This document shows positions 1 through 64,000 of a stretch of 64,000 bases of DNA, piece by piece; positions within the stretch are counted from its first letter, which is position 1, and every line of letters starts with the position of its first letter. Location: assembly GCF_001428405.1 (NCBI RefSeq), contig NZ_LMSL01000040.1, forward strand, positions 258,388-322,387, written 5' to 3'. Origin of the DNA: Frateuria sp. Soil773 (GTDB lineage: Bacteria; Pseudomonadota; Gammaproteobacteria; Xanthomonadales; Rhodanobacteraceae). The notes below the pieces were generated by a model that was not told the DNA's origin, did no database searches, and saw only the letters and a program-made list of their open reading frames with translations. The translations under genes and the position numbers were made by a program.

Positions 1-425
1 ACGGGCGGACGCATCACGATCCGCCCGGCTTCCGGCGCGCGCGCTGGCCCCGTTCCGGCCATGCCGCTCAGGGCGCGCACGATGCTGGCGGTCGACGTAC
101 CCGGCGGGCGGGTGCCGCGGCCTTCCGGCATGCCGGCCGCGACACGCTCCTGCCGCGGCGCGACCGGGCGTTGCAGCCGCCACGGCTCGGCCGGCGTCTC
201 CATCGTGGCGATCTTCGGCGCATACGGGTTCGGCGAAGCCACCGGCTGCGCGGCACTCCGTGAAACCGTGCCGGACTTCCTGCCCTGCTGCGCCCGCCGC
301 GCCGACGCGGGCCGGCGGACCGCGCGGCGGGTATTGCGTCCGCGATTGCGCAAGGCGCGCCACCGACGGAAAACCACGAGGCCAAGGGTCACCAGGGCCA
401 GGGCGACAAGAACGAACGTGAACAT
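1..425 (-). CDS. Membrane-anchored protein of unknown function (3' end outside window)
   Basis: The leftward frame opens at an ATG at 425 and runs off the window edge without a stop, giving about 141 visible residues. Residues 1-19 (MFTFVLVALALVTLGLVVF) form one hydrophobic segment followed by Arg-rich sequence (RRWRALRNRGRN). That is a typical N-in membrane anchor with a basic cytoplasmic side. The rest is Pro-, Ala- and Arg-rich and looks disordered. No catalytic motif or family is recognised. No good Shine-Dalgarno is visible before the ATG, so the start is tentative. It lies downstream of the leftward YjaB-like gene, separated by about 145 bases. Confidence 0.55.
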   Translation of the reverse strand, partial: MFTFVLVALALVTLGLVVFRRWRALRNRGRNTRRAVRRPASARRAQQGRKSGTVSRSAAQPVASPNPYAPKIATMETPAEPWRLQRPVAPRQERVAAGMPEGRGTRPPGTSTASIVRALSGMAGTGPARAPEAGRIVMRPP

Positions 426-570
426 GCGGGGATGGAGGGTTCTTCGATGCAAATGCAGGCCGACATGCTAGCGCATGCGCCATGCGGCCCGCGCCGCGCA
501 CGCCGGCCGCGGCCGGCGCGCAACGGCCCGGCTGCGCCCGTGCGGTGGCCGAAGGCAACCCGCCGCGTGC

Positions 571-1035
571 TTACTCGCCGCCGGCGCGCCGCGGCCGCCG
601 CGCCATGTGCAGCAACGGAAACGGCCGCCCCTGGCCGTCCAGCGGCGAGCGGCCGACGACCTCGAAGCCGGCCTGCCGGTAGAAACCCAGCGCCTGGACG
701 TTCTGCTCGTTGACGTCGAGCGCATCGGCGGCCAGCACCTCGACCGCATGGGCCAGCAAGGCCCTGCCGATGCCCCGGCCGCGGCTGGCCGGATCGACGA
801 AGAGCATCTCGACCTTGCCGCCGGCCACGCCCACGAAACCGCGCACGCGGCCCGACTCGTCGCGGCAGGCGCGCAGCGTCACCGCGGGGAGGCCGTCGTG
901 CAGGACCAGGGGCCGCAGCGCGGCGATGTCCGCCTCGTCGAGAAAGTCGTGGGTGGCGCGCACCGAGGCTTCCCACAGCGCGGCCAGTGCCTCGTATTCG
1001 CCGGGGTCGACGGTGGTGATCCGGTTCATGGGCAT
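571..1035 (-). CDS. yjaB: GNAT-family N-acetyltransferase, YjaB-like
   Basis: A 154-residue single-domain GNAT protein expected to transfer acetyl from acetyl-CoA to an amine. The substrate is unknown. From memory it resembles E. coli YjaB along its length. Both carry SVxATHDFL near the N-terminus, the acetyl-CoA pyrophosphate loop (here SRGRGIGRALL), the VNEQNxQAxGFY stretch and a C-terminal GRSxxDxxGxPxPLLxM motif. The start at 1035 (MPMNR) or the ATG two codons later is preferred over the longer frame, because the extra upstream residues are Arg/Ala-rich and unlike the family. It is probably cytoplasmic and monocistronic. Confidence 0.82.
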   Translation of the reverse strand: MPMNRITTVDPGEYEALAALWEASVRATHDFLDEADIAALRPLVLHDGLPAVTLRACRDESGRVRGFVGVAGGKVEMLFVDPASRGRGIGRALLAHAVEVLAADALDVNEQNVQALGFYRQAGFEVVGRSPLDGQGRPFPLLHMARRPRRAGGE

Positions 1036-1145
1036 CCTGGCGTCCAGTGCGGCGGACCGCACATGATCGCGCAAGCGGCGCCCCGTGGCATGCGGGCAAG
1101 CCGCTTCACTTGCCCTGGACGCCGGGTGCGGCATGGATGCATCCC

Positions 1146-1529
1146 ATGATCCCGCACTTCAGCGACCACGCCGCCAACGAACGCACCTATCTCGCCTGGG
1201 TGCGCACGGCGATCGCGGTGATGGCGTTCGGCTTCCTGCTGGAGCGGTTCGACATCTTCCTGTCCTATGCCGCCCGCGCCGCCGGCCATTCGATCCCCGG
1301 CCTGCACGTGCGCGCTTCCGAATGGCTGGGCCTGCTGCTGTTGCTGTTCGGGGCGCTGGTGGTGCTGCTCGCCACCGTGCGCTTCAACCGGAACCGCAAG
1401 CTGATCGACAGCGAGCAGGTCCATGCCTACGGCGGCACCTTGCTGGAACGCGTGATGGCGCCGCTGCTGATCGTCATGGCCGGCTTCCTGGCGGTATACG
1501 TGGCGCGGCAGCTCGTCGCGCTGGGATAG
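1146..1529 (+). CDS. DUF202 (YidH-type) inner-membrane protein
   Basis: A small membrane protein of about 127 residues with three hydrophobic segments. The N-terminal signature (NERTYLAWVRTAIAVMAFGF) is the DUF202 hallmark, with a Trp/Arg motif leading into the first helix. A second helix follows at about residues 60-80 (GLLLLLFGALVVLLATVRF) and a third at the C-terminus (LLIVMAGFLAVYVA). E. coli YidH and YidG are of similar size and their function is not established. The start was set at the ATG encoding MIPHFSD; an ATG three codons earlier (1137) is also possible. The longer upstream reading overlaps the promoter region of the divergent acetyltransferase and adds low-complexity sequence. 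Confidence 0.8.
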   Translation: MIPHFSDHAANERTYLAWVRTAIAVMAFGFLLERFDIFLSYAARAAGHSIPGLHVRASEWLGLLLLLFGALVVLLATVRFNRNRKLIDSEQVHAYGGTLLERVMAPLLIVMAGFLAVYVARQLVALG

Positions 1530-1664
1530 CCCACCGGCGCGCCCGTCCCGGTAGCGGAGGCGCCGCAGCCATTGATCCGCCCCGGAAAACGGCAGTCCCC
1601 TGGCGACGCGTTGTACCCTCGCCCGCCTCCGCGGCGGAACATGCCGATCGACGCAGGAAACCCG

Positions 1665-2168
1665 ATGACCGAGCAAGCCCGCGCACTGGCCGACCGGCTG
1701 ATCCGCAACTTCAACGACGCCGCGCTCGAGCACCATGTGCGCGACCCGCTCTACGAGACCCTGTGCGCCCGCCTGGCGCCGGGAACGGCGGCATGCAAGC
1801 TGGGCGCCTCGATCGATACCGTCGCGCCCGGCAAGCGTTCGTGCCCGTACCACTTCCACTACGCGCAGGAGGAGATGTTCATCGTGCTGGAGGGCCACGG
1901 GACCCTGCGCGTGGCCGGCGAGACGCTGCCGATCCGCAGCGGCGACGTGATCTTCGTCCCGCCCGGCCCCGACTACCCGCACCAGATCGTCAACACTTCC
2001 GACGCGCCGCTGAAATACCTGTCCATCGGCACGCGCGAGACGCCCGAGCTGGTCGAGTACCCCGATTCGGGCAAGTACGCGGCGATCGCCGTCCGCGACG
2101 ACGCTACCCGGCTGCATGTGGTGCAGCGCAGCGAGAACAGCCTCGACTACTGGGATGCCGAGCCCTGA
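1665..2168 (+). CDS. Cupin-domain protein
   Basis: A 167-residue single-cupin protein. The first cupin motif is seen as HFHYAQEEMFIVLEG (His-x-His, then Glu six residues on), followed by GDVIFVPPGPDYPHQIVN for the second motif with its His. These four side chains normally bind a divalent metal. The reaction cannot be deduced; related stand-alone cupins include sugar isomerases and dioxygenase-like proteins. The ATG at 1665 has a purine-rich CAGGAAA a few bases upstream and was preferred to the in-frame ATG at 1641. About 120 bases separate it from the PepSY gene, so co-transcription is possible but not shown. Confidence 0.78.
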   Translation: MTEQARALADRLIRNFNDAALEHHVRDPLYETLCARLAPGTAACKLGASIDTVAPGKRSCPYHFHYAQEEMFIVLEGHGTLRVAGETLPIRSGDVIFVPPGPDYPHQIVNTSDAPLKYLSIGTRETPELVEYPDSGKYAAIAVRDDATRLHVVQRSENSLDYWDAEP

Positions 2169-2289
2169 TCCGCCGTGCACGCCTGCGGCCGCCAAGGTGA
2201 ACGGACGGCGGCCATGGCAACACCGAATTCACCCGTTGCTGATCTTCGCGCGCCAACACTCCGGGCCTCGCTCCCACGAGGAAACCGCC

Positions 2290-2706
2290 ATGAAGAACAC
2301 CGCCATTCTCGCCGCCGCGCTCACCCTGGGGCTGGCCGGCGCCGCCATGGCGCAGGATGCCCTCACCGAGCGCCAGGTGCGCACCCAGCTCGAACAGCAG
2401 GGCTACACCAAGGTGCACGACCTCAAGTTCGACGACGGCATGTGGCGGGCGCATGCCCGCAGCGGCGACGGTACGCGCGTGTCCGTGCGGGTCGATCCCA
2501 GGACCGGCCAGGCTTTCCCCGACGAGCAGGTTTCCCGCCTCAGCGAGACCGACGTACGCGCCGCGCTCTCCACCGAGGGCTATACCGACGTGCACGACGT
2601 CGGCTTCAAGCACGGCGTCTGGCACGCCAAGGCGGACGACCGGGCCGGCAAGCGCGTGAAGCTGCAGATCGATCCGGAGACGGGCAAGATCATCGGCACC
2701 GATTGA
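2290..2706 (+). CDS. Secreted tandem-PepSY protein
   Basis: A 138-residue exported protein. Residues 1-21 form a Sec signal peptide (MKNTAILAAALTLGLAGAAM, then AQ) with a plausible AxA-type cleavage site. The mature part contains two matched repeats. Each runs from an LTERQVRTQLEQQGY- or LSETDVRAALSTEGY-like helix, through a VHD...F..G.W.A strand, to a V.VDP.TG or L.IDPETG ending, as in PepSY domains. Such proteins are periplasmic; roles in protease inhibition or in modulating sensor proteins are proposed for the family but not shown here. The ATG at 2290 follows a GAGGAAA ribosome-binding site. Confidence 0.85.
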   Translation: MKNTAILAAALTLGLAGAAMAQDALTERQVRTQLEQQGYTKVHDLKFDDGMWRAHARSGDGTRVSVRVDPRTGQAFPDEQVSRLSETDVRAALSTEGYTDVHDVGFKHGVWHAKADDRAGKRVKLQIDPETGKIIGTD

Positions 2707-2972
2707 GCCCTGCCCACACCTTGCAACTTCAGCATTGCCCGCACGGAATCTGCGAGCGCCGGTTCAGGGCAATCGCCCGACTGCCGCGCCAGGCTCCTTG
2801 CCAGACCCAGGCAAGCCGATCCACGGTGGACGAAGACGCACCGCCGGCTGGGCATGACGAGCCCCGAACCACGGCCACCGGCCGGCACATGCCGGTCCGG
2901 TGGCCGTACCTGGATACCCGGCCCGCGCCCGGTTCGGCCATCATGGCGATCCCCCATCAGCAGAGACCGGCC

Positions 2973-3440
2973 ATGCGTATCGCCGCATCGTTGCAGGCAC
3001 GCGCCGGCGGCTTCGTCCGCCGCGCCATGCCGCGGCGGCCCGGCCGCGCGGCGATAGCCGCCCTGCCTCTGCTGCTGGCCGCATGCGCAAGCCTGCCCAA
3101 CGGCGCCTGCGGGCCCGGCATGCACGGTGCCGTGCGCGACGAACTGTACTTCGGCACCGCGATGCCGCAGGGACAGGTATCGCCCGGCGACTGGGACCGC
3201 TTCCTGCGCGACACGGTGACGCCCCGCTTCCCGCAGGGTCTCACCGTATCCGCCGCTTCCGGCCAATGGCGCGGCGCCGACGGCGGGATCGTGCGCGAAC
3301 CGGCCTACGCGGTCACCCTGGTCCATCCCGACGACGACGCCAGCGAGCAGGCGGTGCGCGCGATCGCCGGCGCCTACAAGGCGCGCTTCGCGCAGGAGGC
3401 GGTGCTGCGCGTGCGCTCGCCTGCCTGCGCCTCCTTCTGA
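2973..3440 (+). CDS. DUF3574-type lipoprotein
   Basis: About 155 residues with a basic N-terminus (FVRRAMPRRPGRAA), a hydrophobic stretch and a lipobox (PLLLAAC), so it is probably an outer-membrane or periplasmic lipoprotein acylated on that Cys. The mature part (DELYFGTAMPQG, then WDRFLRDTVTPRFPQGLTV and a GQWR motif) matches the DUF3574 layout. No function is known for that family. Three in-frame ATGs are possible (2943, 2973, 3027). The last gives the shortest signal peptide directly in front of the lipobox, so the start is uncertain. The gene ends convergently against the efflux operon with a hairpin between them. Confidence 0.72.
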   Translation: MRIAASLQARAGGFVRRAMPRRPGRAAIAALPLLLAACASLPNGACGPGMHGAVRDELYFGTAMPQGQVSPGDWDRFLRDTVTPRFPQGLTVSAASGQWRGADGGIVREPAYAVTLVHPDDDASEQAVRAIAGAYKARFAQEAVLRVRSPACASF

Positions 3441-3461
3441 ACGCCATGCGCGTCATGGCGT
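3441..3461. terminator. Hairpin between convergent lipoprotein and RND operon
   Basis: The 8-bp arms acgccatg (3441-3448) and catggcgt (3454-3461) pair perfectly around a 5-base loop. The hairpin lies at the stop codons of two convergent genes, so it may end transcripts from either side. No long T-run follows, so its efficiency is unknown. Confidence 0.45.
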
Positions 3462-6400
3462 GCGAACCGCCGCACGCCGGGCCGCACGCTGCTCGATCCA
3501 GTCGTACAGCACCGGCAGCAGCACCAGGGTCAGCAGGGTCGAGCTGATCAGGCCGCCGACCACCACGGTGGCGAGCGGGCGCTGGGTTTCCGCGCCCACG
3601 CCGCTGGACAGCAGCATCGGCACCAGGCCCAGGATCGCCACGCTGGCGGTCATCAGCACCGGGCGCAGGCGCAAGGCGGTGCCGCGGAGCACCGCGTCGC
3701 GCACCGCCAGCCCCATGCCGCGCTGCCCGTTGAGGAAGCTCACCAGCACGATGCCGTTGAGCATCGCCACACCGAACACCGCGATGAAGCCGATCGCCGA
3801 GGGCACCGACAGGTATTGTCCGGTGACCGCCAGCGCGACGATGCCGCCGATGGTGGCGAACGGCACGTTGGCCAGGATCAGCGCAGCGTACTTCACCGAA
3901 TTGAAGGCGGTGTAGAGCAGCACGAAGATGAAGAAGATCGTCGCCGGCACGATCAGCGCCAGCCGCTTAAGCGCGCGCTGCTGGTTCTCGAACGCGCCGC
4001 CCCACTCACTGTAATAGCCCGGCGGCAGCTTCACCTGTTGCGCGATCGCGGCATTCGCCTGCTGCACGAAACCGTCGATGTCGCGTCCGCGCACGTCCAT
4101 CTGGATCACGGCGTAGCGCTGCAACTGCTCGCGGCGGATGAACGAGTAGCCCTCTGCATCGCTCACCTCGGCCACCTGCGACAGCTTCACCAGTGCGCCA
4201 TCCGGCGCGCGGATCGGAATGCGCCGGATCGCCGGCAGCGAGGCCTTGTCGTCATCGTCCAGCCGCACGGCGATATCGAAGCGCTTCACCCCGTCGAGCA
4301 GGCTCGTCACCGGCTCGCCGCCGATGCCGTTCTTCACCACCGTCAGCACGTCGTCGGCATTCAGGCCGTAGCGCGCCAGCGCCTCGCGGTCGACGCGGAT
4401 GCGGATCTGCGGCTTGCCTAGGTTCGCCTCCAGCGCGAGGTCGGCGACGCCTGGCACGCCGGCCAGCACATCCTTGATGCGCGCGCTCAAACGGTCCAGC
4501 TCGCCCAGGTCGTCACCGTAGAGCTTCAACGCCAGGGTGGCACGCACGCCGGAGATCAGCTCCTCGATGCGCATCTGGATCGGCTGGGTGTAGCTCACCA
4601 CCGCGGTCGGCAGCGCGTCGGACAGGGCCTGCTGCATCGCCTGCTCGATGCTTTCCAGCGTCTCGCCCTTGCGCCATTGCTGCTTCGGCTTGAGCGGCGT
4701 GTATACCTCCATGTAGTTCACGTCGGCGGTCTCGCCCTTCTCGGCGCGGCCGATCATCGCCAGCGTGGTCTCGACCTCGGGAAACTGCTGCTTGACCAGC
4801 GCCGATACCTGCCGCGAGATGGCGATCGATTCATCCAGCGAGGCCGAGGGAATCGAGGTGATGCGCCACATGATGGCGCCCTCCTTCAGGTTCGGCATGA
4901 ACTCCTTGCCCAGGAACGGGAACAGCGCCAGGCTGCCGACCAGCGCGATGGCGGCAGCGGCGAGCACCCACCGGCGATGCGCCAGCGACCAATCCAGCAC
5001 CCGGGCATAGCGGCGCTTCAGGAAGGCGACCAGGCGCGTGTCCTTCTCCTCCTTCGGCTTCAGCACCAGCGCGGCCAGTACCGGCACCAGGGTCAGCGCG
5101 AGCGCCAGCGAGCCGGCCATGGCGAAGCCGATGTTGAACGCCATCGGCTTGAACATCTTGCCTTCCAGCCCTTCGAGGCTGAACAGCGGCAGGAACACCA
5201 CGATGATGATGGCGATGGCGAACGCGACCGGGTTGGCCACCTCGCGGGCCGCCGCCAGCACGGCGGCGCTGCGGTCCACCGGCAGGCCGTGCGACTTGCG
5301 CTTGGCCATGATGCGGAAGGCGTTCTCCACCATCACCACCGCGCCGTCGACCATCATGCCGATGCCGATCGCCAGCCCGGCCAGCGACATCAGGTTGGCC
5401 GAGAGCCCGGCCTGCTCCATGCAGATGAAGGCGATCAGCATCGCCAGCGGCAATGCCAGCACGACCACCAGCGCGCTGCGCAGCTCGCCGAGGAACAGGA
5501 ACAGCACCAGCGCCACCAGGATCGAGCCCTCGACCAGCGCGCGCACCGCCGTGTCCACCGCCGCGTTGACCAGCCCGGTGCGCTCGTACACCGGCTTCAC
5601 CGCCACGCCGGGCGGCAGCGCCTGCCTCACCGTGTCGAGCTTCGACCTGACCGCGTCGACCACGCTCTTGGCGTTCTCGCCGATGCGCGCCAGCGCCTGG
5701 CCCATCACCACTTCCCGGCCGTCGCGGGTGACCGCGCCGGTGCGCGGCGCGCCCGCCTCGACGACCGCGGCGACGTCGCGCACGTACACCGGCGTGCCGT
5801 CCTCGGTCTTCAGCACGATGCTGCCCAGGTCCTGCGCATTGCGCACCAGCCCCAGCCCGCGCACCAGGTACTGCTCGCGGCCGACGTCGACGAAGTTGCC
5901 GCCGACCTGGGCGTTGTTGGCCTGCAGCGCCGCGATCACGTCCTTGAAGCCGAGCTTGTGCGCGATCAGCTTCACCGGGTCGATGCGCACCTGGTACTGC
6001 TTCTCCTGCCCGCCCCACGAGGTGACGTCGTCGACGCCGGGCGCGGTGCGCAGGATCAGGCGGATGGTCCAGTCCTGCAACGTGCGCAGGTCCATGTCGT
6101 CCGGCGCGGCGCCCTTCGCCTCCCTCGGCTGCTCGTCGGCACGCTCCACGGTGTACCAGAACACCTGGCCCAGGCCGGAGGTGTTCGGCCCCATCTCGGG
6201 CTTGCCGTAGCCGGCAGGCAGGCGGTCGCCGACCTGCTGCAGCCGCTCGTTGACCAGTTGGCGGGCGAAGTAGATGTCCATGCCGTCGTCGAAATAGACC
6301 GACACGTAGGACAGCCCGAACAGGCTCACCGAGCGGATCTGCTCCACCTTCGGCAGGCCGGCCAGGGCCGACTCCACCGGCGTGGTCAGCAGTTGCTCGA

Positions 6401-6584
6401 CGTCTTCGGCGGCCAGTCCGGGCGCCTCGGTGTACACGTTGACCTGCACCGGCGTGACGTCGGGGAACGCATCGATCGGCAACTGGCGCACCGCCTGGAA
6501 ACCCAGGAAGCCGACCGCCGCGAAGGCGATCAGCACCAGCACCTTGTAGCGCAGGGAAAGTTCGACCAGTCGCTCCAGCATCAT
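3453..6584 (-). CDS. czcA: Heavy-metal RND efflux pump, inner-membrane subunit (CzcA/CusA family)
   Basis: The 1043-residue length and layout match HME-RND pumps: TM1 at residues ~12-30, two large periplasmic loops and twelve TM helices. It should use proton influx to expel metal cations through the adaptor and outer-membrane channel encoded just upstream. The TM4 motif near residues 403-419 reads AIGIGMMVDGAVVMVEN. It keeps the central Asp and the VEN motif but has AIG in place of the DFG of classical Zn/Co/Cd CzcA pumps. Metal specificity therefore cannot be assigned and may differ. Its ATG overlaps the stop of the adaptor gene (ATGA), indicating translational coupling. The upstream reading of this frame is only a shadow of the adaptor gene. 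Confidence 0.92.
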   Translation of the reverse strand: MMLERLVELSLRYKVLVLIAFAAVGFLGFQAVRQLPIDAFPDVTPVQVNVYTEAPGLAAEDVEQLLTTPVESALAGLPKVEQIRSVSLFGLSYVSVYFDDGMDIYFARQLVNERLQQVGDRLPAGYGKPEMGPNTSGLGQVFWYTVERADEQPREAKGAAPDDMDLRTLQDWTIRLILRTAPGVDDVTSWGGQEKQYQVRIDPVKLIAHKLGFKDVIAALQANNAQVGGNFVDVGREQYLVRGLGLVRNAQDLGSIVLKTEDGTPVYVRDVAAVVEAGAPRTGAVTRDGREVVMGQALARIGENAKSVVDAVRSKLDTVRQALPPGVAVKPVYERTGLVNAAVDTAVRALVEGSILVALVLFLFLGELRSALVVVLALPLAMLIAFICMEQAGLSANLMSLAGLAIGIGMMVDGAVVMVENAFRIMAKRKSHGLPVDRSAAVLAAAREVANPVAFAIAIIIVVFLPLFSLEGLEGKMFKPMAFNIGFAMAGSLALALTLVPVLAALVLKPKEEKDTRLVAFLKRRYARVLDWSLAHRRWVLAAAAIALVGSLALFPFLGKEFMPNLKEGAIMWRITSIPSASLDESIAISRQVSALVKQQFPEVETTLAMIGRAEKGETADVNYMEVYTPLKPKQQWRKGETLESIEQAMQQALSDALPTAVVSYTQPIQMRIEELISGVRATLALKLYGDDLGELDRLSARIKDVLAGVPGVADLALEANLGKPQIRIRVDREALARYGLNADDVLTVVKNGIGGEPVTSLLDGVKRFDIAVRLDDDDKASLPAIRRIPIRAPDGALVKLSQVAEVSDAEGYSFIRREQLQRYAVIQMDVRGRDIDGFVQQANAAIAQQVKLPPGYYSEWGGAFENQQRALKRLALIVPATIFFIFVLLYTAFNSVKYAALILANVPFATIGGIVALAVTGQYLSVPSAIGFIAVFGVAMLNGIVLVSFLNGQRGMGLAVRDAVLRGTALRLRPVLMTASVAILGLVPMLLSSGVGAETQRPLATVVVGGLISSTLLTLVLLPVLYDWIEQRAARRAAVRTP

Positions 6585-7678
6585 TCCTCTCCCAGTTGCG
6601 AACGCAGCAGCCGCGCCTTGAGCGCGAAGGCGCCCTTGCGCACGTAGCGGGCGCCGGGTTTCAGTCCGTGCGTGACGACGATCCAGCCGTCGCGCGACTC
6701 GCCGGTCTCCACCGCCGCCGGCTCGAAGCGGCCGTTGCCCTTGTCGAGGAACACGCTGGGCTGGTTCTGCAGCAGCACGACCGCCTCGGCCGGCACCGCC
6801 AGCGCCGGCGCCGCGTCGCCGATGGCGAGCCGCGCATCGACCAGTTCGCCCGGATGCAGCAGGTCGGCGCGGTTGTCCACCGCGATGCGCACCGAGACGG
6901 TGCGGGTGCGCTCGCTGGTCTGGTGCGCGCGCTGCACCACCTTGCCGGGCAGCTCGCCGCCGTGCACCAGGATGCGCGCGGCGCCGCCGGGCTTGACCCG
7001 CTCGGCGTCGGACGGCGCCAGCTGCGCCTCCACCCACACCGAGTCCTCCTGCACCAGGGTGAACAGCGTGCGGCCGGGTTCGACCCGTTCGCCGACCAGG
7101 AACGCATCGGTGGTGATGCGTCCGGCGACCGGCGCAAGCAACTCGAAACTGCCGTCCGCGGCGGCCGATCCCTTGCGCAGCAGCGCGCCGATCTGGCCGT
7201 CCGACAAGCCGTAGGCGCGCAGCTTGGCGCGGGCCTGGTCGCGCTGCACGCGGGCCTCGTTGTAGCGCCGCGCCGACACCGCCTGCGGGCCGAGCGAGGC
7301 GATCCGCCGCCAGTCTTGCTCGGCCACGATCAGCGCGCCCTGGGTCTCGGCCGCCTGCACGCTGGACAGCACCAGCAGCGGCTGGCCGGCCTTCACCACC
7401 TCGCCGAGCCTGGCCTTGCGGGAAAGCACCTGCGCCTCCACCCGGGGCGCCACCAGCACGGTCGAATACGCATCGACGACCACTTCGCCGGGCGCCTTCA
7501 GCTCCTCGGCCAGCGCCTGCGGCGCGGCCACGCCGACCGCGATGCCGGCCTCCTTGACCGCCTCGGCGTCGAGCGCCAGCGGATCGGCCGGCGCGGGTTC
7601 CTGCGCCCATGCGCCGAGCGGGATCGAAAAGCCCAGCGCGAGGCCGAGCAGGCTGCGTTTGAAGAAAGTACGGTTCAT
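6581..7678 (-). CDS. czcB: RND efflux membrane-fusion (adaptor) protein, CzcB type
   Basis: A 365-residue periplasmic adaptor. Residues 1-26 are a signal sequence ending GAWAQE. It is followed by a lipoyl/barrel half (APRVEAQVLSRKARLGEVVKAGQPLLVL), an alpha-hairpin (about residues 105-165) and the second barrel half (LLAPVAGRITTDAFLVGE). Beta-barrel and membrane-proximal domains complete it. It should bridge the inner-membrane pump to the TolC-like channel. It lacks the long His-rich N-terminal extension of some CzcB proteins. The start at 7678 overlaps the stop of the channel gene by four bases, and its own stop overlaps the pump start, so the three are one coupled unit. Confidence 0.9.
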   Translation of the reverse strand: MNRTFFKRSLLGLALGFSIPLGAWAQEPAPADPLALDAEAVKEAGIAVGVAAPQALAEELKAPGEVVVDAYSTVLVAPRVEAQVLSRKARLGEVVKAGQPLLVLSSVQAAETQGALIVAEQDWRRIASLGPQAVSARRYNEARVQRDQARAKLRAYGLSDGQIGALLRKGSAAADGSFELLAPVAGRITTDAFLVGERVEPGRTLFTLVQEDSVWVEAQLAPSDAERVKPGGAARILVHGGELPGKVVQRAHQTSERTRTVSVRIAVDNRADLLHPGELVDARLAIGDAAPALAVPAEAVVLLQNQPSVFLDKGNGRFEPAAVETGESRDGWIVVTHGLKPGARYVRKGAFALKARLLRSQLGEE

Positions 7679-8949
7679 CGGGAGGTTTCCTGGGTGCGGC
7701 CGTCGAGCCAGTCGGTGAGACGGCCCGCGGCGCCGAGATAGTCGAACCAGGCCTGCCAGGCCTGGCTTTCCAGTTCCTGGCCGGACAGCGCGGTGTCCAG
7801 GCTCTGCTTGAGCTGCACGAGGTAGTCGGAGGTGCCGATCTCGCCGGCGCGCCAGAGCCTCTCCAGCAGGGCGGCACGATCCTCGAAGGCGGCCGCGCGG
7901 CCCTGGCGGAACGCGGCGGCCGCATCGCGCAGGGCGGCATAGCGCGCCTGCGCTTCCTGCAACCCGGCATGCAGCCGCTGCCGCTGTGCGCGCAGCTCGG
8001 CCGCGGCGGCCTCGGCCTCGGCGCGCGCGGCGGCGACTTCGGCACGACCGCTGTTGAGTACCGGCAAGGGGATCGCGATGATCACCCCGATCACCCGGTC
8101 GCTGAGCGGTCCGTTGCGCACGCGGCCGCCGACCAGGCCGAGCGTGGGATCGGGTATCCGCGCACGGCGCGCCACCTGCACGCCGGCATCGGCGCTCGCC
8201 TGCCGCGCGCTTGCCTGGCGCCACTCGGGCCGCTCGTCGTCAGGCAACGGGACGATGCCCGCCGGCGGCGGCATGCCGTTGTCCAGCGCCGGCAGTGGAT
8301 CGACCGCGTCGCCGCCGATCGACGACAGCGTCGCGCGCGCCGCGGCCTCGTTGCCGATCAAGGCCGCCTGCTGGATCTGCGCCTCGCCCAGCGCAAGGCC
8401 GGCCAGGTCGCGTTCGGGGCTGCTGATGTCGCCGACCTTGAGCTGTTCGGCGGCCAGCGCGTCGAAACGCTGCATCAGCGCCAGCCGGCGCTGGCCCAGC
8501 GCGCGCTGGCGCGCGGCCAGCGACGCTGTCGCCCACGCTTTCAGCCAGCGCGCGGCGAGGTCCCGCCGCAGCAGTTCGTAGCCCGCCTCGCTGGCGAGCA
8601 GGTCGGCGCTCCCCTGGCTGGCGCGGGCGCGGCGCTTGCCGGAAAGATCCAGCGCCAGGCTGATTCCGGCCGTGCGCCGGTCGACGTCGGCGTTCTCCGC
8701 CTCCAGCGACAGCGACGGGTTGTACAGCGGTTGCGCGGCCGCCTGCGCGCGCGCCTGCGCGGCGGCCAGCCCGGCGCGCGCGGCCTGCACGTCCGGGCTG
8801 GCCGCCCAGACCCGGCGCACGGCGTCCTGCAACGGCGACGGTGCCTGCGCGGCGGCGGATGGGGATGGATCGGGGCGTGGCGCGGCGCTCAAGGTCGCCA
8901 TGGCCAGCAGGCATGCGGCACCGAGCGATGCCGTACGTGGGACGGACAT
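7675..8949 (-). CDS. czcC: Outer-membrane efflux channel, TolC/CzcC family
   Basis: A 424-residue protein with an N-terminal signal peptide (SLGAACLLAMATLSAA). Two long coiled-coil outer-membrane-efflux repeats follow. The first is around residues 45-220 (VWAASPDVQAARAGLAAAQA and YNPSLSLEAENAD); the second is around residues 240-400 (RPEWRQASARQASADAGVQV and PDPTLGLVGGRVRNG). It should form a trimeric channel for the RND pump. The gene order channel-adaptor-pump is the classical czcCBA order. The ATG at 8949 is the first good start after the small Cys/His gene, and about 70 bases separate them. Confidence 0.88.
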   Translation of the reverse strand: MSVPRTASLGAACLLAMATLSAAPRPDPSPSAAAQAPSPLQDAVRRVWAASPDVQAARAGLAAAQARAQAAAQPLYNPSLSLEAENADVDRRTAGISLALDLSGKRRARASQGSADLLASEAGYELLRRDLAARWLKAWATASLAARQRALGQRRLALMQRFDALAAEQLKVGDISSPERDLAGLALGEAQIQQAALIGNEAAARATLSSIGGDAVDPLPALDNGMPPPAGIVPLPDDERPEWRQASARQASADAGVQVARRARIPDPTLGLVGGRVRNGPLSDRVIGVIIAIPLPVLNSGRAEVAAARAEAEAAAAELRAQRQRLHAGLQEAQARYAALRDAAAAFRQGRAAAFEDRAALLERLWRAGEIGTSDYLVQLKQSLDTALSGQELESQAWQAWFDYLGAAGRLTDWLDGRTQETSR

Positions 8950-9022
8950 GAAATCTTCTCCTGGAAACGGTCACGGAGCGACGCGCCGCCTGCACGGCGG
9001 CTTCATCGCGGAACGGGCGTTT

Positions 9023-9406
9023 TCAGGCGATCGGAGGGCGCAGCAACGAGCCGGTCGCGGCCGGCGTGAAGCCCGAATGGATTTCGGGCGAGGCGAACGA
9101 GACGTCCATGTGCGCCACCGGCAGCACGAGCGCCGCCGGCAAGGCCGCCGAGTGCGCGCAGGCGCAGTGGCAGCCGCCCGCCTCGCCGAGCAGGCAGGCG
9201 TCGGCGGCATCGACGGAGGCGTCGGCCGGGGCCATCGCGACGGCGACCGTCGGCACCGCGGAGACCGCGGCGATGCGCGCCGCCGGCCTGTCGCCCAGGC
9301 AGATCGTGCCGCTGACCAGCTTGATCAACAGCACCGCCACGGCCAGTACCCACAGGCCGCGGTGGCGGCGCAGGCGGGTCAGCAGCGTGGGCGTGGAGCG
9401 AGGCAT
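9023..9406 (-). CDS. Small Cys/His-rich protein heading the metal efflux operon
   Basis: A 127-residue protein with a basic N-terminus and one hydrophobic segment (GLWVLAVAVLLIKLVSGTIC, residues 19-38). It probably has an uncleaved or cleaved signal anchor and faces the periplasm. A Cys/His cluster, CLLGEAGGCHCACAHS, lies around residues 71-86 and could bind a soft or transition metal. The C-terminal part has a further Met/His stretch (VAHMDVSF). Small uncharacterised proteins often precede czcCBA operons in this group. A role as metal sensor or periplasmic metal donor is inference. No known family motif was recognised. The gene probably starts the operon. Confidence 0.7.
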   Translation of the reverse strand: MPRSTPTLLTRLRRHRGLWVLAVAVLLIKLVSGTICLGDRPAARIAAVSAVPTVAVAMAPADASVDAADACLLGEAGGCHCACAHSAALPAALVLPVAHMDVSFASPEIHSGFTPAATGSLLRPPIA

Positions 9407-9526
9407 GCGGCGATGCTATCGATCCGCCCCGCTGTTAGACAATTGCATTTCGCGGACGCCATGCCGCGCACCGCGAAGGAGCGTCCCGGAGGTTCCGCGA
9501 ACCTCCGGGACGCCCGTCGCGCGCGT

Positions 9527-10594
9527 TCAGGCGTCGCGCCCTTTGCGCTCGCGCTGCAGTTGCTGCACCTGCCGGCTCATCAGGCCGAAGCGGCGCGCAT
9601 GCTCGTGGCGTTCGCGCGCCGTGTACGCCGCCTTGGCCGCTTCGCGCTGCAGCTTGCGATAGCTGGCCAGCCTGCGGGCGTCCAGCCGGCCTTCGGCGAG
9701 CGCCCGCTCGACCGCGCAGCCCGCGTCGCCCTCGTGCCTGCAATCGCGGAAGCGGCACTGCGCGGCGAACGCCTCGATGTCGTCGAACACCGCGCCCACG
9801 CCGGCCTCGACCGCGCCGATGCGCAACTCGCGCATGCCCGGCGTGTCGATCACCCAGGCGCCGGACGGCAAGGCGAACATCTCGCGCGAGGTGGTGGTGT
9901 GCCGGCCCCTGGCGTCGTCCTCGCGGATGCCGCCGGTGGCCTGCGCGGCGCGGCCCACGAGGCTGTTGGCCAGGGTCGACTTGCCCACGCCGGACGAACC
10001 GGCGAACGCCACCGTCCGTCCCTCTTCCAGCCACGGAGCCAACCGCGCGGCGGAAGCGGGCGACGTCGCATCGACGGCCACCGCGGCGACGCCGGCGGCG
10101 ATCGCCTGCACGGCATCGACGTAGCCGGCGGTGTCCGCGCAGAGGTCGGCCTTGGTCAGCACGACGACCGGCTCGATGCCGGCCTCGAACGCCACCGCGA
10201 GATAGCGTTCCAGCCGCGACGGATTGAAGTCGTCGTTGCACGAGGTGACCACGAACAGGCTGTCGAGGTTGGCGGCGATCGCCTGCATGCGGTGCTCGCC
10301 GCCGGCCGCGATGCGCGCGACCAGCGACTGCCGCTCGATGATGCGGAGCACGCGCGGCGCCTCCGTTTCGAGCAGTACCCAGTCGCCCACGGTGACCGCG
10401 GGTTCGATGGCTGCGGCCACGGCGTGCGGCAGCGCGACCAGGGCCGCACCGCGGGCGGACAGCACGGACAGGCCATTGCGGTGCACGCCGACGACGCGGG
10501 CGGGATAGCCGGCCTCGAAGTCCTCGAGCGTGAGATGGCGGGCATGGCCCGGCCGCCAGCCGAGCTGGTGGAGCGTGAATGTCGGAAACGGCAT
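9527..10594 (-). CDS. rsgA: Ribosome small-subunit GTPase RsgA
   Basis: A 355-residue circularly permuted GTPase that helps late maturation of the 30S subunit. An N-terminal OB-fold (residues ~35-100, VVGVHRNGLSVLSARGA) is followed by the permuted GTPase. G4 (VVLTKADL) comes before the P-loop G1 (GSSGVGKSTLANSL), switch I (GRHTTTSREMFAL) and G3 (DTPGMRE). The C-terminal zinc knuckle is visible as CRFRDCRHEGDAGC. The ATG at 10594 (MPFPTF) was chosen because upstream residues of the longer frame are low-complexity. The gene is monocistronic with no near neighbour in the same direction. Confidence 0.93.
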   Translation of the reverse strand: MPFPTFTLHQLGWRPGHARHLTLEDFEAGYPARVVGVHRNGLSVLSARGAALVALPHAVAAAIEPAVTVGDWVLLETEAPRVLRIIERQSLVARIAAGGEHRMQAIAANLDSLFVVTSCNDDFNPSRLERYLAVAFEAGIEPVVVLTKADLCADTAGYVDAVQAIAAGVAAVAVDATSPASAARLAPWLEEGRTVAFAGSSGVGKSTLANSLVGRAAQATGGIREDDARGRHTTTSREMFALPSGAWVIDTPGMRELRIGAVEAGVGAVFDDIEAFAAQCRFRDCRHEGDAGCAVERALAEGRLDARRLASYRKLQREAAKAAYTARERHEHARRFGLMSRQVQQLQRERKGRDA

Positions 10595-10855
10595 GCGTGG
10601 AACCCCAGGGAAAGACGATACGCAGCGGCCGCCCTTGCGGGAAGCCGGACGAAAACGCCGGGGTCGACATGCCCAATGGCTGCGGATGCGCCGCGTCGCG
10701 GCCATCCGGAGGAAGATCAGTGCAGCGCCAGCCCGGCGGAGATGTGGGACGAAACAATCATTTCTCTTGACCTCCTTATGCGCGTCTGGGTGGATGGGGG
10801 TTCGCAGGGTAATGGCACGTGCCGCATCGCGCAAGCGTGCGAGGCGGGTTGCACG

Positions 10856-12127
10856 CTAGGCGTCATCATCATCGTCATTGCCCTTGCCGACGATGATCCG
10901 CGCGTTGCGCTGCCAGGTGCAGTACGACCAGGCCCAGTCGAGCATCACCACCAGGCGGTTGCGGAAACCGATCAGGAAGAAGATGTGCGCGACCAGCCAG
11001 AACCACCAGGCGAACAGGCCCGACAGGCGCATGCCGCGCACGTCGACCACCGCCGCGCCGCGGCCGATGCTGGCGAGCGAACCGTAGTCGCGGTAGCGGA
11101 AAGCGCGCGTGGTACGGCCCGCCAGGCGGTCGCCGATCGCGCCGGCGACGTGCAGGCCCATCTGCTTGGCCGCCGGGGCCTGGCCCGGCACCAGCCGGCC
11201 GTCCTGCTCGACGTGGGCGAGGTCGCCGGCCACGAACACCTCCGGATGCCCGGGCAGCGACAGGTCGGGTTCCACCAGCACGCGCCCAGCACGGTCGCAC
11301 GGCGCACCCAGTTGCGCACCCAGCGACGAGGCGGCCACGCCGGCGGCCCACAGCACGGTACGCGCCTCGATGCGCTGCGCGTCCACCTGCACGCCGGCCT
11401 CGTCCACGCCGGTGACCGCGGCGCCCAGGTGCACGCGCACGCCCATGCGTTCGAGCCTGCGTTGCGCCTCGGCCGACAGCGTCGGCGGCATTGCCGCCAG
11501 CACCCTCGGCCCGGCTTCCACCAGGTGGATCTGCGCGGTGCGCGGGTCGGCTTCGCGGAACTCGTCGCGCAGGGTGTGGTGCGCGATCTCCGCCAGCGTG
11601 CCGGCCAGCTCGACGCCGGTGGGGCCGGCGCCGATCACCACGAAGCTCAGCCATGCGGCGCGGCGTGCCGGATCTGGCTCGCGCTCCGCCGCCTCGAAGG
11701 CGCTGAGGATGCGGCGGCGGATCGCCAGCGCATCGTCCATGGTCTTCATGCCGGGCGCATGACGGGCCCAGTCGTCGTGGCCGAAGTAGGCATGGCTCGA
11801 TCCGGTCGCCACCAGCAGGTAGTCGTAGTCGAGCGTGCCGCCGGCCAGCGCGACGCGGCGCTGCCGCAGATCGATGCCGCGCGCCTCGTCCATGCGCACG
11901 GTGACGTTGCGCTGCCGGCGCAGGATGTGCCGCAGCGGCGCGGCGATGTCCGGCCCGGACAGGCCCGCGGTGGCCACCTGGTACAGCAGCGGCTGGAACA
12001 GGTGGTGGTTGGTGCGGTCCACCAGGGTGATGCGCACCGGCGCCGAGCGCAGCGCGCGGGTGGCCCACAGGCCGCCGAAGCCGCCGCCGAGTATCACGAT
12101 GTGCGGTACGGCGCTTGGCGTGGACAT
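10856..12127 (-). CDS. ndh: Type II NADH dehydrogenase (NDH-2) / NAD(P)/FAD oxidoreductase
   Basis: A 423-residue flavoprotein expected to oxidise NADH and reduce quinone at the inner membrane without pumping protons. The FAD-binding GxGxxG is at residues ~11-16 (VILGGGFGGLWAT), followed by NHHLFQPLLYQVATAGL, typical of NDH-2. A second Rossmann motif (VVIGAGPTGVELAG) binds NADH. The flavin-contacting VFVAGDLA motif follows. Near the C-terminus, hydrophobic and aromatic helices (FAWWFWLVAHIFFLIGF) anchor it to the membrane. The protein ends in an unusual run of five Asp residues. The ATG at 12127 follows a GGGAGAG-like site. The coding strand faces the pirin gene divergently. Confidence 0.9.
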   Translation of the reverse strand: MSTPSAVPHIVILGGGFGGLWATRALRSAPVRITLVDRTNHHLFQPLLYQVATAGLSGPDIAAPLRHILRRQRNVTVRMDEARGIDLRQRRVALAGGTLDYDYLLVATGSSHAYFGHDDWARHAPGMKTMDDALAIRRRILSAFEAAEREPDPARRAAWLSFVVIGAGPTGVELAGTLAEIAHHTLRDEFREADPRTAQIHLVEAGPRVLAAMPPTLSAEAQRRLERMGVRVHLGAAVTGVDEAGVQVDAQRIEARTVLWAAGVAASSLGAQLGAPCDRAGRVLVEPDLSLPGHPEVFVAGDLAHVEQDGRLVPGQAPAAKQMGLHVAGAIGDRLAGRTTRAFRYRDYGSLASIGRGAAVVDVRGMRLSGLFAWWFWLVAHIFFLIGFRNRLVVMLDWAWSYCTWQRNARIIVGKGNDDDDDA

Positions 12128-12373
12128 GGGCTCTCCCGGACGGTGCAATCCGCGCACCTTAAGCCGCAATGGCCGAGGATGTGTAAGCAAACCGTCGATG
12201 CGGGGATCGCCTGTGCCGGAGCCATCGGCACCGCGGCGCCGCAACCGGGGTGGCCGGCCATGCGTTCCGGCAACGGATCGTTTCCTTCACGCCCCTACAA
12301 GACCGGACGGCGTACCCCTATGTTGGCGGCCAGCCGCGCAACGGCGCGGACATCCATGCACAGGAGCATTCCC

Positions 12374-13075
12374 GTGATCGAACGCAGACCTTTCGACAGC
12401 CTGGGCGGTGCCGACCACGGCTGGCTCGACGCCAAGCACCATTTCTCCTTCGCCGGCTACCACGACCCGAACCGCATGGGCTGGGGCGCGCTGCGCGTAT
12501 GGAACGACGACACCATCGCGCCGCAGACCGGCTTCCCGCCGCATCCGCATGCGGACATGGAGATCATCACCTATGTCCGCGAGGGCGCAATCAGCCATCG
12601 CGACAGCCTCGGCAACGAGGGTCGCACCCAGGCGGGCGACGTGCAGGTGATGAGCGCCGGCAGCGGCATCACCCATGCCGAGTACAACCAGGAGGCGGAC
12701 ACCACGCGGATCTTCCAGATCTGGATCATCCCCGACACCCAGGGCCAGCCACCCGCGTGGGGCACCCGCCCCTTCCCCAAGGGCGACCGCTCCGGACGCT
12801 TCGTGGCGCTGGCCAGCGGCTTCAAGGAAGACGCCGATGCCCTGCCCCTACGCACCGATGCGCGCGTCCTCGGCGCCACCCTCAAGGCCGGCGAAAGCGC
12901 GGAATACACCATGGCCGCCGGCCGCTACGGCTACCTGGTGCCGGCCAAGGGCGCGGTCGAGATCAACGGCGTAAGGCTCGACGCGCGCGACGGCGCGGCG
13001 ATCCGCGACGAAGCCGTGCTGCGCGTCACCGCGCTGGAAGACGCGGAACTGGTGCTGGTCGACGCGGCGCCGTGA
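12374..13075 (+). CDS. Pirin-family bicupin protein (YhhW-like)
   Basis: About 233 residues with the pirin signature: HGWLDAKHHFSFAGY, then FPPHPHADMEIITYV (metal-binding His-x-His and His/Glu), and SAGSGITHAEYN. The E. coli homologue YhhW is a quercetin 2,3-dioxygenase in vitro; the physiological role is unclear. A GTG at 12374 is proposed as the start: an AGGAG at 12362-12366 sits at the right distance, and family members begin close to this point (VIERRPF). An in-frame ATG at 12356 would add six residues and has no such site. Much longer upstream readings are antisense to other genes. Confidence 0.88.
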   Translation: MIERRPFDSLGGADHGWLDAKHHFSFAGYHDPNRMGWGALRVWNDDTIAPQTGFPPHPHADMEIITYVREGAISHRDSLGNEGRTQAGDVQVMSAGSGITHAEYNQEADTTRIFQIWIIPDTQGQPPAWGTRPFPKGDRSGRFVALASGFKEDADALPLRTDARVLGATLKAGESAEYTMAAGRYGYLVPAKGAVEINGVRLDARDGAAIRDEAVLRVTALEDAELVLVDAAP

Positions 13076-13120
13076 TAGCCCTCCCGTTCGGATGACGGTG
13101 GCTGCATGCATATGCTTCCT

Positions 13121-13144
13121 TGCCCGGGAAACGGTTCCCGGGCA
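13121..13144. terminator. Perfect hairpin between convergent pirin and permease genes
   Basis: The 10-bp arms tgcccgggaa (13121-13130) and ttcccgggca (13135-13144) close a 4-base loop. The hairpin lies between the end of the rightward pirin gene and the end of the leftward HExxH cluster. It could terminate both, although no strong T-tract follows. Confidence 0.5.
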
Positions 13145-13224
13145 TCGGGGATTCCTATACCGAAGGGTGCCGGACGCCCCGCACCACGCCGCGTCTCTTG
13201 CAACAGAGGAAAGACCGACCCCGG

Positions 13225-14457
13225 CTAACGCCCACGCATCGCGCTGGCCGGGGACACGCGGGTCGCCAGCACCGACGGGAACAGCGTGGCGAGCAGGCTC
13301 AGGGCGAACACCGCCAAGGCGCCGTAAAGGATGTACTGGAACGGCAATGCCGTACCGGACCGGTAGACGAGCAGCGCATGGTTGGCACTCACGGCCAGGC
13401 CCCCTCCTAGGACGACGCCGGCCGCCGTAAGTACCGCGTTCTGGCCCAGGAAGTAGCCGAACACGGCCGTCCTGCTGGCGCCCAGCGCGCGCATGACGCC
13501 CACCTGCTTGCGCCGCTGCTGCACCCAGAACGAGGTGAGCCCGAAGATGCCCAGGCCCGTGAAGACCATGGTCAGTATCGCCGCCAGCAACAGCGTCCAG
13601 GCGGTAGTGGTCTCCGCGGAGAAATAGGCCCTGCGCATGTGGGCGAACGAATCGACCGAGACTTTTTCCGCCGTTGCGTACTCGGTGCGGAGAATGGAAT
13701 CGATCGACGCGATGAGCTTTTCGCATGCGTCGGCCTCGACGCAGCCGGGCGCCTTCAGCCGAATGGCGAACTGGCTCACGAAGGGTGCGTTGACGGCGGT
13801 GACCGCACCCAGCGGAAAGACCACCGCGGCGAACGGATTGGCCGCATCCATGCTGGGCCGCAGGATGTCGTCGATCACACCGACCACGTGGTACGCGCGC
13901 TGCGGCCCGTAGAGCAGCGCCCCCGCCGCGTGTCCACCGGGCCATAGCTGCTCCGCCAGGGATTTCGTCACCAGGACGGCATCGCCGGTGGGCGTGAACA
14001 GGTCCAGGTCCGCTCCCACGTAGTCGTCGTGCTGCAGCGGCCGACCGGCAATCACGCGCAGATCCAGCGCGCGGGCGAACCCTTCCAGCCCGAAATAGCT
14101 GGATGCGGACACGGTATCCGTATCGTGGTTCTGCGGCACGGTGGAGAAACTGGCCACGAAATTGGCCTCCGAAAGCGGCGTCGCATTGGTCGGCGCGGCG
14201 GCGGCGACCTGCGGCAGCGCCCTGATCCGGCTCAGCGCCGAGCGCGCGGCATCGGCGTTGTCCGCGGGATTCCCGCCGCCGATCCGGGCCACCAGCAGGG
14301 CAGTCTCGTCGATGCCGTTGGGCAGCGAGACTTCCCGCATGTGGCGTACGGTCAGGTGGATCACGTTCACCAGTACGGCCATCGCCACGATGATTTCCAG
14401 GACGATCAGCGTCGCGGACAGGCGATGGCGCTTGAGGGCGGATACGGCTGGAGACAT
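13225..14457 (-). CDS. FtsX/MacB-type ABC permease, second of a pair
   Basis: A 410-residue membrane protein with the MacB/FtsX layout. One N-terminal TM (LIVLEIIVAMAVLVNVIHLT) is followed by a periplasmic MacB-core-like domain of about 210 residues. Three C-terminal TMs follow: TLLLAAILTMVFTGLGIFGL, then one after a VMRALGASRTAVFGYF coupling helix, then YGALAVFALSLLATLFPSVL. The protein ends with a typical RVSPASAMRGR tail. MacB-class proteins do mechanotransmission or peptide and lipoprotein handling rather than substrate channelling. They need an ATPase subunit, and none is encoded nearby. The gene lies 15 bases after the first permease and is the last gene of the cluster. Confidence 0.85.
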   Translation of the reverse strand: MSPAVSALKRHRLSATLIVLEIIVAMAVLVNVIHLTVRHMREVSLPNGIDETALLVARIGGGNPADNADAARSALSRIRALPQVAAAAPTNATPLSEANFVASFSTVPQNHDTDTVSASSYFGLEGFARALDLRVIAGRPLQHDDYVGADLDLFTPTGDAVLVTKSLAEQLWPGGHAAGALLYGPQRAYHVVGVIDDILRPSMDAANPFAAVVFPLGAVTAVNAPFVSQFAIRLKAPGCVEADACEKLIASIDSILRTEYATAEKVSVDSFAHMRRAYFSAETTTAWTLLLAAILTMVFTGLGIFGLTSFWVQQRRKQVGVMRALGASRTAVFGYFLGQNAVLTAAGVVLGGGLAVSANHALLVYRSGTALPFQYILYGALAVFALSLLATLFPSVLATRVSPASAMRGR

Positions 14458-14472
14458 GGCTGGTCCGGATGC

Positions 14473-15771
14473 CTAGAGGAGTTTCAGGTTGCCCGCCGGG
14501 GATATCCGGCAGGCCCGCCATGCGGGAAGCAACGCTGCCAGTACCGCGGCGCCGATCGAAAAGACGATGCACCAGCCCAGCGTCGTGACGCCGATCCCGA
14601 TCAGGTGCGCGTAGCGGGACGGCTGCGCCGCTATCGCCATGAGGCTTGCCCAGGCAATGAACGCCCCGACGAGGCCTGCGGCCAGGCCCACCACCGCCGA
14701 TTCGATCATCAACTGCGCAAAGACGTCGGCTCGCCTGGCTCCCAGGGCGCGCCTCAACGACGTCTCGCCGCTGCGTCGCATGAACTTGGCCAGCAGCAGC
14801 GCGATGGAATTGACGATGCCCACGATCAGGAACACGAGCGCCAGCCAGCGCTGGGTGCTGGCCTCGTCGGGAACCGCGCTGTGCGAGGCCAGCCATTTCA
14901 CGAGCGGGGTCACCGCCGCCGTCGCCGGATCGAGGCTCGCGCCGAGCGAGTTCTGCTGGCTTACGAACCGGGCAAGGAAATCCCGGAACCCGCGCTGCTG
15001 CCCGGAATCCTCCAGTATCGTCCAGAGCGACAGCCAGGCACAGGTGGACGCCTGCGGGCTCGTCTCCCCTCCGGTGCATTCCAGTTGCCGCGGCTGCATC
15101 GCCATTGCCCTGGCCACGCTGAGCGGCACGTAGATGTCGATGGCCGACCCGAACGGGTCGCCGCCCAGGTCCGACGCGTAGAAGCGGGGCTGCGGCTGCC
15201 AGTCCCGCGCCACGCCGACGATCGACAGGCTGTGGCCGGCGACGCTGATGATGCGCCCCACCGCGCTGCCTTCCCCGAACAAGCGTCGTGCCAGCTCGTC
15301 GGAAATGACCACCTGGAAGGTGGGATCGGTATCGGCGTCCTTCGACCAGGCGCGGCCCTCGCGGAACCCGATGTCGAAGGTGTGGAAGACGGCGCTGGTG
15401 GCGATCAGGGCATTGGCCCGCCGCGGATAGCGCTCCTGCCCCGTGGGCGGCAGGCTGACGTTGGACAGAGCCAACGGGCTGAGCGGGTACCGGCTGGCGC
15501 GCAGGATCTGAAGAGCCGTATCGAAATTGAGCAACTCCCCATTGGCGGCTTTGCCGTCCTTGTGGGCATGGCCCGGTGCCAGGGTGCCCAGCTCGATGTG
15601 GAAAAGCTGGCCGCGCCGGCTCGGCACCGGATCGGCGCCCAGGCTGTCGACGACCGTCTGGGTGGCGGCGGAGGTACCCGCGCCCACCGCCAGGCCCGCG
15701 ACCATCAGCAGGGTCATCGCCGGGGACGAGACGAGGCTGCGCAAAGCCACTCGGAAATAGTAGAGAAACAT
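14473..15771 (-). CDS. FtsX/MacB-type ABC permease, first of a pair
   Basis: A 432-residue membrane protein. The N-terminus MFLYYFRVALRSLVSSPAM leads into TM1 (TLLMVAGLAVGAGTSAATQ). A long periplasmic domain follows, with DELARRLFGEGSAVGRII, a MacB-core feature. Three C-terminal TMs (around VFLIVGIVNSIALLLAKF, VVGLAAGLVGAFIAWASL and GWCIVFSIGAAVLAALLPAW) complete it. The cytoplasmic coupling segment SLRRALGARRADVFAQLM lies between TM2 and TM3. The ATG at 15771 is preceded by AGAGG and preferred to an upstream ATG. It pairs with the next gene, perhaps as a heterodimer. The matching ATPase is missing from the neighbourhood. Confidence 0.84.
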   Translation of the reverse strand: MFLYYFRVALRSLVSSPAMTLLMVAGLAVGAGTSAATQTVVDSLGADPVPSRRGQLFHIELGTLAPGHAHKDGKAANGELLNFDTALQILRASRYPLSPLALSNVSLPPTGQERYPRRANALIATSAVFHTFDIGFREGRAWSKDADTDPTFQVVISDELARRLFGEGSAVGRIISVAGHSLSIVGVARDWQPQPRFYASDLGGDPFGSAIDIYVPLSVARAMAMQPRQLECTGGETSPQASTCAWLSLWTILEDSGQQRGFRDFLARFVSQQNSLGASLDPATAAVTPLVKWLASHSAVPDEASTQRWLALVFLIVGIVNSIALLLAKFMRRSGETSLRRALGARRADVFAQLMIESAVVGLAAGLVGAFIAWASLMAIAAQPSRYAHLIGIGVTTLGWCIVFSIGAAVLAALLPAWRACRISPAGNLKLL

Positions 15772-15824
15772 GCCGCAACCTCTGGAGACAGCTTCGCGCA
15801 CGATCATGGAAAGCCCATTGCCGG

Positions 15825-16364
15825 CTACCTGCCTGGGACCACGGGCTCGGGCGATGGCGGTACGGGCAGGCCGCCCGGAGGCGGCGGTGCCGGTTCCGGG
15901 CCCTTCGCGAGGGACCTGAATACGGCCAACCGCTCGTCGTCGAGACGGCGGCGCAGCGGCGCTCCGTTGCCGTCGGCAAGCTGGACGGTAACGGCCCGTT
16001 TTCGCCCGAGCAGGGCAAGCAGGTCCCGTGGCGTCCTGGCCCGCTGCCCATCCACGGAGAGCAGCCGCTCGTTGGCGCGAAGCCCCCAGAAGCCGTCATC
16101 GGGCGACGGCTCGATCCGGTACGAGCCATCCTGCTGCCGCACGAACGTCAAGGCATGGCCCTGGTCGCAGACCCGCAGCATGTCGTCGGTGGCAAGGACA
16201 CCGCAGTCCTGCCTGCCCGCGATACCGGGCGTTCCGGCGGAAGCGACCGGCAGATGGCCTAATACGGCAAGCAACGGGAGCAGCCACACGGCCCATGCCC
16301 GCCTCCGCCGCCGTTGATGGCTGGCCCGGACGTTTCCGGCGCGGATCGACTGAAAACGGATCAT
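15825..16364 (-). CDS. Membrane-anchored PDZ-like protein with proline-rich tail
   Basis: A 179-residue protein. A very basic N-terminus (ASHQRRRRRAW) precedes a hydrophobic segment (AVWLLPLLAVLGHLPVASAG, residues ~24-44), which is a signal peptide or signal anchor. The exported part has two Cys residues (QDCGVLATDDMLRVC), which may form a disulfide. A PDZ-like segment follows, with GLRANERLLSVDGQRARTPR standing in for the ligand-loop and strand pattern. The last ~25 residues are Pro-rich (EPAPPPPGGLPVPPSPEP). The ATG overlaps the stop of the ATP-grasp-like gene (ATGA), so it is translated as part of the cluster. A role in docking the peptide product at the permeases is conjecture. Confidence 0.7.
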   Translation of the reverse strand: MIRFQSIRAGNVRASHQRRRRRAWAVWLLPLLAVLGHLPVASAGTPGIAGRQDCGVLATDDMLRVCDQGHALTFVRQQDGSYRIEPSPDDGFWGLRANERLLSVDGQRARTPRDLLALLGRKRAVTVQLADGNGAPLRRRLDDERLAVFRSLAKGPEPAPPPPGGLPVPPSPEPVVPGR

Positions 16365-17254
16365 GGTGCCAAAGCCTCCTCCCGCCGGCTTGCCGCTGGC
16401 CGCGACGGCGCCTGGACGGCGCAGAGCGAGGCCAGCCAGCGTTGCATGGACGCGCGTGCCGACGCGTCTTCCGCCACGCTACCCAGGCGCGTCGAGCAGG
16501 CATGGAAGGTGAGCACGCCATCGTCGCCGTAATAGAACAGCATCTCGCACAGGGGACAGTCGAACAGGTCGCTGACCAGGCGGGTCACATGCCGCAGGCG
16601 TTCCGGCTCGGGAATCCGCTCGCCGCGCAGTGGCCTGGTGACGATTTCGTCACCGATGCGTGCGCCGAGCAATGGGATGCCCTGCGGCCGCTCGACGTAG
16701 AACCTGTTGCGCGTCCCTGCCGGGCCATCGATGACGTCGCCATCCCTCCAGCTGAAATACGACCAGATGGACTTGCGGATCGGATCGCGCAGCGCGCTGG
16801 TGTCGGGAATACTTTCGCCGAAGCCGAACACGTAGCGCGGCACCGCGACGGCGATCCCGCTCCTGGCGACTACGTGCCACTGCGTGGGAAGCGGCAGTTG
16901 CACCAGGGACGCACCCTTGGCGGCCCAGGGATAGCACACCGTGCCTGCCGGCCACAGGCTGACCATGGCGCGGTGGAACCACGATGGCGAAAGGTTTCCC
17001 CAGCCGGCCACGTGTGCGGACAGCGACCTGGCATCGATGTCGAAGAGCCGGTTGATCACGTAGCCGTAGGCACGCAGTTCGCCGGCGCTTTCGCGAAGCA
17101 GCACGCGCGGGAGCGTCTTGCCGTGATCCACGTGGACATGGCTGCAAAGCTCGGCCAGCCCCATGCGGACCGGGCCGCCGTCCGCCGCCGCCGCGACGAT
17201 CTTCAGCAGCGGATCTCCCTCCGAGTGCAGCAGAAGCACGGCTGGCCTAGGCAT
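16361..17254 (-). CDS. Putative ATP-grasp-like protein of the HExxH cluster
   Basis: A 297-residue soluble protein with no family recognised with certainty. The N-terminal third (AVLLLHSEGDPLLKIVAAAA, then GYVINRLFDID near residues 64-74) follows the pre-ATP-grasp pattern of RimK-like and peptide-maturation ATP-grasp proteins. Those commonly show a GVxNRL segment there. The C-terminal part (DLFDCPLCEMLFYYGDDGVL) sits where the ATP/Mg-binding strands would be, but the usual E-x-N metal ligands are not evident. It could be a degenerate or non-catalytic ATP-grasp. Its ATG overlaps the end of the HExxH gene by eight bases, so it is probably co-translated with it. The fold assignment is inference. 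Confidence 0.6.
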   Translation of the reverse strand: MPRPAVLLLHSEGDPLLKIVAAAADGGPVRMGLAELCSHVHVDHGKTLPRVLLRESAGELRAYGYVINRLFDIDARSLSAHVAGWGNLSPSWFHRAMVSLWPAGTVCYPWAAKGASLVQLPLPTQWHVVARSGIAVAVPRYVFGFGESIPDTSALRDPIRKSIWSYFSWRDGDVIDGPAGTRNRFYVERPQGIPLLGARIGDEIVTRPLRGERIPEPERLRHVTRLVSDLFDCPLCEMLFYYGDDGVLTFHACSTRLGSVAEDASARASMQRWLASLCAVQAPSRPAASRREEALAP

Positions 17255-18434
17255 ATTCGACGTCCTCCTCCTCGACGCGCACCCTGGCGCGGATCGCTTC
17301 CTGCATGGCATCCAGGCGCTCGAGCAAAACGGCGTCGACGCCTTCCGCGGTGATCAGGAAATCGGTCATGGACTGATTGCTCAAGAAACCGGAGACGAAT
17401 TGCAGCGTCCGCGCACGGATTCTCGCCTGGTCGTGCTCCGGCGCCGAAAGCAGCCCGGCCTCGCCGGCGGCCTCCATCAACTTGAAGCAGGCGAAATAGA
17501 CGAAGACCGCATGGATGAACGAGGAATTGGGAATCGGATTGCCGGACCACGGCGATACCGGCCGCACCTCGTTGCCCCTGTGGCAGAAGCTCCCGTGCAC
17601 GTACTCGCACGCCGCCAGGTAATTGTGGATGGACTCGTGGAGTATCTTTTCGGCCGCCATCGCGGCCGAGAACTCGGGCAGGTGCGGATTGAGCATGCGG
17701 ATCGCGCCGATCTGCCGGGTCATGTGCTCCGACGCGAAGATGGATGCGCCGGGTACGGCATCGGACACCGACTCGAGCGATTTCCTCACGATGATCCGGC
17801 GGGTGAATTCGCGTATCAGGCGCCCGTAATACGGCATCGAGGCGTCGATCAGTTCCAGCCCGGCCTGCAATACTTCGACCGCCCGCGTTTTCTCGGTTTC
17901 GTCCAGGGGAAGCGGCGGTTGCGACAGCACGCCGCTGGCGTAGTCCATGGATCTTGCCAACGGGCTGTCGAAATCGATGGCGATGACGTCGCCGATGCGG
18001 GGCGCCGGTATCACCTCGACGCTGCCTCCCTGATGCAGGAAGGAATAGTCGCCCATGGGCGACCAAATGCGTCCCTTCGCCTCGTCGAGCGGGCAAGGCA
18101 TACCGCCCAGCGCACTGGCTGCTATCCGCTCGCTGTCGAGCAGTTCTTCAAGTTGCGCCAGGCTCGTCGAATGGACCCCTTCGTTGCGCTCCTTCTCCCA
18201 CAGGGCGAGCCATTCCCCCAGGTCGGCGCTGAGCAGGAGCCGTGCCTGGTGGACGGCGCCGAGTTGTTCGTACGACGCGGTCAGGCAGGCCGCTTCCGGC
18301 GTACCGCCGATCGCCTGGGCCAGCCGGTCGCGCTGCAAGGCCAGGCGGGCAAGCTGGAGGCGTTCGAGGATACCGTCCGGGTCGAGCCCGGTTTCCACGA
18401 CCTGGAAGATTTCCCTGGGCGAAGGTGTGGCCAT
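17247..18434 (-). CDS. HExxH-motif putative peptide-modification enzyme
   Basis: A 395-residue protein with an HExxH metal site at residues 266-270 (EKILHESIHNYL). A second conserved block follows at about 293-312 (VSPWSGNPIPNSSFIHAVFV); its His308 is a likely third ligand. This spacing and the PW...P.....H sequence match the HExxH-domain family found with RiPP precursors (TIGR04267-like, from memory). Some members of that family are reported to act as metal-dependent hydroxylases of peptide side chains rather than as proteases. The N-terminal ~200 residues are helical and may bind the precursor. The gene follows the candidate precursor across a strong hairpin and is followed by the overlapping ATP-grasp-like gene. 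Confidence 0.8.
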   Translation of the reverse strand: MATPSPREIFQVVETGLDPDGILERLQLARLALQRDRLAQAIGGTPEAACLTASYEQLGAVHQARLLLSADLGEWLALWEKERNEGVHSTSLAQLEELLDSERIAASALGGMPCPLDEAKGRIWSPMGDYSFLHQGGSVEVIPAPRIGDVIAIDFDSPLARSMDYASGVLSQPPLPLDETEKTRAVEVLQAGLELIDASMPYYGRLIREFTRRIIVRKSLESVSDAVPGASIFASEHMTRQIGAIRMLNPHLPEFSAAMAAEKILHESIHNYLAACEYVHGSFCHRGNEVRPVSPWSGNPIPNSSFIHAVFVYFACFKLMEAAGEAGLLSAPEHDQARIRARTLQFVSGFLSNQSMTDFLITAEGVDAVLLERLDAMQEAIRARVRVEEEDVEYA

Positions 18435-18483
18435 GATGCGTCCATGCAGGTGGAGTGAGGCCGGGCATGTCCGGCGACGCGAA

Positions 18484-18514
18484 AGGGAAGCCGCATCGAC
18501 GATGCGGCTTCCCT
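18484..18514 (-). terminator. Perfect 14-bp hairpin between precursor and enzyme genes
   Basis: The arms agggaagccgcatc (18484-18497) and gatgcggcttccct (18501-18514) pair perfectly around a 3-base loop. In the leftward transcript the hairpin comes six bases after the precursor stop codon and is followed by TTTC. This is the usual place for a partial terminator or mRNA-stabilising stem that makes the precursor more abundant than its processing enzymes. Confidence 0.75.
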
Positions 18515-18519
18515 AGGCC

Positions 18520-18786
18520 TTACACGTCGAACGAATACGACGCGTTGCCCGCATCGGCCAGCGCCGTAGCGGACGTGAAGGCCGGGTCGTAATGCCAGTG
18601 GCCGTCGCCGGTATCGACATCCACGTGCTTGGACATCGCGGTCAGGTTCAGCGTCGAGGCTCCGAGAGCGCCCGCCGTGTCGTTCGACAACTGCACCGAG
18701 TTGGTGTGCTGCACGGGAGCGGCGGTGGCCACGCCGGCAATGGCCATCGTCAGGGCCGAAATCACCACGGATGTAGACTTCTTCAT
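18520..18786 (-). CDS. Candidate RiPP precursor with Sec-type signal peptide
   Basis: An 88-residue peptide. Residues 1-22 look like a Sec signal peptide (MKKSTSVVISALTMAIAGVA) with an ATA/A cleavage site. The mature part is Thr/Ser/Ala/Asn-rich and has no Cys. It contains a dense Asp/His block, HVDVDTGDGHWHYDP, at residues 54-68. It ends in SYSFDV. The ATG at 18786 has a textbook AGGAG nine bases upstream, and the gene is first in the cluster. Its size, first position, the hairpin directly behind it and the adjacent HExxH enzyme suggest a modified peptide, with the Asp/His block as a possible core. Alternatively it is a plain small periplasmic metal-binding protein. Confidence 0.7.
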   Translation of the reverse strand: MKKSTSVVISALTMAIAGVATAAPVQHTNSVQLSNDTAGALGASTLNLTAMSKHVDVDTGDGHWHYDPAFTSATALADAGNASYSFDV

Positions 18787-19277
18787 AAACTGCTCCTTGC
18801 GTTTGGTTGGAAGTGACTACACGCCAGGGTGCGTTTGCGCTTCGATTGCCTTCCCTGGCGAATCCAGCTTTAACACGGGATGAATCAACTCACAATGAAG
18901 CCGCCAGTCAGGTTCTCGTATCGAGAAATATTACGAAAATCCTGAAGCTATTGAGATGCAAGACATTATTCCGGACTTCGAATGAATCGGACATACGCTG
19001 CATCGTAAAATGTTGCGCCACAGTCGCACCGATCTGGCTACCACGTCTCACTATTGCTTCGCAAAAATCGTGGATTACACGCGAATAATCGCTTGGCATC
19101 TCCAATGGCCCATCTCGCAAGCATCAGCGCAAATGCAATCGCTATTGCGAAATGAAGGCATTTCAGGAAATACCGGTATGCGCCTGATTTTTCATGCAAT
19201 GGCTTTCCGATCACGCTGAAGCAGGAATATTCGCGCCGCATTCCCGCACGATCGTGGCCTGCTGACAGATCCCCGCT
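18787..19277. promoter_or_regulatory. AT-richer upstream region of the HExxH cluster, no gene seen
   Basis: These 491 bases are clearly richer in A and T than the flanking DNA. Short open frames on both strands show no coding character: no ribosome-binding site, no family resemblance, and they overlap one another. The part next to the precursor must hold its leftward promoter. One weak candidate is TTGTGA and TAAAGC separated by 17 bases in the leftward sense, read from about 18894 to 18866. The rest may be regulatory sequence or a remnant of transferred DNA. Confidence 0.4.
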
Positions 19278-19922
19278 CTATTTGCCCGGCCCGTCCGTCG
19301 ACGTGGCGGCATCCGCACGTGCCCGCGGCAGATGCCAGCCATGGCGGATCGCCATGTAGCGCAGCCCGAAGCAGGCGCCCGCGCCGGCCAGCGTGGTCGC
19401 GGTCGGCGGCAGGTGCAGCAGACTGCCCAGCACCACCACCGCGGCGCCGGCCAGTGCGGCCACTGCGTACAGGTCGGCGCGCAGCACGGTGGGAATCTGC
19501 GTCACCAGCACGTCGCGCAGCATGCCGCCGCCGACGCCGGTGAGCATGCCGAGCAAGGCGGCCATCGCCGGATTCAGGCCGAAGGCCAGCGCCTTCTGTG
19601 CGCCGGCGACGGCGAACAGGGCCAACCCGGCGGCATCGGACAACTGCACCGGGTTGCGCATGCGCTCGATGTCGGCGTAGCGGTAGAAGGTGACGAGACC
19701 GGCCAGCACGGAGACGCCGAGATAGCGCCAGTCGGCGATCGCCGCCGGCGGGATGGCGCCGATCAGCAGATCGCGGGTGATGCCGCCCGCGTTGCCGGCG
19801 GCGAACGACAGCACCAGCACGCCGAACAGGTCCAGCTCGCGCCGGACCGCCACCACCGCGCCGCTGAGCGCGAACACGAAGGTGCCGGCGAGATCGAGCA
19901 CCAGCAACAGGGTATGCAGCAT
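19278..19922 (-). CDS. TRIC-type cation channel (UPF0126, YadS/YicG family)
   Basis: A 214-residue inner-membrane protein of seven TM segments built from two related halves. Each half carries the TRIC glycine pattern: FALSGAVVAVRRELDLFG with GNAGGITRDLLIG in the first, and VAGAQKALAFGLNPAMA with TGVGGGMLRDVL in the second. Prokaryotic TRIC proteins form homotrimeric monovalent cation channels. The ATG at 19922 fits the usual family N-terminus (ML..L...GTFVFALSG). It is monocistronic and lies just upstream of the AT-rich region of the HExxH cluster, with no evident link to it. Confidence 0.88.
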   Translation of the reverse strand: MLHTLLLVLDLAGTFVFALSGAVVAVRRELDLFGVLVLSFAAGNAGGITRDLLIGAIPPAAIADWRYLGVSVLAGLVTFYRYADIERMRNPVQLSDAAGLALFAVAGAQKALAFGLNPAMAALLGMLTGVGGGMLRDVLVTQIPTVLRADLYAVAALAGAAVVVLGSLLHLPPTATTLAGAGACFGLRYMAIRHGWHLPRARADAATSTDGPGK

Positions 19923-20068
19923 CGGGAAGTTTCCGGCGGGACGATGCCGCCTGTCTATCGCCGCTGCGCCGCCGGGTCAACCGGAGTCGGCAACCCGCGG
20001 CGCCATGCTTGATATTCGCGGCAGCGCGTCAATGTTGCTTCGATCCCCACCCCTCCACGGAGCGCGCC

Positions 20069-21079
20069 ATGACCACCATGCAAGCCATCGAGATCAGCCG
20101 TTTCGGTCCGGCCGACGTGCTGCGCCCGGTCCGGCGACCGATGCCCCGGCCGGGCCCGGGCGAGGTGCTGATCAAGGTAGCCGCATCCGGCGTCAACCGG
20201 CCGGACGTCTTCCAGCGCCAGGGGCACTACGCGCCGCCGCCAGGCGCCTCCGACCTGCCCGGACTGGAAGTGGCCGGCATCCTGGCCGACGGCGATACGG
20301 GAAGCGCCAATCCGTTCGGCCTGAAGCCCGGCGACCCGGTCTGCGCCCTGCTCGCCGGCGGCGGCTACGCCGAGTACGCGGTGGCGCCGCTGGCGCAGTG
20401 CCTGCCGGTGCCGGCGGGATTCTCGATGGTCGAGGCGGCGGCGCTGCCGGAGAACTACTTCACCGTGTGGAGCAACGTGTTCGATCGCGGCCGGCTCGGC
20501 CACGGCGAAGGCGGCGTGCGCGAGACCCTGCTGGTCCAGGGCGGGTCCAGCGGCATCGGCGTCACCGCGATCCAGCTTGCGCATGCGCTGGGCCATCGCG
20601 TGTTCGCCACCGCCGGCAGCATGGAAAAGTGCGCGGCCTGCGAACGCCTGGGCGCGGAACGCGCGATCAACTATCGCGAGGAGGATTTCGTCGAAGCGGT
20701 GAAGCAGGCCACCGGCGGCCGCGGCGTGGACGTGATCCTCGACATGGTCGCCGGCGACTACCTGCCGCGCGAGATCGACGCCCTGGCCGAAGACGGCCGG
20801 CTGGTGGTGATCGCCACGCTCGGCGGCAGCCGGGCGACGGTGGATGCGGCCACGGTGATGCGCCGCCGGCTCACGATCACCGGCTCGACCCTGCGTCCGC
20901 GTCCGGTCGCCTTCAAGGCCGCCATCGCGCGGCAATTGCACGAGAAAGTGTGGCCCCTGCTCGCCGCCGGTAAGCTGCGCCCTGTGATCCACCAGGTATT
21001 CCCCGCCGCCGAGGCGGCCCGTGCGCATGCGGTGATGGAAAGCAGTGCGCACATCGGCAAGCTGATGCTTCAGTGGTGA
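20069..21079 (+). CDS. NAD(P)H quinone oxidoreductase, zinc-free MDR (PIG3-like)
   Basis: A 336-residue medium-chain dehydrogenase/reductase. The N-terminal GroES-like domain begins MTTMQAIEISRFGPADVLR and contains the quinone-oxidoreductase run ASGVNRPDVFQRQGHY with no catalytic zinc ligands. The Rossmann domain has LLVQGGSSGIGVTAIQLA for NADPH binding and GGRGVDVILDMVAGDYLPR downstream. Relatives such as p53-inducible TP53I3 and bacterial QOR reduce quinones or enones. The ATG at 20069 follows a CGGAG site and fits the family length; the upstream ATG at 20009 would add low-quality sequence. Confidence 0.88.
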   Translation: MTTMQAIEISRFGPADVLRPVRRPMPRPGPGEVLIKVAASGVNRPDVFQRQGHYAPPPGASDLPGLEVAGILADGDTGSANPFGLKPGDPVCALLAGGGYAEYAVAPLAQCLPVPAGFSMVEAAALPENYFTVWSNVFDRGRLGHGEGGVRETLLVQGGSSGIGVTAIQLAHALGHRVFATAGSMEKCAACERLGAERAINYREEDFVEAVKQATGGRGVDVILDMVAGDYLPREIDALAEDGRLVVIATLGGSRATVDAATVMRRRLTITGSTLRPRPVAFKAAIARQLHEKVWPLLAAGKLRPVIHQVFPAAEAARAHAVMESSAHIGKLMLQW

Positions 21080-21124
21080 ACCCGTGCCGCCGACGCGTCG
21101 CATGCCGCGCGCCGCGGCATGCGG

Positions 21125-21712
21125 TCACGGCGCGGTGAGGCCCGCGGCCTGGGCGTCCCGCGTGAAATCGAGCACCACGTCCTCCACCACGCTCCGGAAC
21201 GCCTGCGCCGTCGTGGTGGGCTGCGCACCGGCCGGGCCGCTGATGTCTCCGATGGTCGAATGGATCGCGTGCCGGTAGATGGAGCGGTGGTCGCCGCCGG
21301 CGCCGCTGCGATAGACGATGGTGAACTCGTAGTCGTCGTCCACCGCAATGCCCGACGAGCCCAGCGTCAGGCCGTAGTGCACGCCCTTGGCATGGGCATC
21401 CTTAAGGTCGGTCGTGTCGTTGGCGGTGACGTCGAGGGTTGCGCCGGCATCGACGGCCGGCACGAACACGCCGCCGGCCAGCAGCGCCTGCTCCACCTCA
21501 TGCTGCAGTACCGGCGTCGCCTTGGCGGTGGGCACGCCGTTGGTGCGGAACTCGGCACGCACCTTCACCGGGATCGGCTGCGCCGGCCGCAGCAGTGCCG
21601 CCTGGCTGGCCGGCCGGTGCTGCGGATCGACATAGGCCCTGGTGGTGACGACGCACGCCTGCAGCGACGCCGCGCAGGCGAGTGCGAACGCCAGTTTCAG
21701 GAACGTTTTCAT
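21125..21712 (-). CDS. Conserved lipoprotein
   Basis: A 195-residue protein with a lipoprotein signal sequence (MKTFLKLAFALACAASLQAC), where the Cys at residue 20 would be acylated. The mature part includes VKVRAEFRTNGVPTAKATP and VLQHEVEQALLAGGVF. Those resemble lipoproteins that carry a stress- or assembly-associated fold with a conserved NGxP..A turn. No enzymatic motif is visible and the exact family is not identified. The start at 21712 lies about 200 bases from the divergent ada operon. The same frame reads back through the ada genes as a spurious longer ORF, which was rejected. Confidence 0.72.
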   Translation of the reverse strand: MKTFLKLAFALACAASLQACVVTTRAYVDPQHRPASQAALLRPAQPIPVKVRAEFRTNGVPTAKATPVLQHEVEQALLAGGVFVPAVDAGATLDVTANDTTDLKDAHAKGVHYGLTLGSSGIAVDDDYEFTIVYRSGAGGDHRSIYRHAIHSTIGDISGPAGAQPTTTAQAFRSVVEDVVLDFTRDAQAAGLTAP

Positions 21713-21922
21713 GGAATCTCCCCTGTCGATGGATGCCGTCGGCCGGGCGGATTCCCGCGCCTCCACGGCGCGGTCCCTTCCGCAGGGCCCTGGCGACAGG
21801 GTACGGGAAACGCCCTGCGTCCGCGCGTTCCCGGGTGCGGCCGGCAGCGCAAGAAACGGAGTGCCGCGACGGCCGTCACGCCCTAGCCTCGACCGCACGC
21901 AAACTCCCACGAGGGATGTCCC

Positions 21923-22717
21923 ATGAAACCGTCCACCCATAAGGCCGCCCTCGCGGCCGCCACCTCGAACGATCCGCGCTGGGCCCGGGTGCTGGCCCGC
22001 GATCCGCACGCCGACGGCCGGTTCTTCTATTCGGTGAAGAGCACGGGCGTGTATTGCCGGCCGTCCTGCGCGGCCCGCCCGATGCGGCCGGAGAACGTGG
22101 CCTTCCACGCCTCCGGCGCGGAGGCGGAGCGCGCCGGGTTCCGTCCCTGCAAGCGCTGCCGCCCCGAACGCCTGGCCCCATCCCCGCAGCGCGCGGCGAC
22201 GGCGCACGGCGAGGCTCCCGAGGAGATCCGCTACGCGGTCGGCCGCTGCTCGCTCGGCGCGCTCCTGGTGGCGCACAGTGCGCGCGGCCTCTGCGCGATC
22301 CTGCTGGACGACGAGCCCGAGCCGCTGCTGCGCGACCTGCAGCGTCGCTTTCCGCATGCCCGGCTGGCAGCCGACGCTTCCCGCCACGCGCCCTGGCTGG
22401 CGCGGGTAGCCGGTTTCGTCGAGCACACCGGCCACAGCCTCGACCTGCCGCTGGACATGCGCGGCACCGGTTTCCAGCAGCAGGTGTGGCAAACGCTCCT
22501 GGCGATCCCCGCGGGCGCCACCGCCAGCTACGCCGAGGTCGCCCGCCGCATCGGCGCGCCGCGTGCGGTGCGGGCCGTGGCCCAGGCCTGCGCGGCCAAT
22601 CCGCTGGCGGTGGCGGTGCCTTGCCATCGCGTGGTGCGCAGCGACGGCGGCCTGTCCGGCTATCGCTGGGGCATGGCGCGCAAGCGCCTCCTGCTGCGGC
22701 GCGAGGCGCAGGCATGA
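21923..22717 (+). CDS. ada: Ada-type O6-methylguanine methyltransferase lacking the AraC domain
   Basis: A 264-residue DNA repair protein. The N-terminal Ada zinc domain is intact with four Cys at 45, 49, 76 and 79 (GVYCRPSC and PCKRC), the methyl-phosphotriester acceptor site. The C-terminal methyltransferase domain has the PCHRV active site (Cys234) and begins EEIRYAVGRCSLG. In E. coli Ada (~354 residues) an AraC-type helix-turn-helix of about 90 residues lies between the two; here they are joined by a ~22-residue Ala/Pro linker. It should still repair alkylated DNA, but whether it can activate transcription is doubtful. It heads an overlapping alkylation-repair operon. Confidence 0.92.
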   Translation: MKPSTHKAALAAATSNDPRWARVLARDPHADGRFFYSVKSTGVYCRPSCAARPMRPENVAFHASGAEAERAGFRPCKRCRPERLAPSPQRAATAHGEAPEEIRYAVGRCSLGALLVAHSARGLCAILLDDEPEPLLRDLQRRFPHARLAADASRHAPWLARVAGFVEHTGHSLDLPLDMRGTGFQQQVWQTLLAIPAGATASYAEVARRIGAPRAVRAVAQACAANPLAVAVPCHRVVRSDGGLSGYRWGMARKRLLLRREAQA

Positions 22718-23457
22718 ATGCATCGCTGCAAGCCGCCATGCGCGACGCGGACGAAAGCGTCGCGCGTCTAGACGGCTGCGACTGGGCGCGCGTCGCCGAC
22801 GATCTGGACGCCCGCGGCAGCGCCATCATCGAGACGCTGCTGGCGCCGCAGCAGTGCCGGATGCTGGCCGGCCTGTACGGGCAGGACGGGCTTTTCCGCA
22901 GCCGCGTGGTGATGGGGCGGCACGGTTTCGGGCGCGGCGAGTACCGCTACTTCGACTACCCGCTGCCCGGTCTCGTGGCCCGCCTGCGCGCGACGCTCTA
23001 CCCGCCGCTGGTGCCGATCGCCAACCGCTGGAACGCCGCCATGGGCGTGGACGTGCGCTATCCCGGCACGCACGCGGACTTCGTCGAGCGCTGCCATGAC
23101 GCCGGCCAGCGGCGCCCCACGCCGCTGCTGCTGCAGTACGGCGCGGGCGACTACAACTGCCTGCACCAGGACCTGTACGGCGAGCACGTGTTCCCGCTGC
23201 AGGTCGCCGTCCTGCTGTCCGAACCGGGGCGCGACTTCGGCGGCGGCGAATTCGTGTTGACCGAACAGCGGCCGCGCATGCAGTCGCGGCCCGAGGTGGT
23301 GCCGCTGCGCCAGGGCGACGCCGTGGTGTTCGCCGTGCACCATCGCCCGGTACGTGGCACGCGCGGCATCTACCGGGTGAACCATCGCCACGGCGTGAGC
23401 CGCGTGCATGCCGGGCATCGGCATACACTGGGCCTGATCTTCCACGACGCGACCTGA
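22714..23457 (+). CDS. 2OG-Fe(II) oxygenase in the alkylation-repair operon
   Basis: A 247-residue non-haem iron oxygenase. The iron site is CLHQDLYGEH (His151, Asp153), with the distal His and the 2OG-binding Arg in NHRHGVSRV (residues 223-231). The fold and FGGGEFVLTEQRPR resemble prolyl-4-hydroxylase-like proteins rather than AlkB. The ATG overlaps the ada stop (ATGA), so the two are translationally coupled. It is followed 16 bases later by alkB. A second demethylase or a damage-response hydroxylase is plausible given the operon, but the substrate is not known. The first ~50 residues have no recognised domain. Confidence 0.83.
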   Translation: MNASLQAAMRDADESVARLDGCDWARVADDLDARGSAIIETLLAPQQCRMLAGLYGQDGLFRSRVVMGRHGFGRGEYRYFDYPLPGLVARLRATLYPPLVPIANRWNAAMGVDVRYPGTHADFVERCHDAGQRRPTPLLLQYGAGDYNCLHQDLYGEHVFPLQVAVLLSEPGRDFGGGEFVLTEQRPRMQSRPEVVPLRQGDAVVFAVHHRPVRGTRGIYRVNHRHGVSRVHAGHRHTLGLIFHDAT

Positions 23458-23473
23458 CTGCCCCGATCCCTCC

Positions 23474-24121
23474 ATGAACCTCGACCTGTTCGCCCCGTCC
23501 GCGGAACGCCGCGACGAGCCGCTGTGCGATGGTGCGGTGGTGCTGCGCGGCTTCGCCCTGGACGACGCCGCTGCCTTGCTGCGGGCGATCGACGCGATCG
23601 CGGCGCAGGCGCCGTTCCGCCACCTGGTCACGCCCGGCGGGTTCCGCATGTCGGTGGGCATGACCAATGCCGGCCCGCTGGGCTGGGTGAGCGACCGCCG
23701 CGGCTACCGCTACGACCCGGTCGACCCGGAAAGCGGCCGGCCATGGCCGGCGCTGGCGCCGTCGTTCCTGCACCTCGCCGGCGCGGCGGCGGCGCAGGCC
23801 GGCTTCGACGGTTTCGTGCCGGATGCGTGCCTGGTCAATCGCTACGTGCCGGGCACGCGGCTGAGCCTGCACCAGGACCGCGACGAGCGCGACCTCGGCC
23901 AGCCGATCGTCTCGGTATCGCTGGGCCTGCCGGCGACGTTCCTGTTCGGCGGCATGCAGCGCACCGACCGCCAGCGCCGCGTGCCGCTGGCGCATGGCGA
24001 CGTGGCCGTCTGGGGCGGACCGGCCCGGCTGCGCTTCCACGGCGTGCTGCCGCTGAAGCCCGGCCATCATCCATCGCTGGGCGAATGCCGGATCAACCTG
24101 ACCTTTCGCCGCGCCGGCTAG
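23474..24121 (+). CDS. alkB: AlkB DNA dealkylating dioxygenase
   Basis: A 215-residue Fe(II)/2OG dioxygenase that oxidatively removes methyl groups from 1-methyladenine and 3-methylcytosine in DNA and RNA. The signatures are the NRYVPGTRLSLHQDRDERD stretch (iron ligands His133 and Asp135), the distal His189 in RFHGVLPL and the 2OG-binding arginines in RINLTFRR (Arg206 and Arg212). The length equals E. coli AlkB (216). It begins 16 bases after the previous oxygenase gene and belongs to the ada operon. Confidence 0.95.
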   Translation: MNLDLFAPSAERRDEPLCDGAVVLRGFALDDAAALLRAIDAIAAQAPFRHLVTPGGFRMSVGMTNAGPLGWVSDRRGYRYDPVDPESGRPWPALAPSFLHLAGAAAAQAGFDGFVPDACLVNRYVPGTRLSLHQDRDERDLGQPIVSVSLGLPATFLFGGMQRTDRQRRVPLAHGDVAVWGGPARLRFHGVLPLKPGHHPSLGECRINLTFRRAG

Positions 24122-24197
24122 CCGTCGGCGCTGCCGGTCGGTAGCCTCTGCCGCCACGGCCATTGCCCGCCTTCCCCGCCATGCCATCCATGGAGCC

Positions 24198-24863
24198 ATG
24201 CCGTTGAACCCTCGCAAGCCGCCGCGCGCAGCGCATGCCGACGCCGCCACCTTCCTGGCGTCGCTCGACGCCGACTGGGCCCGTGCCGTCGCGCAAATCG
24301 GTCCCTGCCTGCACGAGCCCAAGCCCGCGCGCGAGCCGTTCGAAGCCCTGGTACGTGCGGTGGCATACCAGCAACTGCACGTGAAAGCGGGCGATGCGAT
24401 CGTCGCGCGCCTGCTCGCGCTCGAACCCGAAAGCGCCTTCCCTTCGCCGCAATGCCTGCTCGACACGGAACTGGACGCCATGCGCGCCTGCGGATTCTCG
24501 GCGCGCAAGGCGGAGACGATCCGCGGCCTCGCCGAGGCCACCCTCGCCGGCATCGTGCCGAGCCGGGCCGAGGCGCTCGGGCTCGGCGACGAAGCGCTGA
24601 TCGAACGGCTGGTGGCGTTGAAAGGCATCGGCCGCTGGACCGTCGAGATGTTCCTGATCTACACCATGGCCCGCGACGACATCCTCCCCGCCGACGACTT
24701 CGGCGTGCGCGAAGGCTATCGCCTGCTGAAGTCGCTCGACGCCGCGCCGGGCCCGAAGGCGATGGCCGCGATCGGCGCGGCATGGAGCCCGCACCGGACC
24801 GCCGCGGCGTGGTACCTGTGGCGCATGCCGCGGCCGGCCAGGACGCCGGCGAAGCGCGGGTGA
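24198..24863 (+). CDS. alkA: DNA-3-methyladenine glycosylase II (AlkA family)
   Basis: A 221-residue HhH-GPD glycosylase that excises alkylated bases such as 3-methyladenine. The helix-hairpin-helix reads LVALKGIGRWTVEMFL (residues ~138-153), followed by the catalytic Asp167 in ILPADDFGVREG. The length fits the short AlkA/Mag1-like group, which lacks the extra N-terminal domain of E. coli AlkA (282 residues). It lies 76 bases after alkB in the same direction and completes a set of direct reversal (Ada, AlkB) and base excision (AlkA). Confidence 0.92.
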   Translation: MPLNPRKPPRAAHADAATFLASLDADWARAVAQIGPCLHEPKPAREPFEALVRAVAYQQLHVKAGDAIVARLLALEPESAFPSPQCLLDTELDAMRACGFSARKAETIRGLAEATLAGIVPSRAEALGLGDEALIERLVALKGIGRWTVEMFLIYTMARDDILPADDFGVREGYRLLKSLDAAPGPKAMAAIGAAWSPHRTAAAWYLWRMPRPARTPAKRG

Positions 24864-24936
24864 CGCGACCAAAGTGCAAGTGATCGCGCCGGACGCACTT
24901 GCTACCCTCGCCGGATCGGGCTAGCGCGAGGCGGGC

Positions 24937-25878
24937 ATGACGGACAACGCGAGCATGACGGACAACCACGGCATCCACACCATCGACACCGGCTTCGTGC
25001 GCCCGCGCTTCGACGCGACCTACCTGATCGTCGAGCGCGGCCGGGGCGCCTTCGTCGACTGCGGCACCAACCACGCGGTGCCGCGCATGCTGGCGGCGCT
25101 CGGCGACGCCGGCCTCGCCCCCGCCGACGTGGACTGGCTGATCCTCACCCACGTGCACCTGGACCACGCCGGCGGCGCCGGCGAACTGATCGCGCAATTG
25201 CCGAACGCGCGGCTGGCGGTGCATCCGCGCGGCGCGCGCCACATGATCGACCCGGCCCAGCTCTGGGCCGGCGCCAGCGCGGTCTACGGCGAAGAGGTAA
25301 TGGAGCGGACCTACGGCCGGCTGCGCCCGATCCCGGCCGGGCGGGTGGTGCAGGCGCCGGACGGCCACGTGGTGGACCTGGCCGGGCGCGTCCTGCGCTG
25401 CCTCGATACGCCGGGCCACGCGAGGCACCACCTGTGCGTCTACGACGAGCGCGCCAGCGTCTGTTTCACCGGCGACACCTTCGGTCTGAGCTACCGCGAG
25501 TTCGACACTGCCCAGGGGCCGTTCATCCTGCCGACCACCTCGCCGGTGCAGTTCGATCCGGAGGCGCTGCACGCGTCGATCGACCGCCTGGTCGCCCTGC
25601 GCCCCGAAGCGATGTACCTCACCCACTACGGCCGGGTGGCAACGGTCGAACGGCTCGCCGCCGACCTGCACGCGCAGATCGACGCGATGGTGGCGCTGGC
25701 CCGCGCCGCGGACGGCCAGCCCGACCGCCACGCCGCGATGACGGAGGCGCTGACCGACCTCTACGCGGTCCGCGCCGAGGCGCACGGCTGGACGCAAGGC
25801 CGCGACGCGCTGTACGAACTGCTGGGCATGGACATCGAGTTGAATGCGCAGGGGCTGGCGGTCTGGCTGGACCGTTGA
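24937..25878 (+). CDS. MBL-fold metallohydrolase (glyoxalase II-like)
   Basis: A 313-residue metallo-beta-lactamase-fold protein. The metal motif is LTHVHLDHAGGAGELI, with further ligands at DTPGHARHHLCVYDE and FTGDTFGLSYREFD. A C-terminal helical region of ~80 residues may cap the active site. There is no signal peptide, so it is cytoplasmic. Substrate unknown; related proteins hydrolyse thioesters or act on small metabolites. Two starts are possible (24937 and 24955). The 12 bases atgacggacaac occur twice, once at each start. The first has GAGG upstream and was chosen. Confidence 0.82.
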   Translation: MTDNASMTDNHGIHTIDTGFVRPRFDATYLIVERGRGAFVDCGTNHAVPRMLAALGDAGLAPADVDWLILTHVHLDHAGGAGELIAQLPNARLAVHPRGARHMIDPAQLWAGASAVYGEEVMERTYGRLRPIPAGRVVQAPDGHVVDLAGRVLRCLDTPGHARHHLCVYDERASVCFTGDTFGLSYREFDTAQGPFILPTTSPVQFDPEALHASIDRLVALRPEAMYLTHYGRVATVERLAADLHAQIDAMVALARAADGQPDRHAAMTEALTDLYAVRAEAHGWTQGRDALYELLGMDIELNAQGLAVWLDR

Positions 25879-25926
25879 GGCTTCCCGCCAAACGTACCGG
25901 CTTCCCCGCCGCCGCCCGGCCCGCCG

Positions 25927-26796
25927 TCAGGGCTGGCCCCGCTCCTTCGCCAGCCGCGCGTCGAGCATGCGGCGCGCGGGCGCCCCGGGCGACGCATAGG
26001 CCCGGCAGGCGCCCGGGTCCACCAGTGGATCGGGCCGCTGACCCTTGTCGCGGGCCGCGACCTTGTCCAGGAAGCCGCTGGCCCCCGGGTGCGGGGTAAT
26101 CAGCAGGTCGCAGGGCAAGCCGGCGACGGTCGCGAACGAACGGCGGAAATCCTCGACCCGCTGCGGATCGTCGCTGAAACGGTAGCCGTCGCGGCTGTAG
26201 GCGGTGAGGCTGTCGGCATAGGCCAGGTCCAGGCAGCGATCCTTCTCGCAGGAACGCCAGGTCCACGACGTGCTGCCCGGGGTGTGGCCCGGCGTGTAGT
26301 GCGCGACCACCGCGATCGGCCCGACCCGCACCGTCCCGCCGTCGCCCACGACCTTCACATGCGGAACCGGCGGGAAGCGCGCCGCCTCGCCGTACTGCGG
26401 ATCGTCCGGATCGGCGCCGCCGGCCTCCAGCGCCTTCGCGCCCGCCGCGCTCGCCTGCACCTGCGCGCCGCTGTCGCTGGCCAGCCGGGCAATGGCGCCG
26501 GCATGGTCGAAATGGGCATGCGAGTTGAGAATCACGCGGATGTCCTTCAGGCGGAACCCGAGGCGGCGGATGTTCGCCTCGATCTGCGCGGCGTTGTCCT
26601 GCGTCGTCGCGTCGATCAGCACGTGGCCCTGCGGCGAGGTGATCAGGATCGCGCTGAGTCCGCGCGTTCCCACGTACCAGCTATTGCCGTAGATGCGGAA
26701 AGGCTTCTGCGGCTGACTCCAGTCGGGGTTCTGCGCATGCAGCGGCGCGGCCGCCAGGGCGGCTCCCGCCCACAGGGCGAGGATGGGGAATTTCAT
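25927..26796 (-). CDS. Subclass B3 metallo-beta-lactamase
   Basis: A 289-residue exported zinc hydrolase. Residues 1-21 are a signal peptide ending PLHAQ. The B3 zinc ligands are present: SHAHFDH (His93, His95, Asp97, His98), HYTPGHTPGSTSW (His171) and ITPHPGASGF (His236). That pattern, with a His at the Zn1 site and no Cys at Zn2, is diagnostic of subclass B3, which includes L1 and the soil LRA/GOB-like enzymes. It should sit in the periplasm and hydrolyse beta-lactams including carbapenems; activity is not proven by sequence. Two extra Cys (CEKDRC) could form a disulfide. It probably belongs to the resident genome rather than a resistance cassette: no integron or insertion sequence is near. 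Confidence 0.88.
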   Translation of the reverse strand: MKFPILALWAGAALAAAPLHAQNPDWSQPQKPFRIYGNSWYVGTRGLSAILITSPQGHVLIDATTQDNAAQIEANIRRLGFRLKDIRVILNSHAHFDHAGAIARLASDSGAQVQASAAGAKALEAGGADPDDPQYGEAARFPPVPHVKVVGDGGTVRVGPIAVVAHYTPGHTPGSTSWTWRSCEKDRCLDLAYADSLTAYSRDGYRFSDDPQRVEDFRRSFATVAGLPCDLLITPHPGASGFLDKVAARDKGQRPDPLVDPGACRAYASPGAPARRMLDARLAKERGQP

Positions 26797-27117
26797 GGGA
26801 ATCCCTGTTGATGGACGAGGCGGCATGATGCCCGGCCTGCCTGCGCGCGTCATGGCCTTTTCCGGGTCGATTCGGGGCGGTGTGGCGTCTGCCGGACACC
26901 CGGGTGATTGCGCTCTTGCCCCCGCTCTTGCGCCCGTATCGCCCGCCCTTCGCCCACCCGTCATTCCAGCGAAAGCTGTGGAATCCAGTCAGGTACTCGT
27001 GCGAAGCACACAAACCCATTTCGAGTGCTTCGCACGAGGTATTTCACTGGATTCCAGCTTTCGCTGGAATGACGGCGGGGCCGTTGTGCACAATCGAAGG
27101 CACAACCGAAGCCGCTC
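26797..27117. other. Gene-free intergenic stretch holding a palindromic repeat
   Basis: No coding frame is supported here. It contains the upstream region of the B3 lactamase and the large nested palindrome listed separately. No further structure was recognised. Confidence 0.5.
26960..27073. repeat. Nested palindromic extragenic repeat (REP/MITE-like)
   Basis: The outer arms gtcattccagcgaaagct (26960-26977, continued by gtggaatccagt) and the complementary actggattccag...ctttcgctggaatgac (27046-27073) are inverted copies apart from a two-base insertion. Inside, tcgtgcgaagcac (26997-27009) and gtgcttcgcacga (27025-27037) form a second inverted pair, so the whole can fold as a long two-tier hairpin. 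It lies between the B3 lactamase promoter region and the TetR remnant. Such elements are common extragenic repeats in xanthomonads. Confidence 0.75.
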
Positions 27118-27252
27118 TCAGCGGCGCAGGCTCGCATCGATCAGCGCATCGGCCACCTCGACCAGCGAACGCGCCGGGCCGTTCCTGCCGAACATTTGCC
27201 CCGAGGCGTAACAGCCTTCGATCAGCAGCAGGCCGTCGGCCAGCACCTCGGC
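27118..27252 (-). pseudogene. C-terminal remnant of a TetR-family regulator
   Basis: About 44 residues of coding sequence ending in a stop at 27118. They read EVLADGLLLIEGCYASGQMF and then PARSLVEVADALIDASL, a typical TetR ligand-domain C-terminal helix pair. The helix-turn-helix and most of the ligand domain are missing, and there is no start codon or promoter. The piece abuts the MFS remnant at about 27250. The exact breakpoint is approximate (a few bases). Confidence 0.65.
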
Positions 27253-27444
27253 TGGATCGCCGCCGGGCACCAGATCGGCGCCGCCTCCGCCGCGTTCTTC
27301 GCCGGCTTCATGCGCACGCAGGGCGGCAGCTACCTGCAGCCGTTCGTGATCGCCAGCATCACCGGGCTGATCGCTGCCGGCATCGCCGTGGCGATCCGGC
27401 GCCAGCCCGGCCAGATGCTGCAGGACGAGCGCCAGGCTGCCTGA
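27253..27444 (+). pseudogene. C-terminal remnant of an MFS transporter
   Basis: About 63 residues ending in a stop at 27444, reading LGWIAAGHQIGAASAAFFAG, a short basic/polar turn and then YLQPFVIASITGLIAAGIA. This resembles the last two TM helices of a major-facilitator protein. Everything before is missing. The pattern suggests that one deletion removed the 5' halves of a divergent TetR-transporter pair, leaving both 3' ends back to back. The breakpoint near 27250 is approximate. Confidence 0.65.
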
Positions 27445-27542
27445 GAAACCACTTCGTGCGCGAACAATCCATGGCTTGAAAGCGATGCGTTCTCGCGCAC
27501 ACTGGCATCCTTGGCCGGCGCGCGCCGGCCGGAAGCGGGGCC

Positions 27543-27995
27543 CTAGCCCGGCTCCGCTTCCAGCGGCTTGGCGTATACGTGCTGGCTTTTCCGGCGCACG
27601 TAGCCCAGGCGCTCGTAGAACGGATGGGACTCGGTGCGCACCACGTTGGAGCGCACCTGGATCGCATCGAATCCCTGCGCGCGAGCCCACCGTTCCGCAT
27701 CCTGCACCAGCGCCCGTCCCACGCCGCCGCGCCGGATCGCGCCGCTCACCACCAGGCCGACGATCTCGATCCGCTCGCCGGCCTCCAGGGTCAATCTCCG
27801 CTCCACCGCGATCCAGCCGTACAGCGTGCCGCCTTCGGCCACTACGCTGACACGGTGCATCGGGTGCGGCAGGATCGCCGCCAACCGGCCGGCCATTTCC
27901 TGCGCACCCACGGGATAGCCCAGTTCGCCGCTGAGCCGCGCGATTTCCCCGGCGTCCGCCAATTCGGCGGGACGCAATTGCCATGCGCCGTCCAT
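27543..27995 (-). CDS. GNAT-family N-acetyltransferase
   Basis: A 150-residue single GNAT domain. The motif RRGGVGRALVQDAERWA (residues ~88-104) is the acetyl-CoA pyrophosphate loop, followed by the C-terminal strand FYERLGYVRRKSQHVYAKPL. The middle (EIARLSGELGYPVGAQEMAG) is typical of the small Rv-type GNATs. Substrate unknown. It begins one base after the stop of csaA and is last in a three-gene leftward operon (FAD oxidoreductase, CsaA, GNAT). Confidence 0.85.
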   Translation of the reverse strand: MDGAWQLRPAELADAGEIARLSGELGYPVGAQEMAGRLAAILPHPMHRVSVVAEGGTLYGWIAVERRLTLEAGERIEIVGLVVSGAIRRGGVGRALVQDAERWARAQGFDAIQVRSNVVRTESHPFYERLGYVRRKSQHVYAKPLEAEPG

Positions 27996-27996
27996 G

Positions 27997-28356
27997 TCAG
28001 GCCAACCGTGTGCCGTTCGGCACCGGGCGCTCGATGGCGGTCACCACCACGCCTTCGTCGGTGGGAAAGCCGGTGAGCAGGAACTGCGAGCGGAACGGGC
28101 CAATCTGCTTCTCGGGGAAGTTGATCACGCCCACGACCTGCCGGCCGACCAATTGCTCGGCGCCGTACAGCGCGGCGATCTGCGCGCTGGTCTTCTTCTC
28201 GCCGTAGGGTCCGAAATCCACCCAGACCTTCCACGCCGGCTTGCGCGCCTCGGGAAACGGCTCCACCCGGGTCACCGTGCCTGCCACGATCAGGACCTTC
28301 TCGAAATCGGCCCAGCCGATCTCGGTCACGGCCGGGGTTGCGTCACTGTCGCTCAT
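27997..28356 (-). CDS. csaA: CsaA-like tRNA-binding protein
   Basis: A 119-residue OB-fold protein. The sequence ([20 protein letters not shown], then [20 protein letters not shown] and [18 protein letters not shown]) matches the tRNA-binding EMAP-II-like CsaA family, described in Bacillus as a chaperone of secretion and in other bacteria as a tRNA binder. The ATG overlaps the stop of the oxidoreductase (ATGA). It has no export signal, so it is cytoplasmic. Confidence 0.88.
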
Positions 28357-29642
28357 CCTTCCACTCTCGTCTTCAGCCAGTCGTTGAATTCGGCCCGCCA
28401 GTAGCTGGCCTGCGCGGCGAGGTAGCCGGCGGGCCGGTGCGTGCTGGGCAGTTTGTAATCGGCGAACTGCTTCCAGCCGTCATCGTTCTCCGCAATCGCC
28501 GCCGCCAGCAGCTCGCCGGCGGCGCAGGTGGAGCTGAGGCCGTGGCCGCCGAACGCCTGCGCCCACCACAGGCCGTCGCCGCTGCCGCCGATCTGCGGCA
28601 TCTGGTGCCGCGCGTAGCTCATCAGGCCCGACCATGCGTAGTCGATCCGCGCGTCCTCCAGTTGCGGGAACACCCGCAGCAGGTCGCGCCGGAGCAGGCG
28701 CTGCACCGCGCGCGGCGAACGGTTGCGGATCGAGATGCGGCCGCCCCACAGCAGGCGCGTGTCCGGCAGCGGGCGGTAGTAGTCGAACGCGAAGCGGGTG
28801 TCGTAGATCGCGGACCGCGTCCGCAGGCACCCGGCCAGGCGCTCGCCCAGCGGTTCGGTCGCCATGACGTAGGTGGCGATGGGCAGGATCGCGCGGTCGA
28901 TCCGCTTCTGCAGGCCGGCCAGGTAGCCGCCGCAGGCCAGCACCACCTGGTCGGCGTGCAGCACGCCTTGCGCGGTCTCGATCCGCCAGCGCAGGCCGTC
29001 GCGCCGGAGGCTCCGCACGCCGCTGCGTTCGTGGATGCGCACGCCCTGCCCGCTCGCCGCCGCGGCCAGCCCGATCGCGTAGTTGAGCGGATGCAGGTGC
29101 AGCGCGTCGCGCTCGAACAGACCGTCCGAATAGCGGTCGCTATGGACTCGCCGGCGCAGTTCGGCCTGGGCCAGCCACTCCCATTGCACACCGTAGCGCT
29201 CGGCCAGCAGTTGCTGGCGCTCGCGCAGGATGCGCGGATCGCGGAACCAGTTGGCCCAGATCACGCCCTCGTCCACCGCGTCGCAGGATATGGCGTACTT
29301 CGCCACGCGCTCGCGGATGCGGTGCACGCCCTCGACGGTGAGCTTGAACAGTGCCCTTGCGCGCTGCTCCCCGAGCTGGTCGAGCAGCGCCTGCTCGCCC
29401 AGCGAATAGCCGGCGAACACGAAACCGCCGTTGCGCCCGGAGGCGCCGAAGCCGACCTGCTCGCGCTCCAGCAGCACCACGTCGCGCACGCCGCGCTCGG
29501 CCAGTCCCAGCGCCGTGTTCAATCCGGCATAGCCGCCGCCCACGATCGCCACGTGCGCCTGCGCGCTGCCCTGCAGCGGCGCGTAGGGCGCATACGAGGT
29601 GGCGGTGGCGCGGTAATACGACGGATCGGACGACGGCATCAT
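28353..29642 (-). CDS. FAD-dependent amine/amino-acid oxidoreductase (DAO family)
   Basis: A 429-residue flavoprotein of the DAO superfamily. The dinucleotide-binding motif ([20 protein letters not shown], residues ~30-49) is followed by [20 protein letters not shown], characteristic of gamma-glutamylputrescine oxidase (PuuB) and its relatives, and by a C-terminal [16 protein letters not shown] motif. Substrate is unknown; PuuB-like enzymes oxidise amines, others oxidise D-amino acids or N-methyl amino acids. The ATG at 29642 is the first of two consecutive ATGs. The gene lies ~53 bases downstream of pbpC and leads a coupled operon with csaA. Confidence 0.83.
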
Positions 29643-29695
29643 GGGCGGCGCGTGTCGTGCACGGGGACAACGAGGATAACGCAGCGCACCGCCGC

Positions 29696-32086
29696 TCACT
29701 CGATCCGGGTCACCGCCAGCGGGCGCTGGTCGCTGCGGCCGTGGTCGTCCACCACCCGCACGTCGTAGCTGCCGGCGGTCGGCGGCTGCCAGAACAGCAG
29801 TTCGCCCGGCGCGCTGCGGCCGACGTAGGCGTCGTCGACGAACCAGTACAAGGCATGGGCATCGGCATCGGTGGTGGCGCTGAAGGCGATGCGCTGCCGG
29901 CCCTCCTGCTTCAGTCGCATCGCATAGGCGCTGCCGCGCAGCGGCGAGGTGATCCGCGGCGGGTCGCCGTCCGGACGGCCGGCTTCGCTGCAAGCCGGGT
30001 TCTGCGGCGGCGTGCGGCGCGGCATGCCGGCCTGCGCGAACACGCGCTGCAGGTCGGACGGCCAGAATTCGTAGACCTCCACGTGCGTGCGCTTGCCGGC
30101 ATACGGCGGACACGCCGGCTGGCCGCTGGCGTCGTCGATCACCACCGGGCGATGCACGTTGCTGACCCGGATCGGCGACTTGCCGGGAATGAACCAGGTG
30201 GTGCCCTTCTGCGGACACCACTGGTTCGGCAGGTCGCCGCTGGCAAGGCATATCTGCACGCGCTTGAGGCGGGCCGGCATGTGACGGATCGGCTCGGCGA
30301 GCCCCGGGCGTTCCGCGCGCAACGCATCGACGATATTGAAGAACAACGGCGCAGCGGCCTCCACGCCGACGAAGGCGGGATTGCCGGCGCCGTCGAAATT
30401 GCCCACCCACACCACCAGCACGTAGGGCCCGAAGCTGCCGGCGGTCCAGGCGTCGCGGAACGCCCACGAGGTGCCGGTCTTCCAGTACACCGGCAGCCGC
30501 GACGGCTGCGCCCCGGTGGTTTCGTCGGGGCGCGGGTTCTGCCGCAGCATGTCCATCACCATGAAGCTGGCTTCTTCGCTCAGCAGCCGCGTGCCGGCCG
30601 CCTGCGGCTCGTCGGCGCGCAGCCGCAGCGGCTTCAGCTCGCCACGGTTCGCCAGCATCGCGTAGAGGCCGCCGAGTTCCTGCATGGTCACCTCGCCGCC
30701 GCCCAGCACCAGGGCCAGGCCGTAGTGCTTCTCGCTGGCCATGCGGCTGATCCCCGCATCGCGCAGGAACTGGTAGAAGCTCGGCTGCTGCAACTGCGAC
30801 GCCACCCACACCGCGGGAATGTTGCGGCTGCGGATCAGCGCCTCGGTGGCGGTGACCGGACCGAGGAAATGGCCGTCGAAATTCTCCGGCGCGTACGGGC
30901 CGAATGCGGTGGGCACGTCGCGCAGCACGGTCTGCGGGTGCAGCACGCCCTGGTCGAAGCCCAGCGCGTAGATGAAGGGCTTGAGGGTGGAGCCCGGCGA
31001 GCGCTTGGCCAACGTGCCGTTCACCTGGCCCTGGATGGAAGCGTCGGCGTAGTCCGCCGAGCCGACCAGCGCCTTCACGCCCATGTCGCGGGTATCGATC
31101 AGCAGCGCCGCCGCATTGCGGATGCCGCGCGCATCGTTGCGCTCCACGTAGCGGCGTACCTGGCGTTCGAGCGCGTGCTGCAGGCCCAGGTCGATGGTGG
31201 TCGCCACGCGCGCATCGCCCGTGTCGCCGTCGATGCGTCGCGCCGCGAGCACCTGCTCCACCGCGTGCGGCGCCTCGAACGGCAACTGCGACAGCGGGCG
31301 CAGGTTGAGCGGCAGTGCGAACAGCGGCTTCAGCGCGGCATCCCGCGGGTGGCTGCGCAGCCAGCGGGCGAACAGCCGGTTGCGCGAATCGGCCAGCCGC
31401 GCATTGATCACCGCGTCGCCCGACTGGCCCGCGCGCAGGCGGCGCGTGGGATCCTGCGGGATCACCGCCAGGGTGAGCGCCTCCGGCAGGCTGAGCCGGG
31501 CGGCCTCCTTGTCGAAGTAGGCCAGGCTGGCCGCGCCCACGCCCTCCACGTTGCGGCCGTACGGCGCGTAGTTGAGGTAGGCCTCCAGGATCTGCGCCTT
31601 CGAATAGAACAGCTCCAGTTGCAGGGCGCGACCGATCTGGCGCAGCTTGCCCAGCGGCGTGCGCGTATTGAGCCGCCACAGCAGGCGCGCCAACTGCATG
31701 GTGAGCGTGGAGCCGCCCTGCGGGTCGCCGTGCCGCACGTAGGTGACCCAGGCGCCGCGTGCGAGGCCGTACGGGTTGACGCCAGGATGCCAGCGGAACC
31801 ACCGGTCCTCGTGCAGCAGCACGCCGTCCACCAGTTGCGGCGAGATGTCCTTCAGCGGCACCCACAGGCGGTAGCGGTCGTCGCTGGCGAGGGTCAGCCG
31901 CAGCAGGTGCCCGTGGTCGTCGTAGAGCGCGGTGGACGAAGGCAATGCGTCGCGCAGGGCCGGATGCGGCCACAGCCGGCAACCCGCCAGCAGCGCGGCG
32001 ACCAGCACGAAGCCGGCCAGCCAGTTCTGCCAGCGGTGCAGCCAGCGGGCCAGTGCGCGCAGGACAACAAACCTTGGCTTGGTCAT
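29696..32086 (-). CDS. pbpC: Penicillin-binding protein 1C (PbpC)
   Basis: A 796-residue bifunctional peptidoglycan synthase anchored by an N-terminal TM (LAGFVLVAALLAGC). The GT51 glycosyltransferase domain (residues ~55-220) has the catalytic LLHEDRWFRWHPGVNPYG and GGSTLTMQLARLLWRL motifs. The transpeptidase domain has SPGSTLKPF (SxxK), SRNIPA (SxN-like) and YWKTGTSWAFRDAW (KTG). A C-terminal BiPBP_C domain (GDPPRITSPLRGSAYAM) follows. The start at 32086 fits the family length of ~770-800. As usual the gene is next to an alpha-2-macroglobulin gene (75 bases apart), and the two are thought to protect the envelope together. Confidence 0.95.
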   Translation of the reverse strand: MTKPRFVVLRALARWLHRWQNWLAGFVLVAALLAGCRLWPHPALRDALPSSTALYDDHGHLLRLTLASDDRYRLWVPLKDISPQLVDGVLLHEDRWFRWHPGVNPYGLARGAWVTYVRHGDPQGGSTLTMQLARLLWRLNTRTPLGKLRQIGRALQLELFYSKAQILEAYLNYAPYGRNVEGVGAASLAYFDKEAARLSLPEALTLAVIPQDPTRRLRAGQSGDAVINARLADSRNRLFARWLRSHPRDAALKPLFALPLNLRPLSQLPFEAPHAVEQVLAARRIDGDTGDARVATTIDLGLQHALERQVRRYVERNDARGIRNAAALLIDTRDMGVKALVGSADYADASIQGQVNGTLAKRSPGSTLKPFIYALGFDQGVLHPQTVLRDVPTAFGPYAPENFDGHFLGPVTATEALIRSRNIPAVWVASQLQQPSFYQFLRDAGISRMASEKHYGLALVLGGGEVTMQELGGLYAMLANRGELKPLRLRADEPQAAGTRLLSEEASFMVMDMLRQNPRPDETTGAQPSRLPVYWKTGTSWAFRDAWTAGSFGPYVLVVWVGNFDGAGNPAFVGVEAAAPLFFNIVDALRAERPGLAEPIRHMPARLKRVQICLASGDLPNQWCPQKGTTWFIPGKSPIRVSNVHRPVVIDDASGQPACPPYAGKRTHVEVYEFWPSDLQRVFAQAGMPRRTPPQNPACSEAGRPDGDPPRITSPLRGSAYAMRLKQEGRQRIAFSATTDADAHALYWFVDDAYVGRSAPGELLFWQPPTAGSYDVRVVDDHGRSDQRPLAVTRIE

Positions 32087-32161
32087 GCCGAGGAGCCTGG
32101 CGAGCGCCGGCCTCTCACCTCGCTCCTCTCCCCAGCGGGGAGAGGAAGTGACAGCGCGGAC

Positions 32162-35100
32162 TCACGGCTTGCGCACCACCGTCAGCGTACCGCCGCCCGG
32201 CGAACGGGCCTGTACGCGGCGGTCGTACAACGATTCGCCATAGGCCGGCGGCACCACGAACTTGCCGGCATTGGTGGCCTTGATCCGGTACACGAACTCG
32301 CGCACGTCCGGGATGGCGTCGCCGTAGATCACCACACGGTCCTCGCGGATGTCGGCGTACTCCGGCTGCCAGGTGGAGCTGGACAGGCCGATCGGCGAGC
32401 GCCATGCGGATGCGTCCACCTCGCTGTCGCCGCCGGCATCCTCGCCGTCCTCACCCTCCTGCTTGTCGGTGACCGGCGGCGCGGGCTCGATCACCGGCTC
32501 GAAGCCGCCCGGCAGCAGGTCCACGATCGCCACGTCGCCGACGCCCTGTTCGCCGGTGGCGCGGATCTTCACGTGCACGTCGATCTCCTGCCCGATGCCC
32601 ACCTGGTCCAGCGCCTTGCCGTCGACGTCGGTGTAGTCGCGCACGATCTCGATGCCTTCGCGCAGGGCCTTGGCCGGCGCAGCGCGGTCGTAGCCGCCCT
32701 CGCTCACCACGTACCAGGCCGGCAGGTTGCTGGCGTCGGTGAAACGCAGGCGGTCGATGCCGGCGCCCCAGGTCGCGGTCTGCAGCATGCCTTCCGCCTT
32801 GCCCACCGGCTGCACGCTGCCGTTGGCCTGCACCGCGCCGATGCCGAGCTGGTCGGCATTGCCCGGCGCGTTGCCGGCATAGGCGTCCAGCGCCAGCACG
32901 GTCATCGACGAGGACAGCGTGTTGAAGCTGCCTTGCTGCAGCGGCGCCACGATGTTGTCCAGCGCGGCCGGCGGCAGGTTCTTCAGGCGCTCGGGGAAGT
33001 GCTTCGCCAGCAGGTAGAGCACGCTGGCATCGCGCACCAGCGGATCGTAGTAGTAGCCGTACTGCCAGTCCTTGTCGCGAGTGGTACGGGTGAGCAGCCT
33101 GAGCGGGCCGGCGATGAGCTGGTTCGCTTCACGGTCCTGCTTCAGCAACTGGTACGACGCGGCCAGCCACGCGGCGGCCAGATCGTCCTTCCACTGCGCG
33201 GCGTAGCCTTCCTGCAGGCGCTTCTGCACCGCCGCCAGGTAGTTGGTGGTGACCATGCCCTGGCGGGTCAGCAGGTAGACCGCGTAGGCGCGCTGGCGCA
33301 GGCTGTCGAGCGAATCGGCACCCTCGTCGCCGGCGATCTGCTTCAGGTAGGCGTTGCCGGCGTCGAACATGTCGCGCGGCACGCCGAGGCCGCGGTCGCG
33401 CGCCTCCAGCATGAAGTGCATCGCGTAGTCGGTGAGGAACGCATTGGCGTCCGGCGTGGCCGTCCACAGGCCGAAGCCGCCCTGCCCGTTCTGGCGCGTG
33501 TGCAGCACGTCGTACAGGCCGGCCAGGGCATCCGCCTCGCTGGCGCCGCCGGTCTGGTCGGACGACTTCAGCACGCGCCTGAACTCCGGGCGCTGCCCGA
33601 AGACCAGCGCCGGCATCGCCCGGCTCAGCACCTGCTCGGTGCAGTAGTGCGGGAAATCGACCAAATAGGCGGTAAGGCCCTGCGCCAGCACCAGCGGCAG
33701 GCTGGAGATGGCGGCGTCGCGCTTGGCATAGGCGTCGTACATGGTGCGCAGGCCGGCGACGTCGCCCTTGCCGTTGGCGGCGACGCGGCCCACATGGACG
33801 ACCGTGCGCCAGGTCGAGGCCGGCCGTACCGACAGGTCCACGCTCTGCTTCGCCGACTTGTCGCCATAGCCCGCGGTGAAGGTGAGGTTGGCCGAGCCGA
33901 GCTTGTCGGTTGCCTTGACCCGGAACAGCGCCACGCCTTCGCGCATTTCGCCCAGCGACAGACTCTGCGTCGCATTGCCCACCAGTTGCAGTTGCGGGCC
34001 GGTCTTCAGCGTCACCGCCACCGGCACCTGCTTGCCGCCCAGCCCGGTGAGGTTATTGGCCACGCCCACGCTGACCTCCGCCTCGTCGCCGGGCGCCAGC
34101 GTGGTGGGCACGTTCGGCGACAGCACGAAATCGCCGCGCACCGTGGTGGCGCCTTCGAAGGTGCCGATGCGCTCGGGTGATACCGCCACCGCCATCACGC
34201 GCAGCTTGCCGTTGAAGTAGTCCGGCACGGTGTAGTCGAGATCCTTCTCGCCATCGACGTCGACGATGCCGGACCAGTACGCCACCGGCTTGTCGCGCTT
34301 GCGCTTGAAGGGGTTGAGCTGCCGTCCGATCGCCGCATCGGCGTCGCCGCCCGGCGCGGCCATCGCCATCAGCTTCTCGAAGTCCGGCAGGATCAGGTCG
34401 AGGATCTGCGCGGTGTTCACTTCCAGCATGCGCTTGCGGAAGAAGAACTTCAGCGGATCGCCCAGCTTGTAGCGGGCCACCTGCAGGATGCCTTCGTCCA
34501 CCGCGAACACCACCGCCCTGGTCGGCTGCGTCGCATGCAGCTTGAAGGTGACCTTCTCGCCGGGCTTCGCCAGCGCCGGCGCATCGACCGTGAGCGGATT
34601 GCGCCGCGCGTCCAGGTTCACCGAGAACGGCACCACGCCGTAGCTCAGCGGACTCATGAAGACCTCGTCCGAGGACGGGTCGCGGATGTACTGCACGTTG
34701 ACGTAGCCGTTGCCCTCGAAATCCGCCGGCACGGCGATGTGCTGCACCGAGCTGGTGGTGTCGGCGTGGAACCAGGCGTGCGCGTAGACCTTGTCGCGCT
34801 CGATGGTGATCAGGCCGCTGCCCGCATACGGCGCGCGCACGGCGATCTCCACCGTCTCGCCCGGCGCGTAGTCCTGCTTGTCGAGGTTGAGCTGCAGCTC
34901 GGCGTTGCGGTCCAGCGAACGCGAGACGTTGGCGGCGCCGGCCACCGAGTACTCGATCCGGTTGACCTCGGTGCGGTCGGCGCGGCGGATCACCAGGGCA
35001 TAGCTGCCGGGCTTGTCGGTGGGCAGGGCGTAGTCCATGCCACCCGCGGCGATATTCAGCGGCTGCTCGCTGACCGGGATCTCCTTGGCCTTGGACTCGT

Positions 35101-38100
35101 ACTTGTAGACGCCCGAATCCTGCTTGGTCAGCACCGAGACGAAGCGGCGCTCGACCAGTTGCGCCTTCAGCCCGCCCAGCGCGATCGACTTGGCCTGCGG
35201 GTCGATCGCCACCAGGCGCACGCTGCGGCTGGCGCCGCGGTTGACGTAGTCGAGGCTGTCGGCGGCCTTGTAGCCGACCAGCCAGTCGTTGCTGGACACC
35301 AGCGTCTGCGCGGCCGCAGCGACGCTGCGGCCGCCTTCGGCTTCGTAGGCTTTGCTCAGGAAGTAGAGCTGGTAGGTGGCGTCGGCGTACTTCTTCAGAT
35401 CCAGCGCGAACTCGGCGCGGCCCTGCTCGTCGGTCTTGCCGTCCTGCAGCGCCTCCTCGTAACCCTCCTTGGCGCGGCGCACGTCGTAGAAGTGGTAGTC
35501 GGGCCAGCTATGGAAGGCCGGCCACGCCGGGCGCAGGGTCAGCGAGGCCTCGACGCGGCGGTCCGCCGCCGGGGTGCCGAACAGGTTCTGCACGTCGACC
35601 AGGCCTTTCAACTGGTCGGGCTTCACCCAACCCTCGGGCACCTGCTGCGACAGCTTGGCGGTGACCTTCATGCGATCGGGCAGGAACTCCTTCACCTGCA
35701 CCGTGGTGCTGCCGATCTGCGCGCCGGCCTTGCCGTCCTTGACGATGTAGAGGTTGACCGTCCAGGTACCGGTCGGCGCGGTCTCGGCCGGCGCGTAGGA
35801 CAGCTCGCCGAAGCCGGACTGATCCATCTCCAGGGGCAACTGCTTCACCGTGACGCCGCGCGGGTCGACCACCTCGGCCTGCAGCGGGATGCCGGCGACG
35901 CTGCGTGTCCAGCTCGCGGCACGCACGATCAGGCCGATGTGGAAGGTGTCGCCCGGCCGGTAGATGCCGCGGTCGGAGAACAGGTAGCCCGAGAGCTGGC
36001 CCTGGTTCACCGCGTTGCGCTCGCCGCCGATGTCGAAGCGCGAATAGTCGAGCTGGCGGTCGTAGCTGCCGATCGGCAGGAAGGACAGGTCCTCGCCCTT
36101 CTTCACCACGTACATCACCGGCTTCTTCTCGCGCTCCAGGCCCTTGAGGCTGGGGAAATGCACCACGCCGTCGGCGCCGGTGGCCTGGGTGTAGAGGGTC
36201 TGCCCGTTGATCGCGAGCACCGACACGCTGGCGCCGTCCACCGGCTGGCCGCTGCGGATCGATTGCACGAACACGTCCTGGCTGCCGTCCAGGGCGCGCT
36301 TCACCAGCATGCCCAGGTCGGTGATCACCACCAGGCGGGTGTCGGTGGGCATCGAGCCGTCGTCGCCCTCGCTGTCCCCGTCCTGCGCCGCCTCATCCGC
36401 GTCGTCCGCGGGTGGCGCATGGTCGTTCTCTGCATCGGCCTTCGCCTTGGCGGCGGCGTCGGCCTGCTTTTTCGCCTTCACCGGGTCGTAGCCGGACAGG
36501 TGCAGCAGGAAGACGCCGCGCCGGCCTTCCTTCAGGTACTGGCCGAGGTCGATGCCCTCGTAGTGCGCCTTGCTCGGGCCGTTCTGCGGAAAGGCCAGCT
36601 TCTGCTCGTAGCGTTCGACCAGGTGATCCTCGCTGAAGCCGTAGCCGAGGTCGGGATGGCTGTAGTTGCCCTGGTTGAGGCTGACCAGGTGCTGCAACTG
36701 GTCGGGCAGCACGCGGCCGATCCGCAGCCGCATGCCCGGCAGGTTGCGCGACACCACCGAGACCCGCTTGCTGCCGCTCAGCGACAGCAGCGAGCCGTCG
36801 GCCATGAAGCGGAGCAGTCTGGGATAGTCGGGCACGGTCACCGCTTCGCTGCGCGGATGGCCGAGCACGTAGCCGCCGAACGACTTCAGGCCCTTGTCCG
36901 TGCGCACGTAGATGCGCTGTCCCGGCGTGGCCTGGTAGCGGAAGCTCTGCACGGCCTCGTAGTCGTTCTCCGTGGGCACCAGTTCGAGCTTCAGCGGCTG
37001 CGAGCGGCGCAGCACGTCCTCGCCGACCTCGGAAACGCTCCAGCCATACGGCGGATCGTCCTCGGCCTGCTCCACGCCCGGCTTGCGCGCGGGCAGGACC
37101 CAGGCCTTGGTCAGCGCGGCCAGGTCCTCGCCGCGGATGCTGCCGCTGGCGTCCATCACCAGCACCTGCTCGGGCTCGTACTTGTCGTTGTCGACCAGGG
37201 TGGGGTTGATGTCGTTGATGGCCAGGCTGTACAGCCCGGGGATCCGGACCCGGCCTTCCAGCGGCTCGGCGCTGCCGTCGCCGCCGCGCGAACTGCGCAC
37301 ACCCTTGTCGATCCGGACCGACACCGCGCCGTCGTCGCGCGGCAGGTCCAGCGGCTGCGAATGCACCCAGGCATTGAGCTTGTACTGGTCGTAGGTGACC
37401 GTGTACTTCAGCGCCGGCCCGCGCTTGCCGTTGCGGTCGAGCAGCGCCAGCGCGATGCGCTTCTCGAACTGCGCCGGATCGACCGGATAGTTGAAGTTGA
37501 CCGGCACGATGGTCTTCTTCGCGGTGGCGTCCTGCGGGTCCTGGTAGAACTCGCCGTTGCCGATCTTCGCCTCGAACGGCCGGGTCTGGAAGCCGAAATG
37601 GTCCTCGGCCATCAGCACGTGGCCGGCGAAGACCTTGGACTTGTCGAAGCGCACCGCGTAGTGCCGGCCCACCGGCCAGTCCTCGGCGGGCTCGAAGCGC
37701 AGGGTGTGGTCGTCGGTCCAGCGCCAGGCGCCCTTCAGCGCCGGCTCCAGCACGATGCCCTCGGTCACCGGCTTGCCGCTTTTCTCGATCGGCGCGGCCG
37801 AGCCGGAGAACTCCACCACCAGGGGATGGAAGCTGATCGTCGCCGCCGTGTAGTCGGTGATGGCCGGCGCCTTGACCTCGAAGGTGATGCGGTCCGGCTC
37901 GACCGGCTTCGGCCGGTTCCTGTACCACTGCCAGCCGAACCAGCCGCCGGCGGCGAGGATCACCAGCGCCGCCAGCGCACCGGCGAAATGCAGCGGCCGG
38001 CGCCGCACCGCCGCCGCGCTCGCGGGCATCCACGCTGGCGCCGACCACGCGACGCTGCCGACCAGCGGCCGCAGGATCCACGCGATTCCGTACAGCAGGC

Positions 38101-38149
38101 CGCGCACCAGGCGCACCGGCAACAAGAGCAGAAACCGCAGCAGATCCAT
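32162..38149 (-). CDS. Bacterial alpha-2-macroglobulin (YfhM-like, giant)
   Basis: A 1995-residue periplasmic protease trap. An N-terminal hydrophobic anchor (LVILAAGGWFGWQWY, residues ~66-80 after a basic start) is followed by MG domains. The thioester motif HYCTEQVLSR is at about residue 1500: the Cys-x-Glu-Gln linkage reacts covalently with attacking proteases. A helical thioester-domain core follows (LDSLRQRAYAVYLLTRQG), and a C-terminal MG domain closes it. A low-complexity Asp/Glu/Ala insertion (APPADDADEAAQDG) around residue 580 looks unstructured. The ATG at 38149 (MDLLRFLLLLPVRLV) was chosen because the upstream extension is Arg/Pro/Ala-rich and unlike any leader. It lies next to pbpC. 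Confidence 0.93.
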   Translation of the reverse strand: MDLLRFLLLLPVRLVRGLLYGIAWILRPLVGSVAWSAPAWMPASAAAVRRRPLHFAGALAALVILAAGGWFGWQWYRNRPKPVEPDRITFEVKAPAITDYTAATISFHPLVVEFSGSAAPIEKSGKPVTEGIVLEPALKGAWRWTDDHTLRFEPAEDWPVGRHYAVRFDKSKVFAGHVLMAEDHFGFQTRPFEAKIGNGEFYQDPQDATAKKTIVPVNFNYPVDPAQFEKRIALALLDRNGKRGPALKYTVTYDQYKLNAWVHSQPLDLPRDDGAVSVRIDKGVRSSRGGDGSAEPLEGRVRIPGLYSLAINDINPTLVDNDKYEPEQVLVMDASGSIRGEDLAALTKAWVLPARKPGVEQAEDDPPYGWSVSEVGEDVLRRSQPLKLELVPTENDYEAVQSFRYQATPGQRIYVRTDKGLKSFGGYVLGHPRSEAVTVPDYPRLLRFMADGSLLSLSGSKRVSVVSRNLPGMRLRIGRVLPDQLQHLVSLNQGNYSHPDLGYGFSEDHLVERYEQKLAFPQNGPSKAHYEGIDLGQYLKEGRRGVFLLHLSGYDPVKAKKQADAAAKAKADAENDHAPPADDADEAAQDGDSEGDDGSMPTDTRLVVITDLGMLVKRALDGSQDVFVQSIRSGQPVDGASVSVLAINGQTLYTQATGADGVVHFPSLKGLEREKKPVMYVVKKGEDLSFLPIGSYDRQLDYSRFDIGGERNAVNQGQLSGYLFSDRGIYRPGDTFHIGLIVRAASWTRSVAGIPLQAEVVDPRGVTVKQLPLEMDQSGFGELSYAPAETAPTGTWTVNLYIVKDGKAGAQIGSTTVQVKEFLPDRMKVTAKLSQQVPEGWVKPDQLKGLVDVQNLFGTPAADRRVEASLTLRPAWPAFHSWPDYHFYDVRRAKEGYEEALQDGKTDEQGRAEFALDLKKYADATYQLYFLSKAYEAEGGRSVAAAAQTLVSSNDWLVGYKAADSLDYVNRGASRSVRLVAIDPQAKSIALGGLKAQLVERRFVSVLTKQDSGVYKYESKAKEIPVSEQPLNIAAGGMDYALPTDKPGSYALVIRRADRTEVNRIEYSVAGAANVSRSLDRNAELQLNLDKQDYAPGETVEIAVRAPYAGSGLITIERDKVYAHAWFHADTTSSVQHIAVPADFEGNGYVNVQYIRDPSSDEVFMSPLSYGVVPFSVNLDARRNPLTVDAPALAKPGEKVTFKLHATQPTRAVVFAVDEGILQVARYKLGDPLKFFFRKRMLEVNTAQILDLILPDFEKLMAMAAPGGDADAAIGRQLNPFKRKRDKPVAYWSGIVDVDGEKDLDYTVPDYFNGKLRVMAVAVSPERIGTFEGATTVRGDFVLSPNVPTTLAPGDEAEVSVGVANNLTGLGGKQVPVAVTLKTGPQLQLVGNATQSLSLGEMREGVALFRVKATDKLGSANLTFTAGYGDKSAKQSVDLSVRPASTWRTVVHVGRVAANGKGDVAGLRTMYDAYAKRDAAISSLPLVLAQGLTAYLVDFPHYCTEQVLSRAMPALVFGQRPEFRRVLKSSDQTGGASEADALAGLYDVLHTRQNGQGGFGLWTATPDANAFLTDYAMHFMLEARDRGLGVPRDMFDAGNAYLKQIAGDEGADSLDSLRQRAYAVYLLTRQGMVTTNYLAAVQKRLQEGYAAQWKDDLAAAWLAASYQLLKQDREANQLIAGPLRLLTRTTRDKDWQYGYYYDPLVRDASVLYLLAKHFPERLKNLPPAALDNIVAPLQQGSFNTLSSSMTVLALDAYAGNAPGNADQLGIGAVQANGSVQPVGKAEGMLQTATWGAGIDRLRFTDASNLPAWYVVSEGGYDRAAPAKALREGIEIVRDYTDVDGKALDQVGIGQEIDVHVKIRATGEQGVGDVAIVDLLPGGFEPVIEPAPPVTDKQEGEDGEDAGGDSEVDASAWRSPIGLSSSTWQPEYADIREDRVVIYGDAIPDVREFVYRIKATNAGKFVVPPAYGESLYDRRVQARSPGGGTLTVVRKP

Positions 38150-38445
38150 GATGCTTCCCCGACTGTCGTCCTGTGAAAGGCCGGCAAGGCCCTGCGGGGA
38201 CCCCCGGGCGCACGCGGCCGCCGCATGGGCAGCGGTGCGCGGCGGACCCGGTTCCCCTCGCATGAATCCTGCACATCCGGGATGGCAGGACGCGGTCCGG
38301 ATTCTGACAGGTTGCCGCCATCGAAGGCAGCCGGCAGGACTGCCCGGCTACGCCGCCGCGCCGTCATGGCATGGCGGCGCGGCAGGCTCCGGAAGCGGTG
38401 CGCTCCGGCCGACCTGTTCCGCCAGGCGGCGGAAGCGCGGCAGCC

Positions 38446-39314
<869 letters not shown>

Positions 39315-39318
<4 letters not shown>

Positions 39319-41213
39319 TGACTCTCTCCTGATTCGACACGTCGGATGGAAACCACGTTGTCCGGCTGGGCGGCGTCGCTCCAGCGGAACGAAGGCAGCA
39401 GGCTGGACACGCAGCGCCGCAGCTCTTCCTCGTTGTAGCTCGCGCACGCCTCGACGGCCCTGCTCAGGAGCGCCTGCAGCAGCTCCCACGACACCTCGCG
39501 GTGCTGCGCCAGGAAGATCTTGGCGTGCGCCGTGGCGCTGTAGTTCTCCAGCGCGTGGAACAGCTCCTCGAACAGCTTCTCGCCGGCGCGCAGCCCGGTG
39601 TAGACGATGGGGATCTCGCTGCCGGGCTTCTTGCCGGCGAGGCGGATCATCTGCTCGGCCAGGTCGCGGATCTTCACCGGCTCGCCCATGTCGAGCGCGA
39701 AGATCTCGCTGCCGCGTCCCAGGCAGGACGCCTGCAGGATCAACTGGCAGGCCTCCGGGATGGTCATGAAGTACCGCGTCATCTCCGGGTGGGTGACGGT
39801 GATCGGGCCGCCGTCGCGGATCTGCTGGCGGAACAGCGGCACCACCGAGCCGGCCGAATCGAGCACGTTGCCGAAGCGCACGGTGATGAAGCGGGTATCC
39901 GAATGTGCGTTGAGGTTCTGGCAGTAGATCTCCGCCACGCGCTTGCACGCACCCATCACGCTGGTGGGGTTGACCGCCTTGTCGGTGGAGATCAGCACGA
40001 AGCACTCGACCCCGAACTCGTGCGACAGGTCGGCCATGCCGCGGGTCACCAGCGCGTTGTTGCGGAACGCCGCGCGCAACTGGCCCTGCAGCATCGGCAC
40101 GTGCTTGTAGGCCGCGGCGTGGAACACCACCTGCGGCTTCGACTCGGCGAACAGCTTGCGCATCGCGACCGTGTCGCCGCAATCGACCAGCACGCCCTCG
40201 AGGATCAGCTCCGGGAAGTCCGCCCGCAATTCGCTGGTGATGCGGTAGAGGTTGTATTCGCTCTGCTCGGCGATGATCAGCGACTGCGCGCCGAGGCGCG
40301 CCACCTGGCGGCACAGCTCCGAGCCGATCGAGCCGCCGCCGCCGGTGATCATCACGCGCCGGCCGGTCAGGGTCTCGCGGATCGCCGTCCAGTCCAGCTC
40401 CACCGCGTCGCGGCCCAGCAGGTCCTCGATCGCCACTTCCTTGATCTCGTTGAACTGGGCGCGCCCGGCCACCACGTCGTCCAGTCGCGGCAGCGTGCGG
40501 TACGGCAGGCCGGTGCTGTCGCACAGCTCGACGACGCGGCGCATCTCCATCGTGGAGGCGCCCGGCATAGCGATCAGCAGCATTTCCACCGCCGACTCGC
40601 GCGCCAGCTCCACCAGCTGGTCGAGCCGGCCGAGCACGGGATAGCCGTTGATGCTGGCGCCGCGCAGGTTGCTCTTGTCGTCGACGAAGCCGACCACGCT
40701 GTAGCGGCCGTCGTGGCGCAGGTCGCGCGACAGCGCCTCGCCGGCCCGGTTGGCGCCGACGATCAGCACGCGCCTGGCGACCCGGGTCTGGAACAGGTCC
40801 AGCCGGCTGTCCTTCCAGAAGCGGTAGGCCAGGCGCGGCGCGCCCAGCAGCGCGGTGAGGATGACCGGGTAGATCAGCAGCACCGAACGCGGCACGCCCT
40901 CCATCCGGTGGTACAGGAACAGCCCCAGGTAGATCGCCAGGACGCCCATGATCGCGCCGCACAGGATGTTCCACAGGTCCGGCAGGCTGGCGAAGCGCCA
41001 CACGCCCTTGTACAGGCCGGTCCAGTAGAACATGAGGCCCTGCATGCCCAGCACGACCGGGAACTCGAGCAGGCCGAAGCTGACCACCTCGTCGGGCTTC
41101 AGGGCGTAGCGCAGCGTCTTGGCGATCCACCAGGCCAGGCAGGCCATCGCCAGGTCGTGCACGACCACGGCGGTACGCGGGTGGATGATGCCGATGAGCT
41201 TACGTAGCGACAT
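39315..41213 (-). CDS. CapD/WbpM-type nucleotide-sugar 4,6-dehydratase, membrane-bound
   Basis: A 632-residue protein. The N-terminus has four TM helices (residues ~10-140), followed by an NAD-binding domain (VLIVGANRAGEAL, residues ~148-160) and the dehydratase/SDR domain (VMITGGGGSIGSELCRQ). The catalytic motif SVMGACKRVAEIY (Ser-Met-x3-Lys form) and STDKAVNP appear in the usual places. Relatives such as WbpM and PglF convert UDP-GlcNAc to UDP-4-keto-6-deoxy sugars for O-antigen or capsule. The exact product is unknown. The ATG at 41213 lies 14 bases inside the end of the upstream GT4 gene, and its stop overlaps the galU start. Confidence 0.9.
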
Positions 41214-42237
41214 GACGAACCTTGTGCAGATCGCGCCTCAGGCAACGGCGCCGGGTAACGGTCCATGTTGCGGCTGCGGCCGTATAGACGGCGAGACAGG
41301 CAGGCAAGGCCATGGCTGCATGAACACTGGACAGGAACGCCGCCGGGGCGGCAACCAACACGTTCCAGGCCAGGTAGAACGCCGTTACACGGGTGTGCGT
41401 CTGTCCACGACGCACCAGCCACTGGTACAGGTGTTCACGGTGCGCAGTGTACCAGCGCCGCCCACGGATGAAGCGGTGCAACAGGGTCAGGCTGGCATCT
41501 GCAATAAAGCATGAACAGAGGATCAGGGCCGGCCAGAGCAGCCCCGGGTCGACGCGCCAGAGCATCGCCGCCAGGGCGAACACCAGCAGGCCGATGCTGC
41601 CGCTGCCGACGTCGCCCATGAAGATCCGCGCCGGCGAACGGTTGTAGATCCAGAAGCCTGCGCTGGCCGCCGCCAGGCAGCCGGCGGCCAGCGCCAGCGC
41701 CGGCTGCGAGGCATGCCACGCGAGCAGGCCGAACCCCGCCCCGACGAACACGGCCTGCTGCGCCAGCAGGCCGTCGATGCCGTCCATGAAATTGTGCAGG
41801 TTGATGCTCCAGGCGCCGGCCAGCACCAGCAACGGCAGCCAGAGCCAACTGCGCTCCTCGCCGAGCAGCGCGGCGGCGAACAGGGCCGTGGCCAGCAACT
41901 GGACCGCCAGCCGCGGCCGGATCCCCAGCGAGCGGTGGTCGTCCCACCAGCCCACCAGGGCCACCAGCGACAGCGCCAGGACCAGCGCCGCCACGATCGG
42001 GCGCGGCCACGCGGGCGGCAAGGCCGACAGCGCCACGGGCATGGCCGCCACGCAGGCGACGACGATGCCGATGCCACCGCCACGCGGCGTCGGAATACGG
42101 TGTGAACGGCGCTGTCCGGGCTGGTCCAGCATGCCGCGCCGGTGCGCGTAGGCGATGGCAGCGCGCACCAGCAGGCTGGAGACGAGCAGCGCGGCCAGCA
42201 GCACGGAAAAGGCGATCCCCCAACGCCCCTGCATCAT
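41200..42237 (-). CDS. WecA-type glycosyltransferase (undecaprenyl-phosphate sugar transferase)
   Basis: A 345-residue polytopic enzyme with ~10 TM segments. It has the DxxD motif (WWDDHRSLGIRP), the HNFMDGIDGLL motif, ARIFMGDVGSGSIGLL, and the C-terminal HREHLYQWLVRRGQTHTRV basic loop found in WecA/TagO-like phospho-N-acetylhexosaminyl transferases. It should start a lipid-linked oligosaccharide by transferring a sugar-1-phosphate to undecaprenyl phosphate. The start is the first of two ATGs at 42237, which overlaps the lapB stop (ATGA). Confidence 0.9.
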   Translation of the reverse strand: MMQGRWGIAFSVLLAALLVSSLLVRAAIAYAHRRGMLDQPGQRRSHRIPTPRGGGIGIVVACVAAMPVALSALPPAWPRPIVAALVLALSLVALVGWWDDHRSLGIRPRLAVQLLATALFAAALLGEERSWLWLPLLVLAGAWSINLHNFMDGIDGLLAQQAVFVGAGFGLLAWHASQPALALAAGCLAAASAGFWIYNRSPARIFMGDVGSGSIGLLVFALAAMLWRVDPGLLWPALILCSCFIADASLTLLHRFIRGRRWYTAHREHLYQWLVRRGQTHTRVTAFYLAWNVLVAAPAAFLSSVHAAMALPACLAVYTAAAATWTVTRRRCLRRDLHKVRHVAT

Positions 42238-43406
42238 TCGTTCGCCACACCGTGGATGGGACGGATGGTGCTCCAGCTCTTGCAACTGGGACATTGCCAG
42301 TGATGCGCCTTGGCGCCGAAGCCGCACCGGCTGCAGCGGTACATCGCCTGCCCCTCCAGCAGCTTCTTGGTCAGGTCGCGCAGGATCAGGAAGTTCTCGC
42401 GCGCCTCGCCCTCGATCTTGTCCATGGTGGCGTCGATCAGCGCCATCAGGCCGCGCACGGACGGCCGCTGGCGCAACTGCGAAGTGAGGAAGTCGATCGC
42501 GACCCGCTCGCCGTCGCGCCGCTCGTACAACCGGGTCAGCGCGAGCACCGGCGAGATGCCGTGGTAGCGCGCCAGGATGTCGCGCAGGAAGCGCTCGGCG
42601 CGCTCCATCTGCTGCGAACGCGCGTAGCTGTTGAGCAGGGGCGGCAGGATCTCGGGCACGAAGGCGATGTCGGCGGCCACCGCCGATTCGTAGGCCTGCA
42701 CCGCCTCGGCGTTCTCGCCGCTTTCGGCGTGCAGCCGCCCGGTGATCATGAAGGCGCGCACGCAGTCGGGCTGGCACTCGAACGCCTGCTGCAGGTAGTC
42801 GCGCGCCTCCACCCGGGCGCCGTGCTGGCGCGCCCGCTCGGCCAGCTCGCAATAGAACTGCGCGATCATCGGCGCCTCGTTCTCGCCGGTCATCGCCTCC
42901 AGCCGGCGCGCATGGTCGATCGCCTTGTGCCAGTCGCGCTCGTGCTGGTAGATCGCGACCAGGTGGCGCAGCGCGGAGGGAGCGTGCGCATTCATCGCGA
43001 CGAGATCGGAGAACAGCGTCTCGGCCCGGTCGAGCAGGCCGGCGCGCATGTAGTCCTCGCCCAGCTCCAGCAGGGCCACCGTCTTCATCGCATCGGTGAG
43101 CCCGGGACGCGAGACCAGGTGCTGGTGCAGCCGGATCGCGCGATCGACCTCGCCGCGGCGGCGGAACAGGTTGCCCAGCGCGAGGTGTGTCTCGACGGTG
43201 TCGCGGTTGTACTCGGCGAGCTTGAGGAACACCTCGATCGCCTTGTCCTGCTCCTCGTTGAGCAGGTAGTTCAGGCCGCGGAAGTAGTCCGACGACAGCT
43301 CGCTGACGCGCATCCCGGAACGGTGCACCGCCGCCCGCCGGGCGGAGAACCAGCCACAGGCGAAGGCGGCTGGCACGAGCAGGACCAGCACATAGAGGAT
43401 GCTCAT
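42234..43406 (-). CDS. lapB: Lipopolysaccharide assembly protein LapB (YciM)
   Basis: A 390-residue inner-membrane protein. A single N-terminal TM (MSILYVLVLLVPAAFACGWF) is followed by nine TPR repeats (e.g. HLALGNLFRRRGEVDRAIRL) and a C-terminal rubredoxin-like zinc site, YRCSRCGFGAKAHHWQCPSC (four Cys). In E. coli LapB controls LpxC degradation through FtsH, setting LPS synthesis. The ATG at 43406 overlaps the stop of lapA (ATGA). It is followed immediately by sugar transferase genes, a link also seen in related genomes. Confidence 0.95.
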   Translation of the reverse strand: MSILYVLVLLVPAAFACGWFSARRAAVHRSGMRVSELSSDYFRGLNYLLNEEQDKAIEVFLKLAEYNRDTVETHLALGNLFRRRGEVDRAIRLHQHLVSRPGLTDAMKTVALLELGEDYMRAGLLDRAETLFSDLVAMNAHAPSALRHLVAIYQHERDWHKAIDHARRLEAMTGENEAPMIAQFYCELAERARQHGARVEARDYLQQAFECQPDCVRAFMITGRLHAESGENAEAVQAYESAVAADIAFVPEILPPLLNSYARSQQMERAERFLRDILARYHGISPVLALTRLYERRDGERVAIDFLTSQLRQRPSVRGLMALIDATMDKIEGEARENFLILRDLTKKLLEGQAMYRCSRCGFGAKAHHWQCPSCKSWSTIRPIHGVANE

Positions 43407-43681
43407 GCGCTGGCCGGCGACCTCTTGCCGTCGGGTTCGCGCGCCGCCTGGCCGCCTGCCCTCACGCGGCGCAGGCGCCGGTGCCGGACGCTCAGGCCGA
43501 GCCAGGCGGTCATTCCGCCCAGCAGCCAGCCCAGGATGACCGCGGCCAGCAGCGCCGCGCCCTTGGGCCATTGCACGTGCGCAAAGGCCAGGTCGTAGCT
43601 CACCAGGTCGGCATTGAGCGCGCCGACCACCACGCCGGCGGCCACGAAGAACACGAGCAGGAGGATGACGAGCAGTCGCAT
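43403..43681 (-). CDS. lapA: Lipopolysaccharide assembly protein LapA
   Basis: A 92-residue inner-membrane protein with two TM helices (MRLLVILLLVFFVAAGVVV and GAALLAAVILGWLLGGMTAW) and a basic C-terminal tail. The NADLVSYDL segment between the helices is the DUF1049/LapA signature. It is co-transcribed with lapB, its usual partner in regulating LPS synthesis. The stop is shared with the lapB start (four-base overlap). Confidence 0.93.
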   Translation of the reverse strand: MRLLVILLLVFFVAAGVVVGALNADLVSYDLAFAHVQWPKGAALLAAVILGWLLGGMTAWLGLSVRHRRLRRVRAGGQAAREPDGKRSPASA

Positions 43682-43789
43682 GGGCCTGACTTTACCCGAT
43701 TGCCCATGGCAGGCACAGGCGCCGCCATGGCTCCGGGCAGCAGGGATTCATCCGGCGACCGGGCCTCGGCGGCCGCGCCGCGCGGGCAC

Positions 43790-43822
43790 AAAAAAGGCAG
43801 GACCGGCTCGCGCCGCCTGCCT
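43790..43822 (-). terminator. Rho-independent terminator downstream of ihfB
   Basis: In the leftward transcript the 7-bp stem aggcagg/cctgcct (43795-43801 with 43816-43822) closes a loop of 14 bases and is followed by a run of T. It lies 29 bases after the ihfB stop, before lapA. Confidence 0.7.
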
Positions 43823-43850
43823 GCATGGAATACGCCGGAACGTGACGCCG

Positions 43851-44156
43851 TCAGGCGTCCTGCACCTGCGTTTCGAGGTGCTGGTTGACCCGCTCGCGAA
43901 GTTCCTTGCCGGGCTTGAAGTGCGGAACGTGCTTGCCGGGCAGCGCCACGGCATCGCCGGTCTTGGGATTGCGCCCCATGCGCGGCGGCCGGTAGTGCAG
44001 CGCAAAGCTGCCGAACCCGCGCACCTCGATGCGTTCGCCATGCGCCAGCGCGTGGCTCATCTGCTCGATCACGCTCTTGACCGCAAGCTCGACGTCACCA
44101 AAGGCGAGATGGGTCTGGCGCCGTGCCAGCGCCTCGATCAATTCGGATTTGGTCAT
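43851..44156 (-). CDS. ihfB: Integration host factor beta subunit
   Basis: A 101-residue DNA-bending protein. It has the full HU/IHF signature: [17 protein letters not shown] at the N-terminus, then [36 protein letters not shown] (the DNA-intercalating arm with its Pro) and a C-terminal KELRERVN helix. Combines with IhfA to bend DNA at promoters and recombination sites. The ATG at 44156 fits the family start. It follows rpsA, the usual place, with a hairpin between them. Confidence 0.96.
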
Positions 44157-44183
44157 GGTCCCCAATGTCCGTGACGTGAAACG

Positions 44184-44209
44184 GCGGGGCGGCACGCATG
44201 CCGCCCCGC
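44184..44209 (-). terminator. GC-rich hairpin between rpsA and ihfB
   Basis: Arms of 11 bp, gcggggcggca (44184-44194) and tgccgccccgc (44199-44209), close a 4-base loop. In the leftward direction it is followed by TTTC. It could attenuate rpsA read-through into ihfB. Confidence 0.6.
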
Positions 44210-44231
44210 GTCAGGCTCCTGCTTCGGAAGC

Positions 44232-45905
44232 TCAGTCGGCCTTGTTGAGCTGCTCCTTGAGCAGCGCACCCAGCTTGGTCGTACCGCCGCCGGCAGAGGA
44301 GTACTCGGCCATGGCGTCGTTCAGGTCTTCCTCGTCCTTGGCACGGATGGAAAGCGCGAGCTGGCGGCCCTTGCGGTCCATGCCGGTGAACTTGGCCTCG
44401 ACCTTGTCGCCCACCTTCAGGTGCTGGGTGGCGTCGTCGATGCGCTCCTTGGCGATGTCGTTGGCGCGCAGGTAACCCTCCACGCCGTCGCCCAGGTCGA
44501 TCACCGCACCCTTGGCGTCGACTTCCTTCACGGTGCCGTTGACGATGGTGCCGCGAGGATTGTTGGCCATGAACTGGCCGAACGGATCCTGCTCCATCTG
44601 CTTGATGCCGAGACTGATGCGCTCGCGCTCCGGATCCACCGCCAGCACCACGGCCTCGATCTCGTCGCCCTTCTTGAAGTTGCGCACGAGGTCTTCGCCC
44701 GAGGCCTGCCAGGAGATGTCGGACAGGTGGACCAGGCCGTCGATGCCGCCTTCCAGGCCGATGAAGATGCCGAAGTCGGTGATCGACTTGATCTGGCCGG
44801 AGACCTTGTCGTTCTTCTTGTGCATCGCGGCGAACGCTTCCCACGGGTTGGAACGCGTCTGCTTGATGCCCAGCGAGATGCGGCGGCGCTCTTCGTCCAC
44901 GTCCAGCACCATCACCTCGGTCTCGTCGCCGACCTGCACCACCTTGGCCGGGTTGACGTTCTTGTTGGTCCAGTCCATCTCGGACACGTGGACCAGGCCT
45001 TCCACGCCCGGCTCGATCTCGACGAAGCAGCCGTAGTCGGTGACGTTGGAGACCTTGCCGAACAGGCGGCTGCCGACCGGGTAGCGGCGGGCGATGGCGA
45101 CCCACGGGTCGTCGCCGAGCTGCTTCAGGCCCAGCGACACGCGGTTGCGCTCGCGGTCGTACTTGAGCACGCGCACGTCCAGCTCGTCGCCGACGTTGAC
45201 GACTTCGGACGGATGGCGCACGCGCTTCCACGCCATGTCGGTGATGTGCAGCAGGCCGTCGATGCCGCCCAGGTCCACGAACGCGCCGTAGTCGGTGAGG
45301 TTCTTGACCGTGCCCTTGACCACCGCGCCTTCGGTCAGGCGCTCCAGCAGCTTCTCGCGCTCCTCGGAGAACTCGGTCTCGACGACGGCGCGGCGGCTGA
45401 CCACCACGTTGTTGCGCTTGCGGTCGAGCTTGATGATCTTGAACTCGAGTTCCTTGCCCTCGAGGTAGACCGGGTCGCGCACCGGGCGCACGTCGACCAG
45501 CGAGCCCGGCAGGAACGCGCGGACGTCCTTGATGTCGACGGTGAAGCCGCCCTTGACCTTGCCGGAGATCATGCCGGTGATGGTCTCTTCCTTGTCGAAC
45601 GCCTGCTCCAGGTCGTCCCACACCATCGACCGCTTGGCCTTCTCGCGGGAGAGCTTGGTCTCGCCGAAGCCGTCTTCCAGGGCGTCGAGGGCAACCTTCA
45701 CCTCGTCGCCGACCTGCACTTCCAACTCGCCCTTCTCGTCCTTGAACTGCTCGATCGGGACGATGCCTTCGCTCTTGAGGCCGGCGTTGATCACGACGAC
45801 GTCGTTGCGGATTTCCACGACGATGCCGGTGACGATGGCGCCGGGCTTCAGCTTGGAGATGGCCTGCTGGCTCTGTTCAAACAGTTCGGCAAAACTTTCA
45901 GTCAT
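44232..45905 (-). CDS. rpsA: 30S ribosomal protein S1
   Basis: A 557-residue protein with six S1/OB repeats: two N-terminal domains for ribosome and RNA anchoring ([20 protein letters not shown]), then four RNA-binding repeats (e.g. [20 protein letters not shown] and [20 protein letters not shown]). S1 loads mRNA, particularly those with weak ribosome-binding sites, on the 30S subunit. The ATG at 45905 fits the family start ([12 protein letters not shown]). It lies between cmk and ihfB as in most gammaproteobacteria. Confidence 0.98.
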
Positions 45906-46047
45906 GTTGATTCCAGGGTTAGAAAAGGCTGTTGACCGAGTGCGCGCCGTCGGATGTTGTGAATGCGCACCGGGCTGGACAACCCACCGGTTGTGGGTGT
46001 CGCAGGGCCGCCCGCGAAGGCGGCGCCGTTGGCACCGTTGACCAAAA

Positions 46048-46065
46048 CCCCTGCCGCGGCAGGGG
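46048..46065 (-). terminator. Palindrome between cmk and rpsA
   Basis: A perfect 18-base palindrome, cccctgccgcggcagggg, is followed in the leftward direction by TTTTGG. This can form a short hairpin and a U tract in the leader of rpsA, downstream of cmk. It may be a terminator or a leader structure; autogenous S1 control is known in E. coli, but whether this element serves that is unknown. Confidence 0.5.
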
Positions 46066-46088
46066 CGCGAAAACCGCCACGCAACCGC

Positions 46089-46769
46089 TTACGGCTGCAC
46101 GACGGCGAGTACTTTGGCGACGACGTCCGCGATCGGCATGCCGGTGGTATCCACCAGAACCGCATCCCCGGCCGGCTTGAGCGGCGCGACGGTCCGCGAG
46201 GCATCGCGGGCGTCACGCGCTTCAATTTCGCGCTGAAGGCCGCCAAGTGTAACGTTGAGTCCCTTTTCCTTCAACTGCTTATAGCGCCTTTTCGCCCGCT
46301 CGGCGGCGCTGGCGGTGAGGAACACCTTGAAGGGGGCGTCGGGGAAGATCACCGTGCCCATGTCGCGCCCGTCCGCGACCAGTCCCGGGGCCTTGCGGAA
46401 GCTTAGCTGGAGATCCACAAGTGCTTGACGCACCGAGGGAATCGAGGCGATCGCGGAGGCCGCGGCGCCGGCCGTCTCGGTGCGCAGCTCGTCGGTGGCG
46501 TCGTGCCCGTTCACCACCACCCGGGTGTCGCCGCCGTCGGCGGCCGCGTGGAAGCGGATCTTCGTCGCCTGCGCGCAGCGGGTCACCGCGTCGGCGTCGG
46601 ACAGGTCCAGCCCCTCCATGCCCGCCGCGTAGCCGACCGCGCGGTAGAGCGCGCCGGAATCGAGCAGGCGCCAGCCGAGCCGGTCGGCCACCAGCCGGCT
46701 GATCGTGCCCTTGCCCGAACCCGACGGCCCATCGATGGTGAGTACGGGTACGGGGGTGGTACGACTCAT
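46089..46769 (-). CDS. cmk: Cytidylate kinase
   Basis: A 226-residue enzyme that phosphorylates CMP and dCMP with ATP. The P-loop reads [19 protein letters not shown] (residues ~9-27); [12 protein letters not shown] is the substrate motif, and a C-terminal LID region ([14 protein letters not shown]) closes the active site. Length matches the family. It is directly upstream of rpsA as usual. Confidence 0.96.
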
Positions 46770-46879
46770 GGCATTTCCGGCAGGCGACAGGAACCGCCAT
46801 GGTACGCGCGTTGACCGCCTCCCGAGCGCATGCTATCTAGCCGCGCACCCTTCCCAAGCCCTCCAGGCCGCCGCTTGCC

Positions 46880-47137
46880 ATGACCGATCTTCGCCGCGAG
46901 TTCCAGCAGGCCGCCGAGGACGTCAAGAAACTGGCCAAGCGCCCCGACAACGACACCCTGCTGCGCCTGTACGCCCTGTACAAGCAGGGGGCGGAAGGCG
47001 ACGTCCAAGGCGAGCAACCCGGCTTCTTCGACTTCGTCGGGACCGCCAAGCACGAGGCCTGGGCGCAACTGGCCGGGGTTCCGCAAGAAGAAGCCATGCG
47101 CCGCTACATCGACCTGGTGCGCCAGTTGCTGGCCTGA
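46880..47137 (+). CDS. Acyl-CoA-binding protein
   Basis: An 85-residue four-helix protein with the ACBP core: LRREFQQAAEDVKKLAKRPD, then LLRLYALYKQGAEGDV, GFFDFVGTAKHEAW, and a C-terminal YIDLVRQLLA. It binds long-chain acyl-CoA esters in the cytoplasm. It lies about 115 bases upstream of fadH and in the same direction, so both may act in fatty-acid oxidation. Confidence 0.9.
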   Translation: MTDLRREFQQAAEDVKKLAKRPDNDTLLRLYALYKQGAEGDVQGEQPGFFDFVGTAKHEAWAQLAGVPQEEAMRRYIDLVRQLLA

Positions 47138-47239
47138 TCCGCCGGCCTGTCCCGCTGACCCGGCCCGTCGCCGGCCCGATGCCCGGGCCGGGTGCTTGCT
47201 CTTCCCCGGAAAGGGCGGCACATTCATACGAATGTTTGA

Positions 47240-49270
<2,031 letters not shown>

Positions 49271-49306
49271 GAGCCGGTTCAAAGCTCCCCAGGTATCCCC
49301 AATGAC

Positions 49307-49438
49307 GCGTCATCCCAGCGGCTCTCAACAGCCGAAGGGCTGGTCAAGCTGGGATCCAGTGCCTCTAACGGCCTTTGGGAAGACAAAGTCGCTGGATTCC
49401 TGCTCTTGCCCCCTTTTCGGGGTTCGCAGGAATGACGA
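49307..49438. repeat. Extragenic repeat related to the 27.0-kb palindrome
   Basis: Segments of the same type as the 27.0-kb element appear: cgtcatcccagcg (around 49308), aagctgggatccagt (around 49346), tcgctggattcc (around 49389) and cgcaggaatgacg (49426-49438). They are diverged and only partly inverted. Together with the element at 26960 they suggest a repeat family in this genome. Confidence 0.55.
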
Positions 49439-49686
49439 GCGGGAGCGCGAGGGGATTCCAGTCCGGCAGGGAGACCTTGGACAGGCTCCGAAGCCGTATC
49501 CCGGCCTGGAAAACACGAACGCCGGAAACGAAAGCGCTCCGCGAACGACGCGTCGATATCGGTTCAGGGGGAGGAGAGACCGGATATCGCGGGGATAGCG
49601 TCGTTGCGGAGCGAGGGTCGCCGCCACCTGGGGGGAGGGGACAGTGGCGGGACGGGTGCCAAGATAAGATCGATTCCCATCTTTAT

Positions 49687-49701
49687 CCAATATATATTTG
49701 G
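49687..49701. promoter_or_regulatory. CCAA-N7-TTGG inverted repeat upstream of the LysR gene
   Basis: The sequence ccaatatatatttgg lies 26 bases before the LysR start codon, in the most AT-rich part of the intergenic region. Its form (short dyad with an AT centre) fits a LysR-type T-N11-A site and could be an autoregulatory operator. No functional proof. Confidence 0.4.
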
Positions 49702-49726
49702 CGCCTGATTTATTCGATTTCCCTAT

Positions 49727-50638
49727 ATGTTCGATTTTCGCCAACTGCGTTACTTTCTGGCCGTTGCGGAGGAGCTGAGCTTCACCCGCGCTGCCCAGCG
49801 GCTGCACATCTCGCAGCCACCGCTGTCGCAGCAGATCCAGGCCCTGGAGCAGAGCCTGGGCGTGCGGCTGTTCGACCGGGACAAGCGCAACGTGGCACTG
49901 ACCGAGCCGGGCCGGGTCCTGCTCGAACAGGCCCGCCAGCTCCTCGCCAAGGCCGAGGAGACCCGCACCCAGGTGGCCCAGGCCGCGGCCGGCTTCAGCG
50001 GCCAGTTGCGCCTGGCCTATACCGTGTCGGTCTCGTTCCATCCGGCGCTGCCGCAGTCGTTGCTGCGCTTCGGCCGGCACGCGCCGAAGGTGCAGGTGCA
50101 GCTGCACGAGATGTATACCGAGCCGCAGTTCGCCGCCCTGCTCGCCGGCCATATCGACGTGGGCTTCGTGCGCGACGAGCCCCGCCACGAGACGGATGCG
50201 CGCGAGCTGCAACTGGAAGTGATCGACCGCGAGCCGCTGCTGCTCGCCCTGCCCTCCGGCCATCCGCTGGCGGACCGCGCCAGCCTGCAACTGGGCGAGG
50301 TCGCCGGCGAGGGTTTCGTGATCCAGCCGCGCGAGCTGGCCGCCACCCTCTACGACCGGCTGGTGCAGCTTGCCGCCAAGGCCGATTTCCATCCCAGGGT
50401 GTGCCAGCAGGCCCAGCAGCTCAACGGCCTGATCGCCCTGGTCGCCGCCGGCATGGGCCTGGCGCTGGTGCCGGCGAGCATGCAGGCGGTGCGGCTGGCC
50501 GGGGTCAGCTACGTCCCGCTGGAAGACCCCGACGCCTACCTCCTGCTCGCGGTAGCCAGCCGCGGCGACAACCGTTCGCCGGCGCTGACGCAATTCCTGG
50601 ACACCGTACGCGAAGCGAAGCTGGCCATGGGCTTGTGA
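49727..50638 (+). CDS. LysR-family transcriptional regulator
   Basis: A 303-residue regulator. The N-terminal helix-turn-helix reads FTRAAQRLHISQPPLSQQI (residues ~19-37). A linker helix (ALEQSLGVRLFDRDKRNVAL) and a two-lobed effector domain follow (VGFVRDEPRH and GFVIQPRELAATLYD). Its target is unknown: the upstream gene (fadH) is in the same direction, and rpmJ follows. The intergenic dyad at 49687 may be its own operator. Confidence 0.88.
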   Translation: MFDFRQLRYFLAVAEELSFTRAAQRLHISQPPLSQQIQALEQSLGVRLFDRDKRNVALTEPGRVLLEQARQLLAKAEETRTQVAQAAAGFSGQLRLAYTVSVSFHPALPQSLLRFGRHAPKVQVQLHEMYTEPQFAALLAGHIDVGFVRDEPRHETDARELQLEVIDREPLLLALPSGHPLADRASLQLGEVAGEGFVIQPRELAATLYDRLVQLAAKADFHPRVCQQAQQLNGLIALVAAGMGLALVPASMQAVRLAGVSYVPLEDPDAYLLLAVASRGDNRSPALTQFLDTVREAKLAMGL

Positions 50639-50701
50639 TAAGCCATGCAACCGGTTAAAATCGCCGGCTTACGTATTTTCGATTCGTTCCAGGAGCTGGC
50701 C

Positions 50702-50827
50702 GTGAAGGTGCTTTCCTCTTTGAAGTCCGCCAAGTCGCGGCACCGTGACTGCAAGGTTGTGCGCCGTCGCGGCAAGACGTTCGTGATCTGCAAGAGCAAC
50801 CCGCGCTTCAAGGCTCGTCAGCGCTAA
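50702..50827 (+). CDS. rpmJ: 50S ribosomal protein bL36, B type
   Basis: A 41-residue ribosomal protein starting at a GTG at 50702 with AGGAG upstream. It reads (M)[19 protein letters not shown] and then [20 protein letters not shown]. The residues and only two Cys (no zinc-ribbon of four ligands) identify the zinc-independent B paralogue (ykgO type). In many bacteria this paralogue is induced under zinc limitation; no Zur site was recognised here. The longer ATG-based reading from 50645 adds unrelated residues and was rejected. Confidence 0.9.
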
Positions 50828-50844
50828 GCGCGACGTACCACGCA

Positions 50845-50876
50845 CAAAAAAGGCCGCTTGATGCGGCCTTTTTTGT
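50845..50876. terminator. Strong bidirectional terminator after rpmJ
   Basis: A stem aggccgc/gcggcct (50851-50857 with 50863-50869) with a 5-base loop is flanked by A-run (50846-50850) on one side and T-run (50870-50874) on the other, forming an extended A/T stem. It is an ideal rho-independent terminator for rpmJ and for the convergent hydrolase gene. Confidence 0.9.
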
Positions 50877-50899
50877 GCCCGAGCGGTCCGATCTTCGCG

Positions 50900-51622
50900 C
50901 TAGACCCGGCCATGCTCGGCCAGGAAACCCGCGATCGCACGCTGCGCCCACAACGCGGACTGCGCCGAATAGACCAGCCGCGCGCCTGGGTCTGAGCCTG
51001 CCTCGGGATTGTCGAACGCGTGATGGGTCTGGCCGTAGAGTTCGAAGCGGAAGTCGTTGCCGGCCGCATCCATTTCCCGGATGACCGCGGCAATCATCTC
51101 CATCGGCGAGACGACGTCCTGCGTGCCCTGCAATGCGAGCACGGGTGCCTCGATGCGCGTGGGCTTGCCCGGCTCGGCGGTTTTCAGCAGCGCCGAACAC
51201 ACGATGATGCCGGCTACGTCGGCGCCGCTGCGACCGTAGTCCAGCGCAACCATCCCGCCCGCGCTGTAGCCCAGGCAGAACACCGGCGTCCTTGCGCCGG
51301 CCTGCTGCCGCAATGCCTCGACGCACGACGCCAGTGCCGCAACGCCGCGATCGCGATGCGCGATCAGGCGCTGGACCATCGGTCCAACCTGGTCGGGACT
51401 GTCGGGATTGAAGCCGTCGCCATACAGGTCGACGATGACCACCATGCAACCGAGCGCGACCAGATGGCGCGCATGGTCGCGCGCAAGGGCGCTTTGTCCG
51501 CGCCAGTCGGGAAGCAGCGCCACCGCCGCCGACGACGTTCCACCGCCCGGCTTCAACAGCAACCCGACATACCCCTGCCCATCGGCAGCGTATGCGAGCG
51601 GCGATTCGACGACCTCGGTCAC
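50900..51622 (-). CDS. Dienelactone hydrolase-family protein
   Basis: A 240-residue alpha/beta hydrolase of the dienelactone hydrolase class. The nucleophile elbow reads FCLGYSAGGMVALD (Ser120), the acid is in LQGTQDVVSP and the His is in GQTHHAFDNP, so the triad is Ser-Asp-His rather than the Cys of classical dienelactone hydrolase. Substrate is unknown. The gene is downstream of greA, separated by a hairpin, and is convergent with rpmJ. Confidence 0.83.
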   Translation of the reverse strand: MTEVVESPLAYAADGQGYVGLLLKPGGGTSSAAVALLPDWRGQSALARDHARHLVALGCMVVIVDLYGDGFNPDSPDQVGPMVQRLIAHRDRGVAALASCVEALRQQAGARTPVFCLGYSAGGMVALDYGRSGADVAGIIVCSALLKTAEPGKPTRIEAPVLALQGTQDVVSPMEMIAAVIREMDAAGNDFRFELYGQTHHAFDNPEAGSDPGARLVYSAQSALWAQRAIAGFLAEHGRV

Positions 51623-51658
51623 AAGAACGTTTCCGGCACATGAGGGAGCCGCAGGGCC

Positions 51659-51684
51659 GCTCGCCGCAGGCGCAGGCGGCGAGC
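51659..51684 (-). terminator. Hairpin downstream of greA
   Basis: The 9-bp arms gctcgccgc (51659-51667) and gcggcgagc (51676-51684) close an 8-base loop between the greA stop (51701) and the hydrolase start. It likely ends the carA-carB-greA transcript. Confidence 0.6.
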
Positions 51685-51700
51685 GACGGAACCGGTTCGC

Positions 51701-52173
51701 CTATTCGTAGCGCACACCGGTGATTTCATAGTGCTTCACGCCGTTGGGTGCCGTGAACTCGAAGCTGTCGCCCTCGCTCTTGCCGATCAGCGCGCGCGCG
51801 ATCGGCGAGGACACCGCGATCAGCCGCTGCTTGATGTCGGCCTCCAGGTCGCCCACGATCTGGTAGGTCACCGCGTCGCCGCTGTCCTCGTCCTCGAGAT
51901 CCACGGTGGCGCCAAACACCACCCGGCTGCCCGCCGCCAGCCTGGTCACGTCGATCACCTCGGCGGTGGACAGGCCCGCCTCCAGCTCGGCGATGCGCCC
52001 TTCGTTGAAGCCGTGCTGCTCGCGCGCGGCATGGTATTCGGCGTTTTCCTTCAGGTCGCCGTGGGCGCGGGCCTCGGCGACGGCCGCGATGATGCGCGGC
52101 CGCTCGACGGTCTTCAGCCGCTCGAGTTCGGCGCGCAGGCGCTCCGAACCGGCCTTGGTGATGGGGGCGCGAC

Positions 52174-52177
<4 letters not shown>
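51701..52177 (-). CDS. greA: Transcription elongation factor GreA
   Basis: A 158-residue transcript-cleavage factor with an N-terminal coiled coil ([20 protein letters not shown], then [20 protein letters not shown] with the acidic tip DLKENAEY) and a C-terminal FKBP-like domain ([17 protein letters not shown]). It restarts stalled RNA polymerase. The start at 52177 overlaps the carB stop by four bases (ATGA). The carA-carB-greA order is typical of xanthomonads. Confidence 0.96.
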
Positions 52178-56527
<4,350 letters not shown>

Positions 56528-56744
56528 GGGAAGGCCGCCTTTTGGGTACAGCAAGGTCCGCAAGCCGCGCGTAGCAGGCTTGTGGACCTTGGGTCGAGAG
56601 AAGTCTTGGGCGGGACGAAATGATAGGCGCGAAGGGCCTTCGTGTCCACTGTCGATCCACGTGAACGGTGGCGTCACATGGCTCGTGGTTTGCTCGTTAA
56701 GCGGAGCTAAACTAGCGCGCCACCTGCCCGAGACCGTCCCATCC

Positions 56745-57440
56745 ATGAACCACGCCGTCCTGCTCGATCCTGCCCGTCTCGACCGTTCGGACACCGAGGT
56801 TCGGCTGGAACCGTTCCCGTTCATGATCGCGCACGGCCAGTTGCCCGACGACGCGCGCAGCGCGCTGGAGCAGGATTTCCCGCGCTACGCCAGCGCCGGC
56901 TTCTTTCCCTACGACTCCAGCGACTGCGGCCCGACCATCAACGCGCTGGTGCAGCACCTGACCGCGCCGGAGTTCGCCAGCGCCGTGGGGCGCCGGCTCG
57001 GCATCGAGAACCTCGGCCAGTACCCGACCCTGGTGACCCTGTGCCGCTTGCTCAACCGGCGCCACGGCACCATCCATACCGACAGCCGCTCCAAGGTGGC
57101 CACCGCCCTGCTCTACCTCAACACACAGTGGCCGGACACCAGCGACGGCTGCCTGCGCTTCCTCAAGCGCATCGACGACATCGACGACATGGTGGCGCCG
57201 GAGCTGAAGCCGCTGTACGGCGAGTTCGCGGTCTTCAAGCGCTGCGACAACTCCTTCCACGGCCACCTGCCCTACGAGGGCGAGCGCAGGGTGATCCAGG
57301 TGGCCTGGCTCACCAGCGAGGAGGAGAAGGTGCGCAAGACCCGGCGCGGCAAGTTCTCGCGCACCTTCAAGAAGCTGTTCGGCTCGCTCGACCGCAAGCT
57401 GGGCGCCGGCCGCGACCGCAGCGCAGCGCACCACGACTGA
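56745..57440 (+). CDS. 2OG-Fe(II) oxygenase at the head of the Tes-like operon
   Basis: A 231-residue non-haem iron oxygenase. The iron site is [20 protein letters not shown] (His111, Asp113), with the distal His in [19 protein letters not shown] (His172 or His174) and Arg181/182 for 2OG. The fold is close to the SanC-type/prolyl-hydroxylase group. The C-terminal ~35 residues are basic and probably disordered. Substrate unknown. It is 11 bases before the Lgt-like gene and is probably co-transcribed with it and with the radical SAM gene, although it may also serve independently. Confidence 0.82.
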
Positions 57441-57451
57441 GCCCGGCGGGG

Positions 57452-58204
57452 ATGGCGCCCGTCGCCCTGCATACCGTGTTCGAAATGCTGGCCTATGCGG
57501 TCGGCTTCCGGCTGTTCCTGTGGACGCGACGCACGCTGGCGCCGGCCGCCTTCGGCCATGAGGACCACGTGGTATGGACCGGGGTCGGCGCGATCGCCGG
57601 CGCCGCGCTGGGCGCCAAGCTGGCCTTCTGGATCGACGATCCGCTCGCCGCCTTCGCGGATTTCCCGGACCTTCGGCACCTGCTGGAAGGCAAGTCGATC
57701 GTCGGCGCCCTGCTCGGCGGCCTGGTCGGCGTGGAACTGGCGAAGAAGATCGCGGGCATCCGCAGCTCCACCGGCGACGCCTTCGTGCTGCCGCTGACCG
57801 TGGGCATGTGCATCGGCCGTGTCGGCTGCTACCTGGCCGGGCTCGGCGACCACACCTACGGCACGCCCACCGCCCTGCCCTGGGGCGTGGATTTCGGTGA
57901 CGGCTTGCGCCGCCATCCGACCCAGTTGTACGAGATCGCGTTCCTGCTGCTGCAGTACGCGGTGCTCCACGCGCGGCGCCACGCCTTCGCCCGGCCCGGC
58001 GACCGCTTCCGCGCCTTCATGGCGGGCTATCTCCTGTTCCGGCTGCTGGTCGAGTTCATCAAGCCGTCGTTCTACCTCTACCCCGGCGGGCTGTCCGGCC
58101 TGCAATGGCTGTGCGTGGCCGGGCTGGCTTACTACGCGCCGGCCATCCCGCGTATCCTGCGGGCCTTGTTCGCGCGGGGAAGCGGTGCATGGGAGCCAAG
58201 GTAA
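57452..58204 (+). CDS. Prolipoprotein diacylglyceryl transferase-family paralogue
   Basis: A 250-residue membrane protein of the Lgt family with ~7 TM segments. The core has the arginine motif (MCIGRVGCYLAG, Arg123) and RHPTQLYEIAFLLLQYAV, typical of Lgt active-site surroundings. It has Cys where standard Lgt carries the GRxGN Asn, and no other Lgt-like gene lies nearby. True Lgt moves a diacylglyceryl group onto lipoprotein Cys. This divergent version, overlapping a Tes-like radical SAM gene by 16 bases, may act on a different lipid or acceptor. The ATG at 57452 is 11 bases after the oxygenase stop. Confidence 0.82.
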   Translation: MAPVALHTVFEMLAYAVGFRLFLWTRRTLAPAAFGHEDHVVWTGVGAIAGAALGAKLAFWIDDPLAAFADFPDLRHLLEGKSIVGALLGGLVGVELAKKIAGIRSSTGDAFVLPLTVGMCIGRVGCYLAGLGDHTYGTPTALPWGVDFGDGLRRHPTQLYEIAFLLLQYAVLHARRHAFARPGDRFRAFMAGYLLFRLLVEFIKPSFYLYPGGLSGLQWLCVAGLAYYAPAIPRILRALFARGSGAWEPR

Positions 58205-59625
58205 GGCCATACCTGTTCTACGACAGCGCGGTATCGGTCTGCGCACGGTGCCTGCGCCGGGTCGAGGCCAAGATCCTGATCAAGGACGAGCGCGTCTACC
58301 TGGAGAAATGGTGCCCGCACCACGGCCGCGAGCGCGTGCTGCTCGCCGACGACGCGGCCTACTACCGCCGCTGCCGCGAAGTCTTCATCAAGCCGCCGGA
58401 ACTGCCGCAGCGCTTCAACACGCCCCAGCGCTACGGCTGCCCCTACGACTGCGGGCTGTGCCCCGAGCACATGCAGCATTCCTGCCTCACCCTGGTCGAG
58501 ATCACCGACCACTGCAACCTGCGCTGCCCCATCTGCTACGCCGAAAGCGGCCCGCACCGCCCCGGCTTCCGCGACCTGGCGACGGTCGAGCGCATGCTCG
58601 ACGCCGTGGTGGCGAACGAGGGCGAGCCCGACGTGGTGCAGATCTCCGGCGGCGAACCCACCCTGCACCCGGACTTCTTCGCCATCCTCGATGCGGCGAA
58701 GGCGCGGCCTATCCGCCACCTGATGGTCAACACCAACGGCCTGCGCATCGCCAGGGAACCGGAATTCGCCGCGCGGCTGGCCGGCTACCAGCCCGGTTTC
58801 GAGCTGTACCTTCAGTTCGATTCGCTGCGCGACGAGGTGCACAAGGACCTGCGCGGCGCGCGCTTGCGCGACGTGCGCCTGAAGGCGCTGGAGCAGCTCA
58901 ACCGGCACGACATCTCCACCACCCTCGTGGTCACGGTGAAGAAGGGCCTCAACGACGGCGAACTGGGCGAGATCATCGACTTCGCGCTGCAGCAGCCGTG
59001 CGTGCGCGGGGTGACCTTCCAGCCGATCCAGGCCGCCGGCCGGCTCGAAGGCTACGACCCGGAGCACGACCGGCTGACCCTGAGCGAGGTGCGCCGCCGC
59101 ATCCTCGAGCAGAGCAGCCTGTTCCAGCCGGACGACCTGATCCCGGTGCCGTGCAACTCGGACTGCCTGGCGATGGCCTATGCGCTCAAGCTCGGCGGCC
59201 AGACCCTGCCGCTGACCCGCTTCGTCTCGCCGGAAACGCTGGTGAGCAAGGGCCGCAACACGATCGTGGTGGAACGCGACGAGGCATTGCGCGCGCACGT
59301 GTTCGAGCTGTTCGCCACCAACCACTCGCCCGAGTCGCAGGCCTGCTCGCTGTCCGACCTGCTGTGCTGCCTGCCGCAGGTGCAGGCGCCGGACGACCTG
59401 GGCTACCGCAACGTGTTCCGCGTGCTGATCATGCAGTTCATCGACGCCCACGGCTTCGACCTACGCGCGGTGAAGAAATCCTGCGTGCACATCGCGCAGC
59501 CCGACGGGAAAATCGTCCCGTTCGACACCTTCAACCTGTTCTACCGCGACGACAAGGCGGCCGTGCTGGCGAAGCTGCGCCGCGAGATCGAGCAAGGCCG
59601 CGCACTGGAGGAGGAATCCGCATGA
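58189..59625 (+). CDS. Radical SAM protein of the tetraether-lipid-synthase (Tes/MJ0619) type
   Basis: A 478-residue iron-sulfur enzyme. The radical SAM cluster is CNLRCPICYAESG (Cys109, 113, 116; CX3CX2C), with GGEPTLHPDF for SAM. N-terminal to it are CARC (Cys18 and 21), KWCPHHGRERV (Cys42) and the extra cluster motif CPYDCGLCPEHMQHSC (Cys84, 88, 91). That layout is the signature of archaeal Tes (MJ0619), where a rubredoxin-like iron and additional 4Fe-4S clusters serve C-C coupling of lipid chains. Bacterial homologues have no assigned product. The gene overlaps the Lgt-like gene (16 bases) and the next membrane protein (ATGA). Confidence 0.85.
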   Translation: MGAKVRPYLFYDSAVSVCARCLRRVEAKILIKDERVYLEKWCPHHGRERVLLADDAAYYRRCREVFIKPPELPQRFNTPQRYGCPYDCGLCPEHMQHSCLTLVEITDHCNLRCPICYAESGPHRPGFRDLATVERMLDAVVANEGEPDVVQISGGEPTLHPDFFAILDAAKARPIRHLMVNTNGLRIAREPEFAARLAGYQPGFELYLQFDSLRDEVHKDLRGARLRDVRLKALEQLNRHDISTTLVVTVKKGLNDGELGEIIDFALQQPCVRGVTFQPIQAAGRLEGYDPEHDRLTLSEVRRRILEQSSLFQPDDLIPVPCNSDCLAMAYALKLGGQTLPLTRFVSPETLVSKGRNTIVVERDEALRAHVFELFATNHSPESQACSLSDLLCCLPQVQAPDDLGYRNVFRVLIMQFIDAHGFDLRAVKKSCVHIAQPDGKIVPFDTFNLFYRDDKAAVLAKLRREIEQGRALEEESA

Positions 59626-59963
59626 ACAAATTCCGCCTCGAACCGCCCACTTCCGTACCGCCGCCACCGCCAGAGCCCCCTTCGCCCGACCAGGACCCGC
59701 CCGGCCCCGGCCAGGGATCGCTGGCCGCCGGCGTGGGCCTGGCCTGGCTGGTCATGCTGCTGGGCGAGCTGCTGGTGTTCGTAGGCGGCCACCTGGGCGG
59801 CATGCTGCTGCCGCCGGTGGCGATCGTGGTGTGGGCCGCGATCCTGCTCGGCCAGGGCAGGTCGCGCACCGGCAAGGGCATGTTCCTCGGCCTGCTGTCG
59901 ATCGTCGCGGTGCTGTTGCTGCTGGTGGCCGCCTGCTTCGGCCTGGTGAGCAACTTCCACTGA
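59622..59963 (+). CDS. Small membrane protein with Pro-rich N-terminus
   Basis: A 113-residue protein. Residues ~9-30 are proline-rich (PTSVPPPPPEPPSPDQDPPG), followed by two or three TM segments (GVGLAWLVMLLGELLVFVGG, then LPPVAIVVWAAILLGQG, and FLGLLSIVAVLLLLVAACFG). No family is recognised. The ATG overlaps the radical SAM stop (ATGA), so it is translated with that enzyme and may be its membrane partner. Confidence 0.72.
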   Translation: MNKFRLEPPTSVPPPPPEPPSPDQDPPGPGQGSLAAGVGLAWLVMLLGELLVFVGGHLGGMLLPPVAIVVWAAILLGQGRSRTGKGMFLGLLSIVAVLLLLVAACFGLVSNFH

Positions 59964-59972
59964 AGCGCCGCG

Positions 59973-60974
59973 TCAGCGTGCGAAATGCCACGCCACGAAC
60001 GCGGCAAACACGCCGTACAGCACCGCCACCGGCACCAGCCAGCGCGCGTCCACCCGGCCGCGCCGGAACAGCATCCACAGGTAGACGACGGCGACGCCGG
60101 TGAGCACGCCGGCCACCATCAGCGGCGCATCGAACAGCCACGGCGTGGCGAACAGGGCCAGCGAGCTGGGGATCGTCGCCTGGATCATCATCGCGCCGGA
60201 GATGTTCGCCAGCGCCAGCCGCTCCTTGCCCTGGCGCACCCAGATCAGCGCATTCACCGTTTCCGGCAGCTCGGTGGCCACCGGGCTCAGCACCAGCGCC
60301 ACCAGGTGCGGCGACAGCTGCAGGGCCGCGCCGATCGCCTCCAACTGCGCAACGAAGGTGCGCGATGCCACCGCGATCACCAGCAGGGCCAGCAGCGTCT
60401 GCAGGAAGACCCGCGACAGCGCCGGGTCGGCCGCGCGCGGCTGGAACTTCAACGGCTCCAGTTCCTCTTCCTCCGGCGCGGTGTCGTCGTCCTTCAGCTC
60501 GCGCCACACGTAGAGCGCGTAGGCGGCGAGGAACAGCACGCCCAGCCACGGCTTCAGCGCGAAAGCGACCAGGCCCAGCCCGCACTTCACCACGAAGATC
60601 GCCAGGAACCAGGACTGGTCGCGCGCCAGCCGGCCATGCCCCACCCGCACCAGGCAATCCGCGCGCTGCAGCCGGCGGCGGTTGCTCCACAGCGCCAGGC
60701 CGACCACCGCATAGGCGATCGTCGCCAGCACCAGCGGGCCGCCCAGCGCGGCGCCGACGCCGATGTCGCGCGCCTCGGGCGTCTTGCCGAAGATCACCGC
60801 GACGAAGGTCACGGCACTTTCAGGCAGCGCCGTGCCGAACGCGGCCAGTACCGTGCCGGTTGCGGTGGCGCCGAGGTCGAGCTTGCGCCCGAACCATTCC
60901 ACGCCATTGACGAAGTATTCGCAGGCGAAATAGATCGCGCCGGCGGACAGCAGGAACAGGAAGGCGGTAAGCAT
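59973..60974 (-). CDS. Cation/Ca2+ exchanger-family protein
   Basis: A 333-residue inner-membrane antiporter of the Na/Ca-exchanger fold, with two inverted repeats. The first alpha-repeat is AAFGTALPESAVTFVAVIFG (residues ~45-64); the second is SPVATELPETVNALIWVRQG (~residues 232-251). Both have the acidic/proline pattern that binds cations in CaCA proteins. About ten hydrophobic segments are visible. The ATG at 60974 is preferred to an upstream ATG. It is convergent with the Tes-like operon, and its ion is unknown. Confidence 0.85.
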   Translation of the reverse strand: MLTAFLFLLSAGAIYFACEYFVNGVEWFGRKLDLGATATGTVLAAFGTALPESAVTFVAVIFGKTPEARDIGVGAALGGPLVLATIAYAVVGLALWSNRRRLQRADCLVRVGHGRLARDQSWFLAIFVVKCGLGLVAFALKPWLGVLFLAAYALYVWRELKDDDTAPEEEELEPLKFQPRAADPALSRVFLQTLLALLVIAVASRTFVAQLEAIGAALQLSPHLVALVLSPVATELPETVNALIWVRQGKERLALANISGAMMIQATIPSSLALFATPWLFDAPLMVAGVLTGVAVVYLWMLFRRGRVDARWLVPVAVLYGVFAAFVAWHFAR

Positions 60975-61245
60975 CGACGGGTCCACGGCCGGGCGAACGG
61001 AAAACCATTGGCGCAACGACGCGGTTCGCCCGGCACGGGTGAACGCATCGTGGCCAAAGGTCTCGCCGGGCAGGCGCGATCCGGACGGACCGCGGCAACC
61101 ATCCGCGCCATGAAGCCGATGCTTCAAGTGTGTTGACGCGGATTCCTCAAGGTGAAAGCACGGGGCTTTCCGGGGTGAGGATGGCTACTCCCCAATGACA
61201 ATGGCGCGCATGGTAGCGGCAGCGGCCGGGCGGGACAAGCGCCGG

Positions 61246-62064
61246 TCAAGCGCAGACGCGCTCCGCCAGCATCGCGTCCAGGTCGTAAGCGCCGGCCGGC
61301 TTGCCGGCCAGCCAGCAGGCGGCCTCGATGGCGCCGCGCGCGAAGATCGAGCGGTCGGTGGCGCGGTGGCCCAGCTCGACCCGCTCGCCCGGCCCGAGCA
61401 GCAGTGCCTGGTGCTCGCCCACGACATCGCCGCCGCGCACCACGGCAAAGCCGATGCTGCCAGGACGACGCGCGCCGGGGCGGCCTTCGCGGACGTAGAC
61501 GCCATCGCGCGCCAGCGAGGTGCCGCGGGCCGCGGCCGCGGCCTCGCCGAGCGCCAGCGCGGTGCCGGACGGCGCGTCTTCCTTGCGGCCGTGGTGGGCC
61601 TCGACGATTTCCAGGTCCCACTCGCGCAGCGCTGCGGAAGCCTCGCGCAGCAGTCGCGTCAGCACGGCCACGCCCAGGCTGAAGTTGGCCGCGCGCAGCA
61701 GCGCGATCCTCCGCCCGGCCTGTTCCAGCCGTTCCGTCAGGGCCGCATCCAGGCCGGTCGTGCCGGACACCAGGGCGATGCCGTGCGCCTCGCAATGGTC
61801 GAGCGCCGAGGCCAGCCCCTCCGGCCCGCTGAAGTCGACGACCACGTCGAGCGCGTCGCCCGCCGGCCAGGTCTTGCCGAAGCGCAACACCGCCCCGCCG
61901 GAAGCCTTTCCGCCGGGAAACACCGGTTGGCCGACCTGCGCGGCGTCCGCGGCCGTCAGCGCCGCGGCGAGCTCGAAGCGCGGGTCGTCCCGCAGCAGGC
62001 CCAGCAGGGTCCGGCCCATGCGGCCGGTGGCGCCGTTGACGGCGATGCGGATGGTGCGGCTCAT
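61246..62064 (-). CDS. dapB: 4-hydroxy-tetrahydrodipicolinate reductase
   Basis: A 272-residue enzyme of lysine/diaminopimelate synthesis. The N-terminal NAD(P)-binding motif is IAVNGATGRMGRTLLGLL (residues ~6-23); VVDFSGPEGLASALDHCEA and the catalytic segment EIVEAHHGRKEDAPSGTA (His pair and Lys) follow, with the C-terminal domain (GFAVVRGGDVVGEHQALLLG). The ATG at 62064 gives the usual ~270 residues. It follows dnaJ closely (64 bases), a xanthomonad-like order. Confidence 0.95.
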   Translation of the reverse strand: MSRTIRIAVNGATGRMGRTLLGLLRDDPRFELAAALTAADAAQVGQPVFPGGKASGGAVLRFGKTWPAGDALDVVVDFSGPEGLASALDHCEAHGIALVSGTTGLDAALTERLEQAGRRIALLRAANFSLGVAVLTRLLREASAALREWDLEIVEAHHGRKEDAPSGTALALGEAAAAARGTSLARDGVYVREGRPGARRPGSIGFAVVRGGDVVGEHQALLLGPGERVELGHRATDRSIFARGAIEAACWLAGKPAGAYDLDAMLAERVCA

Positions 62065-62128
62065 GGCGATCCCGGCTGGCGGCAAGAACGGAGGGCGGAA
62101 CGACGGATGCTAGCGGCGCGGTACCGGC

Positions 62129-63250
62129 TCAGGAAGTCACCCGCGACCAGAACTGCTTGACCCCGTCCACCCAGGTCTTGGCCTGCGGCATGTGCTTGTC
62201 CGCCTCGCCCTCGCCGAAGGTCGCCTCCAACTGCTCGAACAGCTCGCGCTGCTGGCGCGTCAGGCGCACCGGGGTCTCCACCAGCACGCGGCAGATCAGG
62301 TCGCCGGTGCGGCCGCTGCGCACGGATTTCACGCCGCGCCCGCGCAGGCGGAACTGCTGCCCGGTCTGCGTCTCCGGCGGGATGCTGATCGGCACCTCGC
62401 CCTCCAGCGTCGGCACCGGCAGCTCCGCGCCCAGCGCGGCCTGGGAGAAGCGGATCGGCACCTCGCAATACAGGTCGTTGCCTTCGCGCTGGAAAATGGC
62501 GTGCTCGCGCACGTGTACTTCCACGTACAGGTCGCCCGCCGGCGCACCGGCCGGGCCGGCCTCGCCCTGCCCGGTCAGGCGGATGCGGTCGCCGTTGTCG
62601 ACCCCCGCGGGTATCCGCACCGACAGCGTGCGGGTTTCCTCCAACCGACCCTCGCCGTGGCACGGCTTGCAGGGTTTCTCGATGGTCTGGCCGCTGCCGC
62701 CGCAGTGCGGGCAGGCCTGCTGGATGGAGAAGATGCCGTTCTGCATGCGCACGCGGCCGTGACCGTGGCAGGTCCTGCACTGGCTGGTCTTGCCGTCCGC
62801 TGAGCCGGTGCCGTTGCAGTGGTGGCAGTTGACCTGGCTGGGGATGTCGATCTTCTTCTCGATCCCGAACACAGCTTCCTCGAGGTCCAGCTCCATGATG
62901 TAGCGCAGGTCCGCGCCGCGCCGCGGCTGCCGGCCCCGGCCGCCGCCGAAGATATCGCCGAAAATGTCTCCGAAGATGTCGCCCATGTCGCCGAAGCCGG
63001 CACCGCCGCGGCCGCCCATGCCGTGCTCGAAGGCGGCATGCCCGTGCTGGTCGTACATCGCGCGCTTCTGCGCGTCAGACAGCACCTCGTAGGCTTCCTT
63101 GGCTTCCTTGAACTTCTCCTGCGCGTGCGGATCGTCCGGGCAGCGGTCCGGGTGGTACTTCATCGCCAGCCGGCGGAAGGACTTCTTCAGCTCGACCTCG
63201 GTGACGGTGCGCTCGACACCCAGGACCTCGTAGTAATCACGCTTGCTCAT
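62129..63250 (-). CDS. dnaJ: Chaperone protein DnaJ
   Basis: A 373-residue co-chaperone. The J-domain (residues 1-70) has [17 protein letters not shown] with the HPD motif. The Gly/Phe region ([20 protein letters not shown]) is followed by the zinc-finger region with four CxxCxGxG motifs ([30 protein letters not shown]). The C-terminal substrate-binding and dimerisation domain completes it. The ATG at 63250 fits the family. It follows dnaK, with a hairpin between the two genes. Confidence 0.97.
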
Positions 63251-63319
63251 CGACCCGTCCACAACTCGATCACGCTCCCCGCATGGGCCCGCGCCGGGCT
63301 CCATGCCTCATCCAGCAAA

Positions 63320-63353
63320 CAGCCCGCACCGGGATTCGCACCGGCGCGGGCTG
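63320..63353 (-). terminator. Hairpin between dnaK and dnaJ
   Basis: Arms cagcccgc (63320-63327) and gcgggctg (63346-63353) pair, and the 18-base loop contains a further ccgg pair that can extend the fold. In the leftward direction no T-run follows, so it may act as an attenuator or as a stabilising stem between two genes of one operon. Confidence 0.45.
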
Positions 63354-63381
63354 CATCCATCGGCCATGCCAACCGCCGGGC

Positions 63382-64000
63382 TTACTTCTTGTCGTCGTCC
63401 TTGACCTCGGTGAACTCGGCATCGACGACGTCGTCCGGCTGCGCTGAGCCGCCGCCCGGGGCCGCCTGCGGGCCGGCCTCGGCACCGCCCGACTGCGCCG
63501 CCGCGTAGAGCGGCTGGGCGGCCTGCTCCAGCTTCTCGACCTTGGCCTCGATGGCCGCCTTGTCGTCGCCGTCCTTGACCTTCTCCAGCTCGGACAGCGC
63601 CTCCTCGATGCTGCCGATCTGCGCGCCGACCTTGCCGCCGTGCTCCTTCAGCGCGCTGCGGGTGGCGTGCACCAGCTGGTCGGCCTTGTTGCGGGTGGCG
63701 ACCAGCTCGTGGAACTTCTTGTCATCTTCCTTGTTCGCCTCGGCGTCGGCGACCATCCGCTGAATCTCTTCCTCGGACAGTCCCGAGCCGGCCTTGATCT
63801 CGATCTTCTGTTCCTTGCCGGTCTTCTTGTCCTTGGCCGACACGTGCAGGATGCCGTTGGCGTCGATGTCGAAGGTGACCTCGATCTGCGGCATGCCGCG
63901 CGGCGCCGGTTCGATGCCGGACAGGTCGAACTTGCCCAGCGACTTGTTCGCGCTGGCGCGCTCGCGCTCGCCCTGCAGCACGTGCACGGTCACCGCGGTC
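63382..64000 (-). CDS. dnaK: Chaperone DnaK, C-terminal part (continues beyond window)
   Basis: The 3' ~205 codons of dnaK with the stop at 63382. The visible sequence covers most of the substrate-binding beta domain ([20 protein letters not shown], then [19 protein letters not shown] and [18 protein letters not shown]) and the helical lid ([20 protein letters not shown], then a coiled [20 protein letters not shown]). The C-terminal tail ends with [16 protein letters not shown], the usual DnaK tail EEVKD-type motif. The nucleotide-binding half lies outside the window. Confidence 0.96.

Follow-up and report, generated by a model that had tools for sequence, protein, structure and literature searches.

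The window, a 64,000-nucleotide stretch of DNA from Frateuria sp. Soil773, carries a six-gene cluster that we believe, with modest confidence, makes a RiPP in which a predicted HExxH oxygenase would beta-hydroxylate His and Asp residues of the peptide core, with a likely degenerate grasp-fold protein as its predicted docking partner. A sequence-only reading had proposed a RiPP-type cluster at this position, and the proposal is supported: the enzyme matches TIGR04267, though below the curated cutoff, and the small gene, whose conservation next to the enzyme in relatives that reading had made a test of the idea, adjoins it in all 19 close loci.

The cluster and its recurrence

The six genes run in one direction on the minus strand, from 18786 down to 13225 (Table 1), as the leftward set of close or overlapping genes that had been described. 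They are flanked by a pirin-type gene (12290-13072, plus strand) and a Gly_transporter-domain gene (19278-19922, minus strand). AAGGAG precedes the ATG of the peptide gene, the product of which had been described as precursor-like; homologues lie beside the enzyme in other loci. The grasp ORF as called spans 16361-17311 (minus strand), and its start is most likely the ATG at 17254, which overlaps the HExxH stop and gives a protein of 297 aa; the PDZ-like gene in turn overlaps the grasp stop.

Table 1. Cluster features, with positions counted from the first letter of the window
Feature	Position	Strand	Basis
Precursor peptide gene, 88 aa	18520..18786	-	ORF call; homologues adjoining enzyme in other loci; close homologue P0027
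Signal-peptide-like leader, residues 1-23	18718..18786	-	Charge, hydrophobic stretch and AxA by simple count; Sec export inferred
Probable core, residues 50-69 (AMSKHVDVDTGDGHWHYDPA)	18580..18639	-	20/20 residues identical in P0027; linkers on either side differ
C-terminal tail SYSFDV, residues 83-88	18523..18540	-	F-[DN]-V ends 20/23 precursors; 6/6 identical in P0027
14-bp hairpin, possible attenuator, precursor/enzyme gap	18484..18514	-	Folding z-score, shuffles
HExxH protein, 395 aa, predicted Fe/alpha-ketoglutarate oxygenase	17247..18434	-	ORF call, HMM, alignment, predicted fold
Grasp-fold protein, likely degenerate ATP-grasp, predicted docking partner	16361..17254	-	Strand-order comparison, predicted fold, HMM scans, genome counts, fusion with HExxH in L038
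PDZ-like protein, 179 aa, signal-like start	15825..16364	-	Weak PDZ_6 match; seen in window only
FtsX/MacB_PCD permease 1 (ADOP model first half)	14473..15807	-	Pfam/NCBIfam matches
FtsX/MacB_PCD permease 2 (ADOP model second half)	13225..14457	-	Pfam/NCBIfam matches

Peptide, HExxH and grasp genes recur as a set in 19 distinct loci, namely the window itself, L006, L008-L010, L012-L022, L034, L036 and L038. Of these, 16 also carry the FtsX pair; L021 and L022 end within some 1 and 3 kb of the grasp gene, so that the absence of the pair there says little. Second copies of L006, L008, L015 and L019 (L011, L033, L035 and L037, respectively) were not counted. The named records comprise Stenotrophomonas, Xanthomonas, Dyella (L008 is a Dyella flagellata record), Luteibacter, [Pseudomonas] hibiscicola, a marine gammaproteobacterial MAG and a Bacteriovoracaceae MAG. 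In every locus, a small ORF that begins in a signal-like way adjoins the enzyme gene (downstream of it in L022, and downstream of the fused enzyme gene in L038), and a grasp homologue is present. Three further candidates, L023, L039 and L040, were dropped because their HExxH proteins are distant (phmmer 39.1 bits for L023, 32.2 and 23.2 for L039, no match for L040; profile 73.3, 49.4 and 47.4 bits, respectively) and no grasp match was found.

Both permeases named in the sequence-only reading match FtsX/MacB_PCD. No ABC ATPase adjoins the FtsX pair in a motif scan of the loci; the motif matches lie about 1.8 kb beyond the pair in L013, about 7.6 kb upstream of the enzyme in L014, and in the dropped L023. 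The PDZ-like label stands only as a weak match (PDZ_6, 18.5 bits against a cutoff of 27, E 0.0018), and the gene falls outside the conserved set, being found in none of the other loci searched. A Methyltransf_24-type gene is present in 11 of the 19 loci, namely the nine loci with His-run cores described below, L036 and L038, and in neither the window nor any of the five CTxY loci. The copy in L015 is split by a stop.

Precursor peptides and their cores

Twenty-three precursors were collected from 18 loci, including a second one in L012. All 22 that were scored have a signal-like start, as judged by a simple count of charge, hydrophobic stretch and AxA rather than by a dedicated predictor. At the other end, 20 of the 23 finish in FDV or FNV and the others in FII, FDA and FDVE; the L022 peptide ends in FGF, and the exact F-[DN]-V end is missing in L019, L038, L021 and L022. 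Among 1415 ORFs of 70-130 aa across the loci, 19 end in F[DN]V and all of them are precursor ORFs, a count that includes duplicate loci, from which three of the 19 come. The window peptide can be compared closely with P0027, a metagenome homologue that is 78% identical: residues 1-19, the block AMSKHVDVDTGDGHWHYDPA and the tail are the same in both, and the linkers diverge, which points to this block, itself lacking a homopolymer run, as the probable core.

The cores, and not the tails, vary with enzyme clade. Cores like HH[S/D]DS-x-GSHHHH occur in nine loci (L006, L008, L009, L010, L012, L014, L015, L016 and L034), the enzymes of which group in a single clade (support 0.986). In five others (L013 and L017-L020) the cores resemble CTxYSSGGTxC, and the enzymes there make up a second clade (support 0.938; 1.000 for L017-L020 without L013). 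The core of L021 is a run of Gln and that of L022 a run of Asn. Since PflC and PosC are reported to hydroxylate Gln runs (PMC12636437), the Gln-run core that L021 has beside an enzyme of the present clade is suggestive, although L021 is a MAG record.

The stretch between precursor and enzyme genes (18435-18530, 96 nt) folds with a z-score of -4.33, and its stem is matched in 0 of 200 shuffles. Sixteen of the 19 loci were examined for such a stem, leaving out L008 (where the genes overlap), L022 and L038: 11 have one of at least 8 bp, matched in no more than 3 of 200 shuffles, and five (L036, L016, L034, L020 and L019) have no notable stem. The stem could raise the precursor message above the enzyme message.

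The signal-like starts and His-rich cores would also suit a bufferin-like peptide that buffers metal in the envelope; bufferins have Sec signals and chelate copper (PMC12452194). Such a peptide, exported with modified His and Asp, would stay in the periplasm instead of being a released product. We regard this as possible but doubtful: the FtsX pair of the 16 loci suggests further handling, as does the Peptidase_M3 gene that L016 and L034 carry, and the window operon contains no metal-related gene by Pfam. The metal-buffering reading concerns function and is compatible with hydroxylation by a grasp-assisted oxygenase.

The HExxH enzyme and its grasp-fold partner

The HESIH motif at residues 266-270 and the PW...H block (SPWSGNPIPNSSFIH) are present in the enzyme as had been noted. 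The HMM test proposed with them gave a divided answer, in that the window protein does match TIGR04267 (E 2.2e-8) but at 34.3 bits, below the curated cutoff of 40; every one of the 21 rows in our alignment A1 reaches E <= 0.001 against the model. H266, E267, H270 and H308 are invariant across these rows; among the locus enzymes, HExxH is present in 20/20 and the strict SPW...HA.F pattern in 16/20. The predicted structure is nearest to ChlB-HExxH and its fold agrees with solved HExxH oxygenases; by sequence, it resembles ChlH weakly (E 0.011). We predict that the protein is an Fe/alpha-ketoglutarate-dependent HExxH oxygenase.

The HExxH and grasp proteins belong together, as their co-occurrence and fusion show. 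A profile search of 398 genomes of the order found the grasp protein in eight; HExxH was found in nine of 398 (apparently the same draw), namely the same eight (best matches of at least 295 bits) and G742, where the matches are distant (73 and 49 bits) and the adjoining gene has, by eye, a CxxxCxxC start like that of radical SAM proteins. Several of these genomes also contributed sequences to profiles A1 and A2, so that matches there are expected. No grasp protein occurs without HExxH in the order genomes searched, and a direct search of 20 genomes returned grasp in the same eight and in 0 of the 12 others. The set is rare more widely, with HExxH matches in 3 of 369 class genomes (one of them distant) and 3 of 398 phylum genomes. 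In G611, the two proteins are fused in a single 724-aa ORF (HExxH aligned at 72-398, grasp at 446-700).

The sequence-only description of the partner as ATP-grasp-like holds for its fold, although its catalytic ligands appear to be lost. Its predicted model has the ATP-grasp ligase fold, and the first 11 Foldseek matches are graspetide ligases (PsnB, MdnB, PruB); inositol-phosphate kinases and LysX lie within 1 Z of these ligases, in effect a tie, so that the fold is no proof of peptide-ligase origin. These matches, and the Asp, Ser, Thr and Lys present in the cores, could indicate an active ligase, the product then being a hydroxylated graspetide cross-linked by side-chain esters or amides. 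We consider this unlikely. No ATP-grasp family is matched by any of 18 rows in Pfam or by the five proteins scanned with NCBIfam, and in the last ATP-grasp strand the Glu and Asn that bind metal appear, going by strand order, to have become Ala and Ser, hhalign and MAFFT having recovered no correspondence. The strand reads [F/Y]-x-A-x-S in 17 of 18 rows and FGFIS in the remaining one, and the fused homologue has FYSFN there; the graspetide-type ligase elsewhere in the same genome keeps both residues. The grasp protein is likely a degenerate ATP-grasp.

We favour oxygenation aided by docking, without ligation. The grasp protein would dock the precursor by its leader and C-terminal F-D-V tail, using a ligase substrate surface; the oxygenase would hydroxylate core His and Asp within the HVDVDTGDGHWHYD block; Sec would carry the modified peptide out of the cytoplasm; and in the envelope the FtsX-type pair would act on the exported peptide. 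Of these steps, the oxygenase reaction is the best supported, followed by docking; a metal-binding product is the least supported. The shared tail might instead mark the site of the main reaction, oxidative C-terminal trimming that leaves an amide, by analogy with PflC and PosC, which are described in PMC12636437 as cutting at ARMD; the conserved precursor end motif does parallel that ARMD motif of PflA. Such trimming would seem improbable, as F-D-V lies at the very end of the precursors, as much as some 30 residues away from the core, and enzyme clade tracks variation in the core and not in the tail. Least probable is that HExxH processes the peptide as a zinc protease, even though HExxH is a zincin motif and PflC is reported to hydrolyse its own peptide when the leader is absent (PMC12636437).

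Comparison with known systems

HExxH RiPP clusters are already known (ChlB, Pfl/Pos, Bpm and Pes; PMC12636437 and PMC13060819), as are signal-peptide RiPP precursors from MNIO systems, such leaders being called rare among bacterial RiPPs in PMC12452194. For the combination of a signal-type precursor, HExxH, a likely degenerate grasp protein and an FtsX pair, no description was found in the open-access papers searched, most subscription journals lying outside the search; within that scope, the earlier impression that no cluster of this composition had been described agrees with ours. The cluster would add another RiPP group with signal-like leaders. We speculate, as a possibility well short of probable, that it represents a new class of Sec-exported RiPPs in which runs or alternations of His, Asp, Gln or Asn become beta-hydroxylated metal-binding arrays, and in which HExxH depends on a ligase turned non-catalytic docking subunit. 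If beta-hydroxy His and Asp are present, the peptides would be candidate metal binders. The residue choice of HExxH enzymes cannot yet be predicted, according to PMC13060819, and the 19 loci, with one oxygenase clade, very different cores and a shared leader type and tail, would offer a natural experiment on it. A peptide-ligase fold has seemingly been turned into a recognition subunit, and the natural HExxH-grasp fusion provides a means to test this idea.

Unlike the graspetide ligases PsnB, MdnB/C and PruB, the window grasp protein lacks a family HMM match and apparently has Ala and Ser at the metal-ligand positions. ADOP permeases are modelled as one duplicated protein (TIGR03434), whereas the window pair matches the two halves as separate genes, at 146.7 and 142.2 bits, each far below the full-length cutoff of 622.3. 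In ChlB/ChlH (PDB 8s5f), HExxH is fused to a radical SAM domain and depends on a cyclophane installed beforehand; the window enzyme is free-standing with a grasp partner, and no radical SAM match occurs among the six cluster proteins in Pfam or NCBIfam. Bufferins have a signal-peptide precursor ahead of the modifying enzyme (PMC12452194), where the window has a signal-peptide-like one, but the same scans of the six proteins found no MNIO/DUF692 match. PesO of the nitrilobacillin cluster is an alpha-KG-HExxH enzyme whose substrate, a RiPP precursor, ends in a conserved C-terminal motif, much as we predict here; the MNIO and Asn-synthetase-like protein reported for that cluster (PMC13060819) are matched by no window cluster protein in Pfam or NCBIfam. 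The Pfl and Pos clusters of Pseudomonas encode an MNIO fused to a nitroreductase, and their leader is of the nitrile-hydratase type (PMC12636437), where the window has the grasp protein and a signal-like leader. They share with the window an HExxH gene adjoining a precursor with a conserved C-terminal motif, and their Gln-run substrate has a counterpart in the Gln-run core of L021.

Region upstream of the precursor and related peptides

The 18790-19260 interval, upstream of the window precursor, has a GC content of 49%, against 69% for the window, and may contain the promoter or be the trace of an insertion. The homopolymer-run peptides of L021 and L022, two of the close loci, both adjoin HExxH enzymes of the same clade.

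Features of the compared loci
Locus	Coordinates	Feature	Position
L021	9347-9625	precursor-like peptide, Gln run	
L022	9049-9387	precursor-like peptide, Asn run	
L016	15558-17360	Peptidase_M3 gene	after FtsX pair
L034	2442-4457	Peptidase_M3 gene	after FtsX pair
L014	194-2332	712-aa ORF, ABC ATPase motifs	~7.6 kb upstream of HExxH enzyme
L038	12237-14411	fused HExxH and grasp, single 724-aa ORF	
L051	G000:C10:36158-36928	graspetide-type ATP-grasp ligase	outside window, same genome
L039	8271-11744	two distant HExxH genes, radical-SAM-like gene, 98-aa ORF	side by side

Accessory genes and gene fusion

The Peptidase_M3 proteins could serve as processing enzymes, and the start of the L014 ORF, as judged by eye, looks like that of a bacteriocin-type peptidase-ABC exporter. 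In L015 of Xanthomonas sp. GPE 39, a stop codon splits a methyltransferase gene (12047-12847). Next to the L038 fusion lie a further HExxH-grasp pair, this one unfused, and a single precursor; an FtsX pair was not found within the stretch of this locus examined.

Comparison with graspetide and ChlB-like systems

The separate ligase in the window genome retains the FFLEIN motif and scores 179.5 bits against TIGR04187, below the cutoff of 350. The gene set of L039 makes up a ChlB-like cluster, ChlB being a known radical SAM-HExxH fusion.
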